Below the pieces are notes generated by a model, which was not told the origin of the DNA, did not search any database, and saw only the letters and a program-made list of their open reading frames with translations. From NCBI GenBank assembly GCA_017621815.1, contig JAGASK010000011.1, positions 1 to 64,000 on the forward strand: a stretch of 64,000 nt of DNA, read 5' to 3'. The translations under genes and the position numbers were made by a program. The stretch comes from Lachnospiraceae bacterium (GTDB taxonomy: Bacteria > Bacillota > Clostridia > Lachnospirales > Lachnospiraceae). Position 1 is the stretch's first letter, and the number at the start of each line of letters is the position of its first letter. Below, in pieces: positions 1 to 64,000 of this stretch.

Positions 1-369
1 ACGACGGAGTTCCTTGAGGTGTTCCTTCGCGCTCTCCTTCTGAACGAGAATCACTCGCTTCATAACCGGACATTGCATATCAGCGGCACTTTCAAAGAGG
101 TAGAAAAACCGGACATTGAAACGGCAAAACCGGACATTGATGCTCTAAAAGCGGACATTGGAAATGTTTTTCAGCAGAAAACGGCAAGTCACATTTTGAA
201 GTTGCGAGAGGCATTTTCGGGACAGACAATCTTTGGACGGTCGGATGTGATGAAGGTGATTGACATTAAAGCATCCAGAGCCTCTGAGCTTTTAAAGGAA
301 ATGGCAGAGCACGGAATCATAGAACCGGTGGCCGGACACGGAAAAGGAAAGTATTGCTTCCGGCAATGA
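1..369 (+). CDS. Fic family protein, C-terminal part (cut by window edge)
   Basis: The reading frame is open from base 1 to a TGA at 367-369, so this is the 3' end of a longer gene. The first residues (TTEFLEVFLRALLL, then HSLHNRTLHIS) look like the end of a Fic domain, a family that usually transfers AMP to target proteins; the catalytic HPFxxGNGR motif would lie outside the window. A linker with a threefold repeat of the PDI/ADI type (around residues 35-52) follows, then a winged-helix-like tail (SRASELLKEMAEHGIIEPV), which is common at the C-terminus of bacterial Fic proteins. The ATG at 19 is internal. Function is inferred from the family only. Confidence 0.6.
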   Translation, partial: TTEFLEVFLRALLLNENHSLHNRTLHISGTFKEVEKPDIETAKPDIDALKADIGNVFQQKTASHILKLREAFSGQTIFGRSDVMKVIDIKASRASELLKEMAEHGIIEPVAGHGKGKYCFRQ

Positions 370-563
370 GAATAGATGTTGCATTACGGGGCTGACAACG
401 GTTACTCCTAAATATATTATTAAGGTTTCATCTAAAATAAAGCCGTCTGTGGAGGGAGACACAGTGGAAGATTGGCTGTTGAGTTTTGCTAATCAGAAAA
501 TCAGGATGCCAAATAAATTTTTCCCAAGAAAAGAATTTCTGGAGAAAGTTGGGAGGAAATTTT
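370..563. other. Gap with a start-less open frame
   Basis: No convincing gene. A frame open across roughly 362-661 encodes a plausible-looking stretch (EDWLLSFANQKIRMPNKFF) but has no start with a ribosome site, and its 3' part runs into the better-supported gene at 564. It may be the remains of another coding sequence. No promoter or terminator was recognised. Confidence 0.3.
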
Positions 564-913
564 ATGCCAAGAGCAGGAGACACATTTATAGTTACTTTGG
601 AGCCGGCTCATTTAGGAGGGGGTACATACCGCTATACAGATACCCGCGATTCGATTTATAGGGAAGGTTATATTAAAATGCCACGGCAGTATGCAGAGCG
701 GTTTGGTATATTTAATAGCAATCATCGCACTGCAAATTCGAGGTATCGTTGCGTTGCTGTAAATGGAGATTATTCTGATATTTTACTTGCACAAGGGTGT
801 AGCAGTGTGGGGGGATTTTTATGCAAAACAGTTTGCGGAAGAAGGAAACTTAAAGGGTATCGGTAATTGGTTATAGAAGCGGTGGCGCACAAGTAGGTGG
901 ATTAGTGGAGTAA
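564..913 (+). pseudogene. Frameshifted hypothetical gene
   Basis: The likely start is the ATG at 564 behind a GGGAGG site (551-556). It begins MPRAGDTFIVTLEPAHLGGG and continues with YRYTDTRDSIY and EGYIKMPRQYAERFGIFNSN. At a run of six G's near 809-814 the frame ends coherent sequence, while the frame reached by removing one G continues as DFYAKQFAEEGNLKGIGNW. A second shift near 868-871 is needed to continue as YRSGGAQVGGLVE before the TAA at 911-913. Two shifts in 100 bases argue for a decayed gene rather than one sequencing slip. The family is not recognised with confidence; similar sequences may be C-terminal domains of restriction-type proteins, which is only a guess. Confidence 0.55.
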
Positions 914-975
914 ACGGGTTTTCAAAAGGGGTGCAAAATATCACAAATGAATGTGAAAGGAGGAACGTAGGCATA

Positions 976-1641
976 GTGAATCATATTAAAGTAAAAAAAA
1001 TAAAGACTTGCTATGAGTATCCTGAATATTATTGGATAATTGACGGAAAACCTATTACTGTTTATCTTGACGAATATGTACAGAACAATCTGGGGAATTC
1101 CTTATCCGGCATGGGTTCAATGCTTGGTCTCTTACCGGCTTGGAGCGGCAAATTAATATGGCAATGGGAAAATGATTTTATTTGGGAACTGGTCGATTGC
1201 GCAAAAGATACAAATGTGCCGATTTTGGTCTGTGAGGACGATTGCGACCTGTCATGTATTGTTATCATAGTACATATTCGTAAGGTAAGAAACAAGGTTT
1301 ATTGGGATAGAATTGGCAAATTGGATCATTCAAATGGAAATCTTCAGGAAGAGCAGCAAAGCGGCATCCTTTGTCTGGAAGCATATACTGATGAGGATTG
1401 GGAGAAGTATGGTGATAATATTGCGACGGAAAGATATGGAAGCTGTGAGTATTGGAAATGGGTAAAAGAAAATTGTTATGAGGAACATATCCGGCGGCTG
1501 CGGAATTATATGAAACCATATATGCAGAAGGATGAAAATATTGAATGGATGCAGGAACTTAATTGGGAGTTTGATGCAAAAGAGTATCAGATTGTAACAG
1601 AGCAATATCGAGAATTAAAGGATAAGGAAAAATCGGTATAG
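976..1641 (+). CDS. Hypothetical acidic protein, possibly immunity-like
   Basis: The frame is open from 931, but the best start is the GTG at 976, twelve bases after AAAGGAGG (956-963), giving 221 residues. The product is cytosolic-looking, rich in Trp, Asp and Glu, with no signal peptide or membrane segment. Visible stretches include YYWIIDGKPITVYLDEY near the N-terminus, LLPAWSGKLIWQWEND, and CEDDCDLSC. I do not recognise a named family. Acidic, Trp-rich, single-domain proteins beside ankyrin and Imm49-like genes are typical of orphan immunity genes of polymorphic toxin systems, so that role is suggested by context only. Confidence 0.6.
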   Translation: MNHIKVKKIKTCYEYPEYYWIIDGKPITVYLDEYVQNNLGNSLSGMGSMLGLLPAWSGKLIWQWENDFIWELVDCAKDTNVPILVCEDDCDLSCIVIIVHIRKVRNKVYWDRIGKLDHSNGNLQEEQQSGILCLEAYTDEDWEKYGDNIATERYGSCEYWKWVKENCYEEHIRRLRNYMKPYMQKDENIEWMQELNWEFDAKEYQIVTEQYRELKDKEKSV

Positions 1642-1731
1642 ATAATTGTTTGGAGGACTATATGCATAAGGCTGTCGTATTTGATATCAGACAAACATGG
1701 GGAGACGTATCACAAGCAGGAATGAAAAATT

Positions 1732-2019
1732 ATGCTTAATAGATAAAAAGAAATTATTTTAGAATTACTGAAATCTGATAAAGCTAATAAAAACTATGAA
1801 AATAGATATTGGTTCTCATATGAAGATTTCTTAGAGCCAACAGATAATTTCACAGCTTTTTCATATGAAAATCCTGGCGGAAAACAAGGATATAGTGCCT
1901 TAATTGAAAACTTGCTTAACGCAGATGATATTGCAAGGATTTTTGTGGAAGTTTGCGGACTTGAGGAAGATGATAATGAGCAATTTATTTATTGGAAAGC
2001 TGGATTTGTTCGAATTTAA
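1732..2019 (+). pseudogene. Hypothetical small gene with early stop codon
   Basis: The ATG at 1732 reads MLNR and then TAA (1744-1746). The same frame then stays open to the TAA at 2017-2019 and encodes a coherent 90-residue sequence (KEIILELLKSDKANK, then YWFSYEDFLEP and FVEVCGLEEDD). A single C-to-T change of CAA to TAA at codon 5 would explain the break. No alternative in-frame ATG lies downstream. The composition is like that of small acidic immunity-type proteins. Family not recognised. Confidence 0.5.
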
Positions 2020-2043
2020 CTAATGTGATGTTTATAATCAGAA

Positions 2044-2550
2044 ATGGATGGAGACATGGTTATGGAGGAAGAATGCAAAAATATCTTATTGACAGCTTTC
2101 AATGGCAGTTCTGCAGAATTGATGATTAAGAATATAAAAAGATACAAAACTCTTTTTCTGCCAAATGACAAAGTGAAAGATTCCCAAAAACTTATTGATA
2201 TAATTTCAAAAGAAAAGTTTGACTATGTAATAAGCTTTGGGCAGAGACCAAATATCAAAAATAAAATTCATATTGAAACAACTGCAAAATATGGAGAATT
2301 CTGTATTTCCACTAATTTTGATTGTGATGAGTTAAAAAATATATTTGAGCAAAAAGGTATTATCTCAAAAATATCACATAATGCTGGAACGTCGTTCTGT
2401 AATCAATTATATATGAATGGTTTGAAGTACATTTTAAATAATGGTTTGAATATGAAAATGGTTTTTATTCATATTCCTTTGACAAAGAATATTCTTGATT
2501 TTGATATTTTCTGTAAACGGATGTGTGACGCAATCGCAGATATAAGATAA
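2044..2550 (+). CDS. Pyroglutamyl-peptidase I-like protein (peptidase C15)
   Basis: The start is ATG 2044 or, more probably, ATG 2062 (GGAG at 2050-2053), giving MEEECKNILLTAF. Recognisable C15 features are the N-terminal beta strand ending in TAFNGSS, the central strand YVISFGQRP, the segment SHNAGTSFCNQLY carrying the catalytic Cys, and FIHIP carrying the catalytic His. At 162-168 residues it is shorter than typical Pcp (about 200-215); the loss is mainly before the central strand, and the usual Glu of the triad is not clearly placed. Such enzymes remove N-terminal pyroglutamate from peptides in the cytoplasm. Activity here is uncertain. Confidence 0.6.
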   Translation: MDGDMVMEEECKNILLTAFNGSSAELMIKNIKRYKTLFLPNDKVKDSQKLIDIISKEKFDYVISFGQRPNIKNKIHIETTAKYGEFCISTNFDCDELKNIFEQKGIISKISHNAGTSFCNQLYMNGLKYILNNGLNMKMVFIHIPLTKNILDFDIFCKRMCDAIADIR

Positions 2551-3119
2551 ACCATTATTTCTATAATGACAGGATAGCCTGTTTTAACAAGAATGAAACA
2601 AGGTGTCTGCCGGAAATAGTAGAAGCATTTTTTAAGACACAAAGAGAATTAGAATATCAGTCATTAGTAAAAACAATAAATCATTTCCAATCTACTGCTA
2701 ATGCCAAGGCATTAAGTAATTTGATGTTTGAACATTGGATAAAACCACCGGTTTTTGAAGAGTCAAAACATTTTTTTGAAGTTTGTCCGGTTCCGATTTA
2801 TATTGTATCGAATATTGATAGAGCAGATATATTAAAAGCTATTGAATATCATAATTTAAAACCAGCGGAAGTGTTTACCAGTGAAGATGCCAAATCTTAT
2901 AAGCCAAGAAAAGAATTATTTGAATTAGCATTAAACACGACTGGATTAAGTGCAGATGAGGTTGTACATATTGGCGATTCCTTAAGTAGTGATGTAAAAG
3001 GTGCGGCCTCCCTAGGAATAAATGTGTTATGGGTTAATCGAAGTATGAGGGAAATTCCAAATGGAGTTTTATCGATAGGAAACTTGCTTGAAGCTCTTAA
3101 TACACCGTTCTTGAAATAG
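2529..3119 (+). pseudogene. HAD-family hydrolase remnant lacking the nucleophile motif
   Basis: The frame is open from 2529 but has no usable start before the ATG at 2721, and coherent helical cap sequence (CLPEIVEAFFKTQRELEYQS) lies upstream of that ATG. Present are HAD motif II (YIVSNIDRAD), the motif III lysine (SYKPRKELFELAL) and motif IV (VVHIGDSLSSDVKGA). Missing is the N-terminal DxDGT-type motif I with the catalytic aspartate, so the gene is truncated and should be inactive as a phosphatase. A short upstream frame at 1662 beginning MHKAVVFDI could be a detached N-terminus, which remains speculative. Confidence 0.6.
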
Positions 3120-3235
3120 ATTAAGAATATTTATTGGTGTGTACATATTAGATCAGCAATAAATATTTTGGTATTTTATATACGTAGGTATGTTATGGGG
3201 AACCATATTATAAGTAAGGGTGAAGGATTAAGGAA

Positions 3236-4090
3236 ATGCGGAAACTGCTTTACAAGACTTTAAAATGGGATAATGAATTTAAGGAACATAAAAAAGTAAT
3301 GGACGATTTAGTAAAAAGAAATGATGGTGCAGGTATGAATCAAATCAATATTGAAAGAATGCTTCATACCTATCTGTATCCGGAACCTGTACCACGAATT
3401 GGATTTCCTGTTATTCATGATGAATGTTCTTTATGGTATCAAATCGCTGGTCAGTATTTTCTTTGGTCATGGTATGATTATGAACTAAAAACGGATATGG
3501 AAAATAGTGTTAGTCATATGTATCTTTATGTTCTTGCAATAACGAAAGCGTATGAGCTCAGGACATCGGGTATTGAGATTACAAATAATGCGATACGGCG
3601 GAATTTTCAGGAATCGAAGGATATGAATAAAATATGTTTTAGCGCTATTGCCGTAAATGAATTTCCGGTGTTTGAGAAATATGCAGATGGAAATGGTCGA
3701 ATTATCACAGCGATGTTCCATGAAGATTATGACAAAGTGCAGTATTTAATACAAGAACTTCCTGATACGGAGGAAATGTATAAGAAAAATAAAAACTATA
3801 TGAGTTATTATTTTGATGACATTTTCTTAAAAGATTTGTATCTTTCCATCTTACAACAGGATGAAGAAGCATTTAATAAAGCACTTATAAACAGGATTAG
3901 AAATGTCCGCGGCGGTTATATTATGCCGGTTGATGTAGTTTCTCTTGCAATGATTAAATTTGCAAGAAAACAGGGATTGGATTATGGCATAGATGTAATA
4001 GAGATACCTAAATTCTTTCTTGAGGATGATTTGAAGATTGATAAGGAAAAATATAAATTGCCGGATATGAATAATCCTGTTGTTGTCTAA
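3236..4090 (+). CDS. Hypothetical protein, possibly Imm49-like immunity protein
   Basis: A 284-residue, probably helical cytosolic protein with no signal peptide. The ATG at 3236 lies behind AAGGATTAAGGA. The overall plan resembles Imm49-type immunity proteins: an N-terminal helical part with WYQIAGQYFLWSWYDYELKT, a middle repeat-like region ending YYFDDIFLKDLYLSILQQDE, and a C-terminal segment of the form VDVVSLAMIKFARKQGLDY. Assignment to that family is from memory of its look, not from a profile search. No toxin gene lies in the window, so if it is an immunity protein it is an orphan. Confidence 0.5.
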   Translation: MRKLLYKTLKWDNEFKEHKKVMDDLVKRNDGAGMNQINIERMLHTYLYPEPVPRIGFPVIHDECSLWYQIAGQYFLWSWYDYELKTDMENSVSHMYLYVLAITKAYELRTSGIEITNNAIRRNFQESKDMNKICFSAIAVNEFPVFEKYADGNGRIITAMFHEDYDKVQYLIQELPDTEEMYKKNKNYMSYYFDDIFLKDLYLSILQQDEEAFNKALINRIRNVRGGYIMPVDVVSLAMIKFARKQGLDYGIDVIEIPKFFLEDDLKIDKEKYKLPDMNNPVVV

Positions 4091-4141
4091 AGGATATTTG
4101 CTTTATCATAAAATTGCAGTGTAATTGCAGAAAGAGGAATT

Positions 4142-5215
4142 ATGGCAAAAAAGAGAATTACATTACCTGAAAATTTTCAGGAGCTGCTTAATGCAGGAGA
4201 TGTGGAGGAATTAAAGAAGGTATTTATTCATTGTGATGTGAATGCTAAAAAAGGGCGCTATGGCTCCAATGCGTTGGCAATGACTCCGCTTCCTCAGGAA
4301 TTTGCATTATGGCTGGTGAAGCAGGGAGCGGATGTCAATAAAAAAGATTATTATGGAAAAACACCCATATTTCAGCATGCCAGTGTTTATAATGGTGATG
4401 TGCGATTGTTGATTTCCCTTGGCGCTGATATAAAAGCAACGACGGGTGATTATACGACTCCTTTGCATCTTGCAGCACTTTATGGCAGGGTTGATGCGGT
4501 GCAGGCATTGATTGAAAACGGAGCAGAGGTGAATGCGAAAATCAGGGATAGATTATGCAGCGAGCACAATTATACGCCATTGGAAATTGCCTTGGTACAG
4601 GACAGGGTATCAAAACCTGTTTTGTTGTCTGTATGTGAAATATTGTTGAAAAATGGAGCACAGATTACAGAAAAAGCCCGGAATGCAGTAACGAAAATAG
4701 GAGAAAGATTTGAATTTTATAAAGCATCAATTACAGATGAGGAGTTTTTAATACAGAGCAGCAATGCTATGCACCGGCTTTATGAAATATTTGGTGTCAC
4801 ACCGGTGAAAGAAATTGAAATTCATGATGGAGTATCTCCAATTATTATTAATGAAAATGGATTTGTTAATCAGTATAACAAAATGTGGGAATATCTTGTA
4901 CCACCAAGGGGCATAGCCAGAACAGCTCAGGGAGAAGTTATCAGGATTACAGGCAAGGTTGCCCATGAAATTATGGACAATGGCGGCATGAATTGGAATA
5001 AAGATTTTCAATCCATGCTGGATGTGCTTCCTCGGTATTTCAGGATGGGAAATGCTCTGCCGGAACAGGATATTTTACAGGCAGAAAAACTGATTGAGAT
5101 AATTTACCATGGAAACGGAGATGATGAACCGGAGAAGCTGACTGCTTATGCAGTGGCATGGGTATTGGCAAATCAGGAGGTCATTCCGGTGATTCCGCCT
5201 GTATATAATAGATAG
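4142..5215 (+). CDS. Ankyrin-repeat protein
   Basis: 357 residues from the ATG at 4142 (RBS AGAGGAAT). Ankyrin repeats cover about residues 50-175, with recognisable units such as GADVNKKDYYGKTP, DYTTPLHLAALYGRVDAVQ and GAEVNAKIRDR, then a longer unit with YTPLEIALVQDR. The C-terminal half (about 185-357) is a separate domain of unknown type containing VTPVKEIEIHDG and WEYLVPPRGIARTAQGE. Ankyrin repeats are protein-binding scaffolds. With the neighbouring Imm49-like gene this may be another immunity-type protein, but the target is unknown. No secretion signal. Confidence 0.8.
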   Translation: MAKKRITLPENFQELLNAGDVEELKKVFIHCDVNAKKGRYGSNALAMTPLPQEFALWLVKQGADVNKKDYYGKTPIFQHASVYNGDVRLLISLGADIKATTGDYTTPLHLAALYGRVDAVQALIENGAEVNAKIRDRLCSEHNYTPLEIALVQDRVSKPVLLSVCEILLKNGAQITEKARNAVTKIGERFEFYKASITDEEFLIQSSNAMHRLYEIFGVTPVKEIEIHDGVSPIIINENGFVNQYNKMWEYLVPPRGIARTAQGEVIRITGKVAHEIMDNGGMNWNKDFQSMLDVLPRYFRMGNALPEQDILQAEKLIEIIYHGNGDDEPEKLTAYAVAWVLANQEVIPVIPPVYNR

Positions 5216-5274
5216 AAATTTTATGACAGAGCTAATGAACAGACTTGAAGATAACTAAGAAGGAGATTTTACAT

Positions 5275-5874
5275 ATGTATTGTATCTTGGTTACAGGAAT
5301 TCCGGCTGCGGGAAAAAGTACGATGGCAGAAGTTTTAGCAGAACATTTAGAACTGCCGGTTATTTCAAAGGATAAAATTAAAGAATTGCTGTATGATACC
5401 ATTGGATTTTCTTCAAGAGAAGAAAAGGTTAAGTTAGGTATTGCCAGTATGAATATAATGTATTATATGGCTGAACAGTTAATGAAAAGAGGTCAATCTT
5501 TTATACTGGAAAATAATTTTGAAAATGTATCGAAAGAGGGATTACTTGCAATTCTTGAAAAATATTCATACAAAGCTATTACTGTTACTTTAACCGGAGA
5601 TTATGAGAAAATATATCAGCGCTTCTTAAAAAGAAATGACAGTTCAGACAGACATCGGGGACATGTTGTAAATGATTGCTATCCGGAAAAAATGCAAAAT
5701 AATTCTGTAGCGCCGATTTCATATGAAAGCTTTGTAGACGGAATTGTTAATAGGGGCATGGACAGGTTTGTGGCAAATGGTCCGCACATAATTCTGGATA
5801 CAACAGACTTTACTCAGATTAATCAAGATAAGCTGCTTCAACAAATCATGGATTATTTAACAATCGGGATTTGA
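5275..5874 (+). CDS. P-loop AAA-type ATPase/kinase
   Basis: Start chosen at ATG 5275, seven bases after AAGGAG; an in-frame TTG at 5245 has no ribosome site. The 199-residue product opens with a beta strand and Walker A motif GIPAAGKST, typical of small ATP-dependent kinases of the zeta-toxin/shikimate-kinase-like group. SKDKIKELLYDTIGF resembles a substrate-binding helix, and the segment around KRNDSSDRHRGH may be the arginine-rich lid. It ends LDTTDFTQINQDKLLQQIMDYL. Likely a cytosolic phosphotransferase of unknown substrate. It is the last gene before the conserved pdp block. Confidence 0.7.
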   Translation: MYCILVTGIPAAGKSTMAEVLAEHLELPVISKDKIKELLYDTIGFSSREEKVKLGIASMNIMYYMAEQLMKRGQSFILENNFENVSKEGLLAILEKYSYKAITVTLTGDYEKIYQRFLKRNDSSDRHRGHVVNDCYPEKMQNNSVAPISYESFVDGIVNRGMDRFVANGPHIILDTTDFTQINQDKLLQQIMDYLTIGI

Positions 5875-5973
5875 AAGGATAAAATAATATGGAAATATGG
5901 GATTCGTATGACCAAAGGGAGCAATTTCCCAGAGACACACTGGAATACCATAATAAGGAAGGTGCAAAAAGCT

Positions 5974-7278
5974 ATGAGAATGTATGACCTGATTATGAAA
6001 AAAAGAAACGGCGGCAGTCTGTCTGAAGAAGAAATCAGATTTATGATTGAGGGATATGTAAACGGTGAAATTCCCGATTATCAGATGTCCGCCATGATGA
6101 TGGCTGTTTACTTTGTGGGGATGAATGAGGAAGAAACCCTGCATCTTACCATGGCTATGGCAGAAAGCGGAGAAATGCTGGATTTATCTTCTATAAAAGG
6201 CGTGAAGGTGGATAAACACAGTACCGGAGGGGTGGGAGATAAGACTTCTTTGGCGCTTACTCCCATGGTGGCAGCCTGCGGCGCAAAAATTGCCAAAATG
6301 AGCGGAAGAGGCCTGGGACATACGGGAGGAACCATTGATAAGCTGGAAAGTTTTGAAGGTTTTTCTACGGATATTTCCATACAGCAGTTCATTCAGAATG
6401 TAAATGATATCGGAATAGCCATTATGGGTCAGACAAAGGAACTGGCACCTGCTGACAAGCTTTTATATGCCTTAAGGGATGTAACGGCAACCGTTGATAA
6501 TATGTCCCTGATTGCTTCTTCCATTATGAGCAAAAAGCTGGCAGCCGGGGCAGATGCTATTGTGCTGGATGTAAAGACCGGAAGCGGCGCATTTATGAAA
6601 GAGGAAAAGGATGCTTTTTCGCTGGCTGAGGAAATGGTAACAATCGGAAAAAATGCCGGAAGAAAAATGATGGCGGTTATATCCGATATGGACCAGCCTC
6701 TCGGCAATGCTGTAGGAAATGCACTGGAAGTAAAAGAAGCGATTGCAACTCTGCAGGGAGAAGGACCGGAGGATTTTACAGAACTTTGTATGACTCTTGG
6801 AAGCTGTATGCTGGTGGCGGCAGGAATTGCAGAAGATGAAGGGCAGGCAAGAAATATGCTTTTGAAGGTGATAGAGGATGGAAGCGCCCTTCATAAGCTG
6901 GCAGAATTCGTGAAAGCCCAGGGGGGCAATGAAGAAATGGTATATCATCCGGAGTTTTTGCCGGAATCATATATAGTATCACCTGTATTTTCGCCGGAAG
7001 AGGGATATATTAACAGAATAGTCTGCGATGAAGTGGGAATCTGTTCCCTGATACTGGGCGGCGGCAGGGAAACCAAGGAAAGCAGTATTGATTTATCGGT
7101 TGGAATTGAACTCCAAAAGAAGGTGGGGGATTTCGTTAAAAAGGGAGAAATTCTTGCCTTTATTCATGCCAATGATGAAGATAAGCTGAAAACATGCGAG
7201 GAAAGGCTTCTTAGAGCATATCGGATTGGAGATGAAAAAAAAGAGGAAGGTCCGGTTATTCTGGGGATATTAAAGTAG
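5974..7278 (+). CDS. pdp: Pyrimidine-nucleoside phosphorylase
   Basis: The ATG at 5974 follows AAGGAAGG and gives MRMYDLIMKKRNGG, the normal N-terminus of the family; upstream in-frame codons are not homologous. 434 residues match the usual length. The phosphate- and nucleoside-binding signatures are intact: KHSTGGVGDKTSLALTP and the family signature SGRGLGHTGGTIDKLES, then KTGSGAFMKEEKDA and the C-terminal domain ending with the biotinyl-lipoyl-like fold segment KKVGDFVKKGEILAFIHA. The enzyme splits uridine, deoxyuridine and thymidine with phosphate, feeding salvage and pentose catabolism. It is the first gene of the yqfCD-phoH-ybeY run. Confidence 0.93.
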   Translation: MRMYDLIMKKRNGGSLSEEEIRFMIEGYVNGEIPDYQMSAMMMAVYFVGMNEEETLHLTMAMAESGEMLDLSSIKGVKVDKHSTGGVGDKTSLALTPMVAACGAKIAKMSGRGLGHTGGTIDKLESFEGFSTDISIQQFIQNVNDIGIAIMGQTKELAPADKLLYALRDVTATVDNMSLIASSIMSKKLAAGADAIVLDVKTGSGAFMKEEKDAFSLAEEMVTIGKNAGRKMMAVISDMDQPLGNAVGNALEVKEAIATLQGEGPEDFTELCMTLGSCMLVAAGIAEDEGQARNMLLKVIEDGSALHKLAEFVKAQGGNEEMVYHPEFLPESYIVSPVFSPEEGYINRIVCDEVGICSLILGGGRETKESSIDLSVGIELQKKVGDFVKKGEILAFIHANDEDKLKTCEERLLRAYRIGDEKKEEGPVILGILK

Positions 7279-7312
7279 GTATAGGAAAAGTTTTTTTGTC
7301 ATATAGTATGGT

Positions 7313-7612
7313 ATGATGAGAAAAATAAAAAATACTCCAAAAGCACAAATACATAAGGGAAAGGAATTGATGGTAGAGTCTCTGAAACTGCCTAAGGATT
7401 CCATGCTTGGGGCTTCCATTATTACCGTTACCGGCAATACAGATGTTTTTGTGGAAAATTATAAAGGTATTCTGGAATATTCAAATGAATTAATTTTACT
7501 TCAGGGAAAGAACTGTAAAATTGAATTAAAAGGAAAAAGACTGAACATCGTATATTACACTAATGAAGACATGAAAATCTGCGGATGTATTGAAGGCGTG
7601 CGTTTCATATAA
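7313..7612 (+). CDS. yqfC: Sporulation protein YqfC
   Basis: A 99-residue protein of the YqfC/YabP-type family, directly before yqfD as in Bacillus and Clostridia. The core ASIITVTGNTDVFVENYKGI and the end KICGCIEGVRF fit the family pattern of a short beta-rich protein. Two overlapping ATGs (7313 and 7316) are possible and the ribosome site is poor. A sequence at 7300-7307 (CATATAGT) resembles a mother-cell sigma-E -10 element, but it would place the transcript start almost on the start codon, so I do not call it a promoter. In B. subtilis the gene belongs to the sigma-E regulon. Confidence 0.8.
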   Translation: MMRKIKNTPKAQIHKGKELMVESLKLPKDSMLGASIITVTGNTDVFVENYKGILEYSNELILLQGKNCKIELKGKRLNIVYYTNEDMKICGCIEGVRFI

Positions 7613-7669
7613 AATACTGATTTGTTAAAAGGCATGCAGAACAATTAGTTTTAAGGTGGAGAGGTGCAG

Positions 7670-8905
7670 ATGTTACAGGTAATCCGGTATTTAAAAGGAT
7701 ATCTATCCATTAAGGTATGGGGATTTTCCACAGAACGTTTTATAAATTTATGCGGTAACCGCAATATTATTTTATGGAATATTGAAAATCATGGTACATA
7801 TTATACCATGTGTATCAGTTTGAAAAGCTTTTATCAGTTAAAATCCATTACAAGAAAAACAGGAACCAGGGTAGTCATAACAGGACGTTATGGACTACCT
7901 TTTCTTTCCTTAAGAATGAAAAAGAGAAAAATATTTATTGCAGGTTTATTCGGCAGCATTTTGTTCTGGATTTGGATGGCAGGGTTTATATGGGATATTG
8001 AAATTCAGGGGAATTATTATGTAACAGGCGATGTATTTCAGGACTTTTTAGCAGAAAGCGGCATAGAAGCCGGCATGAAAAAGAAAAATGTGGATATTGA
8101 AGAGTTGGAAAAAGCCATACGGAATGAATACAACATTGTTACATGGACGTCAGCACGGATAGATGGAACAAAACTGATTATACAGATAAAAGAAAATGAT
8201 TTGGTTCAAAGCGAAGAAGAAAATGAAAAAGAGATAAAAGAAGAGGAAGGCTATGACCTGATAGCCGATAAAGACGGCGTTGTAGTGAGTATTATTACAA
8301 GAAGCGGTATTCCAAAAGTGAGTGAAGGCGCTGAAGTTAAAAAGGGTGATGTGCTTGTAGAAGGCTGCATTCCCATTTATAACGAGGATACTACAATTAA
8401 GCGGTATGAATATTGTGCGGCAGATGCGGATATTCTTTTAGCATGTCAATATGAAATGACGGATACCCTTGCAGAAAGTTATGAAAAAAAGGTATACACA
8501 GGCAGTGAAAAGAACAGGCGATATGTGATGATATGTAACAGGAAACTGCAGATTCCGGTTATTGGAAAGGAATTTGAGGAATTTGATGTAATTGATGAAA
8601 AAAAGCAGGTCAGTCTGTTTGGAGGATATGAACTTCCGGTGTATCTGGGATATAATTCCATGAGGGAATATGTGAAAGAAGAGCAAATTTATACAAAAGA
8701 AGAAATAAAGAGTAAATTTGAAGCAAAAATTCAAAAATTTATACAAACTTTAGAGGAAAAGGGGGTACAAATTATAGAAAAAAATGTTACAATAAAGAAA
8801 TATAAGGGTATCTGGAATCTGAAGGTGGATTTTGATGTCCGGGAAAACACGGGAACTTTACAGAAAATTAAGCCGATACCTTTGGAAGACGAACAGGGAG
8901 CATAA
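7670..8905 (+). CDS. yqfD: Sporulation protein YqfD (stage IV)
   Basis: ATG 7670 is preferred over GTG 7664 because AAGGTGGAG (7653-7661) is then well spaced. The 411-residue product has the YqfD plan: a basic N-terminal cytosolic part (MLQVIRYLKGYLSIKVWGF), one membrane segment near residues 85-108 (IFIAGLFGSILFWIWMAGFI), then a large extracytoplasmic domain with IQIKENDLVQ and a POTRA-like region. In B. subtilis it is needed for spore formation and made in the mother cell. It follows yqfC by about 60 bases and stops one base before the phoH start. Confidence 0.88.
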   Translation: MLQVIRYLKGYLSIKVWGFSTERFINLCGNRNIILWNIENHGTYYTMCISLKSFYQLKSITRKTGTRVVITGRYGLPFLSLRMKKRKIFIAGLFGSILFWIWMAGFIWDIEIQGNYYVTGDVFQDFLAESGIEAGMKKKNVDIEELEKAIRNEYNIVTWTSARIDGTKLIIQIKENDLVQSEEENEKEIKEEEGYDLIADKDGVVVSIITRSGIPKVSEGAEVKKGDVLVEGCIPIYNEDTTIKRYEYCAADADILLACQYEMTDTLAESYEKKVYTGSEKNRRYVMICNRKLQIPVIGKEFEEFDVIDEKKQVSLFGGYELPVYLGYNSMREYVKEEQIYTKEEIKSKFEAKIQKFIQTLEEKGVQIIEKNVTIKKYKGIWNLKVDFDVRENTGTLQKIKPIPLEDEQGA

Positions 8906-9913
8906 ATGGGAGACATTTCAAGAGAAGTCACGGTGCCGGTATCTCATATGCAGAATATATTCGGGCAGTTTGATGGCCATATAAAAAAGCTGGAACGACA
9001 GTTTAAAGTGTCAATTGTTGACAGAAACGGTAAAATTGTGATTTCCGGTGAAGAAAGAGCGGTAAAGCGTTCCGTAAAAATTATAGAAGAGCTGGCAGAA
9101 TTGTCACAGAGAGGAAATATAATCCAGGAACAAAATGTGGATTATGCGATTACCATGAGCATGGAAGAGAATGATGATGTATTACTTGAAATAGATAAGG
9201 ACTGTATTTGTCATACGATAGCCGGCAAACCTATAAAGCCCAAGACCCTTGGGCAGAAAAAATATGTGGATGCCATCAGAAATAATATGATTGTGTTTGG
9301 ACTCGGACCTGCGGGAACAGGCAAAACTTATCTGGCAATGGCTATGGCAATTACTGCTTTTAAAAATCAGGAAGTGGAGAGGATTATTCTTACAAGACCG
9401 GCTATTGAAGCAGGCGAAAAGCTTGGGTTTCTGCCGGGAGATTTGCAAAGTAAGGTAGACCCGTACCTGCGTCCTCTTTATGATGCGCTGTATCAGATAA
9501 TGGGTGCGGAAACCTTTATGAAAAACATGGAAAAAGGATTAATAGAGGTAGCGCCCCTTGCCTATATGAGAGGGCGTACGCTGGATAATGCTTATATTAT
9601 TCTGGATGAGGCACAGAATACAACACCTTCACAGATGAAGATGTTTCTGACAAGAATCGGTTTTGGCTCCAAGGTAATTGTTACAGGGGATGCATCCCAG
9701 AAGGATTTATCTCCGGGAACCATGTCCGGACTTGATGTGGCAGGACGTGTGCTTCAGAATATTGAAGGAATCAGTTTCTGCAATATGACAAGCAAAGATG
9801 TTGTGCGGCATCCGTTAGTACAGAAAATTGTAAAAGCCTATGATGATTATGAGGCAAAAGAAAACTATGCGATAAAACACAGGAGCAGGAAAACAGCTTA
9901 TGGAAAGAAATAA
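8906..9913 (+). CDS. phoH: PhoH family ATPase
   Basis: The ATG at 8906 directly abuts the yqfD stop, suggesting translational coupling. 335 residues: an N-terminal KH-like domain (about 10-100), then the P-loop ATPase with Walker A GPAGTGKTYLAMAMA, the conserved TRPAIEAGEKLGFLPGD segment, Walker B AYIILDEAQNTTPSQMK and the VTGDASQKDL motif. PhoH-like proteins are putative RNA-linked ATPases or helicases that travel with ybeY, which fits an RNA-processing module with the downstream endoribonuclease. Length and motifs are complete. Confidence 0.93.
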   Translation: MGDISREVTVPVSHMQNIFGQFDGHIKKLERQFKVSIVDRNGKIVISGEERAVKRSVKIIEELAELSQRGNIIQEQNVDYAITMSMEENDDVLLEIDKDCICHTIAGKPIKPKTLGQKKYVDAIRNNMIVFGLGPAGTGKTYLAMAMAITAFKNQEVERIILTRPAIEAGEKLGFLPGDLQSKVDPYLRPLYDALYQIMGAETFMKNMEKGLIEVAPLAYMRGRTLDNAYIILDEAQNTTPSQMKMFLTRIGFGSKVIVTGDASQKDLSPGTMSGLDVAGRVLQNIEGISFCNMTSKDVVRHPLVQKIVKAYDDYEAKENYAIKHRSRKTAYGKK

Positions 9914-11093
9914 CACGGCAGACAGGCTGCAGGAAGCCGGTATACTTATTATGACATCAGGCATCAGCGGTATTTCTGCTTTGTTGTATGGGGGTACCAG
10001 GTTTGATATTGTTAAAATTGTAATTATGGCACTGGCAGCCTCCGGCTGTATGATATTTGCTCTTGAAGAAAGCAGGGCGAAGAACAGTTTACTGTTTGAT
10101 AATAATGAAAATATATGGCGTTTTACAATCCTTTATCTTTTGTTTTTAATGGGAAGCGTTGTGTTTCCCATGCTGCCGGAAGGAGGCTGGCCATATCTTG
10201 TGGTATTTACAGGACTGATGCTGTTCAGTAATCAACTGGTTGGAATGTGTGCAGGCAGCACACTGCTGATGATTACGGTTTTACTTGATAAGACAGCTTC
10301 ACCGGAGCTTTTTCTCCTTTATTTTATCGGAGGCATAACAGGGATTCTTGTGTTTGCATCTCTTGATGAAAGTTTTAAAGTGGGGTTCCCTATTTTGATT
10401 TCTCTTTTAGTACAGATGGTGTGTATTTGCATTCATGATGTGCTGCTGGTAAATGAAAGCCTGAATGCTGAAATGCTTCTGGTTCCGGCCATAAATACTT
10501 TGGTATGCCTGATACTTTTACTGATAATTTTAAAGTTTTTCAGCGTTTCCATTATATACAGGATAAGGGATGCCTATATGGATATCAATGACCCTGAATG
10601 CCCGCTTTTAGTGGAATTGAAGGCGTTTTCAAAGGAAGAATATTATCATGCGGTTCATACGGCATATTTATGTGACAGAATAGCAAAAAGACTTGCCGTT
10701 GATGATGCAGCTGCAAAGGCAGGAGGATATTATCATAAAATCGGAATACTGAAAGGACAGAACAGTTGGGAAAATACCCGTCTTGTTCTGGAAGAATATC
10801 ATTTTCCCAAGATGGTTCATACCATTCTGAAAGAATATCTGGATAATGAAGAACGAATTGTTTCAAAGGAGACGGTTATTCTTTTGATTTCTGATACTGT
10901 AATTTCTTCTGTCAGCTATTTGTTTTCCAAAGATGCCAATGCCAGACTGGACTATGAAAAGCTGATTCAGGCAGTGTTCAGAAAGAAATTAGAGAGCGGT
11001 CTTCTGGACTGCAGTAAGATTTCCATATCTGAATTGGAAGAGATGAAAAAAATACTCATGGAGGAAACATTATATTATGACTTCTTACGTTGA
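9900..11093 (+). CDS. PgpH-like membrane protein with degenerate HD domain
   Basis: It overlaps phoH by 14 bases. 397 residues: about six or seven membrane segments fill residues 12-215, then a cytosolic domain beginning DINDPECPLLVELKAFSKEEYYHAVHTAYL. That junction matches PgpH (YqfF), the c-di-AMP phosphodiesterase usually found between phoH and ybeY. Two differences stand out. The large extracytoplasmic 7TMR-HDED domain of PgpH (usual length about 700) is absent, and the metal-binding HD pair is HK (AGGYYHKIGILKG). An Asp in LLISDTVISS may correspond to the last metal ligand. Probably not an active phosphodiesterase; perhaps a regulator. Confidence 0.75.
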   Translation: MERNNTADRLQEAGILIMTSGISGISALLYGGTRFDIVKIVIMALAASGCMIFALEESRAKNSLLFDNNENIWRFTILYLLFLMGSVVFPMLPEGGWPYLVVFTGLMLFSNQLVGMCAGSTLLMITVLLDKTASPELFLLYFIGGITGILVFASLDESFKVGFPILISLLVQMVCICIHDVLLVNESLNAEMLLVPAINTLVCLILLLIILKFFSVSIIYRIRDAYMDINDPECPLLVELKAFSKEEYYHAVHTAYLCDRIAKRLAVDDAAAKAGGYYHKIGILKGQNSWENTRLVLEEYHFPKMVHTILKEYLDNEERIVSKETVILLISDTVISSVSYLFSKDANARLDYEKLIQAVFRKKLESGLLDCSKISISELEEMKKILMEETLYYDFLR

Positions 11094-11583
11094 GAATGAA
11101 ACTGATGAGCAGTTTAATTTTGATATAAAAAAAATACTTGATGATGTGTTTAACGAAGCTCTGAGGCAGGAAGCCTGTCCCTATGAGGCACAGGTAAATC
11201 TGCTGATTACGGACAATGAAGGCATCCGTGAATACAACAAACAGTACAGAGATATTGATTCCCCTACAGATGTGCTTTCGTTTCCCATGATTTCTTTCGC
11301 TTCCGAAGCTGATTTCAGTATCGTGGAGGAACAGGAAGCTGATTATTTTGATCCTGAAAGCGGGGAGCTTATTTTAGGTGATATTATTATTTCCGCTGAT
11401 AAGGTAAAAGAACAGGCAGTGAAATTCGGACATTCCGAAAAGAGAGAATTTGCTTTTTTGGTTGCCCACAGCCTTCTGCACTTATGCGGCTATGACCATA
11501 TAACGGAAGAAGAAGCTAAAGTGATGGAGCAAAAGCAGGAGGAAATTCTTAACAGACTTTCCATCACTCGTGATAATCAGTAA
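11077..11583 (+). CDS. ybeY: Endoribonuclease YbeY (16S rRNA maturation)
   Basis: It overlaps the preceding gene by 17 bases, with RBS ATGGAGGAA inside that gene. 168 residues, usual length. The zinc-binding signature HSLLHLCGYDH carries all three histidines, preceded by LGDIIISADKVKEQAV and the substrate-loop segment SPTDVLSFPM. YbeY is a single-strand endoribonuclease acting on the 3' end of 16S rRNA and in ribosome quality control. The order phoH, PgpH-like, ybeY is the conserved Firmicute arrangement; the usual next genes dgkA, cdd and era are not here. Confidence 0.95.
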   Translation: MTSYVENETDEQFNFDIKKILDDVFNEALRQEACPYEAQVNLLITDNEGIREYNKQYRDIDSPTDVLSFPMISFASEADFSIVEEQEADYFDPESGELILGDIIISADKVKEQAVKFGHSEKREFAFLVAHSLLHLCGYDHITEEEAKVMEQKQEEILNRLSITRDNQ

Positions 11584-11600
11584 GGAAAACAGGAGTATTT

Positions 11601-13235
11601 ATGAATAAACCAGAGAGAAAAGAAAAGGCGGCATCCAGAAAAGATTCCTTTGCCATTATCAGTGTATTGGCATATGTATGCAGCCTGATTTACAGAATAC
11701 CATTGATATATATAATCGGAGAGAAAGGAATCAGTTATTTCAGTATTGCTAATGAGCTGTATCTTCTGGCAGGCTGTATCTTATCATATGGATTGTCGGA
11801 AGCTGTTTCCAATCTTGTGCGGTACAGAATCCGAAGAGAACAGTTTAAGAATGCAGATAAAGTATTGCAGGGAGCTTTGATTCTGGCCCTGGCGGCAGGA
11901 GGAATCTTAAGCCTTCTTTTGGTGTTTACCGGGCATGCAATTGCCGGAGAAGTAATCAAAATGCCTTTGGCGGGAATGGCTGTCAGTCTGATGGCTCCGG
12001 CTCTTGTTTTTCAAATGCTGACGGGCGCTTTTAAAGGGTATTTTCAAGGAAATGGTACCAGAGTTCCTGCAATACATTCCAAAATTCTTGAAACACTTTT
12101 TATGATAATCAGCGGGTTAATAGGAGCGGGACTTTTGCATCAATATGGTGAAAAGGTTTCTGCGCTGCTTCAAAATGAGGATTATGCGGCAGCTTATGGG
12201 GCAATGGGAGCAAGTATCGGAATATTGACGGCTTCTGTTCTTTGTTTTCTGCATATGCTGCTTTTGTTTTTCCTTTATCATGGAAATGCAAAAAGGCAGA
12301 TGTCCAGGGATATACAGAAAAATCAGGATAAGGTGTTTCGCATTGTACGGATGCTGGCAGGAGCGTCTTTCCCCTATATATTATATCAGATTTTATTTCA
12401 GCTTCCTGTGCTGCTGGATGTCAGCTTCTTTTTCAGACTATCTGAAGAGGTAGCGAATTCCGTGTTGGAATGGGGAAATTATTATGGAAAATGTGTTGTT
12501 ATAATCGGCATAGCAGGAGCGTTAATATCGTTAATCAGTCTGGAGCAGACAAGAAGAATAGCATATTTTGCAGAGCGGGAGGAATTCAGGACAGCGAGGG
12601 AAAGGCTTGGAGTGCTGATTCATCAGCTTCTTCTGGTGTCGGTTCCGGCGGCTGTGTTTATTGCGGTATTTGCAGAAAATTTTTTGAACCTGTTTTTTAA
12701 AGGAAATAATGCGGAGACTGCTTCTTATGTAATGTGGGGAAGCGTTATTGTTGTATTATATGTTTTTTCAATTTTCTTTGCCAATATGCTTGTGCGTTTG
12801 AAACGGATGAAATATGTTATCGGCTATGCAGCGGTTTCACTGGCTGTTCATGTTATTGCAGTTATCTTACTGCTTAGTAATACGGCGCTTTCTGTAACTG
12901 CAGTGATAATCGGCAATATAGTTTTTTATGGCATTATGACAGTTGCCGGATTTTTATTAATCAGCCGCATTCTTCAGTATACGCAGGAATGGCTGAAAGC
13001 GGCAGCCTTTACGATAATTGCATCCGGAATTGCAGGTCTTATTGTAATGCTGCTGAATAAAGCGCTTATTTCGCTGACAGGTTCCACAATATCTTTAGTA
13101 ATCTGTCTGCCGGTTGGAATTATTATTTATATGATTCTTCTTATTGTGTTAAGAGGCGTTACGGAAAATGAACTGAAGAATATGGCACTTGGAGAAATTA
13201 TGATTAGGCTCGGAAGATTGCTGCATTTTATGTAA
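11601..13235 (+). CDS. Polysaccharide/lipid flippase, SpoVB-MurJ type (MOP superfamily)
   Basis: 544 residues with about 14 predicted membrane segments across the whole chain. RBS AACAGGAG precedes the ATG at 11601. The N-terminal YRIPLIYIIGEKGISYFSIANELYLLA and the charged loop SEAVSNLVRYRIRREQFK are typical of the SpoVB/RfbX/MurJ group that flips lipid-linked sugars across the membrane. In spore formers such proteins act in cortex or cell-wall precursor export. Whether this one serves lipid II, a teichoic precursor or an exopolysaccharide cannot be told from sequence. It sits 17 bases after ybeY and is probably cotranscribed. Confidence 0.82.
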   Translation: MNKPERKEKAASRKDSFAIISVLAYVCSLIYRIPLIYIIGEKGISYFSIANELYLLAGCILSYGLSEAVSNLVRYRIRREQFKNADKVLQGALILALAAGGILSLLLVFTGHAIAGEVIKMPLAGMAVSLMAPALVFQMLTGAFKGYFQGNGTRVPAIHSKILETLFMIISGLIGAGLLHQYGEKVSALLQNEDYAAAYGAMGASIGILTASVLCFLHMLLLFFLYHGNAKRQMSRDIQKNQDKVFRIVRMLAGASFPYILYQILFQLPVLLDVSFFFRLSEEVANSVLEWGNYYGKCVVIIGIAGALISLISLEQTRRIAYFAEREEFRTARERLGVLIHQLLLVSVPAAVFIAVFAENFLNLFFKGNNAETASYVMWGSVIVVLYVFSIFFANMLVRLKRMKYVIGYAAVSLAVHVIAVILLLSNTALSVTAVIIGNIVFYGIMTVAGFLLISRILQYTQEWLKAAAFTIIASGIAGLIVMLLNKALISLTGSTISLVICLPVGIIIYMILLIVLRGVTENELKNMALGEIMIRLGRLLHFM

Positions 13236-13298
13236 AGAATAGAATTTGTTTTTTTGGCTGATACTGTTTATAAAGAAATAGTAAAGGTGTATAATACT

Positions 13299-13952
13299 AT
13301 GAAATTTGTAAAACGTATCAGCTTGTTTTTTATTTATCCAGTTGCCATGTTCGGGTTAGGGTTTGCCGCTAATATGGCAATACAGGAATTTTTTTATCCG
13401 GGTGCTTATCAGGAAAAAGAAATAGTAAAAACAGATTGGAATCTGACAGATAAAAGCACAGAGAAGGAAATAAAGGCGGATGAACCGGTGCTGGAAACAG
13501 GATATCTTGAGGAGCCTGTTATTACGGCAGATACAAGTTATGTAATTTTGAATTATGATGCCATAACCGGCGAAACAGTGGAAACAGAAGAGATAACGCC
13601 TGATAAATATATCGGACTTACCAGGCAGAAGCTGGAAGAAGAATTAAAGGAATACGGGCAAAGCCCGTCTCTTACTGACTTGGAAAAAGGATTTGAATAT
13701 ATTGAACTTTTATCTTTTTCCCCCGCCAGAGTGGTCATCAGAAAAAGCTATGAAAAAGAAAACGAAGGATTTTTTCTGGTAAACGAAGACCATTATGTAG
13801 TGGTTTATGATAAGAGTCTGGCACATATATACATGAATACGGGAATACGGACAGAAGATTTGCCGCAGGCGCTGCAGGATGAGATTATGCGCATGAAATA
13901 TATAGAAACGGAAAATGAATTGTACAATTTTCTTGAGTCATATTCCAGTTGA
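13299..13952 (+). CDS. Membrane-anchored BofC-like protein
   Basis: The frame is open from 13254, but ATG 13299 (AAAGGTG at 13282-13288) is a better start and gives 217 residues. One N-terminal membrane segment (about residues 5-26, ISLFFIYPVAMFGLGFAA) is followed by an acidic extracytoplasmic region. The C-terminal part with SFSPARVVIRKSY, NEGFFLVNEDHYVVVYDK and LPQALQDEIMRMKY recalls the C-terminal domain of BofC, the spore intermembrane regulator of SpoIVB. The match is judged by eye. Between a flippase and an oxidoreductase gene, the setting neither supports nor excludes that role. Confidence 0.55.
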   Translation: MKFVKRISLFFIYPVAMFGLGFAANMAIQEFFYPGAYQEKEIVKTDWNLTDKSTEKEIKADEPVLETGYLEEPVITADTSYVILNYDAITGETVETEEITPDKYIGLTRQKLEEELKEYGQSPSLTDLEKGFEYIELLSFSPARVVIRKSYEKENEGFFLVNEDHYVVVYDKSLAHIYMNTGIRTEDLPQALQDEIMRMKYIETENELYNFLESYSS

Positions 13953-13972
13953 TGAATAAGGAAAGGTGGAAA

Positions 13973-15247
13973 ATGAAGGTAGGAATCATTGGGGCAGGAG
14001 CTTCCGGAATGATGGCGGCTGTAACAGCGGCAGAATATGGAGCGGAAGTAACCATTTTTGAAAAGAATGACAGAGTAGGCAAAAAGATTCTGGCTACGGG
14101 AAACGGTAAATGTAATATCAGCAATCTTGAATTTGATATGAATAAATATTATTGCGCTGATAAAGAAAAATTAAGCAGGTTGTTTTCCGTATTTTCTTTA
14201 TGGGATACCATTAATTTTTTTGAAAGCAATGGTATGCTGATAAGAAATAAAAACGGATATTTATATCCATATTCTGAACAGGCATCTACCGTACTTGATA
14301 TTTTCAGGAAAATTCTGAATGACAGAAAAATAGAGGTTTATACGGAAACTGAGATTTCAGATGTACGGTTTCATAAAGAAAAAAACAAATTCAGTGTGGA
14401 AACAAAGGGGCAGAAGCATGAGTTTGACAGACTTATTCTTTCCTGCGGCGGTCCGGCTTCCCAGAGAAAAGGTGAAGGAATGACAGGGTATCATATGGCG
14501 CAAAGCTTTGGACATACCCTGCACAGATTGGTGCCCGGACTTGTTCAGCTAAGGTCAAATGACGGCTTTATTAAGGGAATGGCAGGTGTAAGATGCCAGG
14601 CTAAAGCAGAGCTGTATGCTGATAATGAAAAGCTTTCCGAGGAGCAGGGAGAGGTTCAGTTTACGGAATACGGAATTTCCGGTATTCCTGTATTTCAATT
14701 CAGCAGAATGGCGGCATATGCTTTAGATGAGGGGAAAAAAGTATATGTAAAGCTGAATCTTTTTCCGGACTATGAAGAGAAAGCATTTCTATATATCATC
14801 CGAAGCCGTTTTGATACCATGCAGGAGGCTTCTGTTGAGGAATTTCTGCTGGGCACTGTAAATAAAAAGATAAATCTGGCTATGATAAAAAAAGAAGGGA
14901 TGAAGCCCGGAGATAAAATAGAAAAGCAGGGATTTCAAAAGATAAAGGAATTAATGCAGTCTTACCGGAGTCTTGTTATACATATAGAAGCGGCAAACGG
15001 TATGGAAAATGCCCAGGTGTGTGCCGGCGGCGTGGATTTCGAAGAAGTGGATATGCAGCTCGCCTCTTTAAAGCAGCCCGGTCTTTATCTGACAGGAGAA
15101 CTTTTGGATGTGGACGGAAAATGCGGCGGTTATAATCTGCAATGGGCATGGACCAGCGGGTATATTGCAGGCAGAAATGCAGCAGGAAATTCCACAAAAG
15201 AACTTATTATTGAAAACGGAAAAGGGACTTCTAATGCTAAGGATTAA
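13973..15247 (+). CDS. NAD(P)/FAD-dependent oxidoreductase, HI0933/YhiN family
   Basis: ATG 13973 follows GGAAAGGTGGA and begins MKVGIIGAGASGMMAAVTAA, the dinucleotide-binding glycine motif expected at the N-terminus; upstream in-frame ATG and TTG codons would add non-homologous residues. 424 residues. Family hallmarks are VGKKILATGNGKCNISN after the Rossmann motif, LILSCGGPASQ, FTEYGISGIPVFQFS, and the C-terminal FAD contact LTGELLDVDGKCGGYNLQ followed by AWTSG. Members are flavoproteins of poorly defined substrate. It overlaps the next flavoprotein gene by 14 bases. Confidence 0.9.
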   Translation: MKVGIIGAGASGMMAAVTAAEYGAEVTIFEKNDRVGKKILATGNGKCNISNLEFDMNKYYCADKEKLSRLFSVFSLWDTINFFESNGMLIRNKNGYLYPYSEQASTVLDIFRKILNDRKIEVYTETEISDVRFHKEKNKFSVETKGQKHEFDRLILSCGGPASQRKGEGMTGYHMAQSFGHTLHRLVPGLVQLRSNDGFIKGMAGVRCQAKAELYADNEKLSEEQGEVQFTEYGISGIPVFQFSRMAAYALDEGKKVYVKLNLFPDYEEKAFLYIIRSRFDTMQEASVEEFLLGTVNKKINLAMIKKEGMKPGDKIEKQGFQKIKELMQSYRSLVIHIEAANGMENAQVCAGGVDFEEVDMQLASLKQPGLYLTGELLDVDGKCGGYNLQWAWTSGYIAGRNAAGNSTKELIIENGKGTSNAKD

Positions 15248-16880
15248 TCAGTTGAAATTGCCGGTTGGACATACAGAAGAAGAACTTACGCAAAAAGTAA
15301 GAAAGCTGCTGTGTACAAAGCAGATGTTCAGCATTAACATAGTGAGACGATCAGTGGATGCCAGAAAAAAGCCGGAGCTTTATTTTAATTATGTACTGGA
15401 TATTTCGGTTGAAAAACAAGCGGAGGTTTATAAGCACTGCGATAAGAAGCAGGTGGCGATTCTGCAGGAGAAAAAGTATTGTTTTCCGGTATCCGCTTAT
15501 TGCGGCAGTGTACGTCCTGTCATTATAGGAACAGGTCCTGCAGGTATTTTCTGCGGATATATGCTGGCTGAGGCGGGATTTAAGCCCATATTGCTGGAAA
15601 GGGGAAAGCCGGTAGAAGAAAGAATAAAAGATGTGGAATATTTCTGGGAAACAGGAGAGCTGAATACAGAATCCAATGTACAATTCGGAGAAGGCGGTGC
15701 CGGTACTTTTTCGGATGGAAAATTGAATACTCTTGTTAAGGATAAATACGGAAGAAATAAAGAGGTGCTTTCCGTTTTTGTAAAAGAAGGAGCGCCGGAA
15801 GAAATTCTTTATGATTACAAGCCTCATATCGGAACAGATGTATTATCCGAAGTGATTCGTAATATGAGGAACCGTATTATTTCTTTGGGAGGAGAAGTCC
15901 GGTTTAAAGCGAAAGTTACCGGCTTTGAAGTGGAAAATAAGGCAGTGAAAGGTGTAATCATTAACGGGAGCGAAAGGCTGCCGGCTGAATATGTGGTGCT
16001 TGCGCCGGGACATAGTGCCAGGGATACCTTTCAGGAACTTTATAATATGGGAATGGAAATGGAAGCCAAGCCCTTTGCTGTTGGCTTTCGGGTAGAACAT
16101 CCACAGGAGCTGATTAATTTATCTCAATACGGGAAAAAAGAGGTTCCGGAGCTTGGAAATGCACCATATAAGCTTACTGCATCCGCAAAAGACGGAAGAG
16201 GTGTATATTCTTTCTGTATGTGCCCGGGAGGATATGTGGTCAATGCCTCGTCAGAAGAAGGACGGCTTGCAGTGAACGGCATGAGTTACAGCGGACGGAA
16301 CGGAAAAAATGCAAACAGTGCAATTATCATATCCGTGACGCCTGAAGACTATGGAAGCGGTCATCCCCTTGCGGGAATTGAATTTCAGAGAAGGCTGGAG
16401 GAAAAGGCTTTTCAGGCAGGCGGCGGAAAGGTACCGGTTGAAAGATATGGTGATTTCAGAAATGCTGTTATGAACAGGAGTGAATCAGAAAGCAGCCGGG
16501 GAGTCAGGGAGCAGTCTTCCGACCCGTTAAAGGTTTCGGAACAAGTGGCAGATACATTTGAGCCTGCCGTTAAAGGTAAGTGGTGTTATGCCGAAGTCCA
16601 TAAAATTTTGCCGGAAGAACTGACTACTTGCTTTGTAGAAGGAATGGAGCAGTTTGGGCGGATAATATCGGGTTTTAATCATGAAAATGTTCTGATAGAT
16701 GCTGTGGAGAGCAGAACGTCATCTCCTGTCCGCATTATCAGGGATGAAGAATTACAGTCAGCCATCCGGGGAATTTTCCCCTGCGGTGAAGGTGCCGGTT
16801 ATGCGGGAGGAATTACATCGGCTGCCATGGACGGCATTAAAGTAGCAGAAGAGGTTGCAAGGCAAATCACAGGAGCTTAA
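15234..16880 (+). CDS. FAD-dependent oxidoreductase (COG2509-type NAD(FAD) dehydrogenase)
   Basis: The start is ATG 15234 inside the end of the previous gene (AAAAGGGA ahead), giving MLRINQLKLPVGHTEEEL and 548 residues. Residues 1-90 form a small N-terminal domain with KPELYFNYVLDI. The Rossmann motif follows at about 98-115 (VIIGTGPAGIFCGYMLAEAG) and then LLERGKPVEERIKDVE and QFGEGGAGTFSDGKL, all typical of this flavoprotein family. The C-terminus has FPCGEGAGYAGGITSAAMDG for FAD binding. Substrate unknown. Tight coupling with the HI0933-type gene is common in Clostridia. Confidence 0.9.
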   Translation: MLRINQLKLPVGHTEEELTQKVRKLLCTKQMFSINIVRRSVDARKKPELYFNYVLDISVEKQAEVYKHCDKKQVAILQEKKYCFPVSAYCGSVRPVIIGTGPAGIFCGYMLAEAGFKPILLERGKPVEERIKDVEYFWETGELNTESNVQFGEGGAGTFSDGKLNTLVKDKYGRNKEVLSVFVKEGAPEEILYDYKPHIGTDVLSEVIRNMRNRIISLGGEVRFKAKVTGFEVENKAVKGVIINGSERLPAEYVVLAPGHSARDTFQELYNMGMEMEAKPFAVGFRVEHPQELINLSQYGKKEVPELGNAPYKLTASAKDGRGVYSFCMCPGGYVVNASSEEGRLAVNGMSYSGRNGKNANSAIIISVTPEDYGSGHPLAGIEFQRRLEEKAFQAGGGKVPVERYGDFRNAVMNRSESESSRGVREQSSDPLKVSEQVADTFEPAVKGKWCYAEVHKILPEELTTCFVEGMEQFGRIISGFNHENVLIDAVESRTSSPVRIIRDEELQSAIRGIFPCGEGAGYAGGITSAAMDGIKVAEEVARQITGA

Positions 16881-16899
16881 GGGGTAAGGAGGAGTGTTT

Positions 16900-17490
16900 A
16901 TGGAAGGCTTAAAAAGTACAGGCAAACAGAGTGTGCGCAGCAAGTATCTGGCATACAGAGACCGTTTGACGAAAAATGAACGGCTTTCAAAAAGCATGAA
17001 AATCTGGGAGAATCTGAAGAAAGAGCCAAGCTTTAAGGAAGCAGATGTTGTTCTTGTATATCTGGACTATCGCAGCGAGGTAATGACTACCGGTCTTGTG
17101 GAGGAACTGCTGCTTTCGGAAGGAGGAAAAAGAGTGTTTGCTCCCAGAGTGGAAGGTTTGGATGTTGAATTTTATGAAATTTATTCTCTGACGGATTTAA
17201 GACCCGGCTATCAGGGAATCAGGGAACCGGAAGTTAATGAGGAAAAGCTTTTCACAAAGCAGCTTGCAGATGAGAATAAATGTGTTCTTTTGCTGCCGGG
17301 TTCCGTGTATGACAGGGCACTTGGGCGTATGGGTTACGGAAAAGGCTTTTATGACAGGTTTATACATAAATTTCCGAATCTTACGAAAGCAGGACTTGCA
17401 TTTGACTGTCAGATTGCAAAGCAGGTTCCTGTGGATGAGCATGATAAAAGAGTGGATATGGTTGTGACAGAAACAGAAGTTATTAAATAG
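16900..17490 (+). CDS. 5-formyltetrahydrofolate cyclo-ligase
   Basis: ATG 16900 lies seven bases after AAGGAGG; GTG 16894 is too close to it. 196 residues. The N-terminal KQSVRSKYLAYRDRLT gives the basic nucleotide-binding helix. YLDYRSEVMTTGLVEELL is the conserved second block, and the ATP/substrate signature is DRALGRMGYGKGFYDRFI near the C-terminus. The enzyme converts 5-formyl-THF to 5,10-methenyl-THF with ATP, recycling a storage folate. The gene sits in the + strand run ahead of proA. Confidence 0.93.
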   Translation: MEGLKSTGKQSVRSKYLAYRDRLTKNERLSKSMKIWENLKKEPSFKEADVVLVYLDYRSEVMTTGLVEELLLSEGGKRVFAPRVEGLDVEFYEIYSLTDLRPGYQGIREPEVNEEKLFTKQLADENKCVLLLPGSVYDRALGRMGYGKGFYDRFIHKFPNLTKAGLAFDCQIAKQVPVDEHDKRVDMVVTETEVIK

Positions 17491-17526
17491 AGGCCTGGAT
17501 TAAAGGCAGAATAATGAGGAGCAGTT

Positions 17527-18774
17527 ATGGTGAAATCGTTGGAAGAATTAGGTCAGAAAGCGGCAAGGGCAAAATATGAGGTGCAAAGGCTGGGAACAGA
17601 GGAAAAAAATAAAGCGCTTGCTGCAGTTGCTGAAAATTTGACTGCAAGGCAGGATATGATTCTGGCAGCAAATGCAATAGATGTTAAAAACGGAGAGGAC
17701 AAAGGGATGAGCAGCGGGCTTCTGGACCGCCTGAAGCTGACTGAAGACAGGATTGCGGGAATGGCGGAAGGCCTGATGCAGATTGTAAAGCTGCCAGACC
17801 CTATCGGAGAGGTATTGGAAACCTTCCAGCGTCCGAATGGGCTTTTCATAGAAAAGAAGCGTGTTCCCATGGGTGTTATCGGCATTATTTACGAATCCAG
17901 GCCCAATGTAACGGCAGATGCCTTCGGGCTGTGTTTTAAAAGCGGTAATGCCGTAATATTAAAGGGCGGCAGTGATGCCATTCATTCCAACAAAGCGATT
18001 ATGGATGTCATCAGGGAGGCTCTTGAAAATTCAGGAGTGACGCCGGATGCTATTTTGATGATTGAAGCCGTGGACAGAACCGTGACGCAGGAATTTATGA
18101 GGATGAAAGAATATGTGGACGTTCTCATTCCCAGAGGCGGGGCAGGCCTTATCAGAAGCGTGGTTGAAAACAGCACAATTCCCGTTATAGAGACAGGAAC
18201 AGGAAACTGTCATATTTATGTGGATGAATCTGCCGATTTGGAAAAGGCGATTCCTATCATAATAAATGCCAAGACGCAGAGAGTGGGAGTATGCAATGCC
18301 TGCGAATCACTGGTGGTACATAAAGCCGTTAAGGAAAAGCTGCTTCCGGCACTTGCTGAAAAGCTTATGGAAAAAAATGTGGAAATCCGAGGGGATGAGC
18401 AGGTGCAGCAGGTGATTGACTGTATACCGGCTGCGGAAGAGGATTACGGCACGGAATATCTTGATTATATCATTTCCATGAAGACGGTTTCAGGTTTGGA
18501 TGAGGCCATTGCCCATATCAACAAATATAATACAAAGCATTCGGAAGCAATTATTACCGAAAATGCGGAAAATGCTGAAAGATTTTTAAATGAAGTGGAT
18601 GCGGCATGCGTTTATGTGAATGCTTCCACCCGGTTTACAGACGGATTTGAGTTCGGTTTCGGTGCGGAAATCGGCATCAGCACCCAGAAGCTTCATGCCA
18701 GAGGACCTATGGGTCTCAGAGAGCTGACATCATATAAATATACTATTAAGGGAAACGGTCAGATTCGTGGGTAG
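17527..18774 (+). CDS. proA: Glutamate-5-semialdehyde dehydrogenase (gamma-glutamyl phosphate reductase)
   Basis: 415 residues from ATG 17527 (AATGAGGAG ahead), the usual length. Conserved ProA blocks are present: [54 protein letters not shown], and the catalytic-cysteine block [14 protein letters not shown], ending [15 protein letters not shown]. It reduces gamma-glutamyl phosphate to the semialdehyde in proline synthesis with NADPH. The usual partner proB (glutamate 5-kinase) is not next to it in this window. Confidence 0.95.
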
Positions 18775-18793
18775 AATAGAAATATAAGTATTT

Positions 18794-19192
18794 ATGATTA
18801 ACCAGGAGGCAGATGTGGAAAAAATATTGGCTTTTCAGTTGGAAGAGCAAAACTTGCAGAAATTGAAGCAGATAGCGGCAGGAATGAAGGTAAAGCTTTA
18901 TGCCGTTGACAGAAAGGATTTTTATCAGCTGATTGGAGACTTGCTGGGCGGTAAGAGAAATCCTCTTTATGGCAGCTATGAAGGCACTGCTGTTTCAGAA
19001 AGTATGATTGTGCTTGAAGGATTTTCGGATAAAAGGCTGGATGTTCTGCTTAAGGCTTTGAAAAGAGACAGTGTTTCCATCGACTTTAAGGCGGTTGTCA
19101 CCCCCACAAATATAAGATGGACTGTGCTGCAGATGTATCTCGAAATGGAGAAGGAAAGAAATGCTTATCTGCAGATGACTAAGAATCAATAA
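18794..19192 (+). CDS. DUF3783 domain protein
   Basis: A 132-residue protein, probably cytosolic. ATG 18794 is 20 bases after proA. The segment SESMIVLEGFSDKRLDVLLKALKR and the end VTPTNIRWTVLQMYLEMEKER match the DUF3783 pattern as I remember it; the N-terminal half (LEEQNLQKLKQIAAGM) is helical. No function is known for the family. It is the last gene of the long run that starts at pdp and is closed by the hairpin at 19204-19241. Confidence 0.75.
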   Translation: MINQEADVEKILAFQLEEQNLQKLKQIAAGMKVKLYAVDRKDFYQLIGDLLGGKRNPLYGSYEGTAVSESMIVLEGFSDKRLDVLLKALKRDSVSIDFKAVVTPTNIRWTVLQMYLEMEKERNAYLQMTKNQ

Positions 19193-19203
19193 CGCAGTAA
19201 AAA

Positions 19204-19241
19204 GAAGTGCGAACCTTAAGAAGGTTTCGGCTTCTTTTTTT
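19204..19241 (+). terminator. Rho-independent terminator
   Basis: The stem GAAG..AACCTT pairs with AAGGTT..CTTC around the loop AAG, with a four-base internal mismatch, and is followed by seven T's. It closes the operon ending with the DUF3783 gene. Confidence 0.75.
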
Positions 19242-19349
19242 GTGAATAAATTTAATAATATTAAACAAATTTGTAATAATAATGATGCAAAAATGATGCA
19301 ATTGTTTTTTATAATGAATTTGAAAATACAGATAAAAGGAAAAATTCAA

Positions 19350-21443
19350 ATGAAGAAAAAAAATTGGCTGTTTCTGTTTATGGCAATTATGATTTTGCTG
19401 CTGGCTCTTATAATGTTTCTGATTTTTCACAAGAATATCAGGATTACACCCCTGATTGCAGAAAAATATGAATTACAGGGAATCGACGTTTCTCATTATC
19501 AGGGAGATATTGACTGGGAAATAATAGAAGAGCAAAATATTAATTTTGCTTATATAAAGGCTACAGAAGGAAGCAGCCATATAGACGAATGCTTTGAAAA
19601 AAATTGGAAGGCGGCGCAAAAGACAGGAATTTGGATTGGAGCATATCATTTTTTCAGCTTTGACAGTCCGGGAAGGAGTCAGGCTGCATCTTATATTGAT
19701 ACAGTGGGAAGCCTTTCAGGAAAACTGGCTCCTGTTATTGATGTGGAATATTATGGGGATAAGGCAGAAAATCCTCCTGAAAGAGAAGAGGTAATTCGTG
19801 AATTAAAGGAAATGCTCATTGTTTTAGAGGAGCATTATCGGATAAAGCCGGTTATTTATACTACTTATAAGGCTTATTATGACTTTATTAAAGATGAATT
19901 TAAAGAGTATCCGCTGTGGATTAGAAATGTTTACTTTACACCTTTTATCAACTTGGGAAATAACTGGACCTTCTGGCAGTATACGGATACCGCAGTCCTT
20001 GAAGGTTATAAAGGAGAGGAAAAGTATATTGACAGAAATGTATTTAACGGCACCCGGGAAGAATTAAAAAGCTTAATTGTTGTTGATAAAACCGCAGAAA
20101 ATGATGAAGAGGAAGAAACCGAGGAGGAATTTCCCGTTCTTGAACAGCTTTTTGAATATGAACAGGTGGAGAATTTTTATGAAAATGAGAATTATCTGAT
20201 TATTACCGGTATTAATGAAAGGTACGAAAAGCACTTTGAAGATTATATGCAAAAAATAGCGGATAAGACATGGAACTATTATTCAGTTATATTGCCCGCT
20301 GATGTTAATGGGATTCCGGTAAAGGAAATTGGAGAGGAAGCGTTTTGTGATGTGCCAATGAACCGAATTATACTTGCTGACAGTATAGAGAAAATAGGGA
20401 GCGGCGCTTTTAAAAATTCAGGATTAAGTAAAGTACAGTTATCGGAAAACCTGTTGGAAATCGGAGAAGAAGCGTTTGCAGGCTGCAATCTGGAGGCTGT
20501 GGAATTTCCGGCTCAGCCGGTAGCCATAGGGAACAGGGCATTTGCAGACAACCGGGAATTGTGGAAGGTACTTTTTCCGAATGTTCAAAGCGTCATAAGT
20601 GAAAATGCATTTGAAGGGTGTGATTCTGATTTCCTCATCTGCTATGGGGAAAAACCGGAAGGAAGAGAAAATCTTGTTATGAAGTTTGCTGACAGACAGG
20701 GTATGGAATCCATGGAATTGATCATACCTGATGAACCTGTTGTGAATTATCCTGATGAACCGCTTATTTTAAAGCCGGAAGTAAAAAGCTTCTTTTATGG
20801 AGAAGACAGTGATTTTAATTCGGATGAATATGAGTTTTTTGATATGAGTGCTGATGCGCCTAACTTCGGCTTCTGGGACTGGCACTGGCCGGGTTGTTCC
20901 TCCTGGTGCGGATGCTACAGATTTTGGCAGGAAGCTGAAGCGTCCTCAGAGCTTGCGTCCGGGAACGGGAGATATGTGGCGGAAAACATATTGCATCAAA
21001 ACAGGGATTTTGCCTGGGCAGAAGGCGCAGACGGTCCCGGTATCGGGGAAAGCATTATCTATCGTCAAAGCTGTGAATATGGCATTAAAAATAAATTTCA
21101 GGCAATAAGGAAAGGGAATATGGAGCCGGAGCTGGATGGATTTATGCGTTATTCGGAAATCTGCATTGTAAACGGTTACGCAAAGAATGAGAAAACCTGG
21201 GAAGAAAACGGCAGGATAAAAAAGCTCCTTATAAAGGTGGAAGGAAAAACTTATGCTTATCTGGAACTGGAAGATACGATTCTGCCCCAATATTATACTT
21301 TGCCTGAAGATGATATCAAGGTATTAAACGGCGAAATGATTGAATTTGAATTTGTAATTGAGGAAGTATATCAGGGAAGTGTTTATGAGGATACCTGTCT
21401 GACAGGGATTGTTATGGAATTTACCGGAAGATATGCTCATTGA
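19350..21443 (+). CDS. Membrane-anchored GH25 lysozyme with LRR_5 repeats
   Basis: The frame is open from 19242 inside the terminator, but ATG 19350 (AAAAGGA ahead) gives a proper N-terminus: KKK, then a membrane anchor over residues 5-26. 697 residues. Residues about 42-235 are a GH25 muramidase domain: GIDVSHYQGDIDW, FAYIKATEGSSH, GAYHFFSF and APVIDVEYYG carry the Asp/Glu active site. After an acidic linker, residues about 300-430 hold BspA-type LRR_5 repeats (EIGEEAF, IEKIGSGAFKNSGLS, LEIGEEAFAGCNLEAVEF). The last 200 residues contain a Cys/Trp-rich patch (GCSSWCGCYRFW) of unknown type. Likely a surface cell-wall hydrolase. Confidence 0.88.
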   Translation: MKKKNWLFLFMAIMILLLALIMFLIFHKNIRITPLIAEKYELQGIDVSHYQGDIDWEIIEEQNINFAYIKATEGSSHIDECFEKNWKAAQKTGIWIGAYHFFSFDSPGRSQAASYIDTVGSLSGKLAPVIDVEYYGDKAENPPEREEVIRELKEMLIVLEEHYRIKPVIYTTYKAYYDFIKDEFKEYPLWIRNVYFTPFINLGNNWTFWQYTDTAVLEGYKGEEKYIDRNVFNGTREELKSLIVVDKTAENDEEEETEEEFPVLEQLFEYEQVENFYENENYLIITGINERYEKHFEDYMQKIADKTWNYYSVILPADVNGIPVKEIGEEAFCDVPMNRIILADSIEKIGSGAFKNSGLSKVQLSENLLEIGEEAFAGCNLEAVEFPAQPVAIGNRAFADNRELWKVLFPNVQSVISENAFEGCDSDFLICYGEKPEGRENLVMKFADRQGMESMELIIPDEPVVNYPDEPLILKPEVKSFFYGEDSDFNSDEYEFFDMSADAPNFGFWDWHWPGCSSWCGCYRFWQEAEASSELASGNGRYVAENILHQNRDFAWAEGADGPGIGESIIYRQSCEYGIKNKFQAIRKGNMEPELDGFMRYSEICIVNGYAKNEKTWEENGRIKKLLIKVEGKTYAYLELEDTILPQYYTLPEDDIKVLNGEMIEFEFVIEEVYQGSVYEDTCLTGIVMEFTGRYAH

Positions 21444-21462
21444 CATTTGGGTCTGAGGAAAG

Positions 21463-24051
21463 ATGAAGAAAAAAAGAAGACGGCGAGTAAGGAAATTAAA
21501 GCTTTTTAAGGCAATATTCATAAATCTGGTACTGACAGGTATTATAATAGCTGTGATTCTTGGTGCAGCATTGAAAATTTCAAGCAAATATCAGCTAAAG
21601 CAATCGGAGGACGGATATTATGAGATTTATAATGCCCGTGAGTTCAGAATGTTTCTTCAATCTGTACACAGCCTTGGAAAGTGCCGTCTGATGAGGGATA
21701 TTTACCTTAATGAAAGCTCAGACTATGAGACATGGATTCTACAGCCGGCGGATAATGAAAGATTGAGCAATGAAGCAATCGAATGTTTTAATGGCGTACT
21801 GGATGGCAACGGGCATACGATTTATGGTCTTTACAGTGAAAATGGTTACGGTCTTTTCAGGATAAATTATGGGAGAATTGAAAATCTTACTATAAAAGAG
21901 AGTGTAATCAAAGGCAGCACTATTGTGGGAGGAATCTGCGGTACTAATCATGGTACCATCAGGGAGTGTTGTTTTAACGGAATTGTTTACGGCGGTAATA
22001 ATTGTGAAGAGTTAGCAGGCTTTTGCAATTTAAATTTGAGTGACGGCGTTATAGAAAACTGTGGGTTTGGCGGAATTTTGGATTCGGCAGGGAATGTGTT
22101 GTCTGCTGCCGGAATTGCACCGGTGAATACAGGAAAAATAGTTAACTGTTATAATCTTTCGGAAAGGCTGCCGTCTGCAAATATAAGATATGGGATTGCT
22201 GACAATGGAACACATAATTGTTACATGACGGCTGATACAGAATGGATGCGTCCTGCAGATGGAGAAGTGACATTTCTTGATGCCGGGGAACTTTTGTATA
22301 TTTCCTATTATATAGACAGCGACTGGAACGGGTTGTGGCAGGCAAAGCAAAATCCATTTTCGTGGCAGAATTCATATTTGAAGACGATAAGAAATGAGCC
22401 GAAAACCAAGCACATAAAATGGAACGATTTGGAGAATCGTGAGAATAAGAGTAGTATTAATGTAAATTTAAATGATGTGTTCATTTCAGAAATCATAAGC
22501 ACCATGCTGGGAAATCAGAGATTGGAATTTAAGGATATCAGCTTTTTGAGGGAAGAAAATGCGGGCAGTGCCGACTTTTCGATGAAGCTGCAATGTGAGG
22601 AAGAAGATATACAGATTGACACATATCACATAAATGATGAAATATATGAAGATTATGATAAATTGTGGGAAGAGTGCGCCTGTATCTTAGAAGTGAAAGA
22701 TAAAGAAAGCTGGGAACATAAAACCTGGCTGATGACGCCCCGGACAGACTCCGGCACATTTAAAACGCCGGGGAAATTACTGGTTTATCAATATGAAGAA
22801 AAAACAGGATTGTTTTATTTTACCGAAAGTAAGGCTTATAGGGTTACTTTTTCACATGGCGGCTGTCAGTATCTGCCTGATGATGTGGCTGCGTGCATGA
22901 AAAGCATGGCGGATGGGAAAATTACATGGGATACACAGCTTTCCGACTGGCAGCTGATAACGGTGCAGCTTTGCAGAAAAATGCAGCCGGGAGACGGGGG
23001 TATATGGGCAGAAGAAGCAAAAGAGGCAGTTTATCAAAGCATACAGGATAGTGACAGCCTTTTGGTTTGTGTGGAGGATATCAGGAATCTGGAGCTTATA
23101 TTATTTTATCATACCAGTCTTGAAAATCTTGATTTTATTACAGCCATGAAATCACTGAATACCATTACGATTTACAGATGCGGACTTGAGGATATTTCTG
23201 CCCTTTCGGAAGGAAGTGATAGTCTGACACACCTGTATCTGTATAATAACAGAATCAGTGATATCTCGGCACTTGCGGAATGTCATAATTTAAGCCAAGT
23301 CAATATCGAAGATAATTATATCAGTGATATTTCTCCATTAAAAAATCTGGAGCGGTTGGAAGTTCTTAATATTTCAGGCAATGACATAAAGGATTTTTCT
23401 CCCATTTCGGAAATGAAGCGTTTGTACCGGCTCAGGATAAGTGAAGAGCAGATAGAAAATATTAATGATTTTATTACCGTGCCGTATCTGGAAGTATCGG
23501 ATTACAGGAGTAAGATTCTTACGTGGGAGGAACGTAAGGAGACAGCACTAAATCAGATGGAAATGGCTTTGGGAAAAACCGACTGTAAAGTGCTTGATGT
23601 TGCCATGAAAGATTTAAATGGAGATAAGCTGGCTGATTTGTGTGTACTTACGCAGGAAGAAAAGGAAACATGGCTGTATGTTTTTAGTGCTATTGGGGAA
23701 GAAGAATATGAATTATTTTATTCCGGTGGTCTTGGAGCAAAGCTGTCCGATGTTGCTGAAATTTATTTATCAGAGAAAAACATTTTGATATTGGATGATG
23801 TGAGAAATTACAATATAGAAGGCGTCAGAAAAGTAATTGTCTGTGAATATTCAGACAGAGACATTACTAAAAAGTGGGAAACAAGGCTGGAAAAGTATGT
23901 GTTTGGATTGGGAGAAAAATTTGAAGTCATTAACTTTGAAACTGACACTTATGAGCAATATTATATTTATGATATGGATGGCGATGGACTGGATGAAAAA
24001 CAGCAGCAGATGAAGAATGAACCGGAAACTAAATTTATAGAAAATTTATAA
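21463..24051 (+). CDS. Membrane-anchored LRR surface protein with GLUG-like repeats
   Basis: 862 residues from ATG 21463 (GAGGAAAG ahead), 20 bases after the lysozyme gene and probably cotranscribed. A lysine/arginine-rich start precedes one membrane segment (about residues 15-36). Residues about 100-220 hold GLUG-like beta-helix units (DGNGHTIYGL, FRINYGRIENLTI, STIVGGICGTNHGTI). Residues about 540-665 are internalin-like LRRs (LTHLYLYNNRISDISALAE, LEVLNISGNDIKDFSPISE). The C-terminal part has FG-GAP-like motifs DLNGDKLADL and DMDGDGLDEKQ. No LPxTG motif; anchoring is by the N-terminal helix. Role unknown, presumably adhesion or wall-associated binding. Confidence 0.8.
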   Translation: MKKKRRRRVRKLKLFKAIFINLVLTGIIIAVILGAALKISSKYQLKQSEDGYYEIYNAREFRMFLQSVHSLGKCRLMRDIYLNESSDYETWILQPADNERLSNEAIECFNGVLDGNGHTIYGLYSENGYGLFRINYGRIENLTIKESVIKGSTIVGGICGTNHGTIRECCFNGIVYGGNNCEELAGFCNLNLSDGVIENCGFGGILDSAGNVLSAAGIAPVNTGKIVNCYNLSERLPSANIRYGIADNGTHNCYMTADTEWMRPADGEVTFLDAGELLYISYYIDSDWNGLWQAKQNPFSWQNSYLKTIRNEPKTKHIKWNDLENRENKSSINVNLNDVFISEIISTMLGNQRLEFKDISFLREENAGSADFSMKLQCEEEDIQIDTYHINDEIYEDYDKLWEECACILEVKDKESWEHKTWLMTPRTDSGTFKTPGKLLVYQYEEKTGLFYFTESKAYRVTFSHGGCQYLPDDVAACMKSMADGKITWDTQLSDWQLITVQLCRKMQPGDGGIWAEEAKEAVYQSIQDSDSLLVCVEDIRNLELILFYHTSLENLDFITAMKSLNTITIYRCGLEDISALSEGSDSLTHLYLYNNRISDISALAECHNLSQVNIEDNYISDISPLKNLERLEVLNISGNDIKDFSPISEMKRLYRLRISEEQIENINDFITVPYLEVSDYRSKILTWEERKETALNQMEMALGKTDCKVLDVAMKDLNGDKLADLCVLTQEEKETWLYVFSAIGEEEYELFYSGGLGAKLSDVAEIYLSEKNILILDDVRNYNIEGVRKVIVCEYSDRDITKKWETRLEKYVFGLGEKFEVINFETDTYEQYYIYDMDGDGLDEKQQQMKNEPETKFIENL

Positions 24052-24192
24052 TTGTTATATTGTGGAATTTTAACTCTAATGATAATATGAAAATATCTTA
24101 TAGCAAATTGAAATTTCTTACAGATTGCATTTTATGCAGCTGTCAATAAATTATTAATTAAGGTATTATCACCTTTATTTCAAAGATTAAAA

Positions 24193-24221
24193 TTGACAAA
24201 CCCTATTTAATAGGGTAAATT
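24193..24221 (+). promoter_or_regulatory. Toxin-antitoxin promoter with operator in the spacer
   Basis: A perfect -35 TTGACA (24193-24198) and a -10 TAAATT (24216-24221) are 17 bases apart. A perfect inverted repeat ACCCTAT-TTA-ATAGGGT (24200-24216) fills the spacer, where a bound antitoxin would block RNA polymerase. This is the expected form of autoregulated TA promoters. Confidence 0.75.
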
Positions 24222-24246
24222 GTAATTATCATTGGGGAACAAACTT

Positions 24247-24579
24247 ATGACAAGAACTTTCATTCAAACAGATGAATTTGTTAAAATGTGGAGATATTTG
24301 GGATTAGAAGACAACGATTTGAGGAAACTCGAATTGGAGATTTTAAAAGAGCCTAAAATTGGCAAAGTAATACGTGGCACGGGGAAACTGCGTAAAATGC
24401 GATTTGTATTTAATCGAGGAGGTAAGAGAGGGGGCATTAGGGTCTGCTATATAGATTTCTCTGAAAAGGAAACTATATATTTAATTACAGCATATTCAAA
24501 AAGAGAAAAAGACAATTTAACGAAAGAAGAATGTAATAACATTAAAAAGATGATAGAGATTCTGGAAAAAAATTTATAA
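24247..24579 (+). CDS. Type II toxin, RelE/HigB family
   Basis: ATG 24247 is spaced eight bases from GGGGA; the frame is open from TTG 24232. 110 residues, basic. RTFIQTDEFVKMW is the N-terminal strand-helix of the family, followed by GTGKLRKMRFVFNRGGKRGGIRVCYIDF and YLITAYSKREKDNLTKEE, the conserved basic beta-sheet with the arginines and C-terminal YSKxEK motif of HigB2/RelE-like mRNA interferases. These cut mRNA on the ribosome unless bound by the partner antitoxin. Toxin-before-antitoxin order is HigBA-like. The antitoxin starts 22 bases after the toxin stop. Confidence 0.85.
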   Translation: MTRTFIQTDEFVKMWRYLGLEDNDLRKLELEILKEPKIGKVIRGTGKLRKMRFVFNRGGKRGGIRVCYIDFSEKETIYLITAYSKREKDNLTKEECNNIKKMIEILEKNL

Positions 24580-24601
24580 GGAAGGAAAGGAGATGCCTTG
24601 T

Positions 24602-24928
24602 ATGAGTAAAGTGTTTGACAGTATTATGCTTGGATTAACAGAAGCTGTGGAAGATTCTCAAAGCAAAGAGAATAAGTTGTCAAAACATGTTGTTACAATA
24701 GTGCCGGTGAAAGAATATAATTCAGAGGAGATAAAGGTTATAAGAAAAAAAACCGGATTATCGCAAAGATTGTTTGCTGGTTATTTAGGAGTATCTATTA
24801 AAACGATAGAGGCATGGGAAAGTGGGATAAATCATCCCTCAGGAGCAGCAAGCCGCATTTTGAATATGATGGAAATGGATTCTGACTTAGTTTCAAAATT
24901 TCCTTTTGTAAAAAATGAAATGATTTGA
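24602..24928 (+). CDS. HTH-type antitoxin (Xre family, HigA/NadS-like)
   Basis: ATG 24602 is nine bases after AAAGGAG; ATG 24593 abuts that site and is too close. 108 residues. The N-terminal half (VFDSIMLGLTEAVEDSQ) is the toxin-binding-type helix. Residues about 45-105 form a helix-turn-helix, LSQRLFAGYLGVSIKTIEAW then ESGINHPSG, of the Xre/HigA2 type. It should neutralise the RelE-like toxin and repress the promoter by binding the palindrome at 24200-24216. Confidence 0.87.
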   Translation: MSKVFDSIMLGLTEAVEDSQSKENKLSKHVVTIVPVKEYNSEEIKVIRKKTGLSQRLFAGYLGVSIKTIEAWESGINHPSGAASRILNMMEMDSDLVSKFPFVKNEMI

Positions 24929-24929
24929 T

Positions 24930-24977
24930 ATAAAAATATTTACAGCGGCCAATTATTAAAAATGCAATTGGCCGCTG
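24930..24977 (-). terminator. Terminator of the potABCD operon
   Basis: A perfect 12-base inverted repeat, CAGCGGCCAATT (24943-24954) and AATTGGCCGCTG (24966-24977), with an 11-base loop. Read on the minus strand it is followed by TAAATATTTTTAT, so it ends transcription after potD. It may also stop the TA operon from the other side, although the T-run on that side is poor. Confidence 0.75.
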
Positions 24978-24995
24978 AAGTGCTTTCTGCCTGGC

Positions 24996-26057
24996 TTATT
25001 CAGATTTTACTTCTTTCCAGAGGTTATTGTAGAGGTCATCACCCTCAGTACCTAAATATTGGAAGGTTTCCAGGTTTTCATATTGGTTAAAATCAGGAAA
25101 AGCAATTTTAGAGTTTTTAATATCTTCATCTTCAATCAAAGCCTGTGCGGCGGTATTGGGAGTGGAGTAAGTGATGTACTCAAAATTCATAAGGGCAATG
25201 TCTTCACGGCACATGAAATCAATGAACTTTTCAGCATTTTCCTTGTTGGGAGCATTCTTGGGAATTACCCAGGAATCAATCCATACATTAGTGCCTTCTT
25301 TGGGAATCACATATTCCAAATCAGGATTTTCCCTCTGGGTATAAATCGCTTCGCCGGAGTAAATAACGCCGAGAGCAGCCTCTCCGCCAATCATTTTGTC
25401 CCTTACCTGGTCAATAACATAAGCCTGGACAAGAGGCTTCTGCTCAATCAAAGCATTTTTTGCGGTCTGAAGCTCGGATTCATCCATTGTATTCATGGAA
25501 AAATGATTGAGCTTAAGGGCAACCATAAAAGCATCTCTGACGGAATCCTGCATCAGAATATTGTCAGCATATTTTTCATCCCATAAAATGGCCCAGCTGT
25601 CAACAGGCTCATCTACCATTGTTTTGTTGTAGAGAATGCCTACGGTACCGAAGCAGTAAGGAACGGAATATTTATTTTCAGGGTCAAATTCCTGTGACTG
25701 TTCAAAATACTGCTGGCCGATGTTTTTAACATTGGGAATATTATCAAAGTTAATTTCTGCAAGCAGGTCATTGTCTATCATTTTTTGAATCATGTAGTCG
25801 GAAGGACAGATAACATCATAGGCAGTAGCGCCGGCTTCCACCTTGGGATACATGATTTCGTTGGTTTCAAATTCATCATAAACTACTTTAATGCCTGTTT
25901 CCTCTTCAAACATGGTAATGGTTTCAGGGTCAATATATTCTCCCCAGTTGTAAACAATGACTTCACCGTTTTCACCGCTCCCGGAGCTTCCGCAGCCAGT
26001 AAGAATACAAGAAAAAACAGCACAAAGGACAAGAATGGAACAGCATAATTTTTTCAT
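24996..26057 (-). CDS. potD: Spermidine/putrescine ABC transporter substrate-binding lipoprotein
   Basis: 353 residues. The N-terminus is a lipoprotein signal: KK, a hydrophobic stretch, and the lipobox LTGC with the lipid-bearing Cys near residue 22, then a GSSGSG linker. The mature part begins EVIVYNWGEYIDPETITMF, the PotD hallmark, with FETNEIMYPKVEAGATAYD, VICPSDYMIQKM and WIDSWVIPKNAPNKENAEKF. It binds spermidine or putrescine outside the membrane and delivers it to PotBC. It is the last gene of the operon, 13 bases after potC. Confidence 0.93.
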   Translation of the reverse strand: MKKLCCSILVLCAVFSCILTGCGSSGSGENGEVIVYNWGEYIDPETITMFEEETGIKVVYDEFETNEIMYPKVEAGATAYDVICPSDYMIQKMIDNDLLAEINFDNIPNVKNIGQQYFEQSQEFDPENKYSVPYCFGTVGILYNKTMVDEPVDSWAILWDEKYADNILMQDSVRDAFMVALKLNHFSMNTMDESELQTAKNALIEQKPLVQAYVIDQVRDKMIGGEAALGVIYSGEAIYTQRENPDLEYVIPKEGTNVWIDSWVIPKNAPNKENAEKFIDFMCREDIALMNFEYITYSTPNTAAQALIEDEDIKNSKIAFPDFNQYENLETFQYLGTEGDDLYNNLWKEVKSE

Positions 26058-26070
26058 AATTTTTCTCCCT

Positions 26071-26856
26071 TTAATAAGTTTTTTGTGTTTTTTTATCAGA
26101 AGGCGCTTTGTTAATCAGAAGCAAAAGCACCAATACTGTAATAAAAATTATAGTGGACAGGGCATACATTTCCGGTTTAATGCCTTTTTTTACCTCAGTG
26201 TAAATCTTGGTGGAAAGCGTATCCACCCCGGCGCCCTTTGTAAAATGTGTAATAATAAAATCATCCAGCGACATGGTAAAGGCCATTAAAAAACCGGAGA
26301 GAATGCCCGGCAGCAAATCCGGAAAAACGACTTTAAAAAAGCCATAAACGGCACCTGCACCCAGGTCGAGGGCTGCTTCATAGGTGCTGGGATTCAGTTG
26401 CTTCATTCTCGGCATGACGCTTAATATCACGTAAGGAATGCAGAAGGTAATATGAGAAAGCAAAATGGTTCCCATTCCGAACCGAAGCCCCAAACTGATA
26501 AACAGCAGCATCAGGGAAATACCTGTGACAATATCTGCGTTCAGCATGGGAATGTTGGTAATCCCCATGATAATTGTGCGGGAGCGCTTTTTCATATTAG
26601 TTATGGCTATGCAGGCAATAGTTCCAACCACTGTTGCCACGACAGATGCAATCAGGGCAATCAGAAGAGTATTCATCAGCGCCTGCATAATATCCTGATT
26701 CCGGAATAAGGAGCCATACCATTTAAAAGTAAAGCCTCCCCATTTTGCCCTTGTTTTACTGGCATTAAAAGAAAGAACTATCAGTGTAACGATAGGGGCA
26801 TATAAAAATACAAAAATCAGAAAGACATATATTTTCTTTGCAGTATTTTTTATCAT
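26071..26856 (-). CDS. potC: Spermidine/putrescine ABC transporter permease PotC
   Basis: 261 residues with six membrane segments. The start overlaps the potB stop by four bases. The permease EAA loop is YEAALDLGAGAVYGFFKVVFP-like, followed by LLPGILSGFLMAFTMSLDDF, very typical of PotC. With PotB it forms the membrane channel energised by PotA. Confidence 0.93.
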   Translation of the reverse strand: MIKNTAKKIYVFLIFVFLYAPIVTLIVLSFNASKTRAKWGGFTFKWYGSLFRNQDIMQALMNTLLIALIASVVATVVGTIACIAITNMKKRSRTIIMGITNIPMLNADIVTGISLMLLFISLGLRFGMGTILLSHITFCIPYVILSVMPRMKQLNPSTYEAALDLGAGAVYGFFKVVFPDLLPGILSGFLMAFTMSLDDFIITHFTKGAGVDTLSTKIYTEVKKGIKPEMYALSTIIFITVLVLLLLINKAPSDKKTQKTY

Positions 26857-27674
26857 AATACAGAACCCTCCCCATCCTTATCAAAAACAGCGGAAACTAT
26901 CATGTTAACAATGATAAACAGCATCAGAACAATGGAAAGCCCGCTGCCCAGATGCCAGTTGCTTGCCTGGGTGAATTCCTGTTCAACCACATTGCCGATG
27001 AGAAGAATCTTACTTCCACCCAGCAGGTTGCTGATAACAAAAGTAGTAAGAGCCGGAATAAATACCATGGTAATACCGCTGATAATGCCGGGAACGGTCA
27101 GCGGAAGAGTGATTTTCAGGAAAACCTGCAGGCTGTCAGCGCCTAAATCTCTTGCAGCATTAATTACATTTTTATCAATCTTTGCCAGTGAATTGTAGAT
27201 GGGCAAAACCATAAAAGGCAGGAAATTATAAACCATGCCCAGAACAATCGCATAAGGCGTATTAATAATATTGAGTGTGGGCAGATGTAAGAAGGTAAGT
27301 ATATTATTAATCACACCTGTCTTTTCCAGCAAAGTCTGCCATGCCAGTGTACGAAGCAGAAAATTCATCCACATGGGGAGGATAAAAATCAGTACAATGA
27401 AGCTGTGCTGGCTGACCTTCATACTGTTTAGAATCATTGCCAGAGGATAAGCAAGCAAAAGGCAGATAGCAGTGGCAATCAGGGAAAGCAGAAGTGCCAG
27501 CCATAGAGCCTTACTGTGTTCCTGTGAAGCAATGGAAAGGATGTTATCCAGTGTAAAGGCGCCTGTCCTGTCCGTCAGTCCGTAATAAAATACCATACAT
27601 AAGGGAACTACAATAAAAATGACAGACCAGATTAAATAGGGAGTGCCCAGTAATTTCTTTTTTGTCTTATTCAT
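26853..27674 (-). CDS. potB: Spermidine/putrescine ABC transporter permease PotB
   Basis: 273 residues with six membrane segments. The start overlaps the end of potA by eight bases. The EAA-type loop [21 protein letters not shown] is followed by [19 protein letters not shown], as in PotB. The N-terminal [21 protein letters not shown] is the first helix. It partners PotC in polyamine import. Confidence 0.93.
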
Positions 27675-28740
27675 CGATTTTTGCGGCCTCCTCGTCCTCA
27701 GAAGCAGGTTTATTCATGATCTGAATATTATAGGGGTCAACATCGATGCCTACCTCAGTTCCTACAGGGAACATACCGGTGGAATGAACCAGCCATTCGT
27801 ATCCGTTAGCGGTAACTTCCATTTCGTAATGGACGCCTTTAAAAATAAGATGGGTGACAGTGCCTTTAATTTTTCCATTACCGACAGATGAGAGAACGAC
27901 ATCCTCCGGGCGGATAACAACATCCACAGGTTTATTTGTACCGAACCCGGTGTCCACACAGGGAAAACGGACACCCAATATTTCCACCAGTTTATCTTCA
28001 ATCATAGTAGCGCTGATAATATTGCTGTCACCGATAAAGTCAGCAACAAAAGCATTTTCGGGTTCGTTATAAATCCTTTCAGGGGAGCCAATCTGCTGAA
28101 TGTATCCCTGATTCATGACTACGATGGTATCTGACATGGTAAGGGCTTCTTCCTGGTCGTGAGTGACATAGATGAAGGTAATTCCCAGTTCATTTTTCAG
28201 GCGAATCAGTTCATACTGCATATCCTGTCTCAGCTTTAAATCAAGAGCTCCTAAGGGTTCATCAAGAAGCAGCACTTTCGGCTCGTTTACAATAGCCCTT
28301 GCAATGGCAATACGCTGCTGCTGACCGCCGCTTAAAGAGTCGGGAGTACGGTTTTCATAGCCTTCAAGATTCACCAGCTTTAAAGCATATTTAATCTTGT
28401 CATTTATGTAAGATTTGCTCTTATTTTTTATTTTCAGGCCAAAAGCAATGTTTTCTGCAATAGACATATGGGAAAACAAAGCATATTTTTGAAAGACTGT
28501 ATTAAGCTGCCTTTTATTGGGCGGCATTTTCGTAATATCCTGTCCGTCAAAAATAACGCATCCCTTATCGGGAGTTTCAAATCCGCCTAAAATACGCAGG
28601 GTAGTGGTTTTTCCGCAGCCGCTGGGACCGAGAAGAGTCAAAAATTCGTTTTCCCGGATATAAAGATTCAAATCATCCAGGACCATCTGTCCGTCAAAGG
28701 ATTTTGTAATGTGTTGTAAATCGATTAAAATTTTATTCAT
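27667..28740 (-). CDS. potA: Spermidine/putrescine ABC transporter ATPase PotA
   Basis: The start is the ATG at 28740 behind AGGAGGG; the open frame extends further upstream without a ribosome site. 357 residues. Walker [18 protein letters not shown]-loop region [17 protein letters not shown], signature [16 protein letters not shown], Walker [17 protein letters not shown] and switch His in [14 protein letters not shown] are all intact. The C-terminal 120 residues form the TOBE domain usual in PotA. It powers polyamine uptake by the PotBC channel. Confidence 0.95.
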
Positions 28741-28774
28741 GGAAAAACCCTCCTGCATAAATAAATTGTTTTCT

Positions 28775-29314
28775 TTAGAAGCTTGGCGGGGTGCTGACCC
28801 AGATGAGCACTGCACCTGTTTTTTCACTGGCTTTTATATAGTGTGTGGTATTGGCGGTAAAATAAAAGGATTCACCCTTTTTTACTTTAATTGTGCGTTT
28901 TCCCAGCATCAGAGTGATGCTGCCTGACAAAACATAGCCAAATTCTTCGCCCTCATGGGGATTGTCAGGATAAGTGGAACCGCCGGGAGATAAGGTGAGC
29001 CTGATAGGTTCCATCATATTTTTCTGGGCATTGGGAATAATCCATTCCACTTTATTTTTTAATTCATCATCAATTTTTTCAAAATAGTCCGATTCCTTAA
29101 AGGCAATCTGTTCTTCTGTGGAATCATTGAAAAATTCTTTTAAATCAGTGCCGAGACATTGCAGAATATCAATCAGGGTAGCGATGGAAGGAGAAGTTAA
29201 ATCTCTTTCCAGCTGGGAGATAAAGCCTTTTGAAAGTTCACATCTGTCAGCCAGCTCTTCCTGGGTTAAATTTTTCTGAATCCGCAAATCTTTGATTTTA
29301 TTTCCTATCTGCAT
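28775..29314 (-). CDS. XRE-family regulator with cupin domain (polyamine operon regulator)
   Basis: The start is the ATG at 29314 ([20 protein letters not shown]); upstream in-frame codons lack homology. 179 residues. HTH_3 domain at residues 5-60 ([23 protein letters not shown]), then a linker and a C-terminal cupin (about 105-175: [34 protein letters not shown]). This PuuR-like layout is standard for the gene heading potABCD in Clostridia, where the cupin may sense the polyamine. It lies 34 bases before potA on the same strand and is divergent from the aldo/keto reductase. Confidence 0.9.
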
Positions 29315-29358
29315 AAAAAGCCATGCCTTTCCGCGTTGTCTGTGAAACAAAGCAATAA

Positions 29359-29390
29359 TAAACTAAAAGTTTACTGTTACTAAACTAAAA
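29359..29390. promoter_or_regulatory. Candidate operator in the divergent pot/AKR region
   Basis: TAAACTAAAA occurs twice as an exact direct repeat (29359-29368 and 29381-29390), with starts 22 bases apart, about two helix turns. The first copy also lies in the perfect inverted repeat TAAACTAAAAGTTTA (29359-29373). A minus-strand -10-like TATTAT overlaps the left edge. Position directly ahead of the XRE-cupin gene makes it a good site for that regulator; binding is inferred. Confidence 0.55.
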
Positions 29391-29450
29391 CGCTGATATT
29401 AATTATACAGATAAGCAGTGGAATGTCAATATGATTTACAGGAAATTTAT

Positions 29451-30338
29451 ATGGAAACAAACAAGAAAATGGAATATGTTACATTGAATAATGGTATTAA
29501 AATGCCGATACTGGGATATGGAGTGTATCAGGTATCAAAAGAAGAATGTGAGCGGTGTGTTTCAGATGCATTGAGTGCAGGCTATCGGTCGATTGATACA
29601 GCACAGAGCTATTTTAATGAAGAACAGGTAGGAAACGCCATAGCAAAATCCGGTGTGGCAAGGAAAGATATCTTTTTGACAACGAAAGTATGGATTGAAC
29701 ATTATGGATATGAAGAAGCTAAAAAATCTGTTCTTAAATCCATGAAAAAGTTACGGACAGATTATCTTGACCTTGTTTTACTTCATCAGCCTTTTGCTGA
29801 TTATTATGGAGCTTATCGGGCATTAGAAGATTTATATGACGAAGGAAAACTGCGTGCGATTGGCGTTTCCAACTTCTATCCCGACAGATTAGTGGATATC
29901 GCATCTTTCAGCAGAATCAAGCCCATGGTAAATCAGGTGGAAACACATCCATTTAACCAACAAACAGAAGCGAAAAAGTGGATGAATAAGTATGATGTTC
30001 AAATAGAGGCGTGGGCGCCTTTTGGGGAGGGACGAGGCGGGCTGTTTGAAAATCCCGTTCTTGCCGGAATTGCAGAAAAATATCGGAAAACAACTGCACA
30101 AGTAATGTTACGGTGGCATATTCAATGTAATACCGTTGTAATTCCGAAATCTGTCCATAGGGAACGTATGGCAGAAAATCTGCAGGTTTTTGATTTTGTA
30201 TTGTCAGAAAATGATATGAGTGCGATTGCGGCTCTGGATAAAAAACAAAGCTCCTTCTTTTCGCATCAAGCTCTCGAAAGAGTTGAATGTTTTGTAAAAT
30301 TGGTTGAGGAAAGAAAAATACCGAAGCATTCCCGTTAA
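29451..30338 (+). CDS. Aldo/keto reductase
   Basis: ATG 29451 follows CAGGAA; the frame is open from GTG 29418 without a ribosome site. 295 residues, usual length. The AKR catalytic tetrad is visible: Asp and Tyr in SIDTAQSYFNEEQVGNAI, Lys in FLTTKVWIEHYGY and His in LVLLHQPFADYY. AIGVSNFYPDRL and VIPKSVHRERMAENLQVFDF are the NADPH-binding hallmarks. It reduces aldehydes or ketones; the real substrate is unknown. Divergent from the polyamine regulator, so expression could be linked to it, although AKR genes occur next to many regulators. Confidence 0.9.
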   Translation: METNKKMEYVTLNNGIKMPILGYGVYQVSKEECERCVSDALSAGYRSIDTAQSYFNEEQVGNAIAKSGVARKDIFLTTKVWIEHYGYEEAKKSVLKSMKKLRTDYLDLVLLHQPFADYYGAYRALEDLYDEGKLRAIGVSNFYPDRLVDIASFSRIKPMVNQVETHPFNQQTEAKKWMNKYDVQIEAWAPFGEGRGGLFENPVLAGIAEKYRKTTAQVMLRWHIQCNTVVIPKSVHRERMAENLQVFDFVLSENDMSAIAALDKKQSSFFSHQALERVECFVKLVEERKIPKHSR

Positions 30339-30494
30339 GAAAACGTTAATAAAATGTGAAAGAAACGTTAATGAATTGCTAAGATATCATCAAGAAAAAG
30401 TCCATTTAATTGAAATATCCGAAAAGAATGGTAAGGTAAATATATAATGCAAAGGCGCATTATGTATATTCACATTCATAAGGGAGGATGAACA

Positions 30495-30590
30495 ATGGGC
30501 GTAACAGAAATTGTTTTTATTGCGATTGTTGCAGTTGCACTTGGAGGATGTCTTGCATACAGCATTTATGAAACAAAGAGGAAAAAATAG
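30495..30590 (+). CDS. 31-residue single-span membrane protein
   Basis: A short frame with a strong ribosome site (AAGGGAGGATGAACA before ATG 30495) encoding MGVTEIVFIAIVAVALGG, a Cys, and then a basic end YETKRKK. It has one membrane helix (residues 5-25) with a positively charged cytoplasmic tail, and is followed at once by its own terminator. The 156 bases upstream contain TATAAT (30443-30448) overlapping the inverted repeat ATAATGC/GCATTAT (30444-30463), a possible regulated promoter. This compact promoter-ORF-terminator unit argues for a real small protein. Function unknown. Confidence 0.65.
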   Translation: MGVTEIVFIAIVAVALGGCLAYSIYETKRKK

Positions 30591-30618
30591 AGGGTCCGCT
30601 TGCGGACTCTTTTTTCAT
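30591..30618 (+). terminator. Rho-independent terminator of the small membrane protein
   Basis: GGGTCCGC pairs with GCGGACTC (one G-U pair), followed by TTTTTT. It starts directly after the TAG of the 31-residue protein gene. Confidence 0.8.
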
Positions 30619-30689
30619 GATAAGAGAAAGTGTGCAGAGTTTTCCTGTGTCCTCAGGGATTTTTGTATGAAATGATTTTTGATGAGGTA

Positions 30690-30718
30690 TTAACAAGATT
30701 TTTAACTTATGTTATACT
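30690..30718 (+). promoter_or_regulatory. Sigma-A promoter of the lactonase gene
   Basis: -35 TTAACA (30690-30695), 17-base spacer, -10 TATACT (30713-30718). It lies 50 bases before the start codon at 30768. Confidence 0.65.
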
Positions 30719-30767
30719 GTGGTTGAATTATTAAGCATCATACAAAATGCGAGGAAGGAATAGAAGA

Positions 30768-31838
30768 ATGAATAAAGACAAATATGTTGCATACGTTTCA
30801 ACTTACACATCAGGCAACAAGAGCAGTTGTGGTATTCGTATTTATGATGTAGATATGGAAAACGGCAGGTTTATTGAAAAAGATCAGGTTGAGATTACCA
30901 ACTCTTCCTATGTAACAGTATCGCATAATCAGAAATTCCTGTATTCCATTACCGATTTCGGAGTTGAGTCTTACAGAATTTTAAAGGACGGCAGCCTTGA
31001 AACGCTGAATCATGCATCTATCAATGGTATGAGAGGATGTTATTTATCTACGGATTATGATGATAAGTTTCTTTTTGTGGCAGGCTATCATGACGCAAAG
31101 CTTACTGCACTCAGGCTGAATGCAGATGGTACTATCGGAGAAATTACGGAAGAGATTTTTCATAAGGGACTGGGAAGCATTGCAGAACGGAATTTCCGCC
31201 CTCATATTAACTGTGTTAAAATGACAAGGGACAACCGTTATTTGTGTGCGGCGGACCTTGGTCTGGATCATGTAGTGGTTTATGAATTGAATCATAATAC
31301 CGGTAAACTGCGTCAGGTGGATATCATAAGGAGCGAGCAGGAATCTGCTCCCAGGCATCTGAAATTTTCAAAGGACGGCAGATATCTTTATATTGTACAT
31401 GAATTAAAGAATTATATTGATGTGTACCATTATTATATAGATGAGCATCACAACAGCCCCGAATTTGAAAAAATTCAGACCATTTCAACGCTGAATAATT
31501 ATCATGCGGGCGGGTCAGCTGCAAGTGCGCTTAATATTTCAGATGACTTTAAGTATTTATGCAGTTCCAATGCAGGTGATAACAGTGTAATTCTTTATTC
31601 CATTGACCAGAAGACAGGATTGCTTACCAAAATATTATGCCTTCCCATCAGTGGGGATTATCCCAAGGATGCAACCCTGTTCCCTGACAATAAGCATCTC
31701 GTTTCGCTGAATCATGAATCAAATACTATGACATTCTTTACTGTGGATATGAAAAAGGGCGTTATCGTGATGAACGGAAAAGAAATGAAGGTTGACCAGC
31801 CCAACTGTGTTATTTTTCACAAGTTAAGTGAAGCCTGA
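30768..31838 (+). CDS. Lactonase family (6-phosphogluconolactonase-type) beta-propeller protein
   Basis: ATG 30768 is eight bases after GAGGAAGG; the frame is open from 30747. 356 residues, a seven-bladed propeller of the YbhE/Pgl type. Blades are marked by repeated motifs such as SSYVTVSHNQKFLYSITDFG, RPHINCVKMTRDNRYLCAAD, APRHLKFSKDGRYLYIVHEL and YPKDATLFPDNKHLVSLNHE. Family members hydrolyse 6-phosphogluconolactone or related lactones. No pentose-phosphate genes lie nearby, so the natural substrate is uncertain. It stands alone with its own promoter and terminator. Confidence 0.85.
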   Translation: MNKDKYVAYVSTYTSGNKSSCGIRIYDVDMENGRFIEKDQVEITNSSYVTVSHNQKFLYSITDFGVESYRILKDGSLETLNHASINGMRGCYLSTDYDDKFLFVAGYHDAKLTALRLNADGTIGEITEEIFHKGLGSIAERNFRPHINCVKMTRDNRYLCAADLGLDHVVVYELNHNTGKLRQVDIIRSEQESAPRHLKFSKDGRYLYIVHELKNYIDVYHYYIDEHHNSPEFEKIQTISTLNNYHAGGSAASALNISDDFKYLCSSNAGDNSVILYSIDQKTGLLTKILCLPISGDYPKDATLFPDNKHLVSLNHESNTMTFFTVDMKKGVIVMNGKEMKVDQPNCVIFHKLSEA

Positions 31839-31907
31839 TCCGGTCAGATGTTAATGCGAAAACAAGGAAAAGAGTATTCGGTATATTCCTGCTAACAAGA
31901 ATAATAG

Positions 31908-31957
31908 CGGCAGGCTGTCAGAAATCCAAGAAGGATTTTGATCAGCCTGCCGTTTTT
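31908..31957 (+). terminator. Rho-independent terminator after the lactonase gene
   Basis: CGGCAGGCTG pairs with CAGCCTGCCG, extended inward by an imperfect AAATCC/GGATTT stem, followed by TTTTT. It separates the lactonase from convergent aroC. Confidence 0.85.
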
Positions 31958-32003
31958 GACAACTTTACCGGTTCTTTCAAAGCACATTCCGATACCCTGA
32001 CTG

Positions 32004-33104
32004 CTATTTTTTATAAAAGTCCGTCAGATAATCCAGCCGGGCACTCATGTTCATGATACATGCATCAAGAACGGTAAGTGCAGCCATGGATTCCACTACA
32101 ACTACGGCTCTTGGCACAATAATGGGGTCATGTCTTCCTTTAATTTCTATTTCAATATTTTCTCCCGTTTTATTTACGGTTTCCTGTTTCTGGAAAATAG
32201 AAGGAGTAGGTTTAAAATGAGCCCGAAGTATGATATCGGAGCCGTCACTCATACCGCCCAGAATTCCGCCCGCATGATTGGTCTTTTTGACTATCTGTCC
32301 GTCATGAAGGACGAAAGCATCGTTGTTTTCGGAACCTTTTGCAACAGAAACAGCAAATCCGTCACCGATTTCCACAGCCTTGACAGCGCCGATTGACATA
32401 ACGGCTTTTGAAAGATTGGCATCCAGTTTTTCAAATACAGGCTCGCCGATACCCGCAGGCATACCTGAAATAATGCATTCCACTACGCCGCCGCTGGAAT
32501 CTTTATTCATCATACAGTCCTTTAAGTAGGCGGTGGCTTTTTCATCTGCTTTCCGGTCGGGCATGCATGTAGGGGTAGAGGTGATGGCTTCTCTGTCAAA
32601 TTGTGATAAATCTGCACTGACAGGACCGATGGAGCGGGTATAGGCAGTAACAGTAATGCCCATTGTATTTAAAATTTTGGATGCAATGGCGCCGGCAGCA
32701 ACCCGTCCGATAGTTTCCCTTCCGGAAGAACGGCCTCCACCGCGATAGTCGCGAAAGCCATATTTGGCATCAAAGGTGTAGTCTGCATGTCCGGGCCTGT
32801 AATAGGATGCAATTTCACTGTAGTCTGAGGATTTTTGTGAAGTGTTGGGAACAAGGAGGGAAATGGGAGTGCCCGTGGTTTTTCCCTCAAAAGTCCCTGA
32901 CAGAATTTCCACCTGGTCGGATTCCTTACGGGGAGTTGTGATGCTGCTCTGACCGGGCTTTCTTCTGTCAAGAAAAACCTGAATATCCTGCTCGTTCAGG
33001 GGAAGACCGGCAGGGCAGCCGTCAATTACTACTCCCAGGGCTTTGCCATGTGATTCTCCCCAGGTCATTATTTTAAATAAGGTGCCGTATGTTGAACCTG
33101 ACAT
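32004..33104 (-). CDS. aroC: Chorismate synthase
   Basis: 366 residues, usual length. The three family signatures are present: [18 protein letters not shown] near the N-terminus, [18 protein letters not shown] in the middle, and the C-terminal block with [19 protein letters not shown]. It carries out the flavin-dependent loss of phosphate from EPSP to give chorismate, the branch point for aromatic amino acids and folate. It is alone on the minus strand, with no other aro genes in the window; the upstream region contains the palindrome at 33211-33228. Confidence 0.96.
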
Positions 33105-33210
33105 AATCTTAATACATCCTTTCGGTTTATAATATTCAAATTATATCTGAAAAATCAGGCAGTATCAATAAAATGTAGAAATTTTCGCAAAAATAGTGTA
33201 CAAAAGAAAT

Positions 33211-33228
33211 ATTTATGATATCATAAAT
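33211..33228. promoter_or_regulatory. Perfect 18-base palindrome between aroC and the VanY-like gene
   Basis: ATTTATGATATCATAAAT is fully self-complementary and lies in the AT-rich 183-base divergent region (33105-33287). It is a candidate operator for either gene. No clear -35/-10 pair was assigned in this AT-rich sequence. Confidence 0.5.
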
Positions 33229-33287
33229 CTATTATATTTAAAAACATTTCTTATTATATTATATAAAAACAAGTGAACGGTGGACTA

Positions 33288-34361
33288 ATGAAAAAATCGT
33301 TGAGGGAGAGAGTGACAGGATTTTTTATCAATATGGGCAGGCAGAACAAATGGCTCAGAATTCCTGCAATCGCAGGATTGGCAGTGAGTTTGTGGGTCTT
33401 CAGGCTGATTGAATATTTCAGAAGAGGAACCAAGCGTTTTGCGTGTACCATATTTATTTTGCTGTGTTTTATGGTAGGCAACAGCTTTGCATATCCTGTT
33501 TTTCAGGAGGATAACGGTTTTATGGCCAAAGCGGATAAAGCAGAAACCGTTTCCGTAACAGAGGAATCTGATATTACCCTTGCGAACGAAGAAAAAATAG
33601 AAATAGACAGCCTGGAAATTCTGGAGGATGAGGATGTGCTGGAAGGCTATGACGATGCGGAGCTGCACGGCATGGATGAAGCTGATAAATATTCATTGTC
33701 TGAAATTCTGGAAGAAAACAGAAATGGGGAATGGAAACAGGAGGAACCGGAAGAAGAGCCGGAAAAATCCGAACCGGAATTCAGTGCGGATGACTGGCGG
33801 CTTGTGCTGATTAATAAACAGCATCCGATTCCTGATGATTATTCCTTTACGCTTGGCAGTATAAAAACAATTAAAGGAACCATGAAATGTGATGAGCGCA
33901 TCATAGATGATTTACTTTCCATGATGCAGAAAGCCAGTGATGACGGAGTTGCACTGGCTATCTGTTCACCCTACAGAGATTTGAATTATCAGGCAGTTTT
34001 GTTTAACCGCAAGATTGAGGCGTATATGAAAAAGGGAATGTCTTATATGGATGCTTATACCATATCCTCCCAGGCTGTTACCGTGCCCGGAGCAAGTGAG
34101 CATCAAATCGGACTTGCCATTGATATTGTTTCTGATGATTATGTGACGCTGGACGAAGGCTTTTCGGATACGGATGCGGGCAGATGGCTTGCAGAGCACA
34201 GCTGTGAATATGGATTTATTCTGCGTTACCCCAAGGGAAAAGAGTATATCACAAGCATTGAATTTGAACCCTGGCATTTCAGATATGTGGGCAGGGATGC
34301 AGCAACAATTATTATGAAGGAAGGAATTACCCTGGAAGAGTTCTGGGATAAATACTTATAA
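33288..34361 (+). CDS. D-alanyl-D-alanine carboxypeptidase, VanY/M15 family
   Basis: ATG 33288 is the probable start (GTG 33273 is also in frame; the ribosome site GGTGGA is close). 357 residues. A basic N-terminus is followed by a membrane segment near residues 45-65 (FACTIFILLCFMVGNSFAYP), then a long acidic linker to about residue 165. The M15 domain has ALAICSPYRDLNYQ, the zinc motif ASEHQIGLAIDIV and FEPWHFRYVG with the catalytic His. It trims the terminal D-Ala of peptidoglycan stem peptides outside the membrane. Ten bases separate it from tgt. Confidence 0.9.
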   Translation: MKKSLRERVTGFFINMGRQNKWLRIPAIAGLAVSLWVFRLIEYFRRGTKRFACTIFILLCFMVGNSFAYPVFQEDNGFMAKADKAETVSVTEESDITLANEEKIEIDSLEILEDEDVLEGYDDAELHGMDEADKYSLSEILEENRNGEWKQEEPEEEPEKSEPEFSADDWRLVLINKQHPIPDDYSFTLGSIKTIKGTMKCDERIIDDLLSMMQKASDDGVALAICSPYRDLNYQAVLFNRKIEAYMKKGMSYMDAYTISSQAVTVPGASEHQIGLAIDIVSDDYVTLDEGFSDTDAGRWLAEHSCEYGFILRYPKGKEYITSIEFEPWHFRYVGRDAATIIMKEGITLEEFWDKYL

Positions 34362-34370
34362 GGAGTTTGT

Positions 34371-35504
34371 ATGTATCGGATTATTAAACAGGAAGGAAGA
34401 GCAAAAAGAGGGGAGCTTACTACCGTTCACGGGGTAATACAAACCCCTGTTTTTATGAACGTGGGTACTGTTGCAGCAATTAAGGGAGCAGTTTCCACAG
34501 AAGATCTGGAAGGAATAAAAACACAGATAGAATTGTCTAATACGTATCATCTTCATGTAAGGCCGGGAGATGAAATTATCCGAAAATTAGGCGGTCTTCA
34601 TAAATTTATGTCATGGAATAAACCGATTCTTACTGATTCGGGAGGTTTTCAGGTTTTTTCCCTGGCAAGTATGAGAAAAATTAAAGAAGAGGGAGTTTAT
34701 TTTAATTCCCATATCGACGGACGAAAGATTTTTATGGGACCGGAAGAAAGTATGCGTATTCAGTCTAATCTGGCATCAACCATTGCAATGGCTTTTGACG
34801 AGTGTCCCTCCAGCCGTGCAGACAGAACTTATGTAAAGGAATCGGTGGACAGGACTGCCAGATGGCTTGAACGATGCAAAAAGGAAATGGCAAGGCTGAA
34901 TGCCCTTGATGATACTATCAACAAAAAGCAGCTGTTATTCGGGATTAACCAGGGAGCGGTTTTTGATGATATCCGAATAGAACACGCAAAAAGAATTGCA
35001 GAAATGGATTTGGACGGATATGCCCTGGGAGGTCTGGCAGTCGGGGAAACCCACGAAGAGATGTATCACATCATTGAGGAAACTGTGCCTTATCTTCCGG
35101 TTGATAAGCCCACCTATCTGATGGGAGTGGGAACACCGGCCAATATTCTGGAAGGGGTGGAAAGAGGTATTGACTTCTTTGATTGCGTTTATCCTTCAAG
35201 AAACGGAAGACATGGTCATTTGTATACCAATAAGGGTAAAATTAATCTTTTCAATGCAAAATATGAGCTGGATGAACGGCCTGTTGAAGAGGGCTGCCAG
35301 TGTCCGGCCTGCAGAAGATATTCAAGGGCTTATATCAGGCATTTACTTAAGGCAAAGGAAATGCTTGGTATGAGGCTGTGTGTGCTTCATAATCTGTATT
35401 TTTATAATACCATGATGGAAGAAATCAGGAACGCCCTTGATATGGGAGAATTTGCCGCATATAAAAAGCGTAAATTAAGCGGCATGGAGCAGGGAGAGGA
35501 ATAA
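34371..35504 (+). CDS. tgt: tRNA-guanine transglycosylase (queuine tRNA-ribosyltransferase)
   Basis: 377 residues from ATG 34371 (AAGGAG ahead). The substrate pocket LTDSGGFQVFSLA carries the first conserved Asp and the catalytic segment is FFDCVYPSRNGRHG. The zinc site is CQCPACRRYSRAYIRHLLKA plus the following His (CVLHNLYFY). It exchanges guanine-34 for preQ1 in tRNAs with GUN anticodons. It is followed by yajC in the classical tgt-yajC order. No preQ1 riboswitch was recognised upstream. Confidence 0.96.
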   Translation: MYRIIKQEGRAKRGELTTVHGVIQTPVFMNVGTVAAIKGAVSTEDLEGIKTQIELSNTYHLHVRPGDEIIRKLGGLHKFMSWNKPILTDSGGFQVFSLASMRKIKEEGVYFNSHIDGRKIFMGPEESMRIQSNLASTIAMAFDECPSSRADRTYVKESVDRTARWLERCKKEMARLNALDDTINKKQLLFGINQGAVFDDIRIEHAKRIAEMDLDGYALGGLAVGETHEEMYHIIEETVPYLPVDKPTYLMGVGTPANILEGVERGIDFFDCVYPSRNGRHGHLYTNKGKINLFNAKYELDERPVEEGCQCPACRRYSRAYIRHLLKAKEMLGMRLCVLHNLYFYNTMMEEIRNALDMGEFAAYKKRKLSGMEQGEE

Positions 35505-35601
35505 AAACAATAGAAAAGGCTTGTTTTTGACTGGTTTATTGTGTATTATATTTTTTAGACCAGCTTGTTAAAAGCATAAATTCATTTCAGGAGGAAATTC
35601 A

Positions 35602-35925
35602 ATGGGTATTTTATTAACGGGAGATGCAGCTGCCACAGGAACAGCAGCCGGTGGCGGTATCATTATGATAGTTTACTTGGTTTTAATCTTTGCCTTTTTC
35701 TATTTCTTTATGATCAGACCTCAGAAAAAGGAACAGAAGAAGATGGCTGCCATGTTATCCACGTTGGAAATCGGTGATTGTGTTTTGACAAACAGCGGTT
35801 TTTATGGAATCGTCATTGATATTACGGATGATACAGTAATCGTTGAGTTTGGTAATAACAAAAACTGCCGTATTCCTATGCAGAAATCTGCCATTGCACA
35901 AGTAGAAAAAACGGACGCAGAATAA
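35602..35925 (+). CDS. yajC: Preprotein translocase subunit YajC
   Basis: 107 residues from ATG 35602 (AGGAGGA ahead). One membrane segment at residues about 18-40 (IIMIVYLVLIFAFFYFFMIR) is followed by the family hallmark MIRPQKKEQKKMAAML and the small soluble domain GDCVLTNSGFYGIVIDI. YajC is an accessory of the SecDF complex. SecD/SecF are not in the window. A strong hairpin terminator follows. Confidence 0.95.
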   Translation: MGILLTGDAAATGTAAGGGIIMIVYLVLIFAFFYFFMIRPQKKEQKKMAAMLSTLEIGDCVLTNSGFYGIVIDITDDTVIVEFGNNKNCRIPMQKSAIAQVEKTDAE

Positions 35926-35942
35926 GCGGAGAATGTTTGGAG

Positions 35943-35972
35943 ATAAGGCGCTGATAAGCGCCTTATTTTATT
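35943..35972 (+). terminator. Rho-independent terminator after yajC
   Basis: ATAAGGCGC (35943-35951) pairs perfectly with GCGCCTTAT (35958-35966), then TTTATT. It ends the tgt-yajC transcript. Confidence 0.85.
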
Positions 35973-36012
35973 CATGACAATAGAAAGTCCGCAAAGTATG
36001 CTTTCTATTGTT
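35973..36012. repeat. Dispersed hairpin repeat, copy A
   Basis: ACAATAGAAAG (35977-35987) and CTTTCTATTGT (36001-36011) form a perfect 11-base stem around a 13-base loop TCCGCAAAGTATG. It is the cleanest member of a family with further copies at 63248, 63730 and, degraded, 62044 and 63783. It sits between the yajC terminator and the leuB ribosome site, so it will be in or next to the leuB leader. Confidence 0.8.
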
Positions 36013-36030
36013 AAATAGGAGGAAATGAGT

Positions 36031-37113
36031 ATGAAATTAAATATTACCTGTATACCGGGAGACGGAATCGGACCGGAAATAGTTACTGAAGCAAAAAAAG
36101 TGCTCGATAAAGTTGCTTCTGTTTATGGTCATGAAATTGCTTATAAGGATATTTTAATGGGCGGAGCATCTATTGATGTCCATGGAGTTCCGTTAACTGA
36201 AGAAGCAGTTGCAGATGCCAAAGCGGCAGATGCTGTGCTTATGGGCTCTATCGGCGGCAACACTACAACCTCACCCTGGTATAAGCTGCCGCCGGAAAAA
36301 CGTCCGGAAGCCGGTCTTTTGAAGATTCGTAAGGAATTGAATCTGTTTGCAAATCTTCGCCCGGCAGTGCTTTATGGGGAACTGGCTGATGCCTGTCCTC
36401 TGAAAAAAGAAATCAGTGACGCAGGGTTTGATATGATGATTATGCGTGAGCTCACCGGAGGATTATATTTTGGCGAGAGACATACTACGGAAGAAAACGG
36501 TATAAGGAAAGCAGTAGATACATTGACCTATGATGAAAATGAAATCAGAAGAATTGCCATTAAAGGCTTTGATATTGCCATGAAACGCCGCAAAAAGGTG
36601 ACCAGTGTTGACAAGGCAAATGTACTTGATTCCTCAAGGCTTTGGAGAAAAGTGGTGGAAGAGGTGGCAAAGGATTATCCCGAAGTTACTCTGGAACATA
36701 TGCTGGTGGATAACTGCGCTATGCAGCTTGTAAAAGACCCGGCGCAGTTTGATGTGATTTTAACTGAAAATATGTTTGGAGATATTCTGTCAGACGAAGC
36801 GAGCATGGTAACAGGCTCTATCGGAATGCTTGCCAGCGCTTCCTTAAATGACAGTAAATTCGGTCTTTACGAGCCCAGCCATGGTTCCGCACCTGATATT
36901 GCGGGACAGGATATTGCCAATCCCATAGCAACTGTTTTGTCGGCTGCCATGATGCTGAGATATTCCTTTGACCTGGATAAGGAAGCGGATGCAGTTGAAA
37001 ATGCTGTGAAGAAGGTTTTAAATAAGGGATACAGAACTGCAGATATCATGTCAGAGGGGTGTACCCGTGTAGGATGCAGGGAAATGGGTGATTTGCTGGC
37101 CAATGAAATCTAA
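36031..37113 (+). CDS. leuB: 3-isopropylmalate dehydrogenase
   Basis: ATG 36031 is eight bases from TAGGAGG; ATG 36025 is too close. 360 residues. [18 protein letters not shown] is the N-terminal signature, [14 protein letters not shown] the substrate loop, [18 protein letters not shown] and [17 protein letters not shown] the metal and active-site block, [18 protein letters not shown] the NAD-binding loop. It oxidatively decarboxylates 3-isopropylmalate in leucine synthesis. leuA, leuC and leuD are not in the window. Confidence 0.96.
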
Positions 37114-38731
37114 TGACATGAAGCTGAAAAAAGATTATGAAAAAGCAGGTTTTGCCCTTTTATTTCTGGTAATGGCAGTGTATTACGGCTACAGGATGTT
37201 TGCGTTAACACCCTGGTATGATGAGCTTTATACTTACTATTATTTTGTCAGCAGGGGACCGGTTTATGCTGCTGTTCACTGGCCTTTGCCAAATAATCAT
37301 GTGGGATATTCTGTTTTATCGGGCTTTCTTGATTATTTCGGGAATTCTTACATCGGACTTAGGGGAATCAGTTATTTATGCGCCCTTTTTAATATGGGAC
37401 TGCTTTTTAACATAGGAAGGCATTTTTTTCCCAGGGGACTGTCATTGATTGCCGTAATTTTCTATATATCCATGAACCTGGTAAATCAAATGGCGGTACA
37501 GGGAAGAGGGTATACGCTGGGAGTAACATGTTACTTAACCGCATTTGCCTGTCTGCTCTGTCTCTGCCAGGAAGAAAAAGATAAGAAACGCTATTATATT
37601 ATTTATGCGTTTTCACTGGTATTGGGACTTTATACGCTTACCAGTGATGTGTACTGGGTTCTGCCGGTTTGTTTTACCGGAGGCATTTATCTTTTGTACA
37701 GAGGTATCATCGAGGCAAGGGAGAAAAAAGAAAAGCTCATTCAAAGCACTTCCATAAAAAAGCTGATAAAGCTGATAGCGGCTTCCCTTGCTGCCGCAGT
37801 TGTGACAGTGGGACTTTATACCGTAATCTGGCTGGCAATCGGTTCTAACCTGCTTGTGAAGGAGCAAAACGGAAGCTTTTCCGGAATGGGGCATGTGGAA
37901 GTGATTTTAAAAGCTCCTTTCAAAGCAATCGGCACAGGGATGGAATATATGCTGGCAACGCCCTATATTCAGAGCGTTGAAAGAGCAGGCTTTATAAGCC
38001 GTCTTGGGAACTGGTTTATGACGCTGTTTAACTGGTATTATGACGGCGCTGCATGGCTGATATTGATGCTGCTTCTTTTTGGAATTATCTGCCTGATTTG
38101 CAGAATAGTAAAAGGAGTAAGAAAAAAAGAGAAAGAAAGCATATTGCTTCCTGTATTTTTGCTGGTGGGAATTTTGTGCATGCCATTATTTTTGATAATA
38201 CAATGTGCACTTCCTTATTACCGCGTTTTTGTATATGGCGGCGTTCTGCTTGCTCTTTTATTGGTGTTTCTGGTTCAGCAGACTATAGAAAGCGCTGCGC
38301 GCCTGAACCCGGGGATAAATCAAAATAAAGCTGCGAAAGCCATAACAGGCGGGGCAGCTCTGGCAGCCTTCCTTGTGGCAGTGATTTCCTTCGGGTGTAA
38401 GGACTATCAGAATCAGTACAGCATGAGAGAATATTATATTCAGGATGCGCTGGCTCACAGCAATATCCGCCAGGCAGAAAATCTGTGTGTAACGGATTGT
38501 ACCCAGCAGTATCTGATAAAATTTTTATATGATATTGCCTGTGAAAATACACAGATTGAAAATGCGGATATGGTGCTGCTTGATAAGAAGATGACAGACC
38601 CGGACTTTCAGGAAATGGAATGGGAATTTTACCATTATTACAGCACTGTTCCATGGGACTATATTAACGGCAGTATGGAAAAAATTTATGAAAATGACAG
38701 TTTTGTTCTTTATGAAAAAATAAATGATTAA
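37103..38731 (+). CDS. Membrane glycosyltransferase (GT39/PMT-like, multi-span)
   Basis: Start ATG 37103 (overlap of 11 bases with leuB) or ATG 37118; neither has a strong ribosome site, suggesting coupling to leuB translation. About 542 residues with roughly ten or more membrane segments. An acidic pair soon after the first helix ([14 protein letters not shown]) followed by the extracytoplasmic loop [18 protein letters not shown] is the pattern of polyprenol-phosphate-sugar glycosyltransferases of the PMT/ArnT/GT39 type. The C-terminus is a soluble domain ending [13 protein letters not shown]. Acceptor and sugar unknown. Its place between leuB and ilvD is unusual. Confidence 0.7.
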
Positions 38732-38768
38732 GAAATAAAATAGAAGATATGAAGGAGAGGTACTGAAA

Positions 38769-40442
38769 ATGAGAAGTGATAATGTAAAAGCCGGCATCCA
38801 GCAGGCGCCGCACAGGAGTTTATTCAACGCATTGGGTTTTACGGAAGAAGAAATGAAAAAGCCCATGGTGGGTATTGTCAGCTCGTATAATGAAATTGTG
38901 CCGGGACATATGAATCTCGATAAAATTGTAAATGCAGTAAAGCTTGGTGTGGCAGAAGCAGGGGGAGTGCCTGTTGTATTTCCTGCCATTGCGGTTTGCG
39001 ATGGAATTGCCATGGGACATATCGGAATGAAATATTCCCTTGTAACGAGAGATTTAATTGCGGATTCCACCGAATGTATGGCGCTTGCTCATCAGTTTGA
39101 TGCCCTTGTTATGGTTCCTAACTGCGATAAAAATGTGCCGGGATTATTAATGGCTGCAGCAAGAATTAATGTGCCTACTGTATTTGTATCGGGAGGTCCT
39201 ATGCTGGCAGGTCATGTACAGGGACGCAAGAGAAGTCTTTCTTCCATGTTTGAAGCAGTGGGCTCTCATGCGGCAGGCACAATGACAGAGGAAGAGGTAA
39301 GGGAATTCGAAGAAAAGGTTTGTCCTACCTGCGGCTCCTGTTCCGGTATGTATACGGCTAACTCCATGAACTGTTTAACAGAAGCGCTTGGCATGGGGCT
39401 TAGGGGCAACGGAACCATTCCTGCAGTATATTCGGAAAGAATCAAGCTTGCAAAACATGCGGGCATGGCTGTTATGGAGATGCTTAAAAAAGATATTAGA
39501 CCCAGGGATATTATGACAAAGGAAGCTATTTTAAATGCCCTGACGGTGGATATGGCTCTTGGATGTTCTACCAATTCCATGCTGCATTTACCTGCAATAG
39601 CGCATGAGGTAGGTTTTGATTTTGATATTGCATTCGCAAATGAAATCAGCGAAAAAACCCCGAATTTATGTCATCTTGCTCCGGCAGGTCCTACTTATAT
39701 GGAAGATTTAAATGAAGCAGGCGGCGTTTATGCGGTAATGAAGGAGCTTGCCGATATAGGACTTCTCCACACGGAATGTATGACGGTTACAGGAAAGACT
39801 GTAGGAGAAAATATTGCAGGCGCTGTTAATAAAAATCCTGAAGTAATCAGACCACTTGACAATCCTTATTCAACTACCGGCGGACTTGCAGTATTAAAAG
39901 GAAATCTGGCGCCCGACGGCAGTGTGGTAAAGCGTTCCGCAGTTGTTCCTGAAATGATGGTACATGAGGGTCCTGCAAGGGTGTTTGATTGTGAAGAAGA
40001 TGCGATTGCAGCAATTAAAGGCGGAAAAATCGTGGCAGGCGATGTAGTGGTAATTCGTTATGAAGGTCCTAAGGGAGGTCCGGGAATGCGTGAGATGTTA
40101 AATCCTACTTCGGCAATTGCCGGAATGGGACTTGGCTCAAGCGTAGCGCTTATTACTGACGGACGTTTTTCAGGAGCTTCCAGAGGCGCTTCTATCGGAC
40201 ATGTTTCACCGGAAGCGGCAGTAGGCGGTCCCATTGCGTTAGTGGAAGAGGGAGATATTATCAGCATTAATATTCCTGAAATGAAACTGGAAGTGAAGAT
40301 ATCCGAAGATGAAATGGCAGCAAGAAGAGCTAAATGGCAGCCCAGGGAGCCTAAGGTAACAACAGGATATCTTTCAAGATACAGAGAAATGGTTACAAGC
40401 GGAAACAGAGGAGCAATTCTCGAGATTCCGGGAAAGAATTAA
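38769..40442 (+). CDS. ilvD: Dihydroxy-acid dehydratase
   Basis: 557 residues from ATG 38769 (GAAGGAGAGG ahead). Signatures are intact: [20 protein letters not shown] with the first Fe-S Cys, [19 protein letters not shown] with the second, [18 protein letters not shown], and the C-terminal [20 protein letters not shown]. It dehydrates 2,3-dihydroxy-isovalerate and -methylvalerate in valine and isoleucine synthesis using an iron-sulfur cluster. ilvB follows 38 bases downstream. Confidence 0.97.
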
Positions 40443-40480
40443 CCGGAAAGCTTTTATACTAAATTTGGGAGGAAAGAAAT

Positions 40481-42160
40481 ATGCAGCTGACAGGTGCGGA
40501 AATTGTTGTTGAATGTTTAAAGGAACAGGGAGTTGATACTGTTTTCGGTTATCCCGGCGGAACTATATTAAATGTATACGATGCTTTATATAAACACAGT
40601 GATGAGATTACACATATTCTGACATCCCATGAGCAGGGAGCTGCTCATGCGGCAGACGGATATGCAAGGGCCACCGGAAAAGTGGGAGTATGCCTTGCTA
40701 CAAGCGGACCGGGAGCTACTAATCTTGTAACAGGAATAGCAACTGCCTATATGGATTCGGTTCCCATGGTGGCGATTACCTGTAACGTGAATCTTCCCCT
40801 GCTGGGAAAAGATTCTTTTCAGGAAGTGGATATTGCAGGTGTGACCATGCCTATTACAAAGCATGGATATATTGTGAAGGATGTTACTATTCTGGCAGAT
40901 ACCCTGCGGAAAGCATTTTCAATTGCAAGGGAAGGGCGTCCGGGGCCTGTTTTAGTGGATATTACCAAGGATGTGACTGCCAATACCTGCGAATATGAAA
41001 AGAAATATCCTATTTCGTCAGCACCTGTCTGCAAATACACCCAGGAGGACATTTTAAAAGCAGTGGAACTGATGAAAGCAGCTAAAAAGCCGTATATTTA
41101 TGTTGGAGGCGGAGCTGTTATATCAGGGGCTTTTAAGGAAGTAAGAGAATTATCGAAATTATTGGATGCTCCTGTGTGCGATACCCTGATGGGTAAGGGG
41201 GTTATGGACGGACACAGCGAATATTATACAGGAATGATTGGAATGCATGGCACTAAGACTTCCAATTTCGGTGTTAACAGCTGCGATTTGCTGATTGCGC
41301 TTGGGGCAAGATTTTCAGACCGTGTTGTGGGAAATGCGTCTAAATTTGCGGCCGGTGCAAAGGTGCTTCACATTGATATTGATGCAGCGGAAATAAATAA
41401 AAATATCCGTTCTGATGCCTATGTGGTAGGAGATTTAAAGGAAATTTTACAAAAAATCAACAAAGAGCTTCCGCAGATGGAACATCCGGAATGGATTGCA
41501 CATATAAAGGAATTAAAGGAAAAATATCCGCTTAACTACGATCAGAATGGTTTATCCTGTCCTTATATTATGGAAGAAATTGACAGAGTGACGGAAGGAA
41601 AAGCCATTATCACTACTGATGTAGGACAGCATCAGATGTGGGCAGCACAATATTATAAATATTCTGAGCCCAGAACCTTTTTATCCTCCGGGGGTCTTGG
41701 AACGATGGGCTATGGACTTGGAGCCTGTATTGGTGCCAAAATGGGAAAACCTGATAAAATATGCATTAATATTGCAGGCGACGGATGCTTCCGTATGAAT
41801 ATGAATGAACTGGCAACAGCCAGCCGCTATCAGATTCCGATTATTCAGGTTGTAATCAACAATCACGTGCTGGGTATGGTAAGACAGTGGCAGACTCTTT
41901 TCTATGGCAAGCGTTATTCGCAGACGGTTCTTAATGACAGCGTTGATTTCTGTATGGTGGCAAAAGGCCTTGGCTGTGAAGCTATCAGAGTTACAAAGAA
42001 GGAAGAAATAGGAGACGCCGTTAAGAAAGCCATCAAGCTTAATAAGCCGGTAGTGATTGAATGTATTATACCTGAGGATGATAAGGTATTTCCCATGGTT
42101 CCTGCGGGAGCGCCTATCAGCGATGCATTTGATGCAACGGATTTAAAAGATAAAGATTAA
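40481..42160 (+). CDS. ilvB: Acetolactate synthase large subunit
   Basis: 559 residues from ATG 40481 (GGGAGGAAAG ahead). The N-terminal GYPGGTILNVYDALY and SHEQGAAHAADGYARATGK contain the catalytic Glu of the thiamine-diphosphate cofactor site. The ThDP/Mg signature is NIAGDGCFRMNMNELATASR, with the NNHVLGMVRQWQ block following. FAD-site residues lie in LIALGARFSDRVVG. It condenses pyruvate to acetolactate or with 2-oxobutyrate. The regulatory small subunit gene ilvN/ilvH and ilvC are not adjacent. Confidence 0.96.
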   Translation: MQLTGAEIVVECLKEQGVDTVFGYPGGTILNVYDALYKHSDEITHILTSHEQGAAHAADGYARATGKVGVCLATSGPGATNLVTGIATAYMDSVPMVAITCNVNLPLLGKDSFQEVDIAGVTMPITKHGYIVKDVTILADTLRKAFSIAREGRPGPVLVDITKDVTANTCEYEKKYPISSAPVCKYTQEDILKAVELMKAAKKPYIYVGGGAVISGAFKEVRELSKLLDAPVCDTLMGKGVMDGHSEYYTGMIGMHGTKTSNFGVNSCDLLIALGARFSDRVVGNASKFAAGAKVLHIDIDAAEINKNIRSDAYVVGDLKEILQKINKELPQMEHPEWIAHIKELKEKYPLNYDQNGLSCPYIMEEIDRVTEGKAIITTDVGQHQMWAAQYYKYSEPRTFLSSGGLGTMGYGLGACIGAKMGKPDKICINIAGDGCFRMNMNELATASRYQIPIIQVVINNHVLGMVRQWQTLFYGKRYSQTVLNDSVDFCMVAKGLGCEAIRVTKKEEIGDAVKKAIKLNKPVVIECIIPEDDKVFPMVPAGAPISDAFDATDLKDKD

Positions 42161-42162
42161 AA

Positions 42163-43572
42163 ATGAAAAAGAAAAAGAAAGCATTTATTAAAGGGTGTAT
42201 TATTGGCTTTACTTTGATATTGTTATCTGTGCTTATCATGTATTTCGGACTGGCAAAGTATTACGGCGGCGGATTCAGTTACGGTACATGGATAAACGGT
42301 GTTTATTGCACCGGAAAAAGTATTAATGAGGTCAATGAGGAGCTTTTGGAAAAGTGCAGTTATGAAGGACTTACCATTACTATGGGTGATGGTAAGTCCT
42401 ATACCATATTACCGGAAGAAGTAAATCTTGCCTATACTTTCAAGGAGCCTCTGGAGAAATATTTAAAGAGTCAGAATCCCTATTTGTGGATAGATAATCT
42501 GATTGGTTCTTCCGGAGAAAAAACATTGCTGCCAGCCCTTGATTATGATAAAAAAACATTTGAAAAGAAACTTTCAGACTTCGGCATTGTGGAAGGAAAA
42601 ACTGATTCGGAAAGAAAAGTGGAAATACAAAAAGGCGATAAGGGCTATTATCTTGTTAACGAAAGAGAAAATGTGCTTAATGCAGCCTTTGCGAGAAGCT
42701 TAATCTATGAAGCATTTGAATCACAGAAGCCGGATATTAATCTGGAATCGGAAGGATGTTACAGCAATCTGCCTTTAACGAAGAAAATGGAAGATACGCT
42801 TAAGCTGTGGGAGCAGCTGAAGGAGTATCAGAACTGCAGGATTATTTATCAGTTCGGGGAGGAACAGGTACCTGTTGATGAAGCGGCAGCCAGTGGTTTT
42901 TTGATGCTTGATGAAAACGGAAATTTTGTATTTGATGAAGAAGGCAGGCTTTGCACCGATGAAGAAAAGGTATATGCCTTTGTGGATACCCTGGCTGATA
43001 AATATGATACAGTAGGCGGCGTCAGGCATTTTTCCGCCACAAGGGGAGAAATTGTTACCGTTGAAGGCGGAATTTACGGAAATAAAATTGACAGGGAAGC
43101 AGAAAAAGAATATCTGCTTCAGGCTTTTCTTGACAAAAAGGCTGAAATTCATACACCGGCATATACACAGATGGCGCAAAAGCAGGGTAGCGACGATATC
43201 GGAGATACTTATATTGAGGTGGATATGACCCTGCAGATGATGTATTATTATGTGGACGGCAGGCTTGAAATAGAAACGCCTGTTGTAACAGGGAATACTT
43301 CACTCAGAAGAGGAACGCCAAGCGGCACAAATTATGTATATGCAAAGCAGAGAAACAGAACTCTGCGGGGTGAAGGTTATGCATCTTTTGTAAAGTACTG
43401 GATTCCGGTAAAAGGCAATATAGGAATTCATGATTCTTCCTGGCGAAGTGAATATGGCGGGGAGATTTACAAGAAAAACGGTTCTCATGGATGTATTAAC
43501 ACTCCCCTTGATGAGGTTGCAAGGCTTTATGAACTGGTGGAAGTGGGAACGCCATGTGTTATGTTTTACTAA
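42163..43572 (+). CDS. L,D-transpeptidase with peptidoglycan-binding domains
   Basis: 469 residues; ATG 42163 lies two bases after the ilvB stop and has a weak ribosome site. N-terminal membrane anchor at residues about 8-30, then two PG_binding_4-type domains (about 35-330), and a C-terminal YkuD domain. That domain has VDMTLQMMYYYVDG, the motif GIHDSSWRSEYGG and the catalytic Cys in NGSHGCINTPLDE. It makes 3-3 cross-links in peptidoglycan outside the membrane. Position after ilvB is probably readthrough rather than a metabolic link. Confidence 0.92.
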   Translation: MKKKKKAFIKGCIIGFTLILLSVLIMYFGLAKYYGGGFSYGTWINGVYCTGKSINEVNEELLEKCSYEGLTITMGDGKSYTILPEEVNLAYTFKEPLEKYLKSQNPYLWIDNLIGSSGEKTLLPALDYDKKTFEKKLSDFGIVEGKTDSERKVEIQKGDKGYYLVNERENVLNAAFARSLIYEAFESQKPDINLESEGCYSNLPLTKKMEDTLKLWEQLKEYQNCRIIYQFGEEQVPVDEAAASGFLMLDENGNFVFDEEGRLCTDEEKVYAFVDTLADKYDTVGGVRHFSATRGEIVTVEGGIYGNKIDREAEKEYLLQAFLDKKAEIHTPAYTQMAQKQGSDDIGDTYIEVDMTLQMMYYYVDGRLEIETPVVTGNTSLRRGTPSGTNYVYAKQRNRTLRGEGYASFVKYWIPVKGNIGIHDSSWRSEYGGEIYKKNGSHGCINTPLDEVARLYELVEVGTPCVMFY

Positions 43573-43577
43573 AGCAG

Positions 43578-43606
43578 TTGACTAAAGTGTTAAATCGGTT
43601 TAAAAT
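43578..43606 (+). promoter_or_regulatory. Sigma-A promoter of serC-serA
   Basis: -35 TTGACT (43578-43583), 17-base spacer, -10 TAAAAT (43601-43606). A small leader hairpin AAAGGG/CCCTTT (43630-43646) lies before the ribosome site. No T-box or known riboswitch was recognised. Confidence 0.75.
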
Positions 43607-43663
43607 GGTAAAAGTGATTTTTTATTAATAAAGGGGAGAGCCCTTTGACAGGAGGAAGATAAA

Positions 43664-44746
43664 GTGGCCAGAGTTTACAACTTTTCAGCAGGTCCGGCAG
43701 TTTTACCTGAAGAAGTATTAAAAGAAGCTGCAGATGAAATGTTAGATTACAAGGGAACAGGCATGTCAGTTATGGAGATGAGTCATCGCTCCAAGGCTTA
43801 TGATACCATAATTAAGGAAGCAGAAGCCGATTTAAGAGAATTAATGAATATTCCCGACAATTATAAAGTTTTGTTCTTGCAGGGAGGAGCAAGCCAGCAG
43901 TTTGCAATGATTCCCATGAACCTGATGAAAAACAGGAAAGCTGCTTACATAGTAACCGGACAGTGGGCTAAGAAAGCATATCAGGAAGCTAAGATTTACG
44001 GTGATGCCATAGAAGTTGCATCCTCTGCGGATAAGACCTTTTCTTATATTCCGGATTGCTCCGACCTTGAGATTCCCGAAGATGCGGATTATGTGTATAT
44101 TTGTGAAAACAACACAATTTACGGAACTAAATTCAAGACACTTCCCAATACCAAGGGACATACGCTTGTGTCCGATGTCTCTTCATGTTTCCTGTCTGAG
44201 CCTGTAGATGTTACAAAATACGGTGTTATTTATGGCGGCGTACAGAAGAATATAGGACCGGCCGGTGTGGTAATTGTGATTATCAGGGAGGATTTAATTA
44301 CTGAAGATACTCTTCCCGGAACTCCCACTATGTTAAAATATAAGATTCATGCAGATGCGGAATCTTTGTATAATACACCTCCTGCTTATGGTATTTATAT
44401 TTGCGGCAAAGTGTTCAAGTGGCTGAAGAAGCAGGGCGGACTTGAAGCCATGAAAGAATATAATGAAAAGAAAGCAAAGATTCTTTATGATTTCCTGGAT
44501 GAGAGTCAGCTCTTTAAGGGTACTGTAAGAAAGGAAGACCGTTCCTTAATGAATGTTCCTTTTGTTACAGGTGATGCAGAACTTGACGCTAAATTTGTAA
44601 AGGAAGCAAAAGAAGCAGGCTTTGAAAATCTGAAGGGGCATAGAACAGTAGGCGGTATGCGTGCCAGCATTTATAATGCAATGCCTATTGAAGGCGTTGA
44701 AAAGCTGGTTGAGTTTATGCGTGAATTTGAAAAAAACAATAAGTAA
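43664..44746 (+). CDS. serC: Phosphoserine aminotransferase
   Basis: 360 residues; GTG start at 43664 behind AGGAGGA. RVYNFSAGPAVLPEEVL is the family N-terminus, MEMSHRSKAYDTII and LFLQGGASQQFAMIPMNL follow, and the PLP lysine is in YGGVQKNIGPAGV. KGHRTVGGMRASIYNAMP forms the C-terminal substrate site. It transaminates 3-phosphohydroxypyruvate to phosphoserine. It is followed 15 bases later by the dehydrogenase that makes its substrate. Confidence 0.96.
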   Translation: MARVYNFSAGPAVLPEEVLKEAADEMLDYKGTGMSVMEMSHRSKAYDTIIKEAEADLRELMNIPDNYKVLFLQGGASQQFAMIPMNLMKNRKAAYIVTGQWAKKAYQEAKIYGDAIEVASSADKTFSYIPDCSDLEIPEDADYVYICENNTIYGTKFKTLPNTKGHTLVSDVSSCFLSEPVDVTKYGVIYGGVQKNIGPAGVVIVIIREDLITEDTLPGTPTMLKYKIHADAESLYNTPPAYGIYICGKVFKWLKKQGGLEAMKEYNEKKAKILYDFLDESQLFKGTVRKEDRSLMNVPFVTGDAELDAKFVKEAKEAGFENLKGHRTVGGMRASIYNAMPIEGVEKLVEFMREFEKNNK

Positions 44747-44761
44747 TGATGGAGGATAAAT

Positions 44762-45925
44762 ATGTTTAAATACTATTGTCTGAATCCTATTTCCAAAGTA
44801 GGACTTGATGATTTTACAGATGAGTTTGCAAAAACAGAGGACATCAATGAAGCGGAGGGTATTCTGGTAAGAAGCGCTGCCATGCATGATATGGAGCTGT
44901 CGGATAATCTTCTGGCAGTGGCAAGAGCAGGTGCGGGAACCAATAATATTCCCCTTGATAAGTGTGCTGAAAAGGGAATTGTTGTATTTAATACTCCCGG
45001 CGCTAACGCCAATGGTGTTAAGGAACTTGTTATCGCAGGCATGCTGCTTGCATCAAGAGATGTAATCGGCGGAATTAACTGGGTGGAATCTGCAAAAGAT
45101 GATGAAAATATTGCGAAGTCTGCTGAAAAGGAAAAAAAGAAATTTGCCGGTACGGAAATTCTCGGCAAAAAGCTTGGTATTATCGGACTTGGAGCTATCG
45201 GTGTAAAAGTAGCTAATGTGGCAAAGCATCTTGGCATGGAAGTATATGGCTATGACCCTTATGTTTCTGTAGATGCAGCATGGAATCTGAGCCGGGATGT
45301 TAAGCATGTGCTCAATGTTGAAGATATTTATGAAAACTGTGATATCATTACTGTTCATGTGCCGCTTCTTGATTCTACCAGGGGCATGATTGATAAGGAT
45401 GCTATTGCAAAAATGAAAGAGGGCGTTATTGTCCTTAACTTTGCAAGAGATCTTCTTGTAAATGAAAAGGATATGCTTGATGGAATCAAAGCAGGAAAGG
45501 TTCGCAAGTATGTAACCGATTTCCCTAATCCTACAACAGCGGGACAGGAGGGATGTATTGTAATTCCTCATCTTGGAGCCTCAACAGAAGAGTCTGAAGA
45601 TAATTGCGCGAAGATGGCCGTAAAGGAAATGATGAATTATTTAAAGAACGGTAATATTGCAAACAGTGTTAATTACCCTAATTGCGATATGGGAGTGTGC
45701 ACTCAGGCAGGCCGTGTGGCAATTTTCCACAAGAATATTGCCAATATGATTACCAAGTTTACTGCATGCTTCGGTGATGAGGGTATCAACATTACTGATA
45801 TGATGAATAAGTCAAGAGGCGATGTGGCATATACCATGATTGATTTGGAAAAACCTGCTGAAAAAGCGATGATTGAAAAACTTCAGGCTATTGAAGGGGT
45901 ATTCAGGGTAAGAGTAGTGAAATAG
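44762..45925 (+). CDS. serA: D-3-phosphoglycerate dehydrogenase
   Basis: 387 residues from ATG 44762 (GATGGAGG ahead). NAD-binding motif LGIIGLGAIGVKVANVAKHL, the catalytic region VPLLDSTRGMIDKDAIAKMK, GVIVLNFARDLLVNEKD and VIPHLGASTEESEDNCA, then a C-terminal ACT-like domain (about 310-387, AIFHKNIANMITKFTACFGD) that may give serine feedback. The longer ASB domain of 530-residue SerA forms is absent. First step of serine synthesis, cotranscribed with serC. Confidence 0.94.
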   Translation: MFKYYCLNPISKVGLDDFTDEFAKTEDINEAEGILVRSAAMHDMELSDNLLAVARAGAGTNNIPLDKCAEKGIVVFNTPGANANGVKELVIAGMLLASRDVIGGINWVESAKDDENIAKSAEKEKKKFAGTEILGKKLGIIGLGAIGVKVANVAKHLGMEVYGYDPYVSVDAAWNLSRDVKHVLNVEDIYENCDIITVHVPLLDSTRGMIDKDAIAKMKEGVIVLNFARDLLVNEKDMLDGIKAGKVRKYVTDFPNPTTAGQEGCIVIPHLGASTEESEDNCAKMAVKEMMNYLKNGNIANSVNYPNCDMGVCTQAGRVAIFHKNIANMITKFTACFGDEGINITDMMNKSRGDVAYTMIDLEKPAEKAMIEKLQAIEGVFRVRVVK

Positions 45926-45947
45926 CAGAAATATTATTTTGTATAAG

Positions 45948-45976
45948 AAGGACAGCTGTTTACAGCTGTCCTTTTG
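45948..45976 (+). terminator. Rho-independent terminator after serA
   Basis: AAGGACAGCTG (45948-45958) and CAGCTGTCCTT (45963-45973) pair perfectly around TTTA, followed by a short T-run. It lies between serA and the convergent 98-residue gene. Confidence 0.75.
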
Positions 45977-46014
45977 CGCAAATGTCAGTGGATAGAGCAT
46001 ACCAGTGTCTGGAG

Positions 46015-46311
46015 TTAAAATTCAGTAACATCAAAATCCTTAATATCTTCCTTAAATTTTTCATCCTTTTTGGCAAGGACGAGGCTTGCCAGATCCATAT
46101 ATTTAATAAAAACATCTTCCAGGGTCATTTTTCTTTCATCTGCGATTTCCTGCATAACAGGCCTTAGCTTTTCAAGCTGTTCGGAGATGCGGACCTGACC
46201 CGGCTCTATTTCACCGAAGACCTCTTCGGAATAAGCGCTGATTCGGTTTAGCAGTTCTTTGTCACTATCATTTAGAAAGTCGAAATCTTTAGAATTTAAT
46301 GTTTCGTACAT
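46015..46311 (-). CDS. Hypothetical 98-residue helical protein
   Basis: An acidic, all-helical cytosolic protein (SDKELLNRISAYSEEVFGEI, ISEQLEKLRPVMQEIADERK, MTLEDVFIKYMDLASLVLAK). On the minus strand, the sequence before the ATG at 46311 is AACAGAAAAGGATGTGTAAAGT, giving an AAAGGA ribosome site. No known domain recognised. It stands alone between serA (convergent) and glgB (divergent). Its clean amphipathic pattern and ribosome site support a real gene. Confidence 0.65.
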   Translation of the reverse strand: MYETLNSKDFDFLNDSDKELLNRISAYSEEVFGEIEPGQVRISEQLEKLRPVMQEIADERKMTLEDVFIKYMDLASLVLAKKDEKFKEDIKDFDVTEF

Positions 46312-46374
46312 ACTTTACACATCCTTTTCTGTTATTATCTTCAGCCTGCAGAATATTAATATATCACTTCACGC

Positions 46375-46403
46375 TTGTGCTGTATAGATATCTTTGATAA
46401 AAT
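46375..46403 (+). promoter_or_regulatory. Possible promoter of glgB
   Basis: A weak -35 TTGTGC (46375-46380) and a good -10 TAAAAT (46398-46403) are 17 bases apart, about 100 bases before the glgB start. The rest of the 195-base gap 46312-46506 shows no other recognisable element. Confidence 0.4.
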
Positions 46404-46506
46404 AATTCTATAACACAATTCCAGAAAATACAATTCCCGGAGCAGTGATTTTGAATGCAATCCGGAAGAATATAATTCTGATGAATTGAAAAAAGGGGGA
46501 AAACCT

Positions 46507-48927
46507 ATGGATAATAAAATATATAAATTAATGAACTGGCCGCGGATTGAAGGAATTATTTACTCGGAGGAGGACAATCCTCACGAGATATTAGGACCCC
46601 ATATTGCCGGCAAAAGTACATTGTTTCAGACTTTTCAGCCGGGAGCTGTATCAGTAGATTTAATTTTAAAGGATGATAAGAAAAAAAGCATGGAACAGGT
46701 AGATGACGCCGGCTTTTTTGCATGCCTGATTCCCGGGAAAATACCTGATGTATACGAATATGAGGTACACTTTGAGGAAGGCATTACCGAAAGGATAAAG
46801 GACGCATACAGATACAGTCCTGTAATGGAACAGAAGGATATTGATAAATGGAATGCCGGTATTTTTTATGATTCCTATGAGAAGCTGGGAGCACATCCCA
46901 TGACCCTTGAAGGCGTAGAGGGAACCTGCTTTGCAGTGTGGGCTCCGAATGCAATCCGTGTCAGCGTGGTTGGAGACTTTAATCATTGGGACGGAAGAAA
47001 GCATCCTATGAAGAAAAATCAGGAAAGCGGCATTTTTCAGCTTTTCATACCGGATGTAAAACCGGGAGATTGTTATAAGTATGAAATTAAATCAAAAGGA
47101 GATATTGTCTGTTTAAAGGCTGATCCCTATGCATTTGGCCAACAGATGAGACCTGATACAGCATCTGTTGTCAGGGAGCTTTCTTACCAGTGGAAGGACA
47201 GCTCCTTTATGAAGGACAGGAAAAAGAAGCAGGTCAAGGATGCACCTGTCAGTGTATACGAACTTTATCTCGGCTCTTTCTTAAGGGACAAGGATACAGG
47301 CGGTTATCTGAATTACAGGGATTTAGCACCTGCAGTGGCTGATTATGTAAAAGAAATGGGATATACCCATGTAGAACTGATGCCGGTTATGGAGCATCCA
47401 CTGGATGCATCCTGGGGATATCAGGTCATAGGATATTATGCACCCACATCCAGATACGGCAGCGCAGAAGATTTTATGTATTTTGTGGACACGCTGCATC
47501 AGGCCGGAATCGGTGTGATTCTGGACTGGGTACCTGCGCATTTTCCAAGGGACAGCTACGGCCTTGCAAAATTTGACGGCACCTGTCTTTATGAGCATCT
47601 TGACCCCAGACAGGGAGCCCATCCTCATTGGGGAACGTTAATTTATAATTACGGAAGACCCCAGGTCTCCAATTACTTGATTTCCAATGCGCTTTACTGG
47701 GTGGAAAAGTATCATGCAGACGGTATCAGAATGGATGCCGTGGCTTCCATGCTTTACCTTGATTACGGTAAAAAGGATGGGGAATGGGTTGCAAATATTT
47801 ACGGAGGCAATGAAAATCTGGAGGCTGTTGAATTCCTGAAGCATCTGAATTCTATTATGAAAAAGCGTAATCCCGGTGTCTATATGATTGCGGAAGAATC
47901 TACAGCATGGCCCAGGGTTACGGGACAGCTTGAGGATGACGGCCTTGGTTTTGATATGAAATGGAATATGGGACTTATGAATGATTATCTGACCTATATC
48001 GGATATGACCCGTATTTCAGGGCACATCATCATAATGAACTTATCTTCAGCATGATATATGCCTACAGCGAAAATTTTATGACCGTATTTTCCCATGATG
48101 AAGTAGTACATGGCAAATCCACTATGATTGGTAAAATGCCGGGAGTTAAAGAAGATAAATTCGCCAATTTACGGCTGACCTACGGCTATATGATGACGCA
48201 TCCCGGGAAAAAGCTTTTATTTATGGGTCAGGATATTGCCGAATTTAAAGAGTTTGATGAAACAAGACAGACGGAATGGGGGCTTCTCCAGCAGGAAGAG
48301 CATAAGGGCGTTAACAGGCTTATGAAGGACTTAAACCGCCTTTATAAGGAAAAGCCTGCGCTGTATGCCAAAGATACCTCTGCTGATGGTTTTGAGTGGA
48401 TGAATTGTATTTCTCCGGAACGCTGTATGCTTGCGTTTTTAAGGAAAACAGATAAAGCGGAAGATACGCTGCTGGTGGTTGCCAATTTTGCCGGAATAGA
48501 GCAGAATTTTACCGTGGGCGTGCCTTATGAGGGAAAATATAAAGAGCTTCTGAATACGGATAACGGGATTTACGGCGGTAAGAACTGTCAAAAGGCTAAA
48601 ATGATGGTTTCGGAAGAAGCAGAAGCAGACGGAAGACCGTATTCTGTCAATGTTACCCTGGCGCCTTTATCTCTTGTTATTTACTCCTATACGCCTTTTA
48701 CAAAAAAAGAAAAGCTGGAAATGGAAAAAAGGAAAGTAGAAAAAGAAGCCAGAGAACGGGCAAAAGAAGCAGAGCTTGCCGCACAGAAGGCACAGGAAGA
48801 AGTGATGTTGGCGCAAAAAGCTCTGAATGAAGCCGTAAAGAAAGCACAGGAAGCGCAGAAACTGGCAGAACTTGAATCGGAGAAGGCGAAAAAAGCTGAA
48901 GAAGAATTAAAAGCGCTTAAAAAGTAA
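46507..48927 (+). CDS. glgB: 1,4-alpha-glucan branching enzyme with coiled-coil tail
   Basis: ATG 46507 follows GGGGGA; the frame is open from TTG 46486. 806 residues. Residues 1-120 resemble the GlgB N-terminal domain, then a CBM48 (about 125-220: GTCFAVWAPNAIRVSVVGDF) and the GH13 barrel. Catalytic residues are Asp in DGIRMDAVASMLYLDYG, Glu in MIAEESTAWP and Asp in FSHDEVVHGKS; YQVIGYYAPTSRYG is also diagnostic. Residues about 730-806 are an added Ala/Glu/Lys-rich coiled coil not usual in GlgB. It makes alpha-1,6 branches in glycogen. No other glg genes are adjacent. Confidence 0.93.
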   Translation: MDNKIYKLMNWPRIEGIIYSEEDNPHEILGPHIAGKSTLFQTFQPGAVSVDLILKDDKKKSMEQVDDAGFFACLIPGKIPDVYEYEVHFEEGITERIKDAYRYSPVMEQKDIDKWNAGIFYDSYEKLGAHPMTLEGVEGTCFAVWAPNAIRVSVVGDFNHWDGRKHPMKKNQESGIFQLFIPDVKPGDCYKYEIKSKGDIVCLKADPYAFGQQMRPDTASVVRELSYQWKDSSFMKDRKKKQVKDAPVSVYELYLGSFLRDKDTGGYLNYRDLAPAVADYVKEMGYTHVELMPVMEHPLDASWGYQVIGYYAPTSRYGSAEDFMYFVDTLHQAGIGVILDWVPAHFPRDSYGLAKFDGTCLYEHLDPRQGAHPHWGTLIYNYGRPQVSNYLISNALYWVEKYHADGIRMDAVASMLYLDYGKKDGEWVANIYGGNENLEAVEFLKHLNSIMKKRNPGVYMIAEESTAWPRVTGQLEDDGLGFDMKWNMGLMNDYLTYIGYDPYFRAHHHNELIFSMIYAYSENFMTVFSHDEVVHGKSTMIGKMPGVKEDKFANLRLTYGYMMTHPGKKLLFMGQDIAEFKEFDETRQTEWGLLQQEEHKGVNRLMKDLNRLYKEKPALYAKDTSADGFEWMNCISPERCMLAFLRKTDKAEDTLLVVANFAGIEQNFTVGVPYEGKYKELLNTDNGIYGGKNCQKAKMMVSEEAEADGRPYSVNVTLAPLSLVIYSYTPFTKKEKLEMEKRKVEKEARERAKEAELAAQKAQEEVMLAQKALNEAVKKAQEAQKLAELESEKAKKAEEELKALKK

Positions 48928-48945
48928 TTTAAGGAAGGGATTTAT

Positions 48946-49800
48946 GTGAACGAGTTTGAAAATGTAAATCCGGGAGTAATAGAAAAATTCCTGGAGGAAC
49001 TGCCGGAAAAAGCATTTCATTTAGGGCTTCGCGTTGTGCTTGCCATTTTAGTTCTTATCATCGGTTCACAGTTGATTAAACTGATACGAAGTATACTGAA
49101 AAAGGCACTGCGGAGAAGCAGAATTGATGAAAGCGCTGTAAGATTCATTGATTCTTTCATGAAATACGGCATGTATTTTTTACTGATTATTTTAATTGCA
49201 TCATGGCTTGGCGTTGATGCAGCCAGTATTATTGCCCTGCTTGGTTCTGCCAGCGTGGCAATAGGCCTGGCGCTTCAGGGCAGTCTCAGCAATTTTGCGG
49301 GAGGAGTGCTGCTTCTGATTCTTAAGCCCTTTACCGTCGGAGATTATATTAAAGACGGTTTAGGCAATGAAGGAACTGTCAGCGCCATTGATGTTTTTTA
49401 TACTCAGTTAACTACGCCCGATAATAAAATAATCGTACTTCCCAATGGAACTCTTGCAAACGGCTGTATTACTAACTATACAAAATGTGAAAAGAGAAGA
49501 ATTGATGTGGCGGTAGGGATTGCCTATGAAGAGGATATCCGGCATGCCAAAGAAATTCTTTACAAGGTTTTGCAGGAAGAAGAAGGTATTCTTAAGGAAG
49601 AAGACAGGCGTGTGTTTGTGGATAATCTGGCTGACAGTTCCGTTATTTTAAATGTAAGAGGCTGGGCTGAAAACGAGAATTATTGGGAAACGAAGTGGAG
49701 GCTTACCGAAAATATAAAATATGCCCTGGATGAAGCAAAAATCCGCATTCCGTTTCCTCAAATGGATGTACATGTTTCGGGTAATGAGGAAGAAAAATAA
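48946..49800 (+). CDS. Small-conductance mechanosensitive channel (MscS family)
   Basis: 284 residues; GTG start at 48946 behind AAGGAAGGG. Three membrane helices (about 22-45, 65-85, 92-115), the last being the pore helix with the Gly/Ala pattern of MscS, IIALLGSASVAIGLALQGSL and then SNFAGGVLLLILKPF. The cytosolic cage domain has TVGDYIKDGLGNEGTVSAI and PNGTLANGCITNYT. It opens under membrane tension to release solutes. It follows glgB by 18 bases and may be cotranscribed. Confidence 0.94.
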   Translation: MNEFENVNPGVIEKFLEELPEKAFHLGLRVVLAILVLIIGSQLIKLIRSILKKALRRSRIDESAVRFIDSFMKYGMYFLLIILIASWLGVDAASIIALLGSASVAIGLALQGSLSNFAGGVLLLILKPFTVGDYIKDGLGNEGTVSAIDVFYTQLTTPDNKIIVLPNGTLANGCITNYTKCEKRRIDVAVGIAYEEDIRHAKEILYKVLQEEEGILKEEDRRVFVDNLADSSVILNVRGWAENENYWETKWRLTENIKYALDEAKIRIPFPQMDVHVSGNEEEK

Positions 49801-49803
49801 TGC

Positions 49804-49832
49804 TTGCCAAAATCTGAGGTTGCCGTTATAAT
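49804..49832 (+). promoter_or_regulatory. Promoter of tRNA-Thr
   Basis: -35 TTGCCA (49804-49809), exact 17-base spacer, consensus -10 TATAAT (49827-49832). The tRNA begins 20 bases later. Confidence 0.8.
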
Positions 49833-49851
49833 ATTTTTGTTGTGATAACAA

Positions 49852-49924
49852 GCTGGAATGGCGCAGTTGGTAGCGCAACTGATTCGTAATCAGTAGGTCG
49901 AGGGTTCGAGTCCCTTTTCCAGCT
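49852..49924 (+). tRNA. tRNA-Thr(CGT)
   Basis: A 73-base cloverleaf. The acceptor stem is GCTGGAA/TTCCAGC, the D arm GCGCAGTTGGTAGCGC, the anticodon stem ACTGA/TCAGT with loop TTCGTAA giving anticodon CGT (49885-49887), and the T arm AGGGTTCGAGTCCCT. It reads the ACG threonine codon. CCA is not encoded. The last base overlaps the stop codon of the convergent permease gene. Confidence 0.95.
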
Positions 49925-50763
49925 TAAATGGTCAGGCTGTCCTGGCCATTTTTTTTCTTATAAAGATGCTCGGCAAATTGAATACATTGGTATAAAGCCA
50001 TGGCAATAACACATAAAATGATGATGGAAGTAATCACCATATTCAGCTGAAAAACCTGTGAACCGTAAATAATTAAATAGCCAAGGCCTCTTCTGGCGGC
50101 AAGAAATTCCCCTATGATAACGCCCACAAGCGCAAGACCGATATTCACCTTCATGTTGCTCAAAATAGCAGGAACAGAAGCGGGAAGAACTACTTTTTTT
50201 AAGGCGGTAAACCTGCTGCCTCCCAGCGTGTAAATCAATTTCAGTTTTTCTGCATCCACATGCTTAAAACCTGTATAAAGGCTGATAATGGAACCAAATA
50301 TGGCAACGGAAATACCTGCCACTATGATGGTATCGATTCCGGTTCCAAGCCATACGATGAACAGCGGGGCAAGAGCTGATTTCGGAAGGCTGTTTAAAAC
50401 AACAAGGTAAGGTTCAAATATTTCAGACAATGTCCTGGAATACCATAAAAGGATTGCGGCAAGAAGGCTGAAAGCTGTGATAAGTGCAAAACTGATTAAG
50501 GTTTCCAGAAGAGTAATTCCCGTATTGGAGAAAAAGGAGCCGTCGAAAAGCATTTTAAAAAAGCAGGAGACAACCATGGAGGGGCTGCTGAAAAAGAAGG
50601 TATCTATCAACTCAAGGCGGGCTGCCATTTCCCATATTAACAGGAACAGAAACAGTACAAGAAATCTCATCAGAGTAATAAAGTGGTGATGCTGCCTGTG
50701 CTTTTTAATATAAAGCTGCTGAGCAGGGGATTCTTTTTGGTTATTTGCTGTTTTCGTATTCAT
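49924..50763 (-). CDS. ABC transporter permease, NitT/TauT (SsuC-like) family
   Basis: The start is the ATG at 50763 behind AAGGAG; upstream in-frame codons are inside the ATPase gene without a ribosome site. 279 residues with six membrane segments. The EAA loop is YTLGGSRFTALKKVVLPASV, followed by PAILSNMKVNIGLALVGVII, typical of permeases for sulfonates, nitrate or thiamine precursors. The C-terminal 10 residues are encoded across the tRNA terminator. It overlaps the ATPase gene by 23 bases. Substrate unknown. Confidence 0.88.
   Translation of the reverse strand: MNTKTANNQKESPAQQLYIKKHRQHHHFITLMRFLVLFLFLLIWEMAARLELIDTFFFSSPSMVVSCFFKMLFDGSFFSNTGITLLETLISFALITAFSLLAAILLWYSRTLSEIFEPYLVVLNSLPKSALAPLFIVWLGTGIDTIIVAGISVAIFGSIISLYTGFKHVDAEKLKLIYTLGGSRFTALKKVVLPASVPAILSNMKVNIGLALVGVIIGEFLAARRGLGYLIIYGSQVFQLNMVITSIIILCVIAMALYQCIQFAEHLYKKKNGQDSLTI
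49926..49957 (+). terminator. tRNA-Thr terminator
   Basis: AATGGTCAGG pairs with CCTGGCCATT (one G-U pair) around CTGT, followed by eight T's. The hairpin lies inside the 3' end of the permease gene on the other strand. Confidence 0.85.
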
Positions 50764-51511
50764 CTGATATCTCCTTCCAAAGTAGTGAAAAATAATCCTT
50801 AAATTCAGGTGCGTTCCGTGCAGACAGAAGCGAATCCCCGTCAAGCGTTAATTTAACGGCAATTTTTCTTTTTACCGTTGCCGGGCGTCTGGACAGTACA
50901 ATAATTCTGTCCGATAAAGATATGGCTTCTGATAAATCATGGGTAATTAAGACGGCGGTAATTCCGGATTTTTTTATAATCTGACCAATGTCGTTTGAAA
51001 CCATAAGCCTGGTCTGGTAGTCCAGGGCGCTGAAAGGTTCATCTAAAAGAAGAAGTTCCGGTTCCATTACCATGGTCCTGATAAGCGCCGCACGCTGTTT
51101 CATTCCACCCGACAATTCTCCGGGTTTTTTATCCTTGAACTTAAATAATCCGTAATCCGAGAGAAGTTTTAGCGCCAGTTCTTCTTTTTCCTTTGTCAGA
51201 GTGCCGTTTATTTCGGGTCCCAACAGTATGTTTTTCAAAATAGTACGCCATTCAAAAAGATGGTCCTGCTGAAGCATGTATCCAATCTTATTGCTTGCCT
51301 GGGCGTCAAGGATGATTTCGCCGGACTGAGGTTTGTTTAAACCGGCAATCAGAGAAAGCAGGGTGGATTTGCCGCATCCGCTGGGGCCGACAATGGCAAC
51401 GAATTCTCCTCTGTTTATCTGAAAGGATATATTGGTTAAGGCCTGTGTTTCACCGGTCAGACTATGGTAGGAAAAACACACATCCCGGCAGGTTAATATA
51501 GGCTGGTTCAT
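50741..51511 (-). CDS. ABC transporter ATPase, NitT/TauT (SsuB-like) family
   Basis: The start is the ATG at 51511 behind GGAGG. 256 residues. Walker A IVGPSGCGKSTLLSLIAG, Q-loop YMLQQDHLFEWRTILKNI, signature LSGGMKQRAALIRTMV, Walker B LLLLDEPFSALDYQTR and switch His in LITHDLSEAISLSD are intact. With the downstream permease it forms an importer of the SsuBC/TauBC/ThiYZ type. The expected substrate-binding protein is missing next to it, and no TPP riboswitch was seen ahead, so thiamine or sulfonate specificity cannot be chosen. Confidence 0.9.
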   Translation of the reverse strand: MNQPILTCRDVCFSYHSLTGETQALTNISFQINRGEFVAIVGPSGCGKSTLLSLIAGLNKPQSGEIILDAQASNKIGYMLQQDHLFEWRTILKNILLGPEINGTLTKEKEELALKLLSDYGLFKFKDKKPGELSGGMKQRAALIRTMVMEPELLLLDEPFSALDYQTRLMVSNDIGQIIKKSGITAVLITHDLSEAISLSDRIIVLSRRPATVKRKIAVKLTLDGDSLLSARNAPEFKDYFSLLWKEISDEYENSK

Positions 51512-51599
51512 ATTGATGCCTCCATTCACTTATAGTTTAGTTTATGATTAATCGCAATTTATGTGTAAAATATGACATAAATAGTTTCTTATAAAAAGA

Positions 51600-51628
51600 T
51601 TGAAAACACTGGAAAAATGTGATAGTAT
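51600..51628 (+). promoter_or_regulatory. Promoter of argH
   Basis: -35 TTGAAA (51600-51605), 17-base spacer, -10 TAGTAT (51623-51628), 35 bases before the argH start. Confidence 0.65.
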
Positions 51629-51662
51629 CAAATTCAGATTTAATAATTGGAGGAGACTATCT

Positions 51663-53087
51663 ATGGCTCAGTTATGGGGCGGACGGTTTACGAAAAAGAC
51701 GGATAAGCTGGTATATGATTTTAATGCATCCATTACTTTCGATAAACGTTTGTTTAAACAGGATATAGAAGGCAGTATTGCTCATGTTGTTATGCTGGAG
51801 AAACAGGGAATACTGACCTGTGAAGAAAAAGATGCCATTGTAAAGGGGCTTACCGGCATCAGAAATGATGTTGAAGCGGGAAAGCTTATTATTACAGAAG
51901 AATATGAAGATATTCACAGCTTTGTGGAAGCGAATCTGATTGAAAGAATAGGAGAAGCAGGCAAAAAGCTGCATACGGGCAGAAGCAGAAATGATCAGGT
52001 AGCGCTTGATATGAAGCTGTATGTCAGAACAGAGGTGATTCAGATTACAGAGCATCTCAAATCTCTTCTTGAGACACTTCTGGATATTATGGAGAAAAAT
52101 CTGACCACCTATATGCCGGGGTTTACACATTTGCAGAAAGCCCAGCCTACCACGCTGGCACATCATATGAGTGCCTATTTTGAAATGTTCAAAAGGGATA
52201 TTCTTCGCCTTCAGGATATTTATCAGAGAATGAATTATTGTCCCCTTGGTTCAGGCGCCTTTGCAGGAACTACGTATCCTTTGGACAGGGCTTATACGGC
52301 TTCCCTGCTTGGCTTTGAAGGCCCTACTTTAAACAGCATGGATTCGGTGGCAGACAGAGATTATGTGATTGAGTTCCTTGCAGCACTTTCCACAATTATG
52401 ATGCATTTAAGCAGGTTTTCAGAGGAGATTATTATCTGGAATTCCAATGAATACCGTTTTGTGGAAATTGATGATGCATTTTCTACCGGAAGCAGTATCA
52501 TGCCGCAGAAAAAAAATCCTGATATAGCAGAGCTTGTCAGGGGAAAGACAGGCCGTGTTTATGGAGCTTTAATGAGTATTCTTACCACAATGAAGGGAAT
52601 TCCGCTTGCCTATAACAAGGACATGCAGGAGGATAAAGAGGTTACCTTTGATGCAATAGATACCGTAAAGAACTGCCTTGTTTTGTTTAACGGAATGCTG
52701 GCTTCCATGAAGTTCCGCAATCAGGTTATGGAAGTGAGCGCCATGAAGGGATTTACCAATGCAACTGATGCGGCAGATTATCTGGTAAGCAAAGGCGTTC
52801 CTTTCAGAGATGCCCATGGAATCATCGGCAGTCTGGTGCTTTACTGTATAGAAAAAGATACTTCTATTGATGCTTTAAGTCTTGACGAGTTAAAGGCTGT
52901 GAGCCCGGTATTTGAAGCCGATGTTTATGAGGCTGTCAGTTTAAAAACCTGCGTGGAAAAACGTCTCACGATAGGAGCTCCGGGGAAGAAAGCTATGGAA
53001 GAGGTTATCTGCATTGACAGAGAATTTATTAAGAATATCTGGATTAATGAAGACAGCTCCCATGCGTCAGGTGATGTACAATTTTGA
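51663..53087 (+). CDS. argH: Argininosuccinate lyase
   Basis: ATG 51663 follows TTGGAGGAG; the frame is open from 51600 within the promoter. 474 residues. MAQLWGGRFTKKTDKLVYDF is the family start, LHTGRSRNDQVALDMKLYVR and HLQKAQPTTLAHHMSAYFEM the active-site regions, and GSSIMPQKKNPDIAELVRGK the fumarase/lyase superfamily signature with the catalytic Ser. It releases arginine and fumarate from argininosuccinate. argG is not adjacent. Confidence 0.96.
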   Translation: MAQLWGGRFTKKTDKLVYDFNASITFDKRLFKQDIEGSIAHVVMLEKQGILTCEEKDAIVKGLTGIRNDVEAGKLIITEEYEDIHSFVEANLIERIGEAGKKLHTGRSRNDQVALDMKLYVRTEVIQITEHLKSLLETLLDIMEKNLTTYMPGFTHLQKAQPTTLAHHMSAYFEMFKRDILRLQDIYQRMNYCPLGSGAFAGTTYPLDRAYTASLLGFEGPTLNSMDSVADRDYVIEFLAALSTIMMHLSRFSEEIIIWNSNEYRFVEIDDAFSTGSSIMPQKKNPDIAELVRGKTGRVYGALMSILTTMKGIPLAYNKDMQEDKEVTFDAIDTVKNCLVLFNGMLASMKFRNQVMEVSAMKGFTNATDAADYLVSKGVPFRDAHGIIGSLVLYCIEKDTSIDALSLDELKAVSPVFEADVYEAVSLKTCVEKRLTIGAPGKKAMEEVICIDREFIKNIWINEDSSHASGDVQF

Positions 53088-53142
53088 TAAATTCCTGGAT
53101 TACTTCCAGGTTAGTATATAGGAAAATGAGGAGAAAAGAAAA

Positions 53143-54228
53143 ATGAGTGAAAAATTAAAAGTAGGTATTTTAGGCGGAACCGGCATGGTAGGACAGAGGT
53201 TTATTGCTCTTCTTGAAAATCATCCCTGGTTTGAAGTAACAACAATTGCGGCAAGTCCCCGTTCAGCAGGTAAGACTTATGAGGAAGCAGTAGGTGACAG
53301 ATGGAAAATGACAACACCTATGCCGGAAGCGGTGAAGAAAATCGTTGTTATGAATGTAAATGAAGTGGAAAAGGTTGCTTCCGAAGTTGATTTTGTATTC
53401 AGCGCTGTGGATATGACAAAAGATGAAATCAGGAAAATAGAGGAAGATTATGCAAAAACGGAAACTCCCGTAGTTTCTAATAATTCAGCTCATCGTTGGA
53501 CACCGGATGTACCTATGGTAGTACCGGAAATCAATCCTGAGCATTTCAAGGTAATTGAGTTCCAGAAGAAGAGACTTGGCACTACAAGAGGATTTGTGGC
53601 AGTAAAGCCTAACTGTTCAATCCAGAGTTATGCGCCTGTGCTTACCGCATGGAAAGAATTTGAACCTTATGAAGTGGTGGCTACCACTTATCAGGCAATT
53701 TCAGGTGCAGGCAAAACCTTTAAGGATTGGCCGGAAATGGTTGAAAATATTATTCCCTATATCGGCGGAGAAGAAGAAAAGAGTGAAAAAGAGCCTTTAA
53801 GAATCTGGGGTGAAATTAAGGATGGTGTAATTGTTCCTGCACAGTCACCTGTAATTACCTGCCAGTGCATCCGTGTTCCGGTGTTAAACGGTCATACGGC
53901 AGCTGTATTTGTTAAATTCAGAAAGAGTCCCACCAAGGAGCAGCTGATTGAAAAACTGACAGCTTTTAAGGGACTTCCTCAGGAACTTGAACTGCCCAGT
54001 GCGCCTAAGCAGTTTATCCAGTATCTGGAAGAGGATAACAGGCCTCAGGTCAGTCTCGACGTGGATTATGAAAATGGAATGGGCATCAGTGTAGGCCGTA
54101 TTCGTGAAGACAGCGTATATGACTGGAAATTTGTGGGACTTTCCCATAATACTGTCCGCGGTGCAGCAGGCGGTGCAGTACTTTGTGCAGAATTATTAAA
54201 AGCACAGGGATATATTACTAAAAAGTAA
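53143..54228 (+). CDS. asd: Aspartate-semialdehyde dehydrogenase (archaeal/fungal-type)
   Basis: 361 residues from ATG 53143 (GAGGAGAAAAG ahead). KVGILGGTGMVGQRFIALLE is the NADP motif, VVSNNSAHRW follows, the catalytic Cys is in AVKPNCSIQSYAPVL and the substrate motif is YQAISGAGKTFKDW, with the catalytic His in LNGHTAAVFVKF. These features and the length match the form of Asd shared by archaea, fungi and many Clostridia. It makes aspartate semialdehyde for lysine, threonine and methionine. Confidence 0.94.
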   Translation: MSEKLKVGILGGTGMVGQRFIALLENHPWFEVTTIAASPRSAGKTYEEAVGDRWKMTTPMPEAVKKIVVMNVNEVEKVASEVDFVFSAVDMTKDEIRKIEEDYAKTETPVVSNNSAHRWTPDVPMVVPEINPEHFKVIEFQKKRLGTTRGFVAVKPNCSIQSYAPVLTAWKEFEPYEVVATTYQAISGAGKTFKDWPEMVENIIPYIGGEEEKSEKEPLRIWGEIKDGVIVPAQSPVITCQCIRVPVLNGHTAAVFVKFRKSPTKEQLIEKLTAFKGLPQELELPSAPKQFIQYLEEDNRPQVSLDVDYENGMGISVGRIREDSVYDWKFVGLSHNTVRGAAGGAVLCAELLKAQGYITKK

Positions 54229-54251
54229 GAAACAGAAAGTAAAAGGGTAAT

Positions 54252-54279
54252 CGGCACGCAGATGGGGTACTGCGTGCCG
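54252..54279 (+). other. Strong hairpin without T-run between asd and the EAL gene
   Basis: CGGCACGCAG (54252-54261) pairs perfectly with CTGCGTGCCG (54270-54279) around an 8-base loop. It is followed by TGAGGAAGGG, not a T-run, so it is not a standard terminator. It may stabilise the asd mRNA end or lower expression of the next gene. Confidence 0.6.
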
Positions 54280-54300
54280 TGAGGAAGGGTATTGTACAGC

Positions 54301-56025
54301 ATGGATGAATTACGTTATCAGACAACTCTGCTCAGCACAAAGAGTCAACAGTTGACAAATGAAGGAAAGATGCTGCGGCTAATCTGCGACACTTCAAGCA
54401 GTGCATTTTTATATGTTAATTTTGAAAGAAACTGTGTGGAAGTGCTGGCTAACTGGAATGAATTTTTTCCGGAAATTGAAATCAAAGAAATAAAAGATAT
54501 GAACAGGCTTTGTCTTGAGGTGGAGGGCCAATATGCACCTGTTTTAAGAAAGCTGTTATTTCTTGAAGATTCCAATGATGATTCCGGCAGTGGAATTATG
54601 CGGCTTAAAGACGGGAAAACATGGGTGGAATGTGAGGTTTCCATTATTTATGATGAAGAGAAGAATCCTTCTGAAAAGGTGATTCGGTTTAAGAATGTTT
54701 CAAAATTTCAAAGCCAGAATGATGAACTCACCTATATGGCATATTATGATGTGCTGACCGGGTTATATAACAGAAATTATTTTGTCCGTCTGCTGGCGGA
54801 TTTTGTAAGAAGAGCGGAAGAAGAGAATTCCGTAGTTGCAGTGATGTTTGTGGATATTGATGATTTCCGCAAAATCAATGACGGGCTTGGGATTATAGTT
54901 GGGGATGAAATTGTTCAGCAGTTTGGGCAGTTCCTGGGAGATTTTAATAATGAAAATGTGGTAGTATCTCATTTTAATGCGGATATTTACTGCATTGCAA
55001 TTTATGATCCCTGCGGAAGCAGGAGCGTTGAATATATTTATCAGGCAATTCGTGAAAAAATCAGGCATCCTTTTTTACTCAGTACCAGGCAGGAAGTGGG
55101 AATATCCGTGTCCGTAGGTGTGGCTGAATATCCTGAGGCGGCAAAAACCACGCTGGAGCTGATTAACTGTGCCGAAATTGTTATGTTTAAGGCAAAAGGT
55201 TCCGGAAAGAATTCCATTCAATATTTTGATGCGCCTATTTTGAATGATTTTCTGCAGAATGTATCCATAGAGAATAAGTTAAAAGAAGCCGTATTTAACC
55301 GGAATTTTACTATGAATTTTCAACCTCAGTACTATGTGACGGACAAGAAACTGCGCGGAGTGGAAGCACTTATCAGGTGGAGGGATACTGACGGCAGAAT
55401 GATAAGTCCGGCTGTTTTTATTCCCATTGCAGAAAAAAACGGTGCGATTGTGCCCATAGGTACCTGGGTAATAGAAGAGAGTATAAAAACTTTTGCGCAA
55501 TGGAAAAGGAAATATCCGGTTGATATGATATTATCGCTTAATATATCGGCCATTCAATATAAACAAAGTGAATTTATCACAAATATTATTCATATTATAG
55601 AGAAGTATGATGTGGATCCGGAAGAAATAGAACTGGAAATTACGGAAAGCATCTTGATTGACAGCTTTAAAGAAGTGACGGAAAAGCTTTGTATTCTCAG
55701 GGACTATGGTATCAGAATTTCTCTTGATGATTTTGGAACGGGATATTCATCCCTGTCATATTTAAAGAGACTGCCCATTGATACCCTTAAAATTGACAAG
55801 AGCTTTGTAGATGCTATGCTGACAGATGATAATGCAAGAATTATTACGGATTCCATTATCTATATGGTTAAAAAACTGGGATTTGAAACCATTGCCGAAG
55901 GCGTGGAAACAGAAGAACAGTTTGAATACCTGAAATCCATAGAATGTGACTGTATTCAGGGATTTTTGCTCGGAAAACCTTTACCTGAAGATGATATAGA
56001 AAAAATTTTGGAAAAAGTATCTTAG
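54301..56025 (+). CDS. PAS-GGDEF-EAL protein; EAL intact, GGDEF degenerate
   Basis: ATG 54301 (GGAAGGG ahead) is taken over TTG 54292. 574 residues: an N-terminal PAS-like sensor (about 20-140), a GGDEF domain (about 145-310) and an EAL domain (about 320-570). In the GGDEF domain LTGLYNRNYF and FVDIDDFRKINDGLG are kept, but the signature position reads NADIY (SHFNADIYCIAI), so cyclase activity is unlikely. The EAL domain keeps EALIRW, ELEITES, LDDFGTGYSSL, KIDKSF and EGVETEEQ. It is probably a c-di-GMP phosphodiesterase with a GTP-sensing or structural GGDEF part. No transmembrane segment. Confidence 0.9.
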   Translation: MDELRYQTTLLSTKSQQLTNEGKMLRLICDTSSSAFLYVNFERNCVEVLANWNEFFPEIEIKEIKDMNRLCLEVEGQYAPVLRKLLFLEDSNDDSGSGIMRLKDGKTWVECEVSIIYDEEKNPSEKVIRFKNVSKFQSQNDELTYMAYYDVLTGLYNRNYFVRLLADFVRRAEEENSVVAVMFVDIDDFRKINDGLGIIVGDEIVQQFGQFLGDFNNENVVVSHFNADIYCIAIYDPCGSRSVEYIYQAIREKIRHPFLLSTRQEVGISVSVGVAEYPEAAKTTLELINCAEIVMFKAKGSGKNSIQYFDAPILNDFLQNVSIENKLKEAVFNRNFTMNFQPQYYVTDKKLRGVEALIRWRDTDGRMISPAVFIPIAEKNGAIVPIGTWVIEESIKTFAQWKRKYPVDMILSLNISAIQYKQSEFITNIIHIIEKYDVDPEEIELEITESILIDSFKEVTEKLCILRDYGIRISLDDFGTGYSSLSYLKRLPIDTLKIDKSFVDAMLTDDNARIITDSIIYMVKKLGFETIAEGVETEEQFEYLKSIECDCIQGFLLGKPLPEDDIEKILEKVS

Positions 56026-56056
56026 AATAGAGCTGTAGGAAGAGTGAAGGGAAAAA

Positions 56057-57421
56057 ATGGTTTTGGGACGTACTGTTGAACTGAAGTATCTGAATACATA
56101 TTATAATCGTGAAGGCAGTCAGATTATGGTTGTTTACGGCGAAAAAAATGTAGGGAAAACAACCCTGCTGAAACAGTTTGTGAAAGATAAACCATTTTAT
56201 TATTATAGAGCCCGTTCTGCATCAGAAAGAGAGCAGAGATACCAATGGGGAAGAGAACTTGAAAGCGGCAGAAGAAATTCGGAGAAATATCCTCCTTTTA
56301 CTGATATCTTCAAAATGATTGTCAAAGAAGGCAGTGGAAAGAAGGTTATTATTATTGATGAGTTTCAGTATATTATAAAAGCCAGCGACAGCTTTATGCG
56401 TGAACTGATTGATTTTGTACATGAAAAATTGCAAAATTCCGATGTATACGTTATTCTTACAAGTTCTTCTATTGGCTGGGTTGAAAACAGCATGATTACA
56501 AAAATAGGTACGGCGGCTTACGAACTTTCCGGTTTACTTAAGGTGAAAGAACTGGATTTCGGAACCATGATGGAATATTTTCAGAATTTTAATTTTGAAA
56601 ATGGCATTGCGGTTTATGCACTTCTTGGCGGTGTGCCGGGGCTGTGGAAGCATTTTGACGATAGCAATGATATTAAAGAAAATATCTGCATTAATATTCT
56701 GGACAGAAATAAATATCTGTTTCATGAGGGGCAGCGCATTGTGGAAGAGGAGCTTCGTGAAACAGGCGTTTATAATACAATTCTCGCATCTATTGCGGCG
56801 GGCAAACATAAGTTGAATGATTTATATCTGCATACCGGATTTTCAAGAGCTAAAATCAGCGTTTATCTGAAAAATCTCATGGAGCTTGAATTGGTTGAAA
56901 AAGTATTTTCCTATGATACGGAAGGTAAGGCCAATGCGCAAAAAGGGATATACAGGATTAAAAATCATTTTGTTCATTTCTATTTTACCTTTATTTACCC
57001 TAATTTAAGCAGTCTGGAATATATGTCTTCCGGGGATTTTTATGAAAAATATATCGGACCTTATTTAAAAGCGTATGTATCGGATTATTATAAAGTAGTC
57101 TGTATGCAGTGCATGAAGCAGTGGAATGAACTTGGAAAACTGCCGTTTTATGCAGAGGAATTCGGAGAGTGGGTCGGAAAATTCGGCAACATTGATGTGA
57201 TTGCAAAGGGTGAAAACGGGGAAAGCATTATCGGATTTTGTAATTTTGAAAATCCCTTAATGAAATATGAAGATTATGAATGGCTTTTGTTCTGTGCGGA
57301 AAAAGCAAAACTGAAAGCCGATTATATATATTTGTTTTCGACAGGCCGGTTTGATGAAAAGTTGAATCTGGAAGCCGGCGTAAAGAAGAACCTGAAATTA
57401 ATTACTGTGGAAGAGATGTAA
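56057..57421 (+). CDS. ATP-binding protein, AAA with DUF234-type C-terminal domain
   Basis: 454 residues from ATG 56057 (GAAGGG ahead). Walker A VVYGEKNVGKTTLLKQF and Walker B VIIIDEFQYIIKA are clear, then a winged-helix region (about 245-295) and the DUF234 C-terminal domain (from about 300). DUF234 usually has a PD-(D/E)xK nuclease core; here IDVIAKGENGESIIGFCNF keeps the first Asp but has no ExK. Members of this family often behave as orphan ATPases. The stop overlaps the topB start by one base. Confidence 0.85.
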   Translation: MVLGRTVELKYLNTYYNREGSQIMVVYGEKNVGKTTLLKQFVKDKPFYYYRARSASEREQRYQWGRELESGRRNSEKYPPFTDIFKMIVKEGSGKKVIIIDEFQYIIKASDSFMRELIDFVHEKLQNSDVYVILTSSSIGWVENSMITKIGTAAYELSGLLKVKELDFGTMMEYFQNFNFENGIAVYALLGGVPGLWKHFDDSNDIKENICINILDRNKYLFHEGQRIVEEELRETGVYNTILASIAAGKHKLNDLYLHTGFSRAKISVYLKNLMELELVEKVFSYDTEGKANAQKGIYRIKNHFVHFYFTFIYPNLSSLEYMSSGDFYEKYIGPYLKAYVSDYYKVVCMQCMKQWNELGKLPFYAEEFGEWVGKFGNIDVIAKGENGESIIGFCNFENPLMKYEDYEWLLFCAEKAKLKADYIYLFSTGRFDEKLNLEAGVKKNLKLITVEEM

Positions 57422-59484
57422 TGGGAAAAAATTTATTTATAGCGGAAAAGCCCAGCGTTGCAAGGGAATTTGCCAAGGCGCTGCAACTGAATACAAGCAG
57501 CAGAGACGGATATATTGAGTCAAAAGAAGCGATCGTAACATGGTGTGTAGGACATCTGGTAACAATGAGTTATCCGGAAGCCTATGATGAGAAATATAAA
57601 AGATGGTCTCTTGATACGATACCCTTTATACCGGAAGAATTTAAGTATGAAGTGATTGAGAATGTCAAAAAACAATTCCAGATTGTAAGCGGTCTTTTGA
57701 ACCGTTCTGATGTGGAAACCATATATGTTTGTACCGACTCCGGGCGTGAAGGAGAATATATTTATCGTCTTGTTGAAAAGCAGGCAGGGGTAAAAGGTAA
57801 AAAAAGAAGGAGAGTATGGATAGATTCCCAGACAGAAGAAGAAATAAAACGGGGTATCAGGGAAGCAAAGGATTTGTCGGAATATGATAATCTCTGCGCT
57901 GCCGCATACCTCAGGGCAAAAGAAGATTATCTTATGGGAATTAATTTTTCAAGGGTACTTACATTAAAGTATGGAAATAATATAAAAGCTTATCTGAAAA
58001 CAGATAAAGCCGTAATATCCGTGGGGCGTGTTATGACCTGCGTTCTGGGAATGGTAGTGAACAGGGAAAGAGAAATCAGGGAGTTTGTTAAAACTCCTTT
58101 TTATCGTGTCCTTATGCAGGAACAAATCAGCGGAAGAAACTTTGACTGCGAATGGAAGGCTGTGGAAAATACCAGATATTATAATTCGCCCCTTCTTTAT
58201 AAGGAAAATGGGTTTAAGGAAAAAGAAAGCGCACAGGCTTTGATTGATTTCCTGAAAGAAGCGCCGGAAGAACCGGCGGTTATCGAATCCATAGAAAAGA
58301 AAAAAGAAACGAAAAATCCGCCGCTTTTATATAATCTGGCGGAACTCCAGAACGATTGCTCAAAATATTTTAAAATAAGCCCGGATGAAACACTTCGCAT
58401 AGCCCAAGAGCTTTATGAAAAGAAAATGACCACTTATCCGAGAACCGATGCCAGGGTGCTTTCGACTGCAGTTTCCAAAGAAATTTATAAGAATATAAAA
58501 GGACTTACCAATTATGAGGTTGTAAGAGAAGCCGCGTCACAGGTGCTTGATTCAGGAAGTTATAAGAACATTGCCAAAACACGATATGTAAATGACAAGC
58601 AGATTACAGACCATTATGCCATTATACCTACGGGACAGGGATTTGGTAATTTGAATTCCTTAAATCCCACATCGGCTAAGGTATATGAAATTATCGTAAG
58701 ACGATTTTTAAGTATTTTTTATCCTCCTGCCATTTACCGGAAGGTGGGGCTTGGACTTTCTGTAAAAGGAGAGCGTTTTTTTGCTAATTTTAAGGTGCTG
58801 GAGGAAGAAGGATATCTTAAGGTGAGCAGTTTTTCCTTTGCCAGGAAAAAAAATGAGAGCGGGGAAGCGGAAGAAAAAGCAGATGCCGGGGCGGCTTTGG
58901 AAAACCGTGGAACAGATGAACGGGAAGTTCAGGAGGAAGAAGAAACCGGCGTAGACAAAAATTTTATGGAGGTGCTCGGTACACTGAAGAAGGGAACAAC
59001 GCTTCCTCTTGGTGAGCTTATTATTAAGGAGGGAGAGACCTCACCGCCCAAACGTTATAATTCAGGAACCATGATTCTTACCATGGAAAATGCAGGACAG
59101 TTTATTGAGGATGAGGAACTGCGTGCCCAGATTAAAGGAAGCGGAATCGGAACCAGCGCTACCCGTGCGGAAATTTTGAAAAAACTGATAAATATCAAGT
59201 ATCTGGCACTGAATAAAAAAACGCAGATTATTACGCCTACTTTAATGGGTGAGATGATTTATGAGGTAGTCAATAACTCAATCAGGCCGCTTCTTGACCC
59301 TGCGCTTACTGCCAGCTGGGAAAAAGGTTTGACTATGGTGGCAGAAGGGACTATAACAGAAGAAGAATATATGAAAAAACTGGATGATTTTGTATCACGA
59401 AGAACCAATATAGTGAAGCAGTTAAACAATCAGTCCGTTTTAAACAGGCAGTTTAATGAAGCTGCCAGGAATTATAAAAAGTAA
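57421..59484 (+). CDS. topB: DNA topoisomerase III
   Basis: 687 residues; ATG 57421 shares a base with the previous TAA (translational coupling). The TOPRIM domain starts NLFIAEKPSVAREFAKALQL with VCTDSGREGEYIYRLV, and the catalytic Tyr is in KKMTTYPRTDARVLS. RAKEDYLMGINFSRVLT and GSGIGTSATRAEILKKL are further type IA hallmarks. An acidic insert (about residues 478-520, rich in Glu) lies in the region that precedes the last domain, and there are no C-terminal zinc fingers. It decatenates and relaxes DNA by single-strand passage. Confidence 0.95.
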   Translation: MGKNLFIAEKPSVAREFAKALQLNTSSRDGYIESKEAIVTWCVGHLVTMSYPEAYDEKYKRWSLDTIPFIPEEFKYEVIENVKKQFQIVSGLLNRSDVETIYVCTDSGREGEYIYRLVEKQAGVKGKKRRRVWIDSQTEEEIKRGIREAKDLSEYDNLCAAAYLRAKEDYLMGINFSRVLTLKYGNNIKAYLKTDKAVISVGRVMTCVLGMVVNREREIREFVKTPFYRVLMQEQISGRNFDCEWKAVENTRYYNSPLLYKENGFKEKESAQALIDFLKEAPEEPAVIESIEKKKETKNPPLLYNLAELQNDCSKYFKISPDETLRIAQELYEKKMTTYPRTDARVLSTAVSKEIYKNIKGLTNYEVVREAASQVLDSGSYKNIAKTRYVNDKQITDHYAIIPTGQGFGNLNSLNPTSAKVYEIIVRRFLSIFYPPAIYRKVGLGLSVKGERFFANFKVLEEEGYLKVSSFSFARKKNESGEAEEKADAGAALENRGTDEREVQEEEETGVDKNFMEVLGTLKKGTTLPLGELIIKEGETSPPKRYNSGTMILTMENAGQFIEDEELRAQIKGSGIGTSATRAEILKKLINIKYLALNKKTQIITPTLMGEMIYEVVNNSIRPLLDPALTASWEKGLTMVAEGTITEEEYMKKLDDFVSRRTNIVKQLNNQSVLNRQFNEAARNYKK

Positions 59485-59494
59485 GGAGAAAAAA

Positions 59495-60160
59495 ATGGAG
59501 CAGTATAAAATCAGTAATCTTTATAATCTGGAAGAGACAATTGCATCGGAGCTGCTGGCGCAGGCGGAATTTCCCTGGGAGGTTTTACCGAAAATCAGCG
59601 GGTTTATTCTTGAACTGGGCAGTAAGCTGTCAAAGGATAAATTTACAGAGGTAAAAGAAAATGTATGGATAGCAAACTCTGCAAAAGTAGCCCCCACTGC
59701 CTGCATAAACGGTCCGGCTATTATTGATGAAGAAGCTGAAGTGCGCCACTGCGCATTTATCAGAGGGAATGCCATTGTGGGAAAGGGAGCTGTAGTGGGA
59801 AATTCCACAGAGCTTAAGAATGTAATTCTTTTTAATAAGGTTCAGGTGCCTCATTATAATTATGTGGGAGACAGCATTCTCGGATTTAAGGCACATATGG
59901 GTGCAGGTTCCATTACCTCCAATGTAAAAAGCGACAAAACGCTGGTAGTAGTTAAAAACGGAGAGGAAAAAGTGGAAACGGGACTGAAAAAATTCGGCGC
60001 CATGCTGGGAGACAACGTGGAAGTGGGATGCAACAGCGTCTTAAATCCCGGTACGGTAATCGGCAGAAATTCCAATATTTATCCCACCTCCATGGTCCGC
60101 GGCTGCATTCCGGAGGGCAGTATTTATAAGAAGCAGGGAGAAATCGCCAAAAAGCATTAA
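59495..60160 (+). CDS. Left-handed beta-helix (hexapeptide) transferase-like protein
   Basis: ATG 59495 follows TAAGGAG; the frame continues upstream into topB. 221 residues. A helical N-terminus (EQYKISNLYNLEETIASELL) is followed by hexapeptide repeats across about 65-215 (VAPTACINGPAIIDEEAEVR, IVGKGAVVGNSTELKNVILF, HMGAGSITSNVKSDK, AMLGDNVEVGCNSVLNPGTV). This is the fold of the acyltransferase part of GlmU-like and UDP-GlcNAc pyrophosphorylase-related proteins, but no nucleotidyltransferase domain is present. Substrate unknown. It is ten bases after topB. Confidence 0.85.
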   Translation: MEQYKISNLYNLEETIASELLAQAEFPWEVLPKISGFILELGSKLSKDKFTEVKENVWIANSAKVAPTACINGPAIIDEEAEVRHCAFIRGNAIVGKGAVVGNSTELKNVILFNKVQVPHYNYVGDSILGFKAHMGAGSITSNVKSDKTLVVVKNGEEKVETGLKKFGAMLGDNVEVGCNSVLNPGTVIGRNSNIYPTSMVRGCIPEGSIYKKQGEIAKKH

Positions 60161-60205
60161 TTTTTTGTCAAAAATACTGGATTTTTTACCTGAGTTATGA
60201 GAAAA

Positions 60206-60211
60206 TATAAT
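60206..60211 (+). promoter_or_regulatory. Possible -10 element ahead of the NifU-like gene
   Basis: TATAAT at 60206-60211 with a weak TTTTTA 17 bases upstream. It lies 105 bases before the start codon and about 50 bases ahead of the inverted repeat at 60259-60281. Confidence 0.4.
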
Positions 60212-60258
60212 GCGGTAGAGAATGCAGTGTTTTTTGCCGTATGTATGTATCAGTAAAG

Positions 60259-60281
60259 TTAACAAAATTTATTTTTGTTAA
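60259..60281. promoter_or_regulatory. Inverted repeat in the NifU-like gene leader
   Basis: TTAACAAAA (60259-60267) and TTTTGTTAA (60273-60281) are perfect 9-base arms around TTTAT. It could be an operator or a leader hairpin. Half-sites resemble Rex motifs but in the reverse orientation, so I do not call it a Rex site. Confidence 0.5.
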
Positions 60282-60315
60282 TAAATAATATCTACATATT
60301 GAAAGGAGTTTTCAC

Positions 60316-61008
60316 ATGATTTATTCAAAAGAAGTTGAAGAAATGTGTACAGTAGCACAGGGTGTTCATCATGGCTGTGCGCCGATTCCCGAAGAAGCAA
60401 AATGGGTTCAGGCTAAAAAAGTAGAAGACATTTCAGGTTTTACACATGGTGTAGGCTGGTGTGCGCCTCAGCAGGGTGCCTGCAAGTTATCTCTGAATGT
60501 TAAAGATGGTATTATACAGGAAGCGCTGGTTGAGACCATCGGATGTTCAGGTATGACACATTCCGCAGCTATGGCTGCAGAAATTCTTCCCGGATTAACT
60601 GTTATGGAAGCATTAAATACTGACCTTGTATGTGATGCTATCAATACAGCTATGAGAGAGTTGTTCTTACAGATTGTATACGGACGTTCCCAGAGTGCAT
60701 TTTCAGAAGACGGACTTGCTATTGGTGCCGGTCTTGAAGACCTTGGTAAAGGACTTAGAAGCCAGGTTGGTACTATGTACGGTACATTAAAGAAAGGTCC
60801 CCGTTATCTGGAAATGGCAGAAGGCTATGTAACAGGTATTGCACTTGATGCTGATGATGAGATTATCGGTTACAAGTTCATTAACTTTGGTAAGATGACA
60901 GACTTCATGAAGAAGGGTGATGATCCTGCAACTGCATATGAGAAGGCATGCGGACAGTATGGCCGTGTAGATGATGCTGTTAGAATCATCGACCCGAGAA
61001 AAGAATAA
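60316..61008 (+). CDS. NifU/IscU-like iron-sulfur scaffold-type protein
   Basis: 230 residues from ATG 60316 (GAAAGGAG ahead). The protein has cysteines in HHGCAPIPEE, GVGWCAPQQGACKLSL, VETIGCSGMTHSAAMAAEI, TDLVCDAIN and KACGQYG. The block ETIGCSGMTHSA followed by a helix resembles the IscU/NifU N-terminal fold, but the spacing of the ligands is not that of classical IscU. No signal peptide. Codon use (many GGT, GCA, CTT and AAG) suggests strong expression. It is cotranscribed with the GGGtGRT gene 17 bases downstream, a pairing I associate with Clostridia. Exact role unknown. Confidence 0.75.
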   Translation: MIYSKEVEEMCTVAQGVHHGCAPIPEEAKWVQAKKVEDISGFTHGVGWCAPQQGACKLSLNVKDGIIQEALVETIGCSGMTHSAAMAAEILPGLTVMEALNTDLVCDAINTAMRELFLQIVYGRSQSAFSEDGLAIGAGLEDLGKGLRSQVGTMYGTLKKGPRYLEMAEGYVTGIALDADDEIIGYKFINFGKMTDFMKKGDDPATAYEKACGQYGRVDDAVRIIDPRKE

Positions 61009-61024
61009 TAGGAGGAATGATAAA

Positions 61025-62035
61025 ATGGCATTATTTGAATCATATGAAAGAAGAATTGATAAAATCACTTCTGTTTTAAACTCTTACGGCATTTCTTCTA
61101 TTGAAGAGGCTGAAAAAATTACAAAGGATGCTGGACTTAACGTATATGATCAGGTTAAGAAAATTCAGCCCATTTGTTTTGAAAATGCTTGCTGGGCTTA
61201 CACAGTAGGTGCAGCAATTGCTATTAAGAAAAACTGCAGAAAGGCTTCTGAAGCTGCAGCAGCAATCGGCGAAGGCCTTCAGTCCTTCTGTATTCCCGGT
61301 TCCGTAGCTGATACACGTAAAGTTGGACTTGGACATGGTAATCTTGGCAAAATGCTTCTGGAAGAAGATACAGACTGTTTTGCATTCCTTGCAGGTCATG
61401 AATCCTTTGCAGCAGCTGAAGGCGCTATCGGTATCGCAGAGAAAGCTAACAAGGTTCGTCAGAAACCCCTTCGTGTTATTCTGAACGGTCTTGGAAAAGA
61501 TGCAGCTAAGATTATCTCCAGAATTAACGGATTCACATTTGTTGAAACAGAGTATGATCCTTATACCAATACAGTTAAGGAAGTATATCGCAAATCTTAT
61601 TCAGACGGACTTCGTTCCAAAGTTAACTGCTATGGTGCAAACTCCGTTCCTGAAGGTGTTGCAATCATGTGGAAAGAAAATGTAGATGTTTCCATTACAG
61701 GTAACTCTACCAACCCCACCAGATTCCAGCATCCTGTTGCAGGTACTTACAAGAAGGAAAGAACAGAAGCCGGAAAGAAATATTTCTCAGTTGCATCAGG
61801 CGGCGGTACAGGACGTACACTTCATCCTGATAACATGGCTGCAGGTCCTGCTTCCTATGGTTTCACAGATACATTAGGACGTATGCATTCCGACGCACAG
61901 TTCGCAGGTTCTTCATCCGTTCCTGCCCATGTTGAAATGATGGGTCTGATTGGTATGGGTAATAACCCCATGGTAGGCGCTACCGTAGCAGTAGCAGTAG
62001 CTATCCAGGAAGCAGCCGACGCTGGTAAATTCTAA
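61025..62035 (+). CDS. GGGtGRT family protein
   Basis: ATG 61025 follows AGGAGGAATG; 336 residues. The family-naming motif is intact in ASGGGTGRTLHPDNMAAG, followed by YGFTDTLGRMHSDAQFAG and a very conserved C-terminus (SSSVPAHVEMMGLIGMGNNP). Upstream parts include IQPICFENACWAYTVGAAIA and FLAGHESFAAAEGAIGIAEK, a pattern of alternating strands and glycine loops that suggests a nucleotide- or cofactor-binding enzyme. No function is established for the family to my knowledge. Operon with the NifU-like gene hints at an iron-sulfur or redox role. Codon use suggests high expression; a strong terminator follows. Confidence 0.88.
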   Translation: MALFESYERRIDKITSVLNSYGISSIEEAEKITKDAGLNVYDQVKKIQPICFENACWAYTVGAAIAIKKNCRKASEAAAAIGEGLQSFCIPGSVADTRKVGLGHGNLGKMLLEEDTDCFAFLAGHESFAAAEGAIGIAEKANKVRQKPLRVILNGLGKDAAKIISRINGFTFVETEYDPYTNTVKEVYRKSYSDGLRSKVNCYGANSVPEGVAIMWKENVDVSITGNSTNPTRFQHPVAGTYKKERTEAGKKYFSVASGGGTGRTLHPDNMAAGPASYGFTDTLGRMHSDAQFAGSSSVPAHVEMMGLIGMGNNPMVGATVAVAVAIQEAADAGKF

Positions 62036-62043
62036 AAATATTG

Positions 62044-62090
62044 CGATAGAAAGAACGTTTTGTAAGTTTTCTGTTGTTGTGAATGATAAG
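62044..62090. repeat. Dispersed hairpin repeat, degraded copy D
   Basis: GATAGAAAG, a changed loop, then TTTTCTGTTGTTG and ATGATAA align with copies B and C. The stem is weakened and the loop altered, so this is a diverged member. Confidence 0.45.
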
Positions 62091-62130
62091 AGATGTTTTC
62101 ATGCTTTTTGTGAAACATCTCTTATTTAAT
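62086..62130 (+). terminator. Terminator after the GGGtGRT gene
   Basis: ATAAGAGATGTTT (62086-62098) and AAACATCTCTTAT (62113-62125) pair perfectly over 13 bases, followed by a T-containing tail. Confidence 0.75.
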
Positions 62131-62210
62131 GTAGACATTTTTTTATTATTATCTTACAATATTAACAAAATACTTTGGATATTATCCATTTTAAAGAAAA
62201 GGAAGAAAAA

Positions 62211-62822
62211 ATGAGCGAAGAAAACAGTGTAGTTTATTGCAGCCAGTGTGGCAGTGTGAATCCCGATACTTTTAAATTCTGCAGTAATTGCGGAGCAAAG
62301 CTTGAGCAGGCACAGGATGAAAGCTCTTCTTTTGAAAAAGAGGAACAGCCGGTATTCAGCGGCGGGGAGCCTGTAACACCTGTTTATGAGAAGGTGGAGG
62401 CTGAGGTTGTCAGTGAAGGAAAGGTACCGGTTCAGGAAGAGATTAATATTAATTACGGAGCTGAGGAGGGAGCATATTCTTCCGGTGATTTTAATACACA
62501 GACGCCCCGGTATTATTCAGCACCTGATTCTTCAAATACAGGAATGAGCCAGACAAACGGTAATATTGGATTTGCCATTGCATCTATGGTATGCGGTATT
62601 CTGTCTATTGTATGCTGCTGTTTATCCACCTTCAGCCTTGTACTTGGCATCGCGGCTGTGGTACTTGGAATTATTTCCCTGAATGGGAAATATGATGGTA
62701 AAGGTATGGCTGTCGCAGGCATTATTACCGGCGGAATTGGTATTGCTATTTGGATTATATTTATCATTATCGGCGGGGCAGGATTATTTACTGGAATGGT
62801 TGATGAATTGTACAATTTCTAA
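62211..62822 (+). CDS. Zinc-ribbon membrane protein (DUF4190-like)
   Basis: ATG 62211 is preferred (AAAGGAAG ahead); the frame is open from 62175. 203 residues. The N-terminal zinc ribbon is CSQCGSVNPDTFKFCSNCG (CxxC-x10-CxxC). An acidic, low-complexity linker runs to about residue 120. The C-terminal DUF4190-like part has two membrane segments (about 125-155 and 170-200) with GIAAVVLGIISLNGK between them. Topology places the zinc ribbon in the cytosol. Function unknown. It begins a run of small membrane proteins. Confidence 0.8.
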   Translation: MSEENSVVYCSQCGSVNPDTFKFCSNCGAKLEQAQDESSSFEKEEQPVFSGGEPVTPVYEKVEAEVVSEGKVPVQEEININYGAEEGAYSSGDFNTQTPRYYSAPDSSNTGMSQTNGNIGFAIASMVCGILSIVCCCLSTFSLVLGIAAVVLGIISLNGKYDGKGMAVAGIITGGIGIAIWIIFIIIGGAGLFTGMVDELYNF

Positions 62823-62838
62823 AAGCGCCGGACAAAGT

Positions 62839-63252
62839 ATGAAATTACGGGCAGATACTGTATTTTATCAGATTGGAAAGATAGCATGGATTCCGCTGCT
62901 GATTGTGGGATTTTGGTTTGCGGGAAGAGGATATAAAGAGTATGGTGAATTCTTTGCATGTGCACTTCGCAAAATAAGCGGGCTGCCCTGCCCGGGCTGC
63001 GGAGGAACGAGAGCATTTTATTATTTGTTTCTGGGAGAATTCCGGAAAAGCTTTCAATATCATCCTGCTGTACTGTATGGAATTTTAGCATATATACATT
63101 TTATGGGACTGTATTTTTATCGAAAGCATGTTACGCATACGATAGAACAAAAAGAAATTCAGATTCCATATTATTTGTACACTGCTGCTGCAGTTATATT
63201 GCTGCAATGGATTGATAAAATAATAAAGATTTTTTATATTTATAATTCATGA
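62839..63252 (+). CDS. DUF2752 membrane protein
   Basis: The start is ATG 62839, or ATG 62803 which would overlap the previous gene by 20 bases; neither ribosome site is strong. 137 residues with about three membrane segments. The diagnostic motif is SGLPCPGCGGTRAFYYLFLG, then FRKSFQYHPAVL. DUF2752 is a small integral membrane family of unknown role. The CPGCGGTR motif could bind a metal or form a disulfide. Likely cotranscribed with the zinc-ribbon gene. Confidence 0.85.
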   Translation: MKLRADTVFYQIGKIAWIPLLIVGFWFAGRGYKEYGEFFACALRKISGLPCPGCGGTRAFYYLFLGEFRKSFQYHPAVLYGILAYIHFMGLYFYRKHVTHTIEQKEIQIPYYLYTAAAVILLQWIDKIIKIFYIYNS

Positions 63253-63291
63253 CAATAGAAAATTCGCAAAGCGTGCTTTCTGTTGTTCATG
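63248..63291. repeat. Dispersed hairpin repeat, copy B
   Basis: CATGACAATAGAAA, loop ATTCGCAAAGCGTG, then CTTTCTGTTGTTCATG. The flanking TCATGA on both sides extends the stem with one bulged base. The copy overlaps the last codons of the DUF2752 gene (stop at 63250-63252). Confidence 0.75.
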
Positions 63292-63387
63292 ATAACGGAA
63301 AACTCATGGAACGTTTTACTTGATTAACAAATGTTTTTAAGGTATATTATTTTTATTATTATAAAACTTTAAGGAGGAAATCAAATC

Positions 63388-63654
63388 ATGGATGCTAAAA
63401 CAACAAGTATTGTTGCATATCTTACATGGATTGGATTAATTATTGCGGTTTGTGCAGGAGATAAGGAGGGCGCTAAATTCCATGTGAACCAGGCTCTTGT
63501 TATTTTATTGTTCTCTTTGCTCAGTATTATTCCCTGCATTGGATGGATTTGGGGGATTTTTATGCTTGTATGCTGGATAATGGGATTGATTGCAGCTATT
63601 AATCAGGAAGAAAAAGAAGTGCCCTTAATTGGAAAAATCAGACTTATTAAATAA
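63388..63654 (+). CDS. Small membrane protein, DUF4870-like
   Basis: 88 residues from ATG 63388 (AAGGAGG ahead). Three short membrane segments: SIVAYLTWIGLIIAVCAG, ALVILLFSLLSIIPCIGWIW and GIFMLVCWIMGLIAAI. The loop GDKEGAKFHVNQALVI is the conserved part of this family. Function unknown. A terminator follows at 63693. Confidence 0.8.
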   Translation: MDAKTTSIVAYLTWIGLIIAVCAGDKEGAKFHVNQALVILLFSLLSIIPCIGWIWGIFMLVCWIMGLIAAINQEEKEVPLIGKIRLIK

Positions 63655-63692
63655 TAGAAGCATATTTCAGACAAATCTTTTATTATGATGAA

Positions 63693-63726
63693 AACGCCGG
63701 TGCGTAAAGCATGCCGGCGTTTTTCT
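63693..63726 (+). terminator. Rho-independent terminator
   Basis: AACGCCGG pairs with CCGGCGTT, with TGC/GCA inside, followed by TTTTT. It closes the small-membrane-protein run. Confidence 0.85.
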
Positions 63727-63729
63727 GTT

Positions 63730-63774
63730 CATGATAGTAGAAAGTTCGCAAAGCGTGTTTTCTATTGTTGCATG
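63730..63774. repeat. Dispersed hairpin repeat, copy C
   Basis: CATGATAGTAGAAAG, loop TTCGCAAAGCGTG (identical to copy B), then TTTTCTATTGTTGCATG. It lies between two convergent genes. Confidence 0.75.
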
Positions 63775-63782
63775 AAAATAAG

Positions 63783-63815
63783 ACGGCTGCAGAGTGTGTT
63801 TTTTATTGCTGCTGT
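63783..63815. repeat. Dispersed hairpin repeat, partial degraded copy E
   Basis: CTGCAGAGTGTGTTTTTTATTGCTGC resembles the loop and right arm of copy C (TCGCAAAGCGTG, TTTTCTATTGTTGC) and follows it directly. It overlaps the end of the minus-strand gene at 63803. Confidence 0.35.
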
Positions 63816-64000
63816 GGTTCTGTGCCGGTTTCAGATGAATCAGCAGGCTGATCATCATAAACATAAATTTCTTCAGGAATATCGCCGTGGAGAATTGAAA
63901 GAATATATTGAACTCTTAAATTGGCCCGGTCATAATTTTCTTTGGCAGCATCAGCCATTGCGGCATTGTAGGTTTCACCTTCAAAAGCCTGATGATAACA
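63803..64000 (-). CDS. C-terminus of an unidentified protein (cut by window edge)
   Basis: On the minus strand the frame is open from 64000 to a TAA at 63805-63803 and encodes 65 residues with natural composition: YHQAFEGETYNAAMADAAKE, RANLRVQYILSILHGDIPEE, then an acidic tail ending TGTEPQQQ. No start lies inside the window, so it is the 3' end of a longer gene. The helical, Ala-rich sequence followed by a Ser/Pro/Gln tail suggests a secreted or surface-exposed helical domain, but the family is not recognised. Confidence 0.6.
   Translation of the reverse strand, partial: CYHQAFEGETYNAAMADAAKENYDRANLRVQYILSILHGDIPEEIYVYDDQPADSSETGTEPQQQ

What the first reader, a model, noticed from the sequence alone, without database searches (positions are those of the whole stretch)
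60316..62035. Two-gene operon of a NifU-like scaffold and a GGGtGRT protein
A cysteine-rich NifU/IscU-like protein with non-classical ligand spacing is 17 bases ahead of a GGGtGRT-family protein. They share strong ribosome sites, expression-biased codons, an upstream inverted repeat and one terminator. Known: GGGtGRT proteins are a named family without an established function. Inference: the pair forms a dedicated iron-sulfur or redox enzyme system, with the first protein loading or carrying a cluster for the second. This is my best candidate for an undescribed system.
Basis: partly seen in the sequence, partly recalled or inferred. Interest (0 to 1): 0.75.

Follow-up and report, generated by a model that had tools for sequence, protein, structure and literature searches.

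The report
Paired iron-sulfur genes linked to fluoride
Two genes that almost always travel together, one for an iron-sulfur-type carrier protein and one for a conserved enzyme-like protein of unknown function, sit in some distant relatives directly behind an RNA switch that senses toxic fluoride, which gives a first concrete clue to what this gut-bacteria pair may do.

Summary
Window 60316-61008 encodes a 230-aa NifU/IscU-like protein (NIF) and 61025-62035 a 336-aa GGGtGRT protein (GGG; PF14057), 16 bases apart. The pair is near-obligate: of 200 family genomes 162 have both and 3 only one; of 293 class genomes 147 and 3. All 139 genomes with both coordinates listed have them adjacent. NIF has an IscU-fold core (predicted); three cysteines are invariant in 150 of 150 distinct sequences, but the Asp and His that make IscU clusters labile appear to be Pro and Val. 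GGG has no invariant cysteine; no solved relative was found. Published data show both genes iron-induced. No held paper searched links the pair to fluoride. No such switch was found at the window or next to the pair in its family. Best reading: a two-protein Fe-S module giving a fluoride-tolerant step or fluoride relief; the chemistry is unknown.

The parts
60206..60211 (+). TATAAT, probable -10 of the pair's promoter (part of TGAGAAAATATAAT)
   Evidence: A TGTGAGAAAATA-like element lies upstream of the pair in 63 of 134 regions at <=2 mismatches, block shuffles 3.6; the window matches TGNGANAATA without mismatch
60259..60281 (.). Perfect 9-5-9 inverted repeat TTAACAAAA-TTTAT-TTTTGTTAA between promoter and ribosome site; possible operator, not conserved in this form
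   Evidence: 1 of 134 at <=2 mismatches; Rex-like boxes occupy about the same place in some relatives
60316..61008 (+). NIF: 230-aa NifU/IscU-like protein
60460..60462 (+). Codon of invariant Cys49 (beta1-beta2 loop)
   Evidence: C in 150 of 150 distinct sequences
60544..60546 (+). Codon of invariant Cys77 (aligned with the second IscU ligand)
60631..60633 (+). Codon of invariant Cys106 (start of helix 107-122)
   Evidence: equivalence to the third IscU ligand is inferred offsets
61025..62035 (+). GGG: 336-aa GGGtGRT protein (PF14057)
   Evidence: E 4e-189; model pLDDT 79.3, pTM 0.83
61799..61819 (+). GGGTGRT motif, residues 259-265, inside the highly conserved loop 258-304 that the model leaves at low confidence
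62085..62126 (+). Hairpin after GGG, probable end of transcript
   Evidence: -17.2 kcal/mol, z -4.21

Best explanation
NIF and GGG form one functional unit. NIF is an IscU-fold protein that holds an Fe-S cluster on three cysteines and probably keeps it, having lost the Asp and His associated with lability. GGG is the catalytic partner: a helical N-terminal part, a Rossmann-like alpha/beta domain and a long conserved loop (GGGTGRT) rich in Gly, Ser, Thr, Asn, Arg and His, suited to binding an anionic substrate. Together they carry out a step that Mg-dependent enzymes normally do and that fluoride blocks, or otherwise relieve fluoride damage. Gut anaerobes keep the unit on when iron is plentiful; some other bacteria switch it on through a fluoride riboswitch. 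Shown: near-obligate pairing, IscU-like predicted fold, invariant cysteines, fluoride riboswitches heading the pair in several lineages. Published for two species: iron-dependent expression. Inferred: cluster holding, complex formation, catalysis, fluoride tolerance.
Confidence: 0.4

Rival explanations
1. The pair is a cluster-handling or repair system: NIF stores or carries Fe-S clusters and GGG is its partner or release factor. It is induced by fluoride because fluoride stress disturbs metal homeostasis and damages Fe-S enzymes.
For: IscU fold and three invariant cysteines; iron-dependent expression; one locus next to sufB-sufD-sufS-sufU in Collinsella; the review PMC11139923 describes metal-ion and oxidative effects of fluoride (passages).
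Against: A canonical NifU_N scaffold gene (167 bits) between a cysteine-desulfurase-type and an MnmA-type gene lies elsewhere in the window's genome. Beyond the pair, the commonest neighbours in 85 loci are a hexapeptide-repeat protein (27 loci) and a topoisomerase (24), not Fe-S assembly genes; the rarer clusters were not annotated. The invariant loop of GGG with polar residues and no cysteine looks like a substrate site rather than a carrier.
Confidence: 0.25
2. GGG is itself a fluoride-sensitive metalloenzyme; bacteria raise its dose under fluoride as they do for enolase and pyrophosphatase.
For: Riboswitch operons are known to carry extra copies of inhibited enzymes (PMC5533749, PMC11139923, passages); an enolase gene lies in the same island in L187.
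Against: In G084, G614, G627 and G350 the riboswitch-headed copy is the only GGG match in the genome, so the pair seems wanted mainly under fluoride; 52 of 62 genomes of the class of G084 have no PF14057 match at all.
Confidence: 0.17
3. The fluoride association is a hitch-hiking effect: the pair sits in mobile fluoride islands without a fluoride role and does an unrelated redox job.
For: Islands with several riboswitches exist (12 hits in G614, 8 in G630); most relatives examined lack the link; Rex-like boxes upstream of some relatives (28 of 134 at <=3 mismatches against 5.5 in shuffles and 12 in the farther upstream DNA; but 7 and 7 at <=2 mismatches) hint at redox control.
Against: The riboswitch is immediately before NIF in seven loci, and the arrangement recurs in separate branches of the GGG tree and in Vibrio and Persicobacter.
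Confidence: 0.13

Closest known systems
IscU / NifU N-domain scaffold (PF01592; TIGR01999, TIGR03419)
   Same: IscU-like predicted fold over residues 38-130; YSxxV start and TxGC motif around the second cysteine; three invariant cysteines
   Different: Below the Pfam and NCBIfam cut-offs; no CGD aspartate, no His before the third Cys, about 14-16 residues missing between ligands 2 and 3 (inferred), about 100-residue C-terminal extension without a match, nearly always paired with GGG
GGGtGRT family, PF14057
   Same: Full-length match, 327 of 327 profile positions
   Different: Nothing: it is a member. The family has a name but no function in the passages read (one search list)
Fluoride-riboswitch (crcB RNA, RF01734) operons: CrcB/Fluc, CLC-F, DUF190, enolase, pyrophosphatase
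   Same: Some relatives of the pair are headed by this riboswitch and share operons with CrcB, DUF190 and transporters
   Different: No fluoride riboswitch at the window; NIF-GGG was not named with fluoride in the held papers searched (Baker 2012 not held)
SufU, Zn-type scaffold/transferase (6jzv, 5xt5)
   Different: TIGR01994 match far below cut-off (16.9 against 92.5); no sufS beside the pair in the window

Membership tests
IscU/NifU_N scaffold | Curated profile score (PF01592 >= 22 bits; TIGR01999 or TIGR03419) | tested here: not met
   19.4 bits; 20.3 of 192.4 and 24.2 of 187.9
IscU/NifU_N scaffold | IscU fold | tested here: met
IscU/NifU_N scaffold | Three conserved cysteines clustered at one pole | tested here: inconclusive
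   Three invariant cysteines (150 of 150); their spatial closeness could not be measured. C49 against the first IscU ligand is ambiguous: one search aligns them, one search aligns that ligand with Q53
IscU/NifU_N scaffold | Asp of CGD and His before the third Cys | tested here: not met
   P51 and V105 at the aligned or inferred places in 150 of 150
IscU/NifU_N scaffold | Assembles and transfers a cluster with IscS | not testable with these tools
   Needs purified protein
GGGtGRT (PF14057) | Profile match over cut-off and GGGTGRT motif | tested here: met
   627.9 bits, cut-off 27; residues 259-265
Fluoride-riboswitch regulon | RF01734 aptamer above gathering score upstream, in the window | tested here: not met
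   No hit in 59000-62500; no RF01734 up to E 10 in 59900-60400
Fluoride-riboswitch regulon | RF01734 aptamer heading the pair in relatives | tested here: met
   Directly before NIF in L146, L226, L227, L187, L188, L217, L218; through other genes in L175, L190, L147; sub-threshold in L192
Fluoride-riboswitch regulon | Fluoride-induced expression and phenotype | not testable with these tools
   Bench test needed

The most novel reading that the evidence does not exclude
NIF-GGG is an undescribed fluoride-tolerance module: an IscU-fold Fe-S subunit plus a GGGtGRT enzyme that gives cells a fluoride-insensitive route round a blocked Mg-dependent step. It is kept on in gut and rumen anaerobes and riboswitch-induced in marine and environmental bacteria.
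Probability: 0.35. Interest if true: 0.85.

Novelty: new variant of a known kind. Interest (0 to 1): 0.66.

Why it matters
GGGtGRT is reported as highly expressed in chicken-gut anaerobes although poorly characterised (PMC11204068), and a protein listed as nitrogen-fixing protein NifU stands in rumen abundance tables (PMC6043501; that this is NIF is inferred from the name). A fluoride riboswitch in front of the pair gives a concrete, testable condition under which to look for their function. If the pair makes a fluoride-tolerant metabolic step, it adds a new type of resistance next to export and over-production of targets, bears on organofluorine bioremediation, and describes an IscU fold turned into a stable working subunit.

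Tried and rejected
Internal duplication of NIF (second half resembling the first): not supported, 83 of 200 shuffles score as well; hhalign not significant.

The upstream inverted repeat as a conserved operator: rejected as a family feature (1 of 134 at <=2 mismatches). Rex-like boxes (TTGTTAANNNNTTAACAA) are enriched at <=3 mismatches (28 of 134; 12 in the farther upstream DNA; shuffles 5.5), but at <=2 mismatches near and far are equal (7 and 7; shuffles 0.8), and the window's best is 5 mismatches: a lead, no more. Fnr- and Fur-like patterns gave no excess; PerR-like gave a slight one. The four consensus patterns were recalled, not taken from a call; a Rex motif of this kind is in PMC5886521 (passages).

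A conserved third gene: none seen. In 85 loci, many one-sided or short, the clusters shared beyond the pair reach at most 27 loci: a hexapeptide-repeat protein and a topoisomerase, as next to the window's pair. Rarer clusters were not annotated.

Function from print: 9 held papers contain GGGtGRT. Passages were read in six of them (PMC10434189, PMC5395762, PMC9942572, PMC7035244, PMC11204068, PMC13041051); PMC12101220, PMC12014591 and PMC12643325 were seen only in the listing. Passages were also read in PMC6043501, PMC7671984, PMC13423590, PMC6205161, PMC5886521, PMC6311696, PMC11139923, PMC7266159 and PMC5533749; for PMC5395762 also the abstract, outline and section 11. PMC9942572 reports a virulence-prediction program flagging GGGtGRt; PMC13041051 reports GGGtGRT and a NifU-N protein lower in colorectal-cancer stool. 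Neither gives a function.

Plasmid-collection hits in gut bacteria may be chromosomal pieces labelled plasmids; I drew no mobility conclusion. An E. coli search with the Vibrio pair found nothing. The copies in the phage collection were not followed up.

Full report
WHAT IS THERE. NIF (60316-61008, 230 aa) and GGG (61025-62035, 336 aa) are consecutive plus-strand genes 16 bases apart, each with a clear ribosome site. GGG is a full-length PF14057 (GGGtGRT) protein; NIF only grazes NifU_N (19.4 of 22 bits). Effective codon numbers are 38.8 for GGG (on the longer frame from 60971) and 42.3 for NIF, ranks 1 and 3 of 49 window ORFs of at least 150 aa, in line with high expression. A TATAAT at 60206-60211, the perfect 9-5-9 inverted repeat at 60259-60281 and a hairpin at 62085-62126 (z -4.21) frame the unit. 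The genome has a canonical NifU_N scaffold gene (167 bits) elsewhere, between a class-V aminotransferase of cysteine-desulfurase type and an MnmA-type gene (the names IscS, IscU and MnmA are my reading), so NIF is additional.

THE PAIR IS NEAR-OBLIGATE. In 150 loci, chosen as the best matches and including the window twice, NIF lies upstream on the same strand in 148; the other two have only 46 and 40 bases before GGG on their contig. In 200 family genomes GGG matched in 164 and NIF in 163; comparing the tables by hand gives 162 with both, GGG alone in G199 and G315, NIF alone in G156, all three weak for the set and so probably partial. For 149 listed coordinates of each gene, the own genome left out, 139 genomes appear in both lists and all 139 are neighbours, at most 186 bases apart. 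In 293 genomes of the class the numbers are 149 and 148, 147 with both: GGG alone in G590 (weak, two pieces) and in G596, where GGG ends 9 bases from the contig end on the side where NIF would lie; NIF alone in G532, whose match begins at base 5 of its contig. Fisher p is 1.7e-35 and 2.2e-81; related genomes are not independent. In the phylum sample the pair's GGG is rare: 4 of 119 genomes, one of them the own genome.

EXPRESSION IN PRINT. B. thetaiotaomicron BT0173-74 fall 11 to 12.8-fold without iron (PMC10434189, passages). In C. pasteurianum GGG is 7.1-fold (early) and 2.2-fold (late) higher with iron; one NIF spot is 3.7 and 2.9-fold higher, the other 2.4 and 1.6-fold (PMC5395762, Table 2). 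GGG is called highly expressed in chicken-gut anaerobes (PMC11204068); proteins named NifU stand in rumen abundance tables (PMC6043501) and both names change with feeding in the rumen (PMC7035244). That those NifU entries are NIF is inferred from the name.

THE FLUORIDE LINK. In the class of genome G084, 10 of 62 genomes have a PF14057 match; one of these (G611) is only a 30-position fragment. Of the 10 full copies there (9 genomes, two in G625), 4 are headed by a fluoride riboswitch above the Rfam gathering score. L190 (G627): riboswitch-crcB-DUF190-MFS-NIF-GGG. L175 (G084): riboswitch-TauE-NIF-GGG-crcB-crcB-DUF190. L187 (G614) and L188 (G630): riboswitch directly before NIF. A fifth, L192 (G625), has a sub-threshold one (25.2 bits, gathering 34) before crcB-NIF-GGG. 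For the other five copies (G609, the second in G625, G618, G632, G633) none was found. In the own class, G350 and G518 have a riboswitch 97 and 107 bases before NIF; these are 2 of the 148 genomes with NIF (positions compared by eye). GGG of G518 is broken into pieces. Of ten plasmid-collection records with GGG, eight were examined: two Vibrio (identical GGG protein) and both Persicobacter have the riboswitch (60.7, 60.7, 50.1 and 49.9 bits), directly before NIF in three, and in P. psychrovividus before a CLC-type channel gene that lies 466 bases before the pair. For Parabacteroides, Collinsella, Subdoligranulum and B. finegoldii none was found. Two records were not examined (H8, H15). In the own family 48 of 200 genomes have a riboswitch hit; none is next to the pair, except that the place of NIF in G156 was not listed (by eye). 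At the window there is none. The genome scans used strict filters that lose weak riboswitches. Chance expectation for direct adjacency is 0.0009 in one sample and at most about 0.004 in the other, with 2 observed in each. In a 29-sequence GGG tree the G084-type copies form one clade (support 0.999), which also holds the two copies without a found riboswitch (G609, G625 second), and G350 lies in another branch (0.998 with L002), so the link arose or moved more than once. Two MutS-domain genes stand near the pair in L187, L188 and L217, behind riboswitches of their own; the one in L217 is just below the gathering score.

HOW IT MOST LIKELY WORKS. Riboswitch operons contain exporters and enzymes such as enolase, pyrophosphatase and phosphoglycerate mutase, the first two known to be inhibited by fluoride (PMC5533749, PMC11139923, passages). 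In G084, G614, G627 and G350 the switched copy is the only GGG match in the genome, so a spare copy of a housekeeping target is less likely than a dedicated relief or bypass function. Iron dependence and an Fe-S fold suggest a chemistry that does not rely on Mg. I commit to a two-protein Fe-S module giving a fluoride-tolerant step (0.4), with cluster repair (0.25), over-produced target (0.17) and hitch-hiking (0.13) as rivals. Complex, cluster, substrate and phenotype are all untested.

KNOWN OR NEW. Both families are named, and the neighbouring genes appear in published tables. Searches for GGGtGRT, PF14057 and BT0173/0174, fluoride with GGGtGRT, fluoride riboswitch with NifU and fluoride riboswitch with iron-sulfur, MutS and DUF190 turned up no fluoride link, and the passages read gave no function; three of the nine GGGtGRT papers were seen only in the listing. 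The original riboswitch paper (Baker 2012) is not held, so a mention there is not excluded.

Noticed in passing
L187, L188, L217: Two MutS-domain genes in tandem behind a fluoride riboswitch of their own (in L217 just below the gathering score) near NIF-GGG: a recurring fluoride-island core.
   Followed up: partly
L196:1795-2079 and L200:1434-2318: A fragment of GGG lies between DUF190 and an IlvD-type dehydratase behind a fluoride riboswitch (L196); an IlvD-type gene also follows a riboswitch in L200. An Fe-S dehydratase may belong to the fluoride regulon.
   Followed up: partly
L187:12070-13882: An enolase gene and a DUF190-like gene lie in the same island as the riboswitch-headed pair.
   Followed up: partly
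upstream of NIF in relatives, about -50 to -65: Rex-like boxes (<=3 mismatches) in 28 of 134 upstream regions against 5.5 in shuffles and 12 farther upstream, many at about the same place; at <=2 mismatches near and far are equal.
   Followed up: partly
L148:5800-5991: A 63-aa ORF, annotated hypothetical, sits between NIF and GGG in Parabacteroides; L047 has a 137-aa ORF in the same gap.
   Followed up: no
L149: In Collinsella the pair follows sufB-sufD-sufS-sufU, with a transposase gene in between.
   Followed up: no
G000:C22:9121-9486 (L170): Canonical NifU_N scaffold gene of the window's genome between a cysteine-desulfurase-type and an MnmA-type gene.
   Followed up: yes
G000:C21:31098-31157: Weak fluoride-riboswitch hit (22.6 bits, below gathering 34) in the window's genome, away from the pair.
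   Followed up: no
L175, L187, L189, L190: A TauE-type protein (L175) and MFS-type transporters (L187, L189, L190) share the islands with the pair; possible fluoride or anion transporters. A ChrB_N protein (L187) and a similar ORF in L189 also occur.
   Followed up: no
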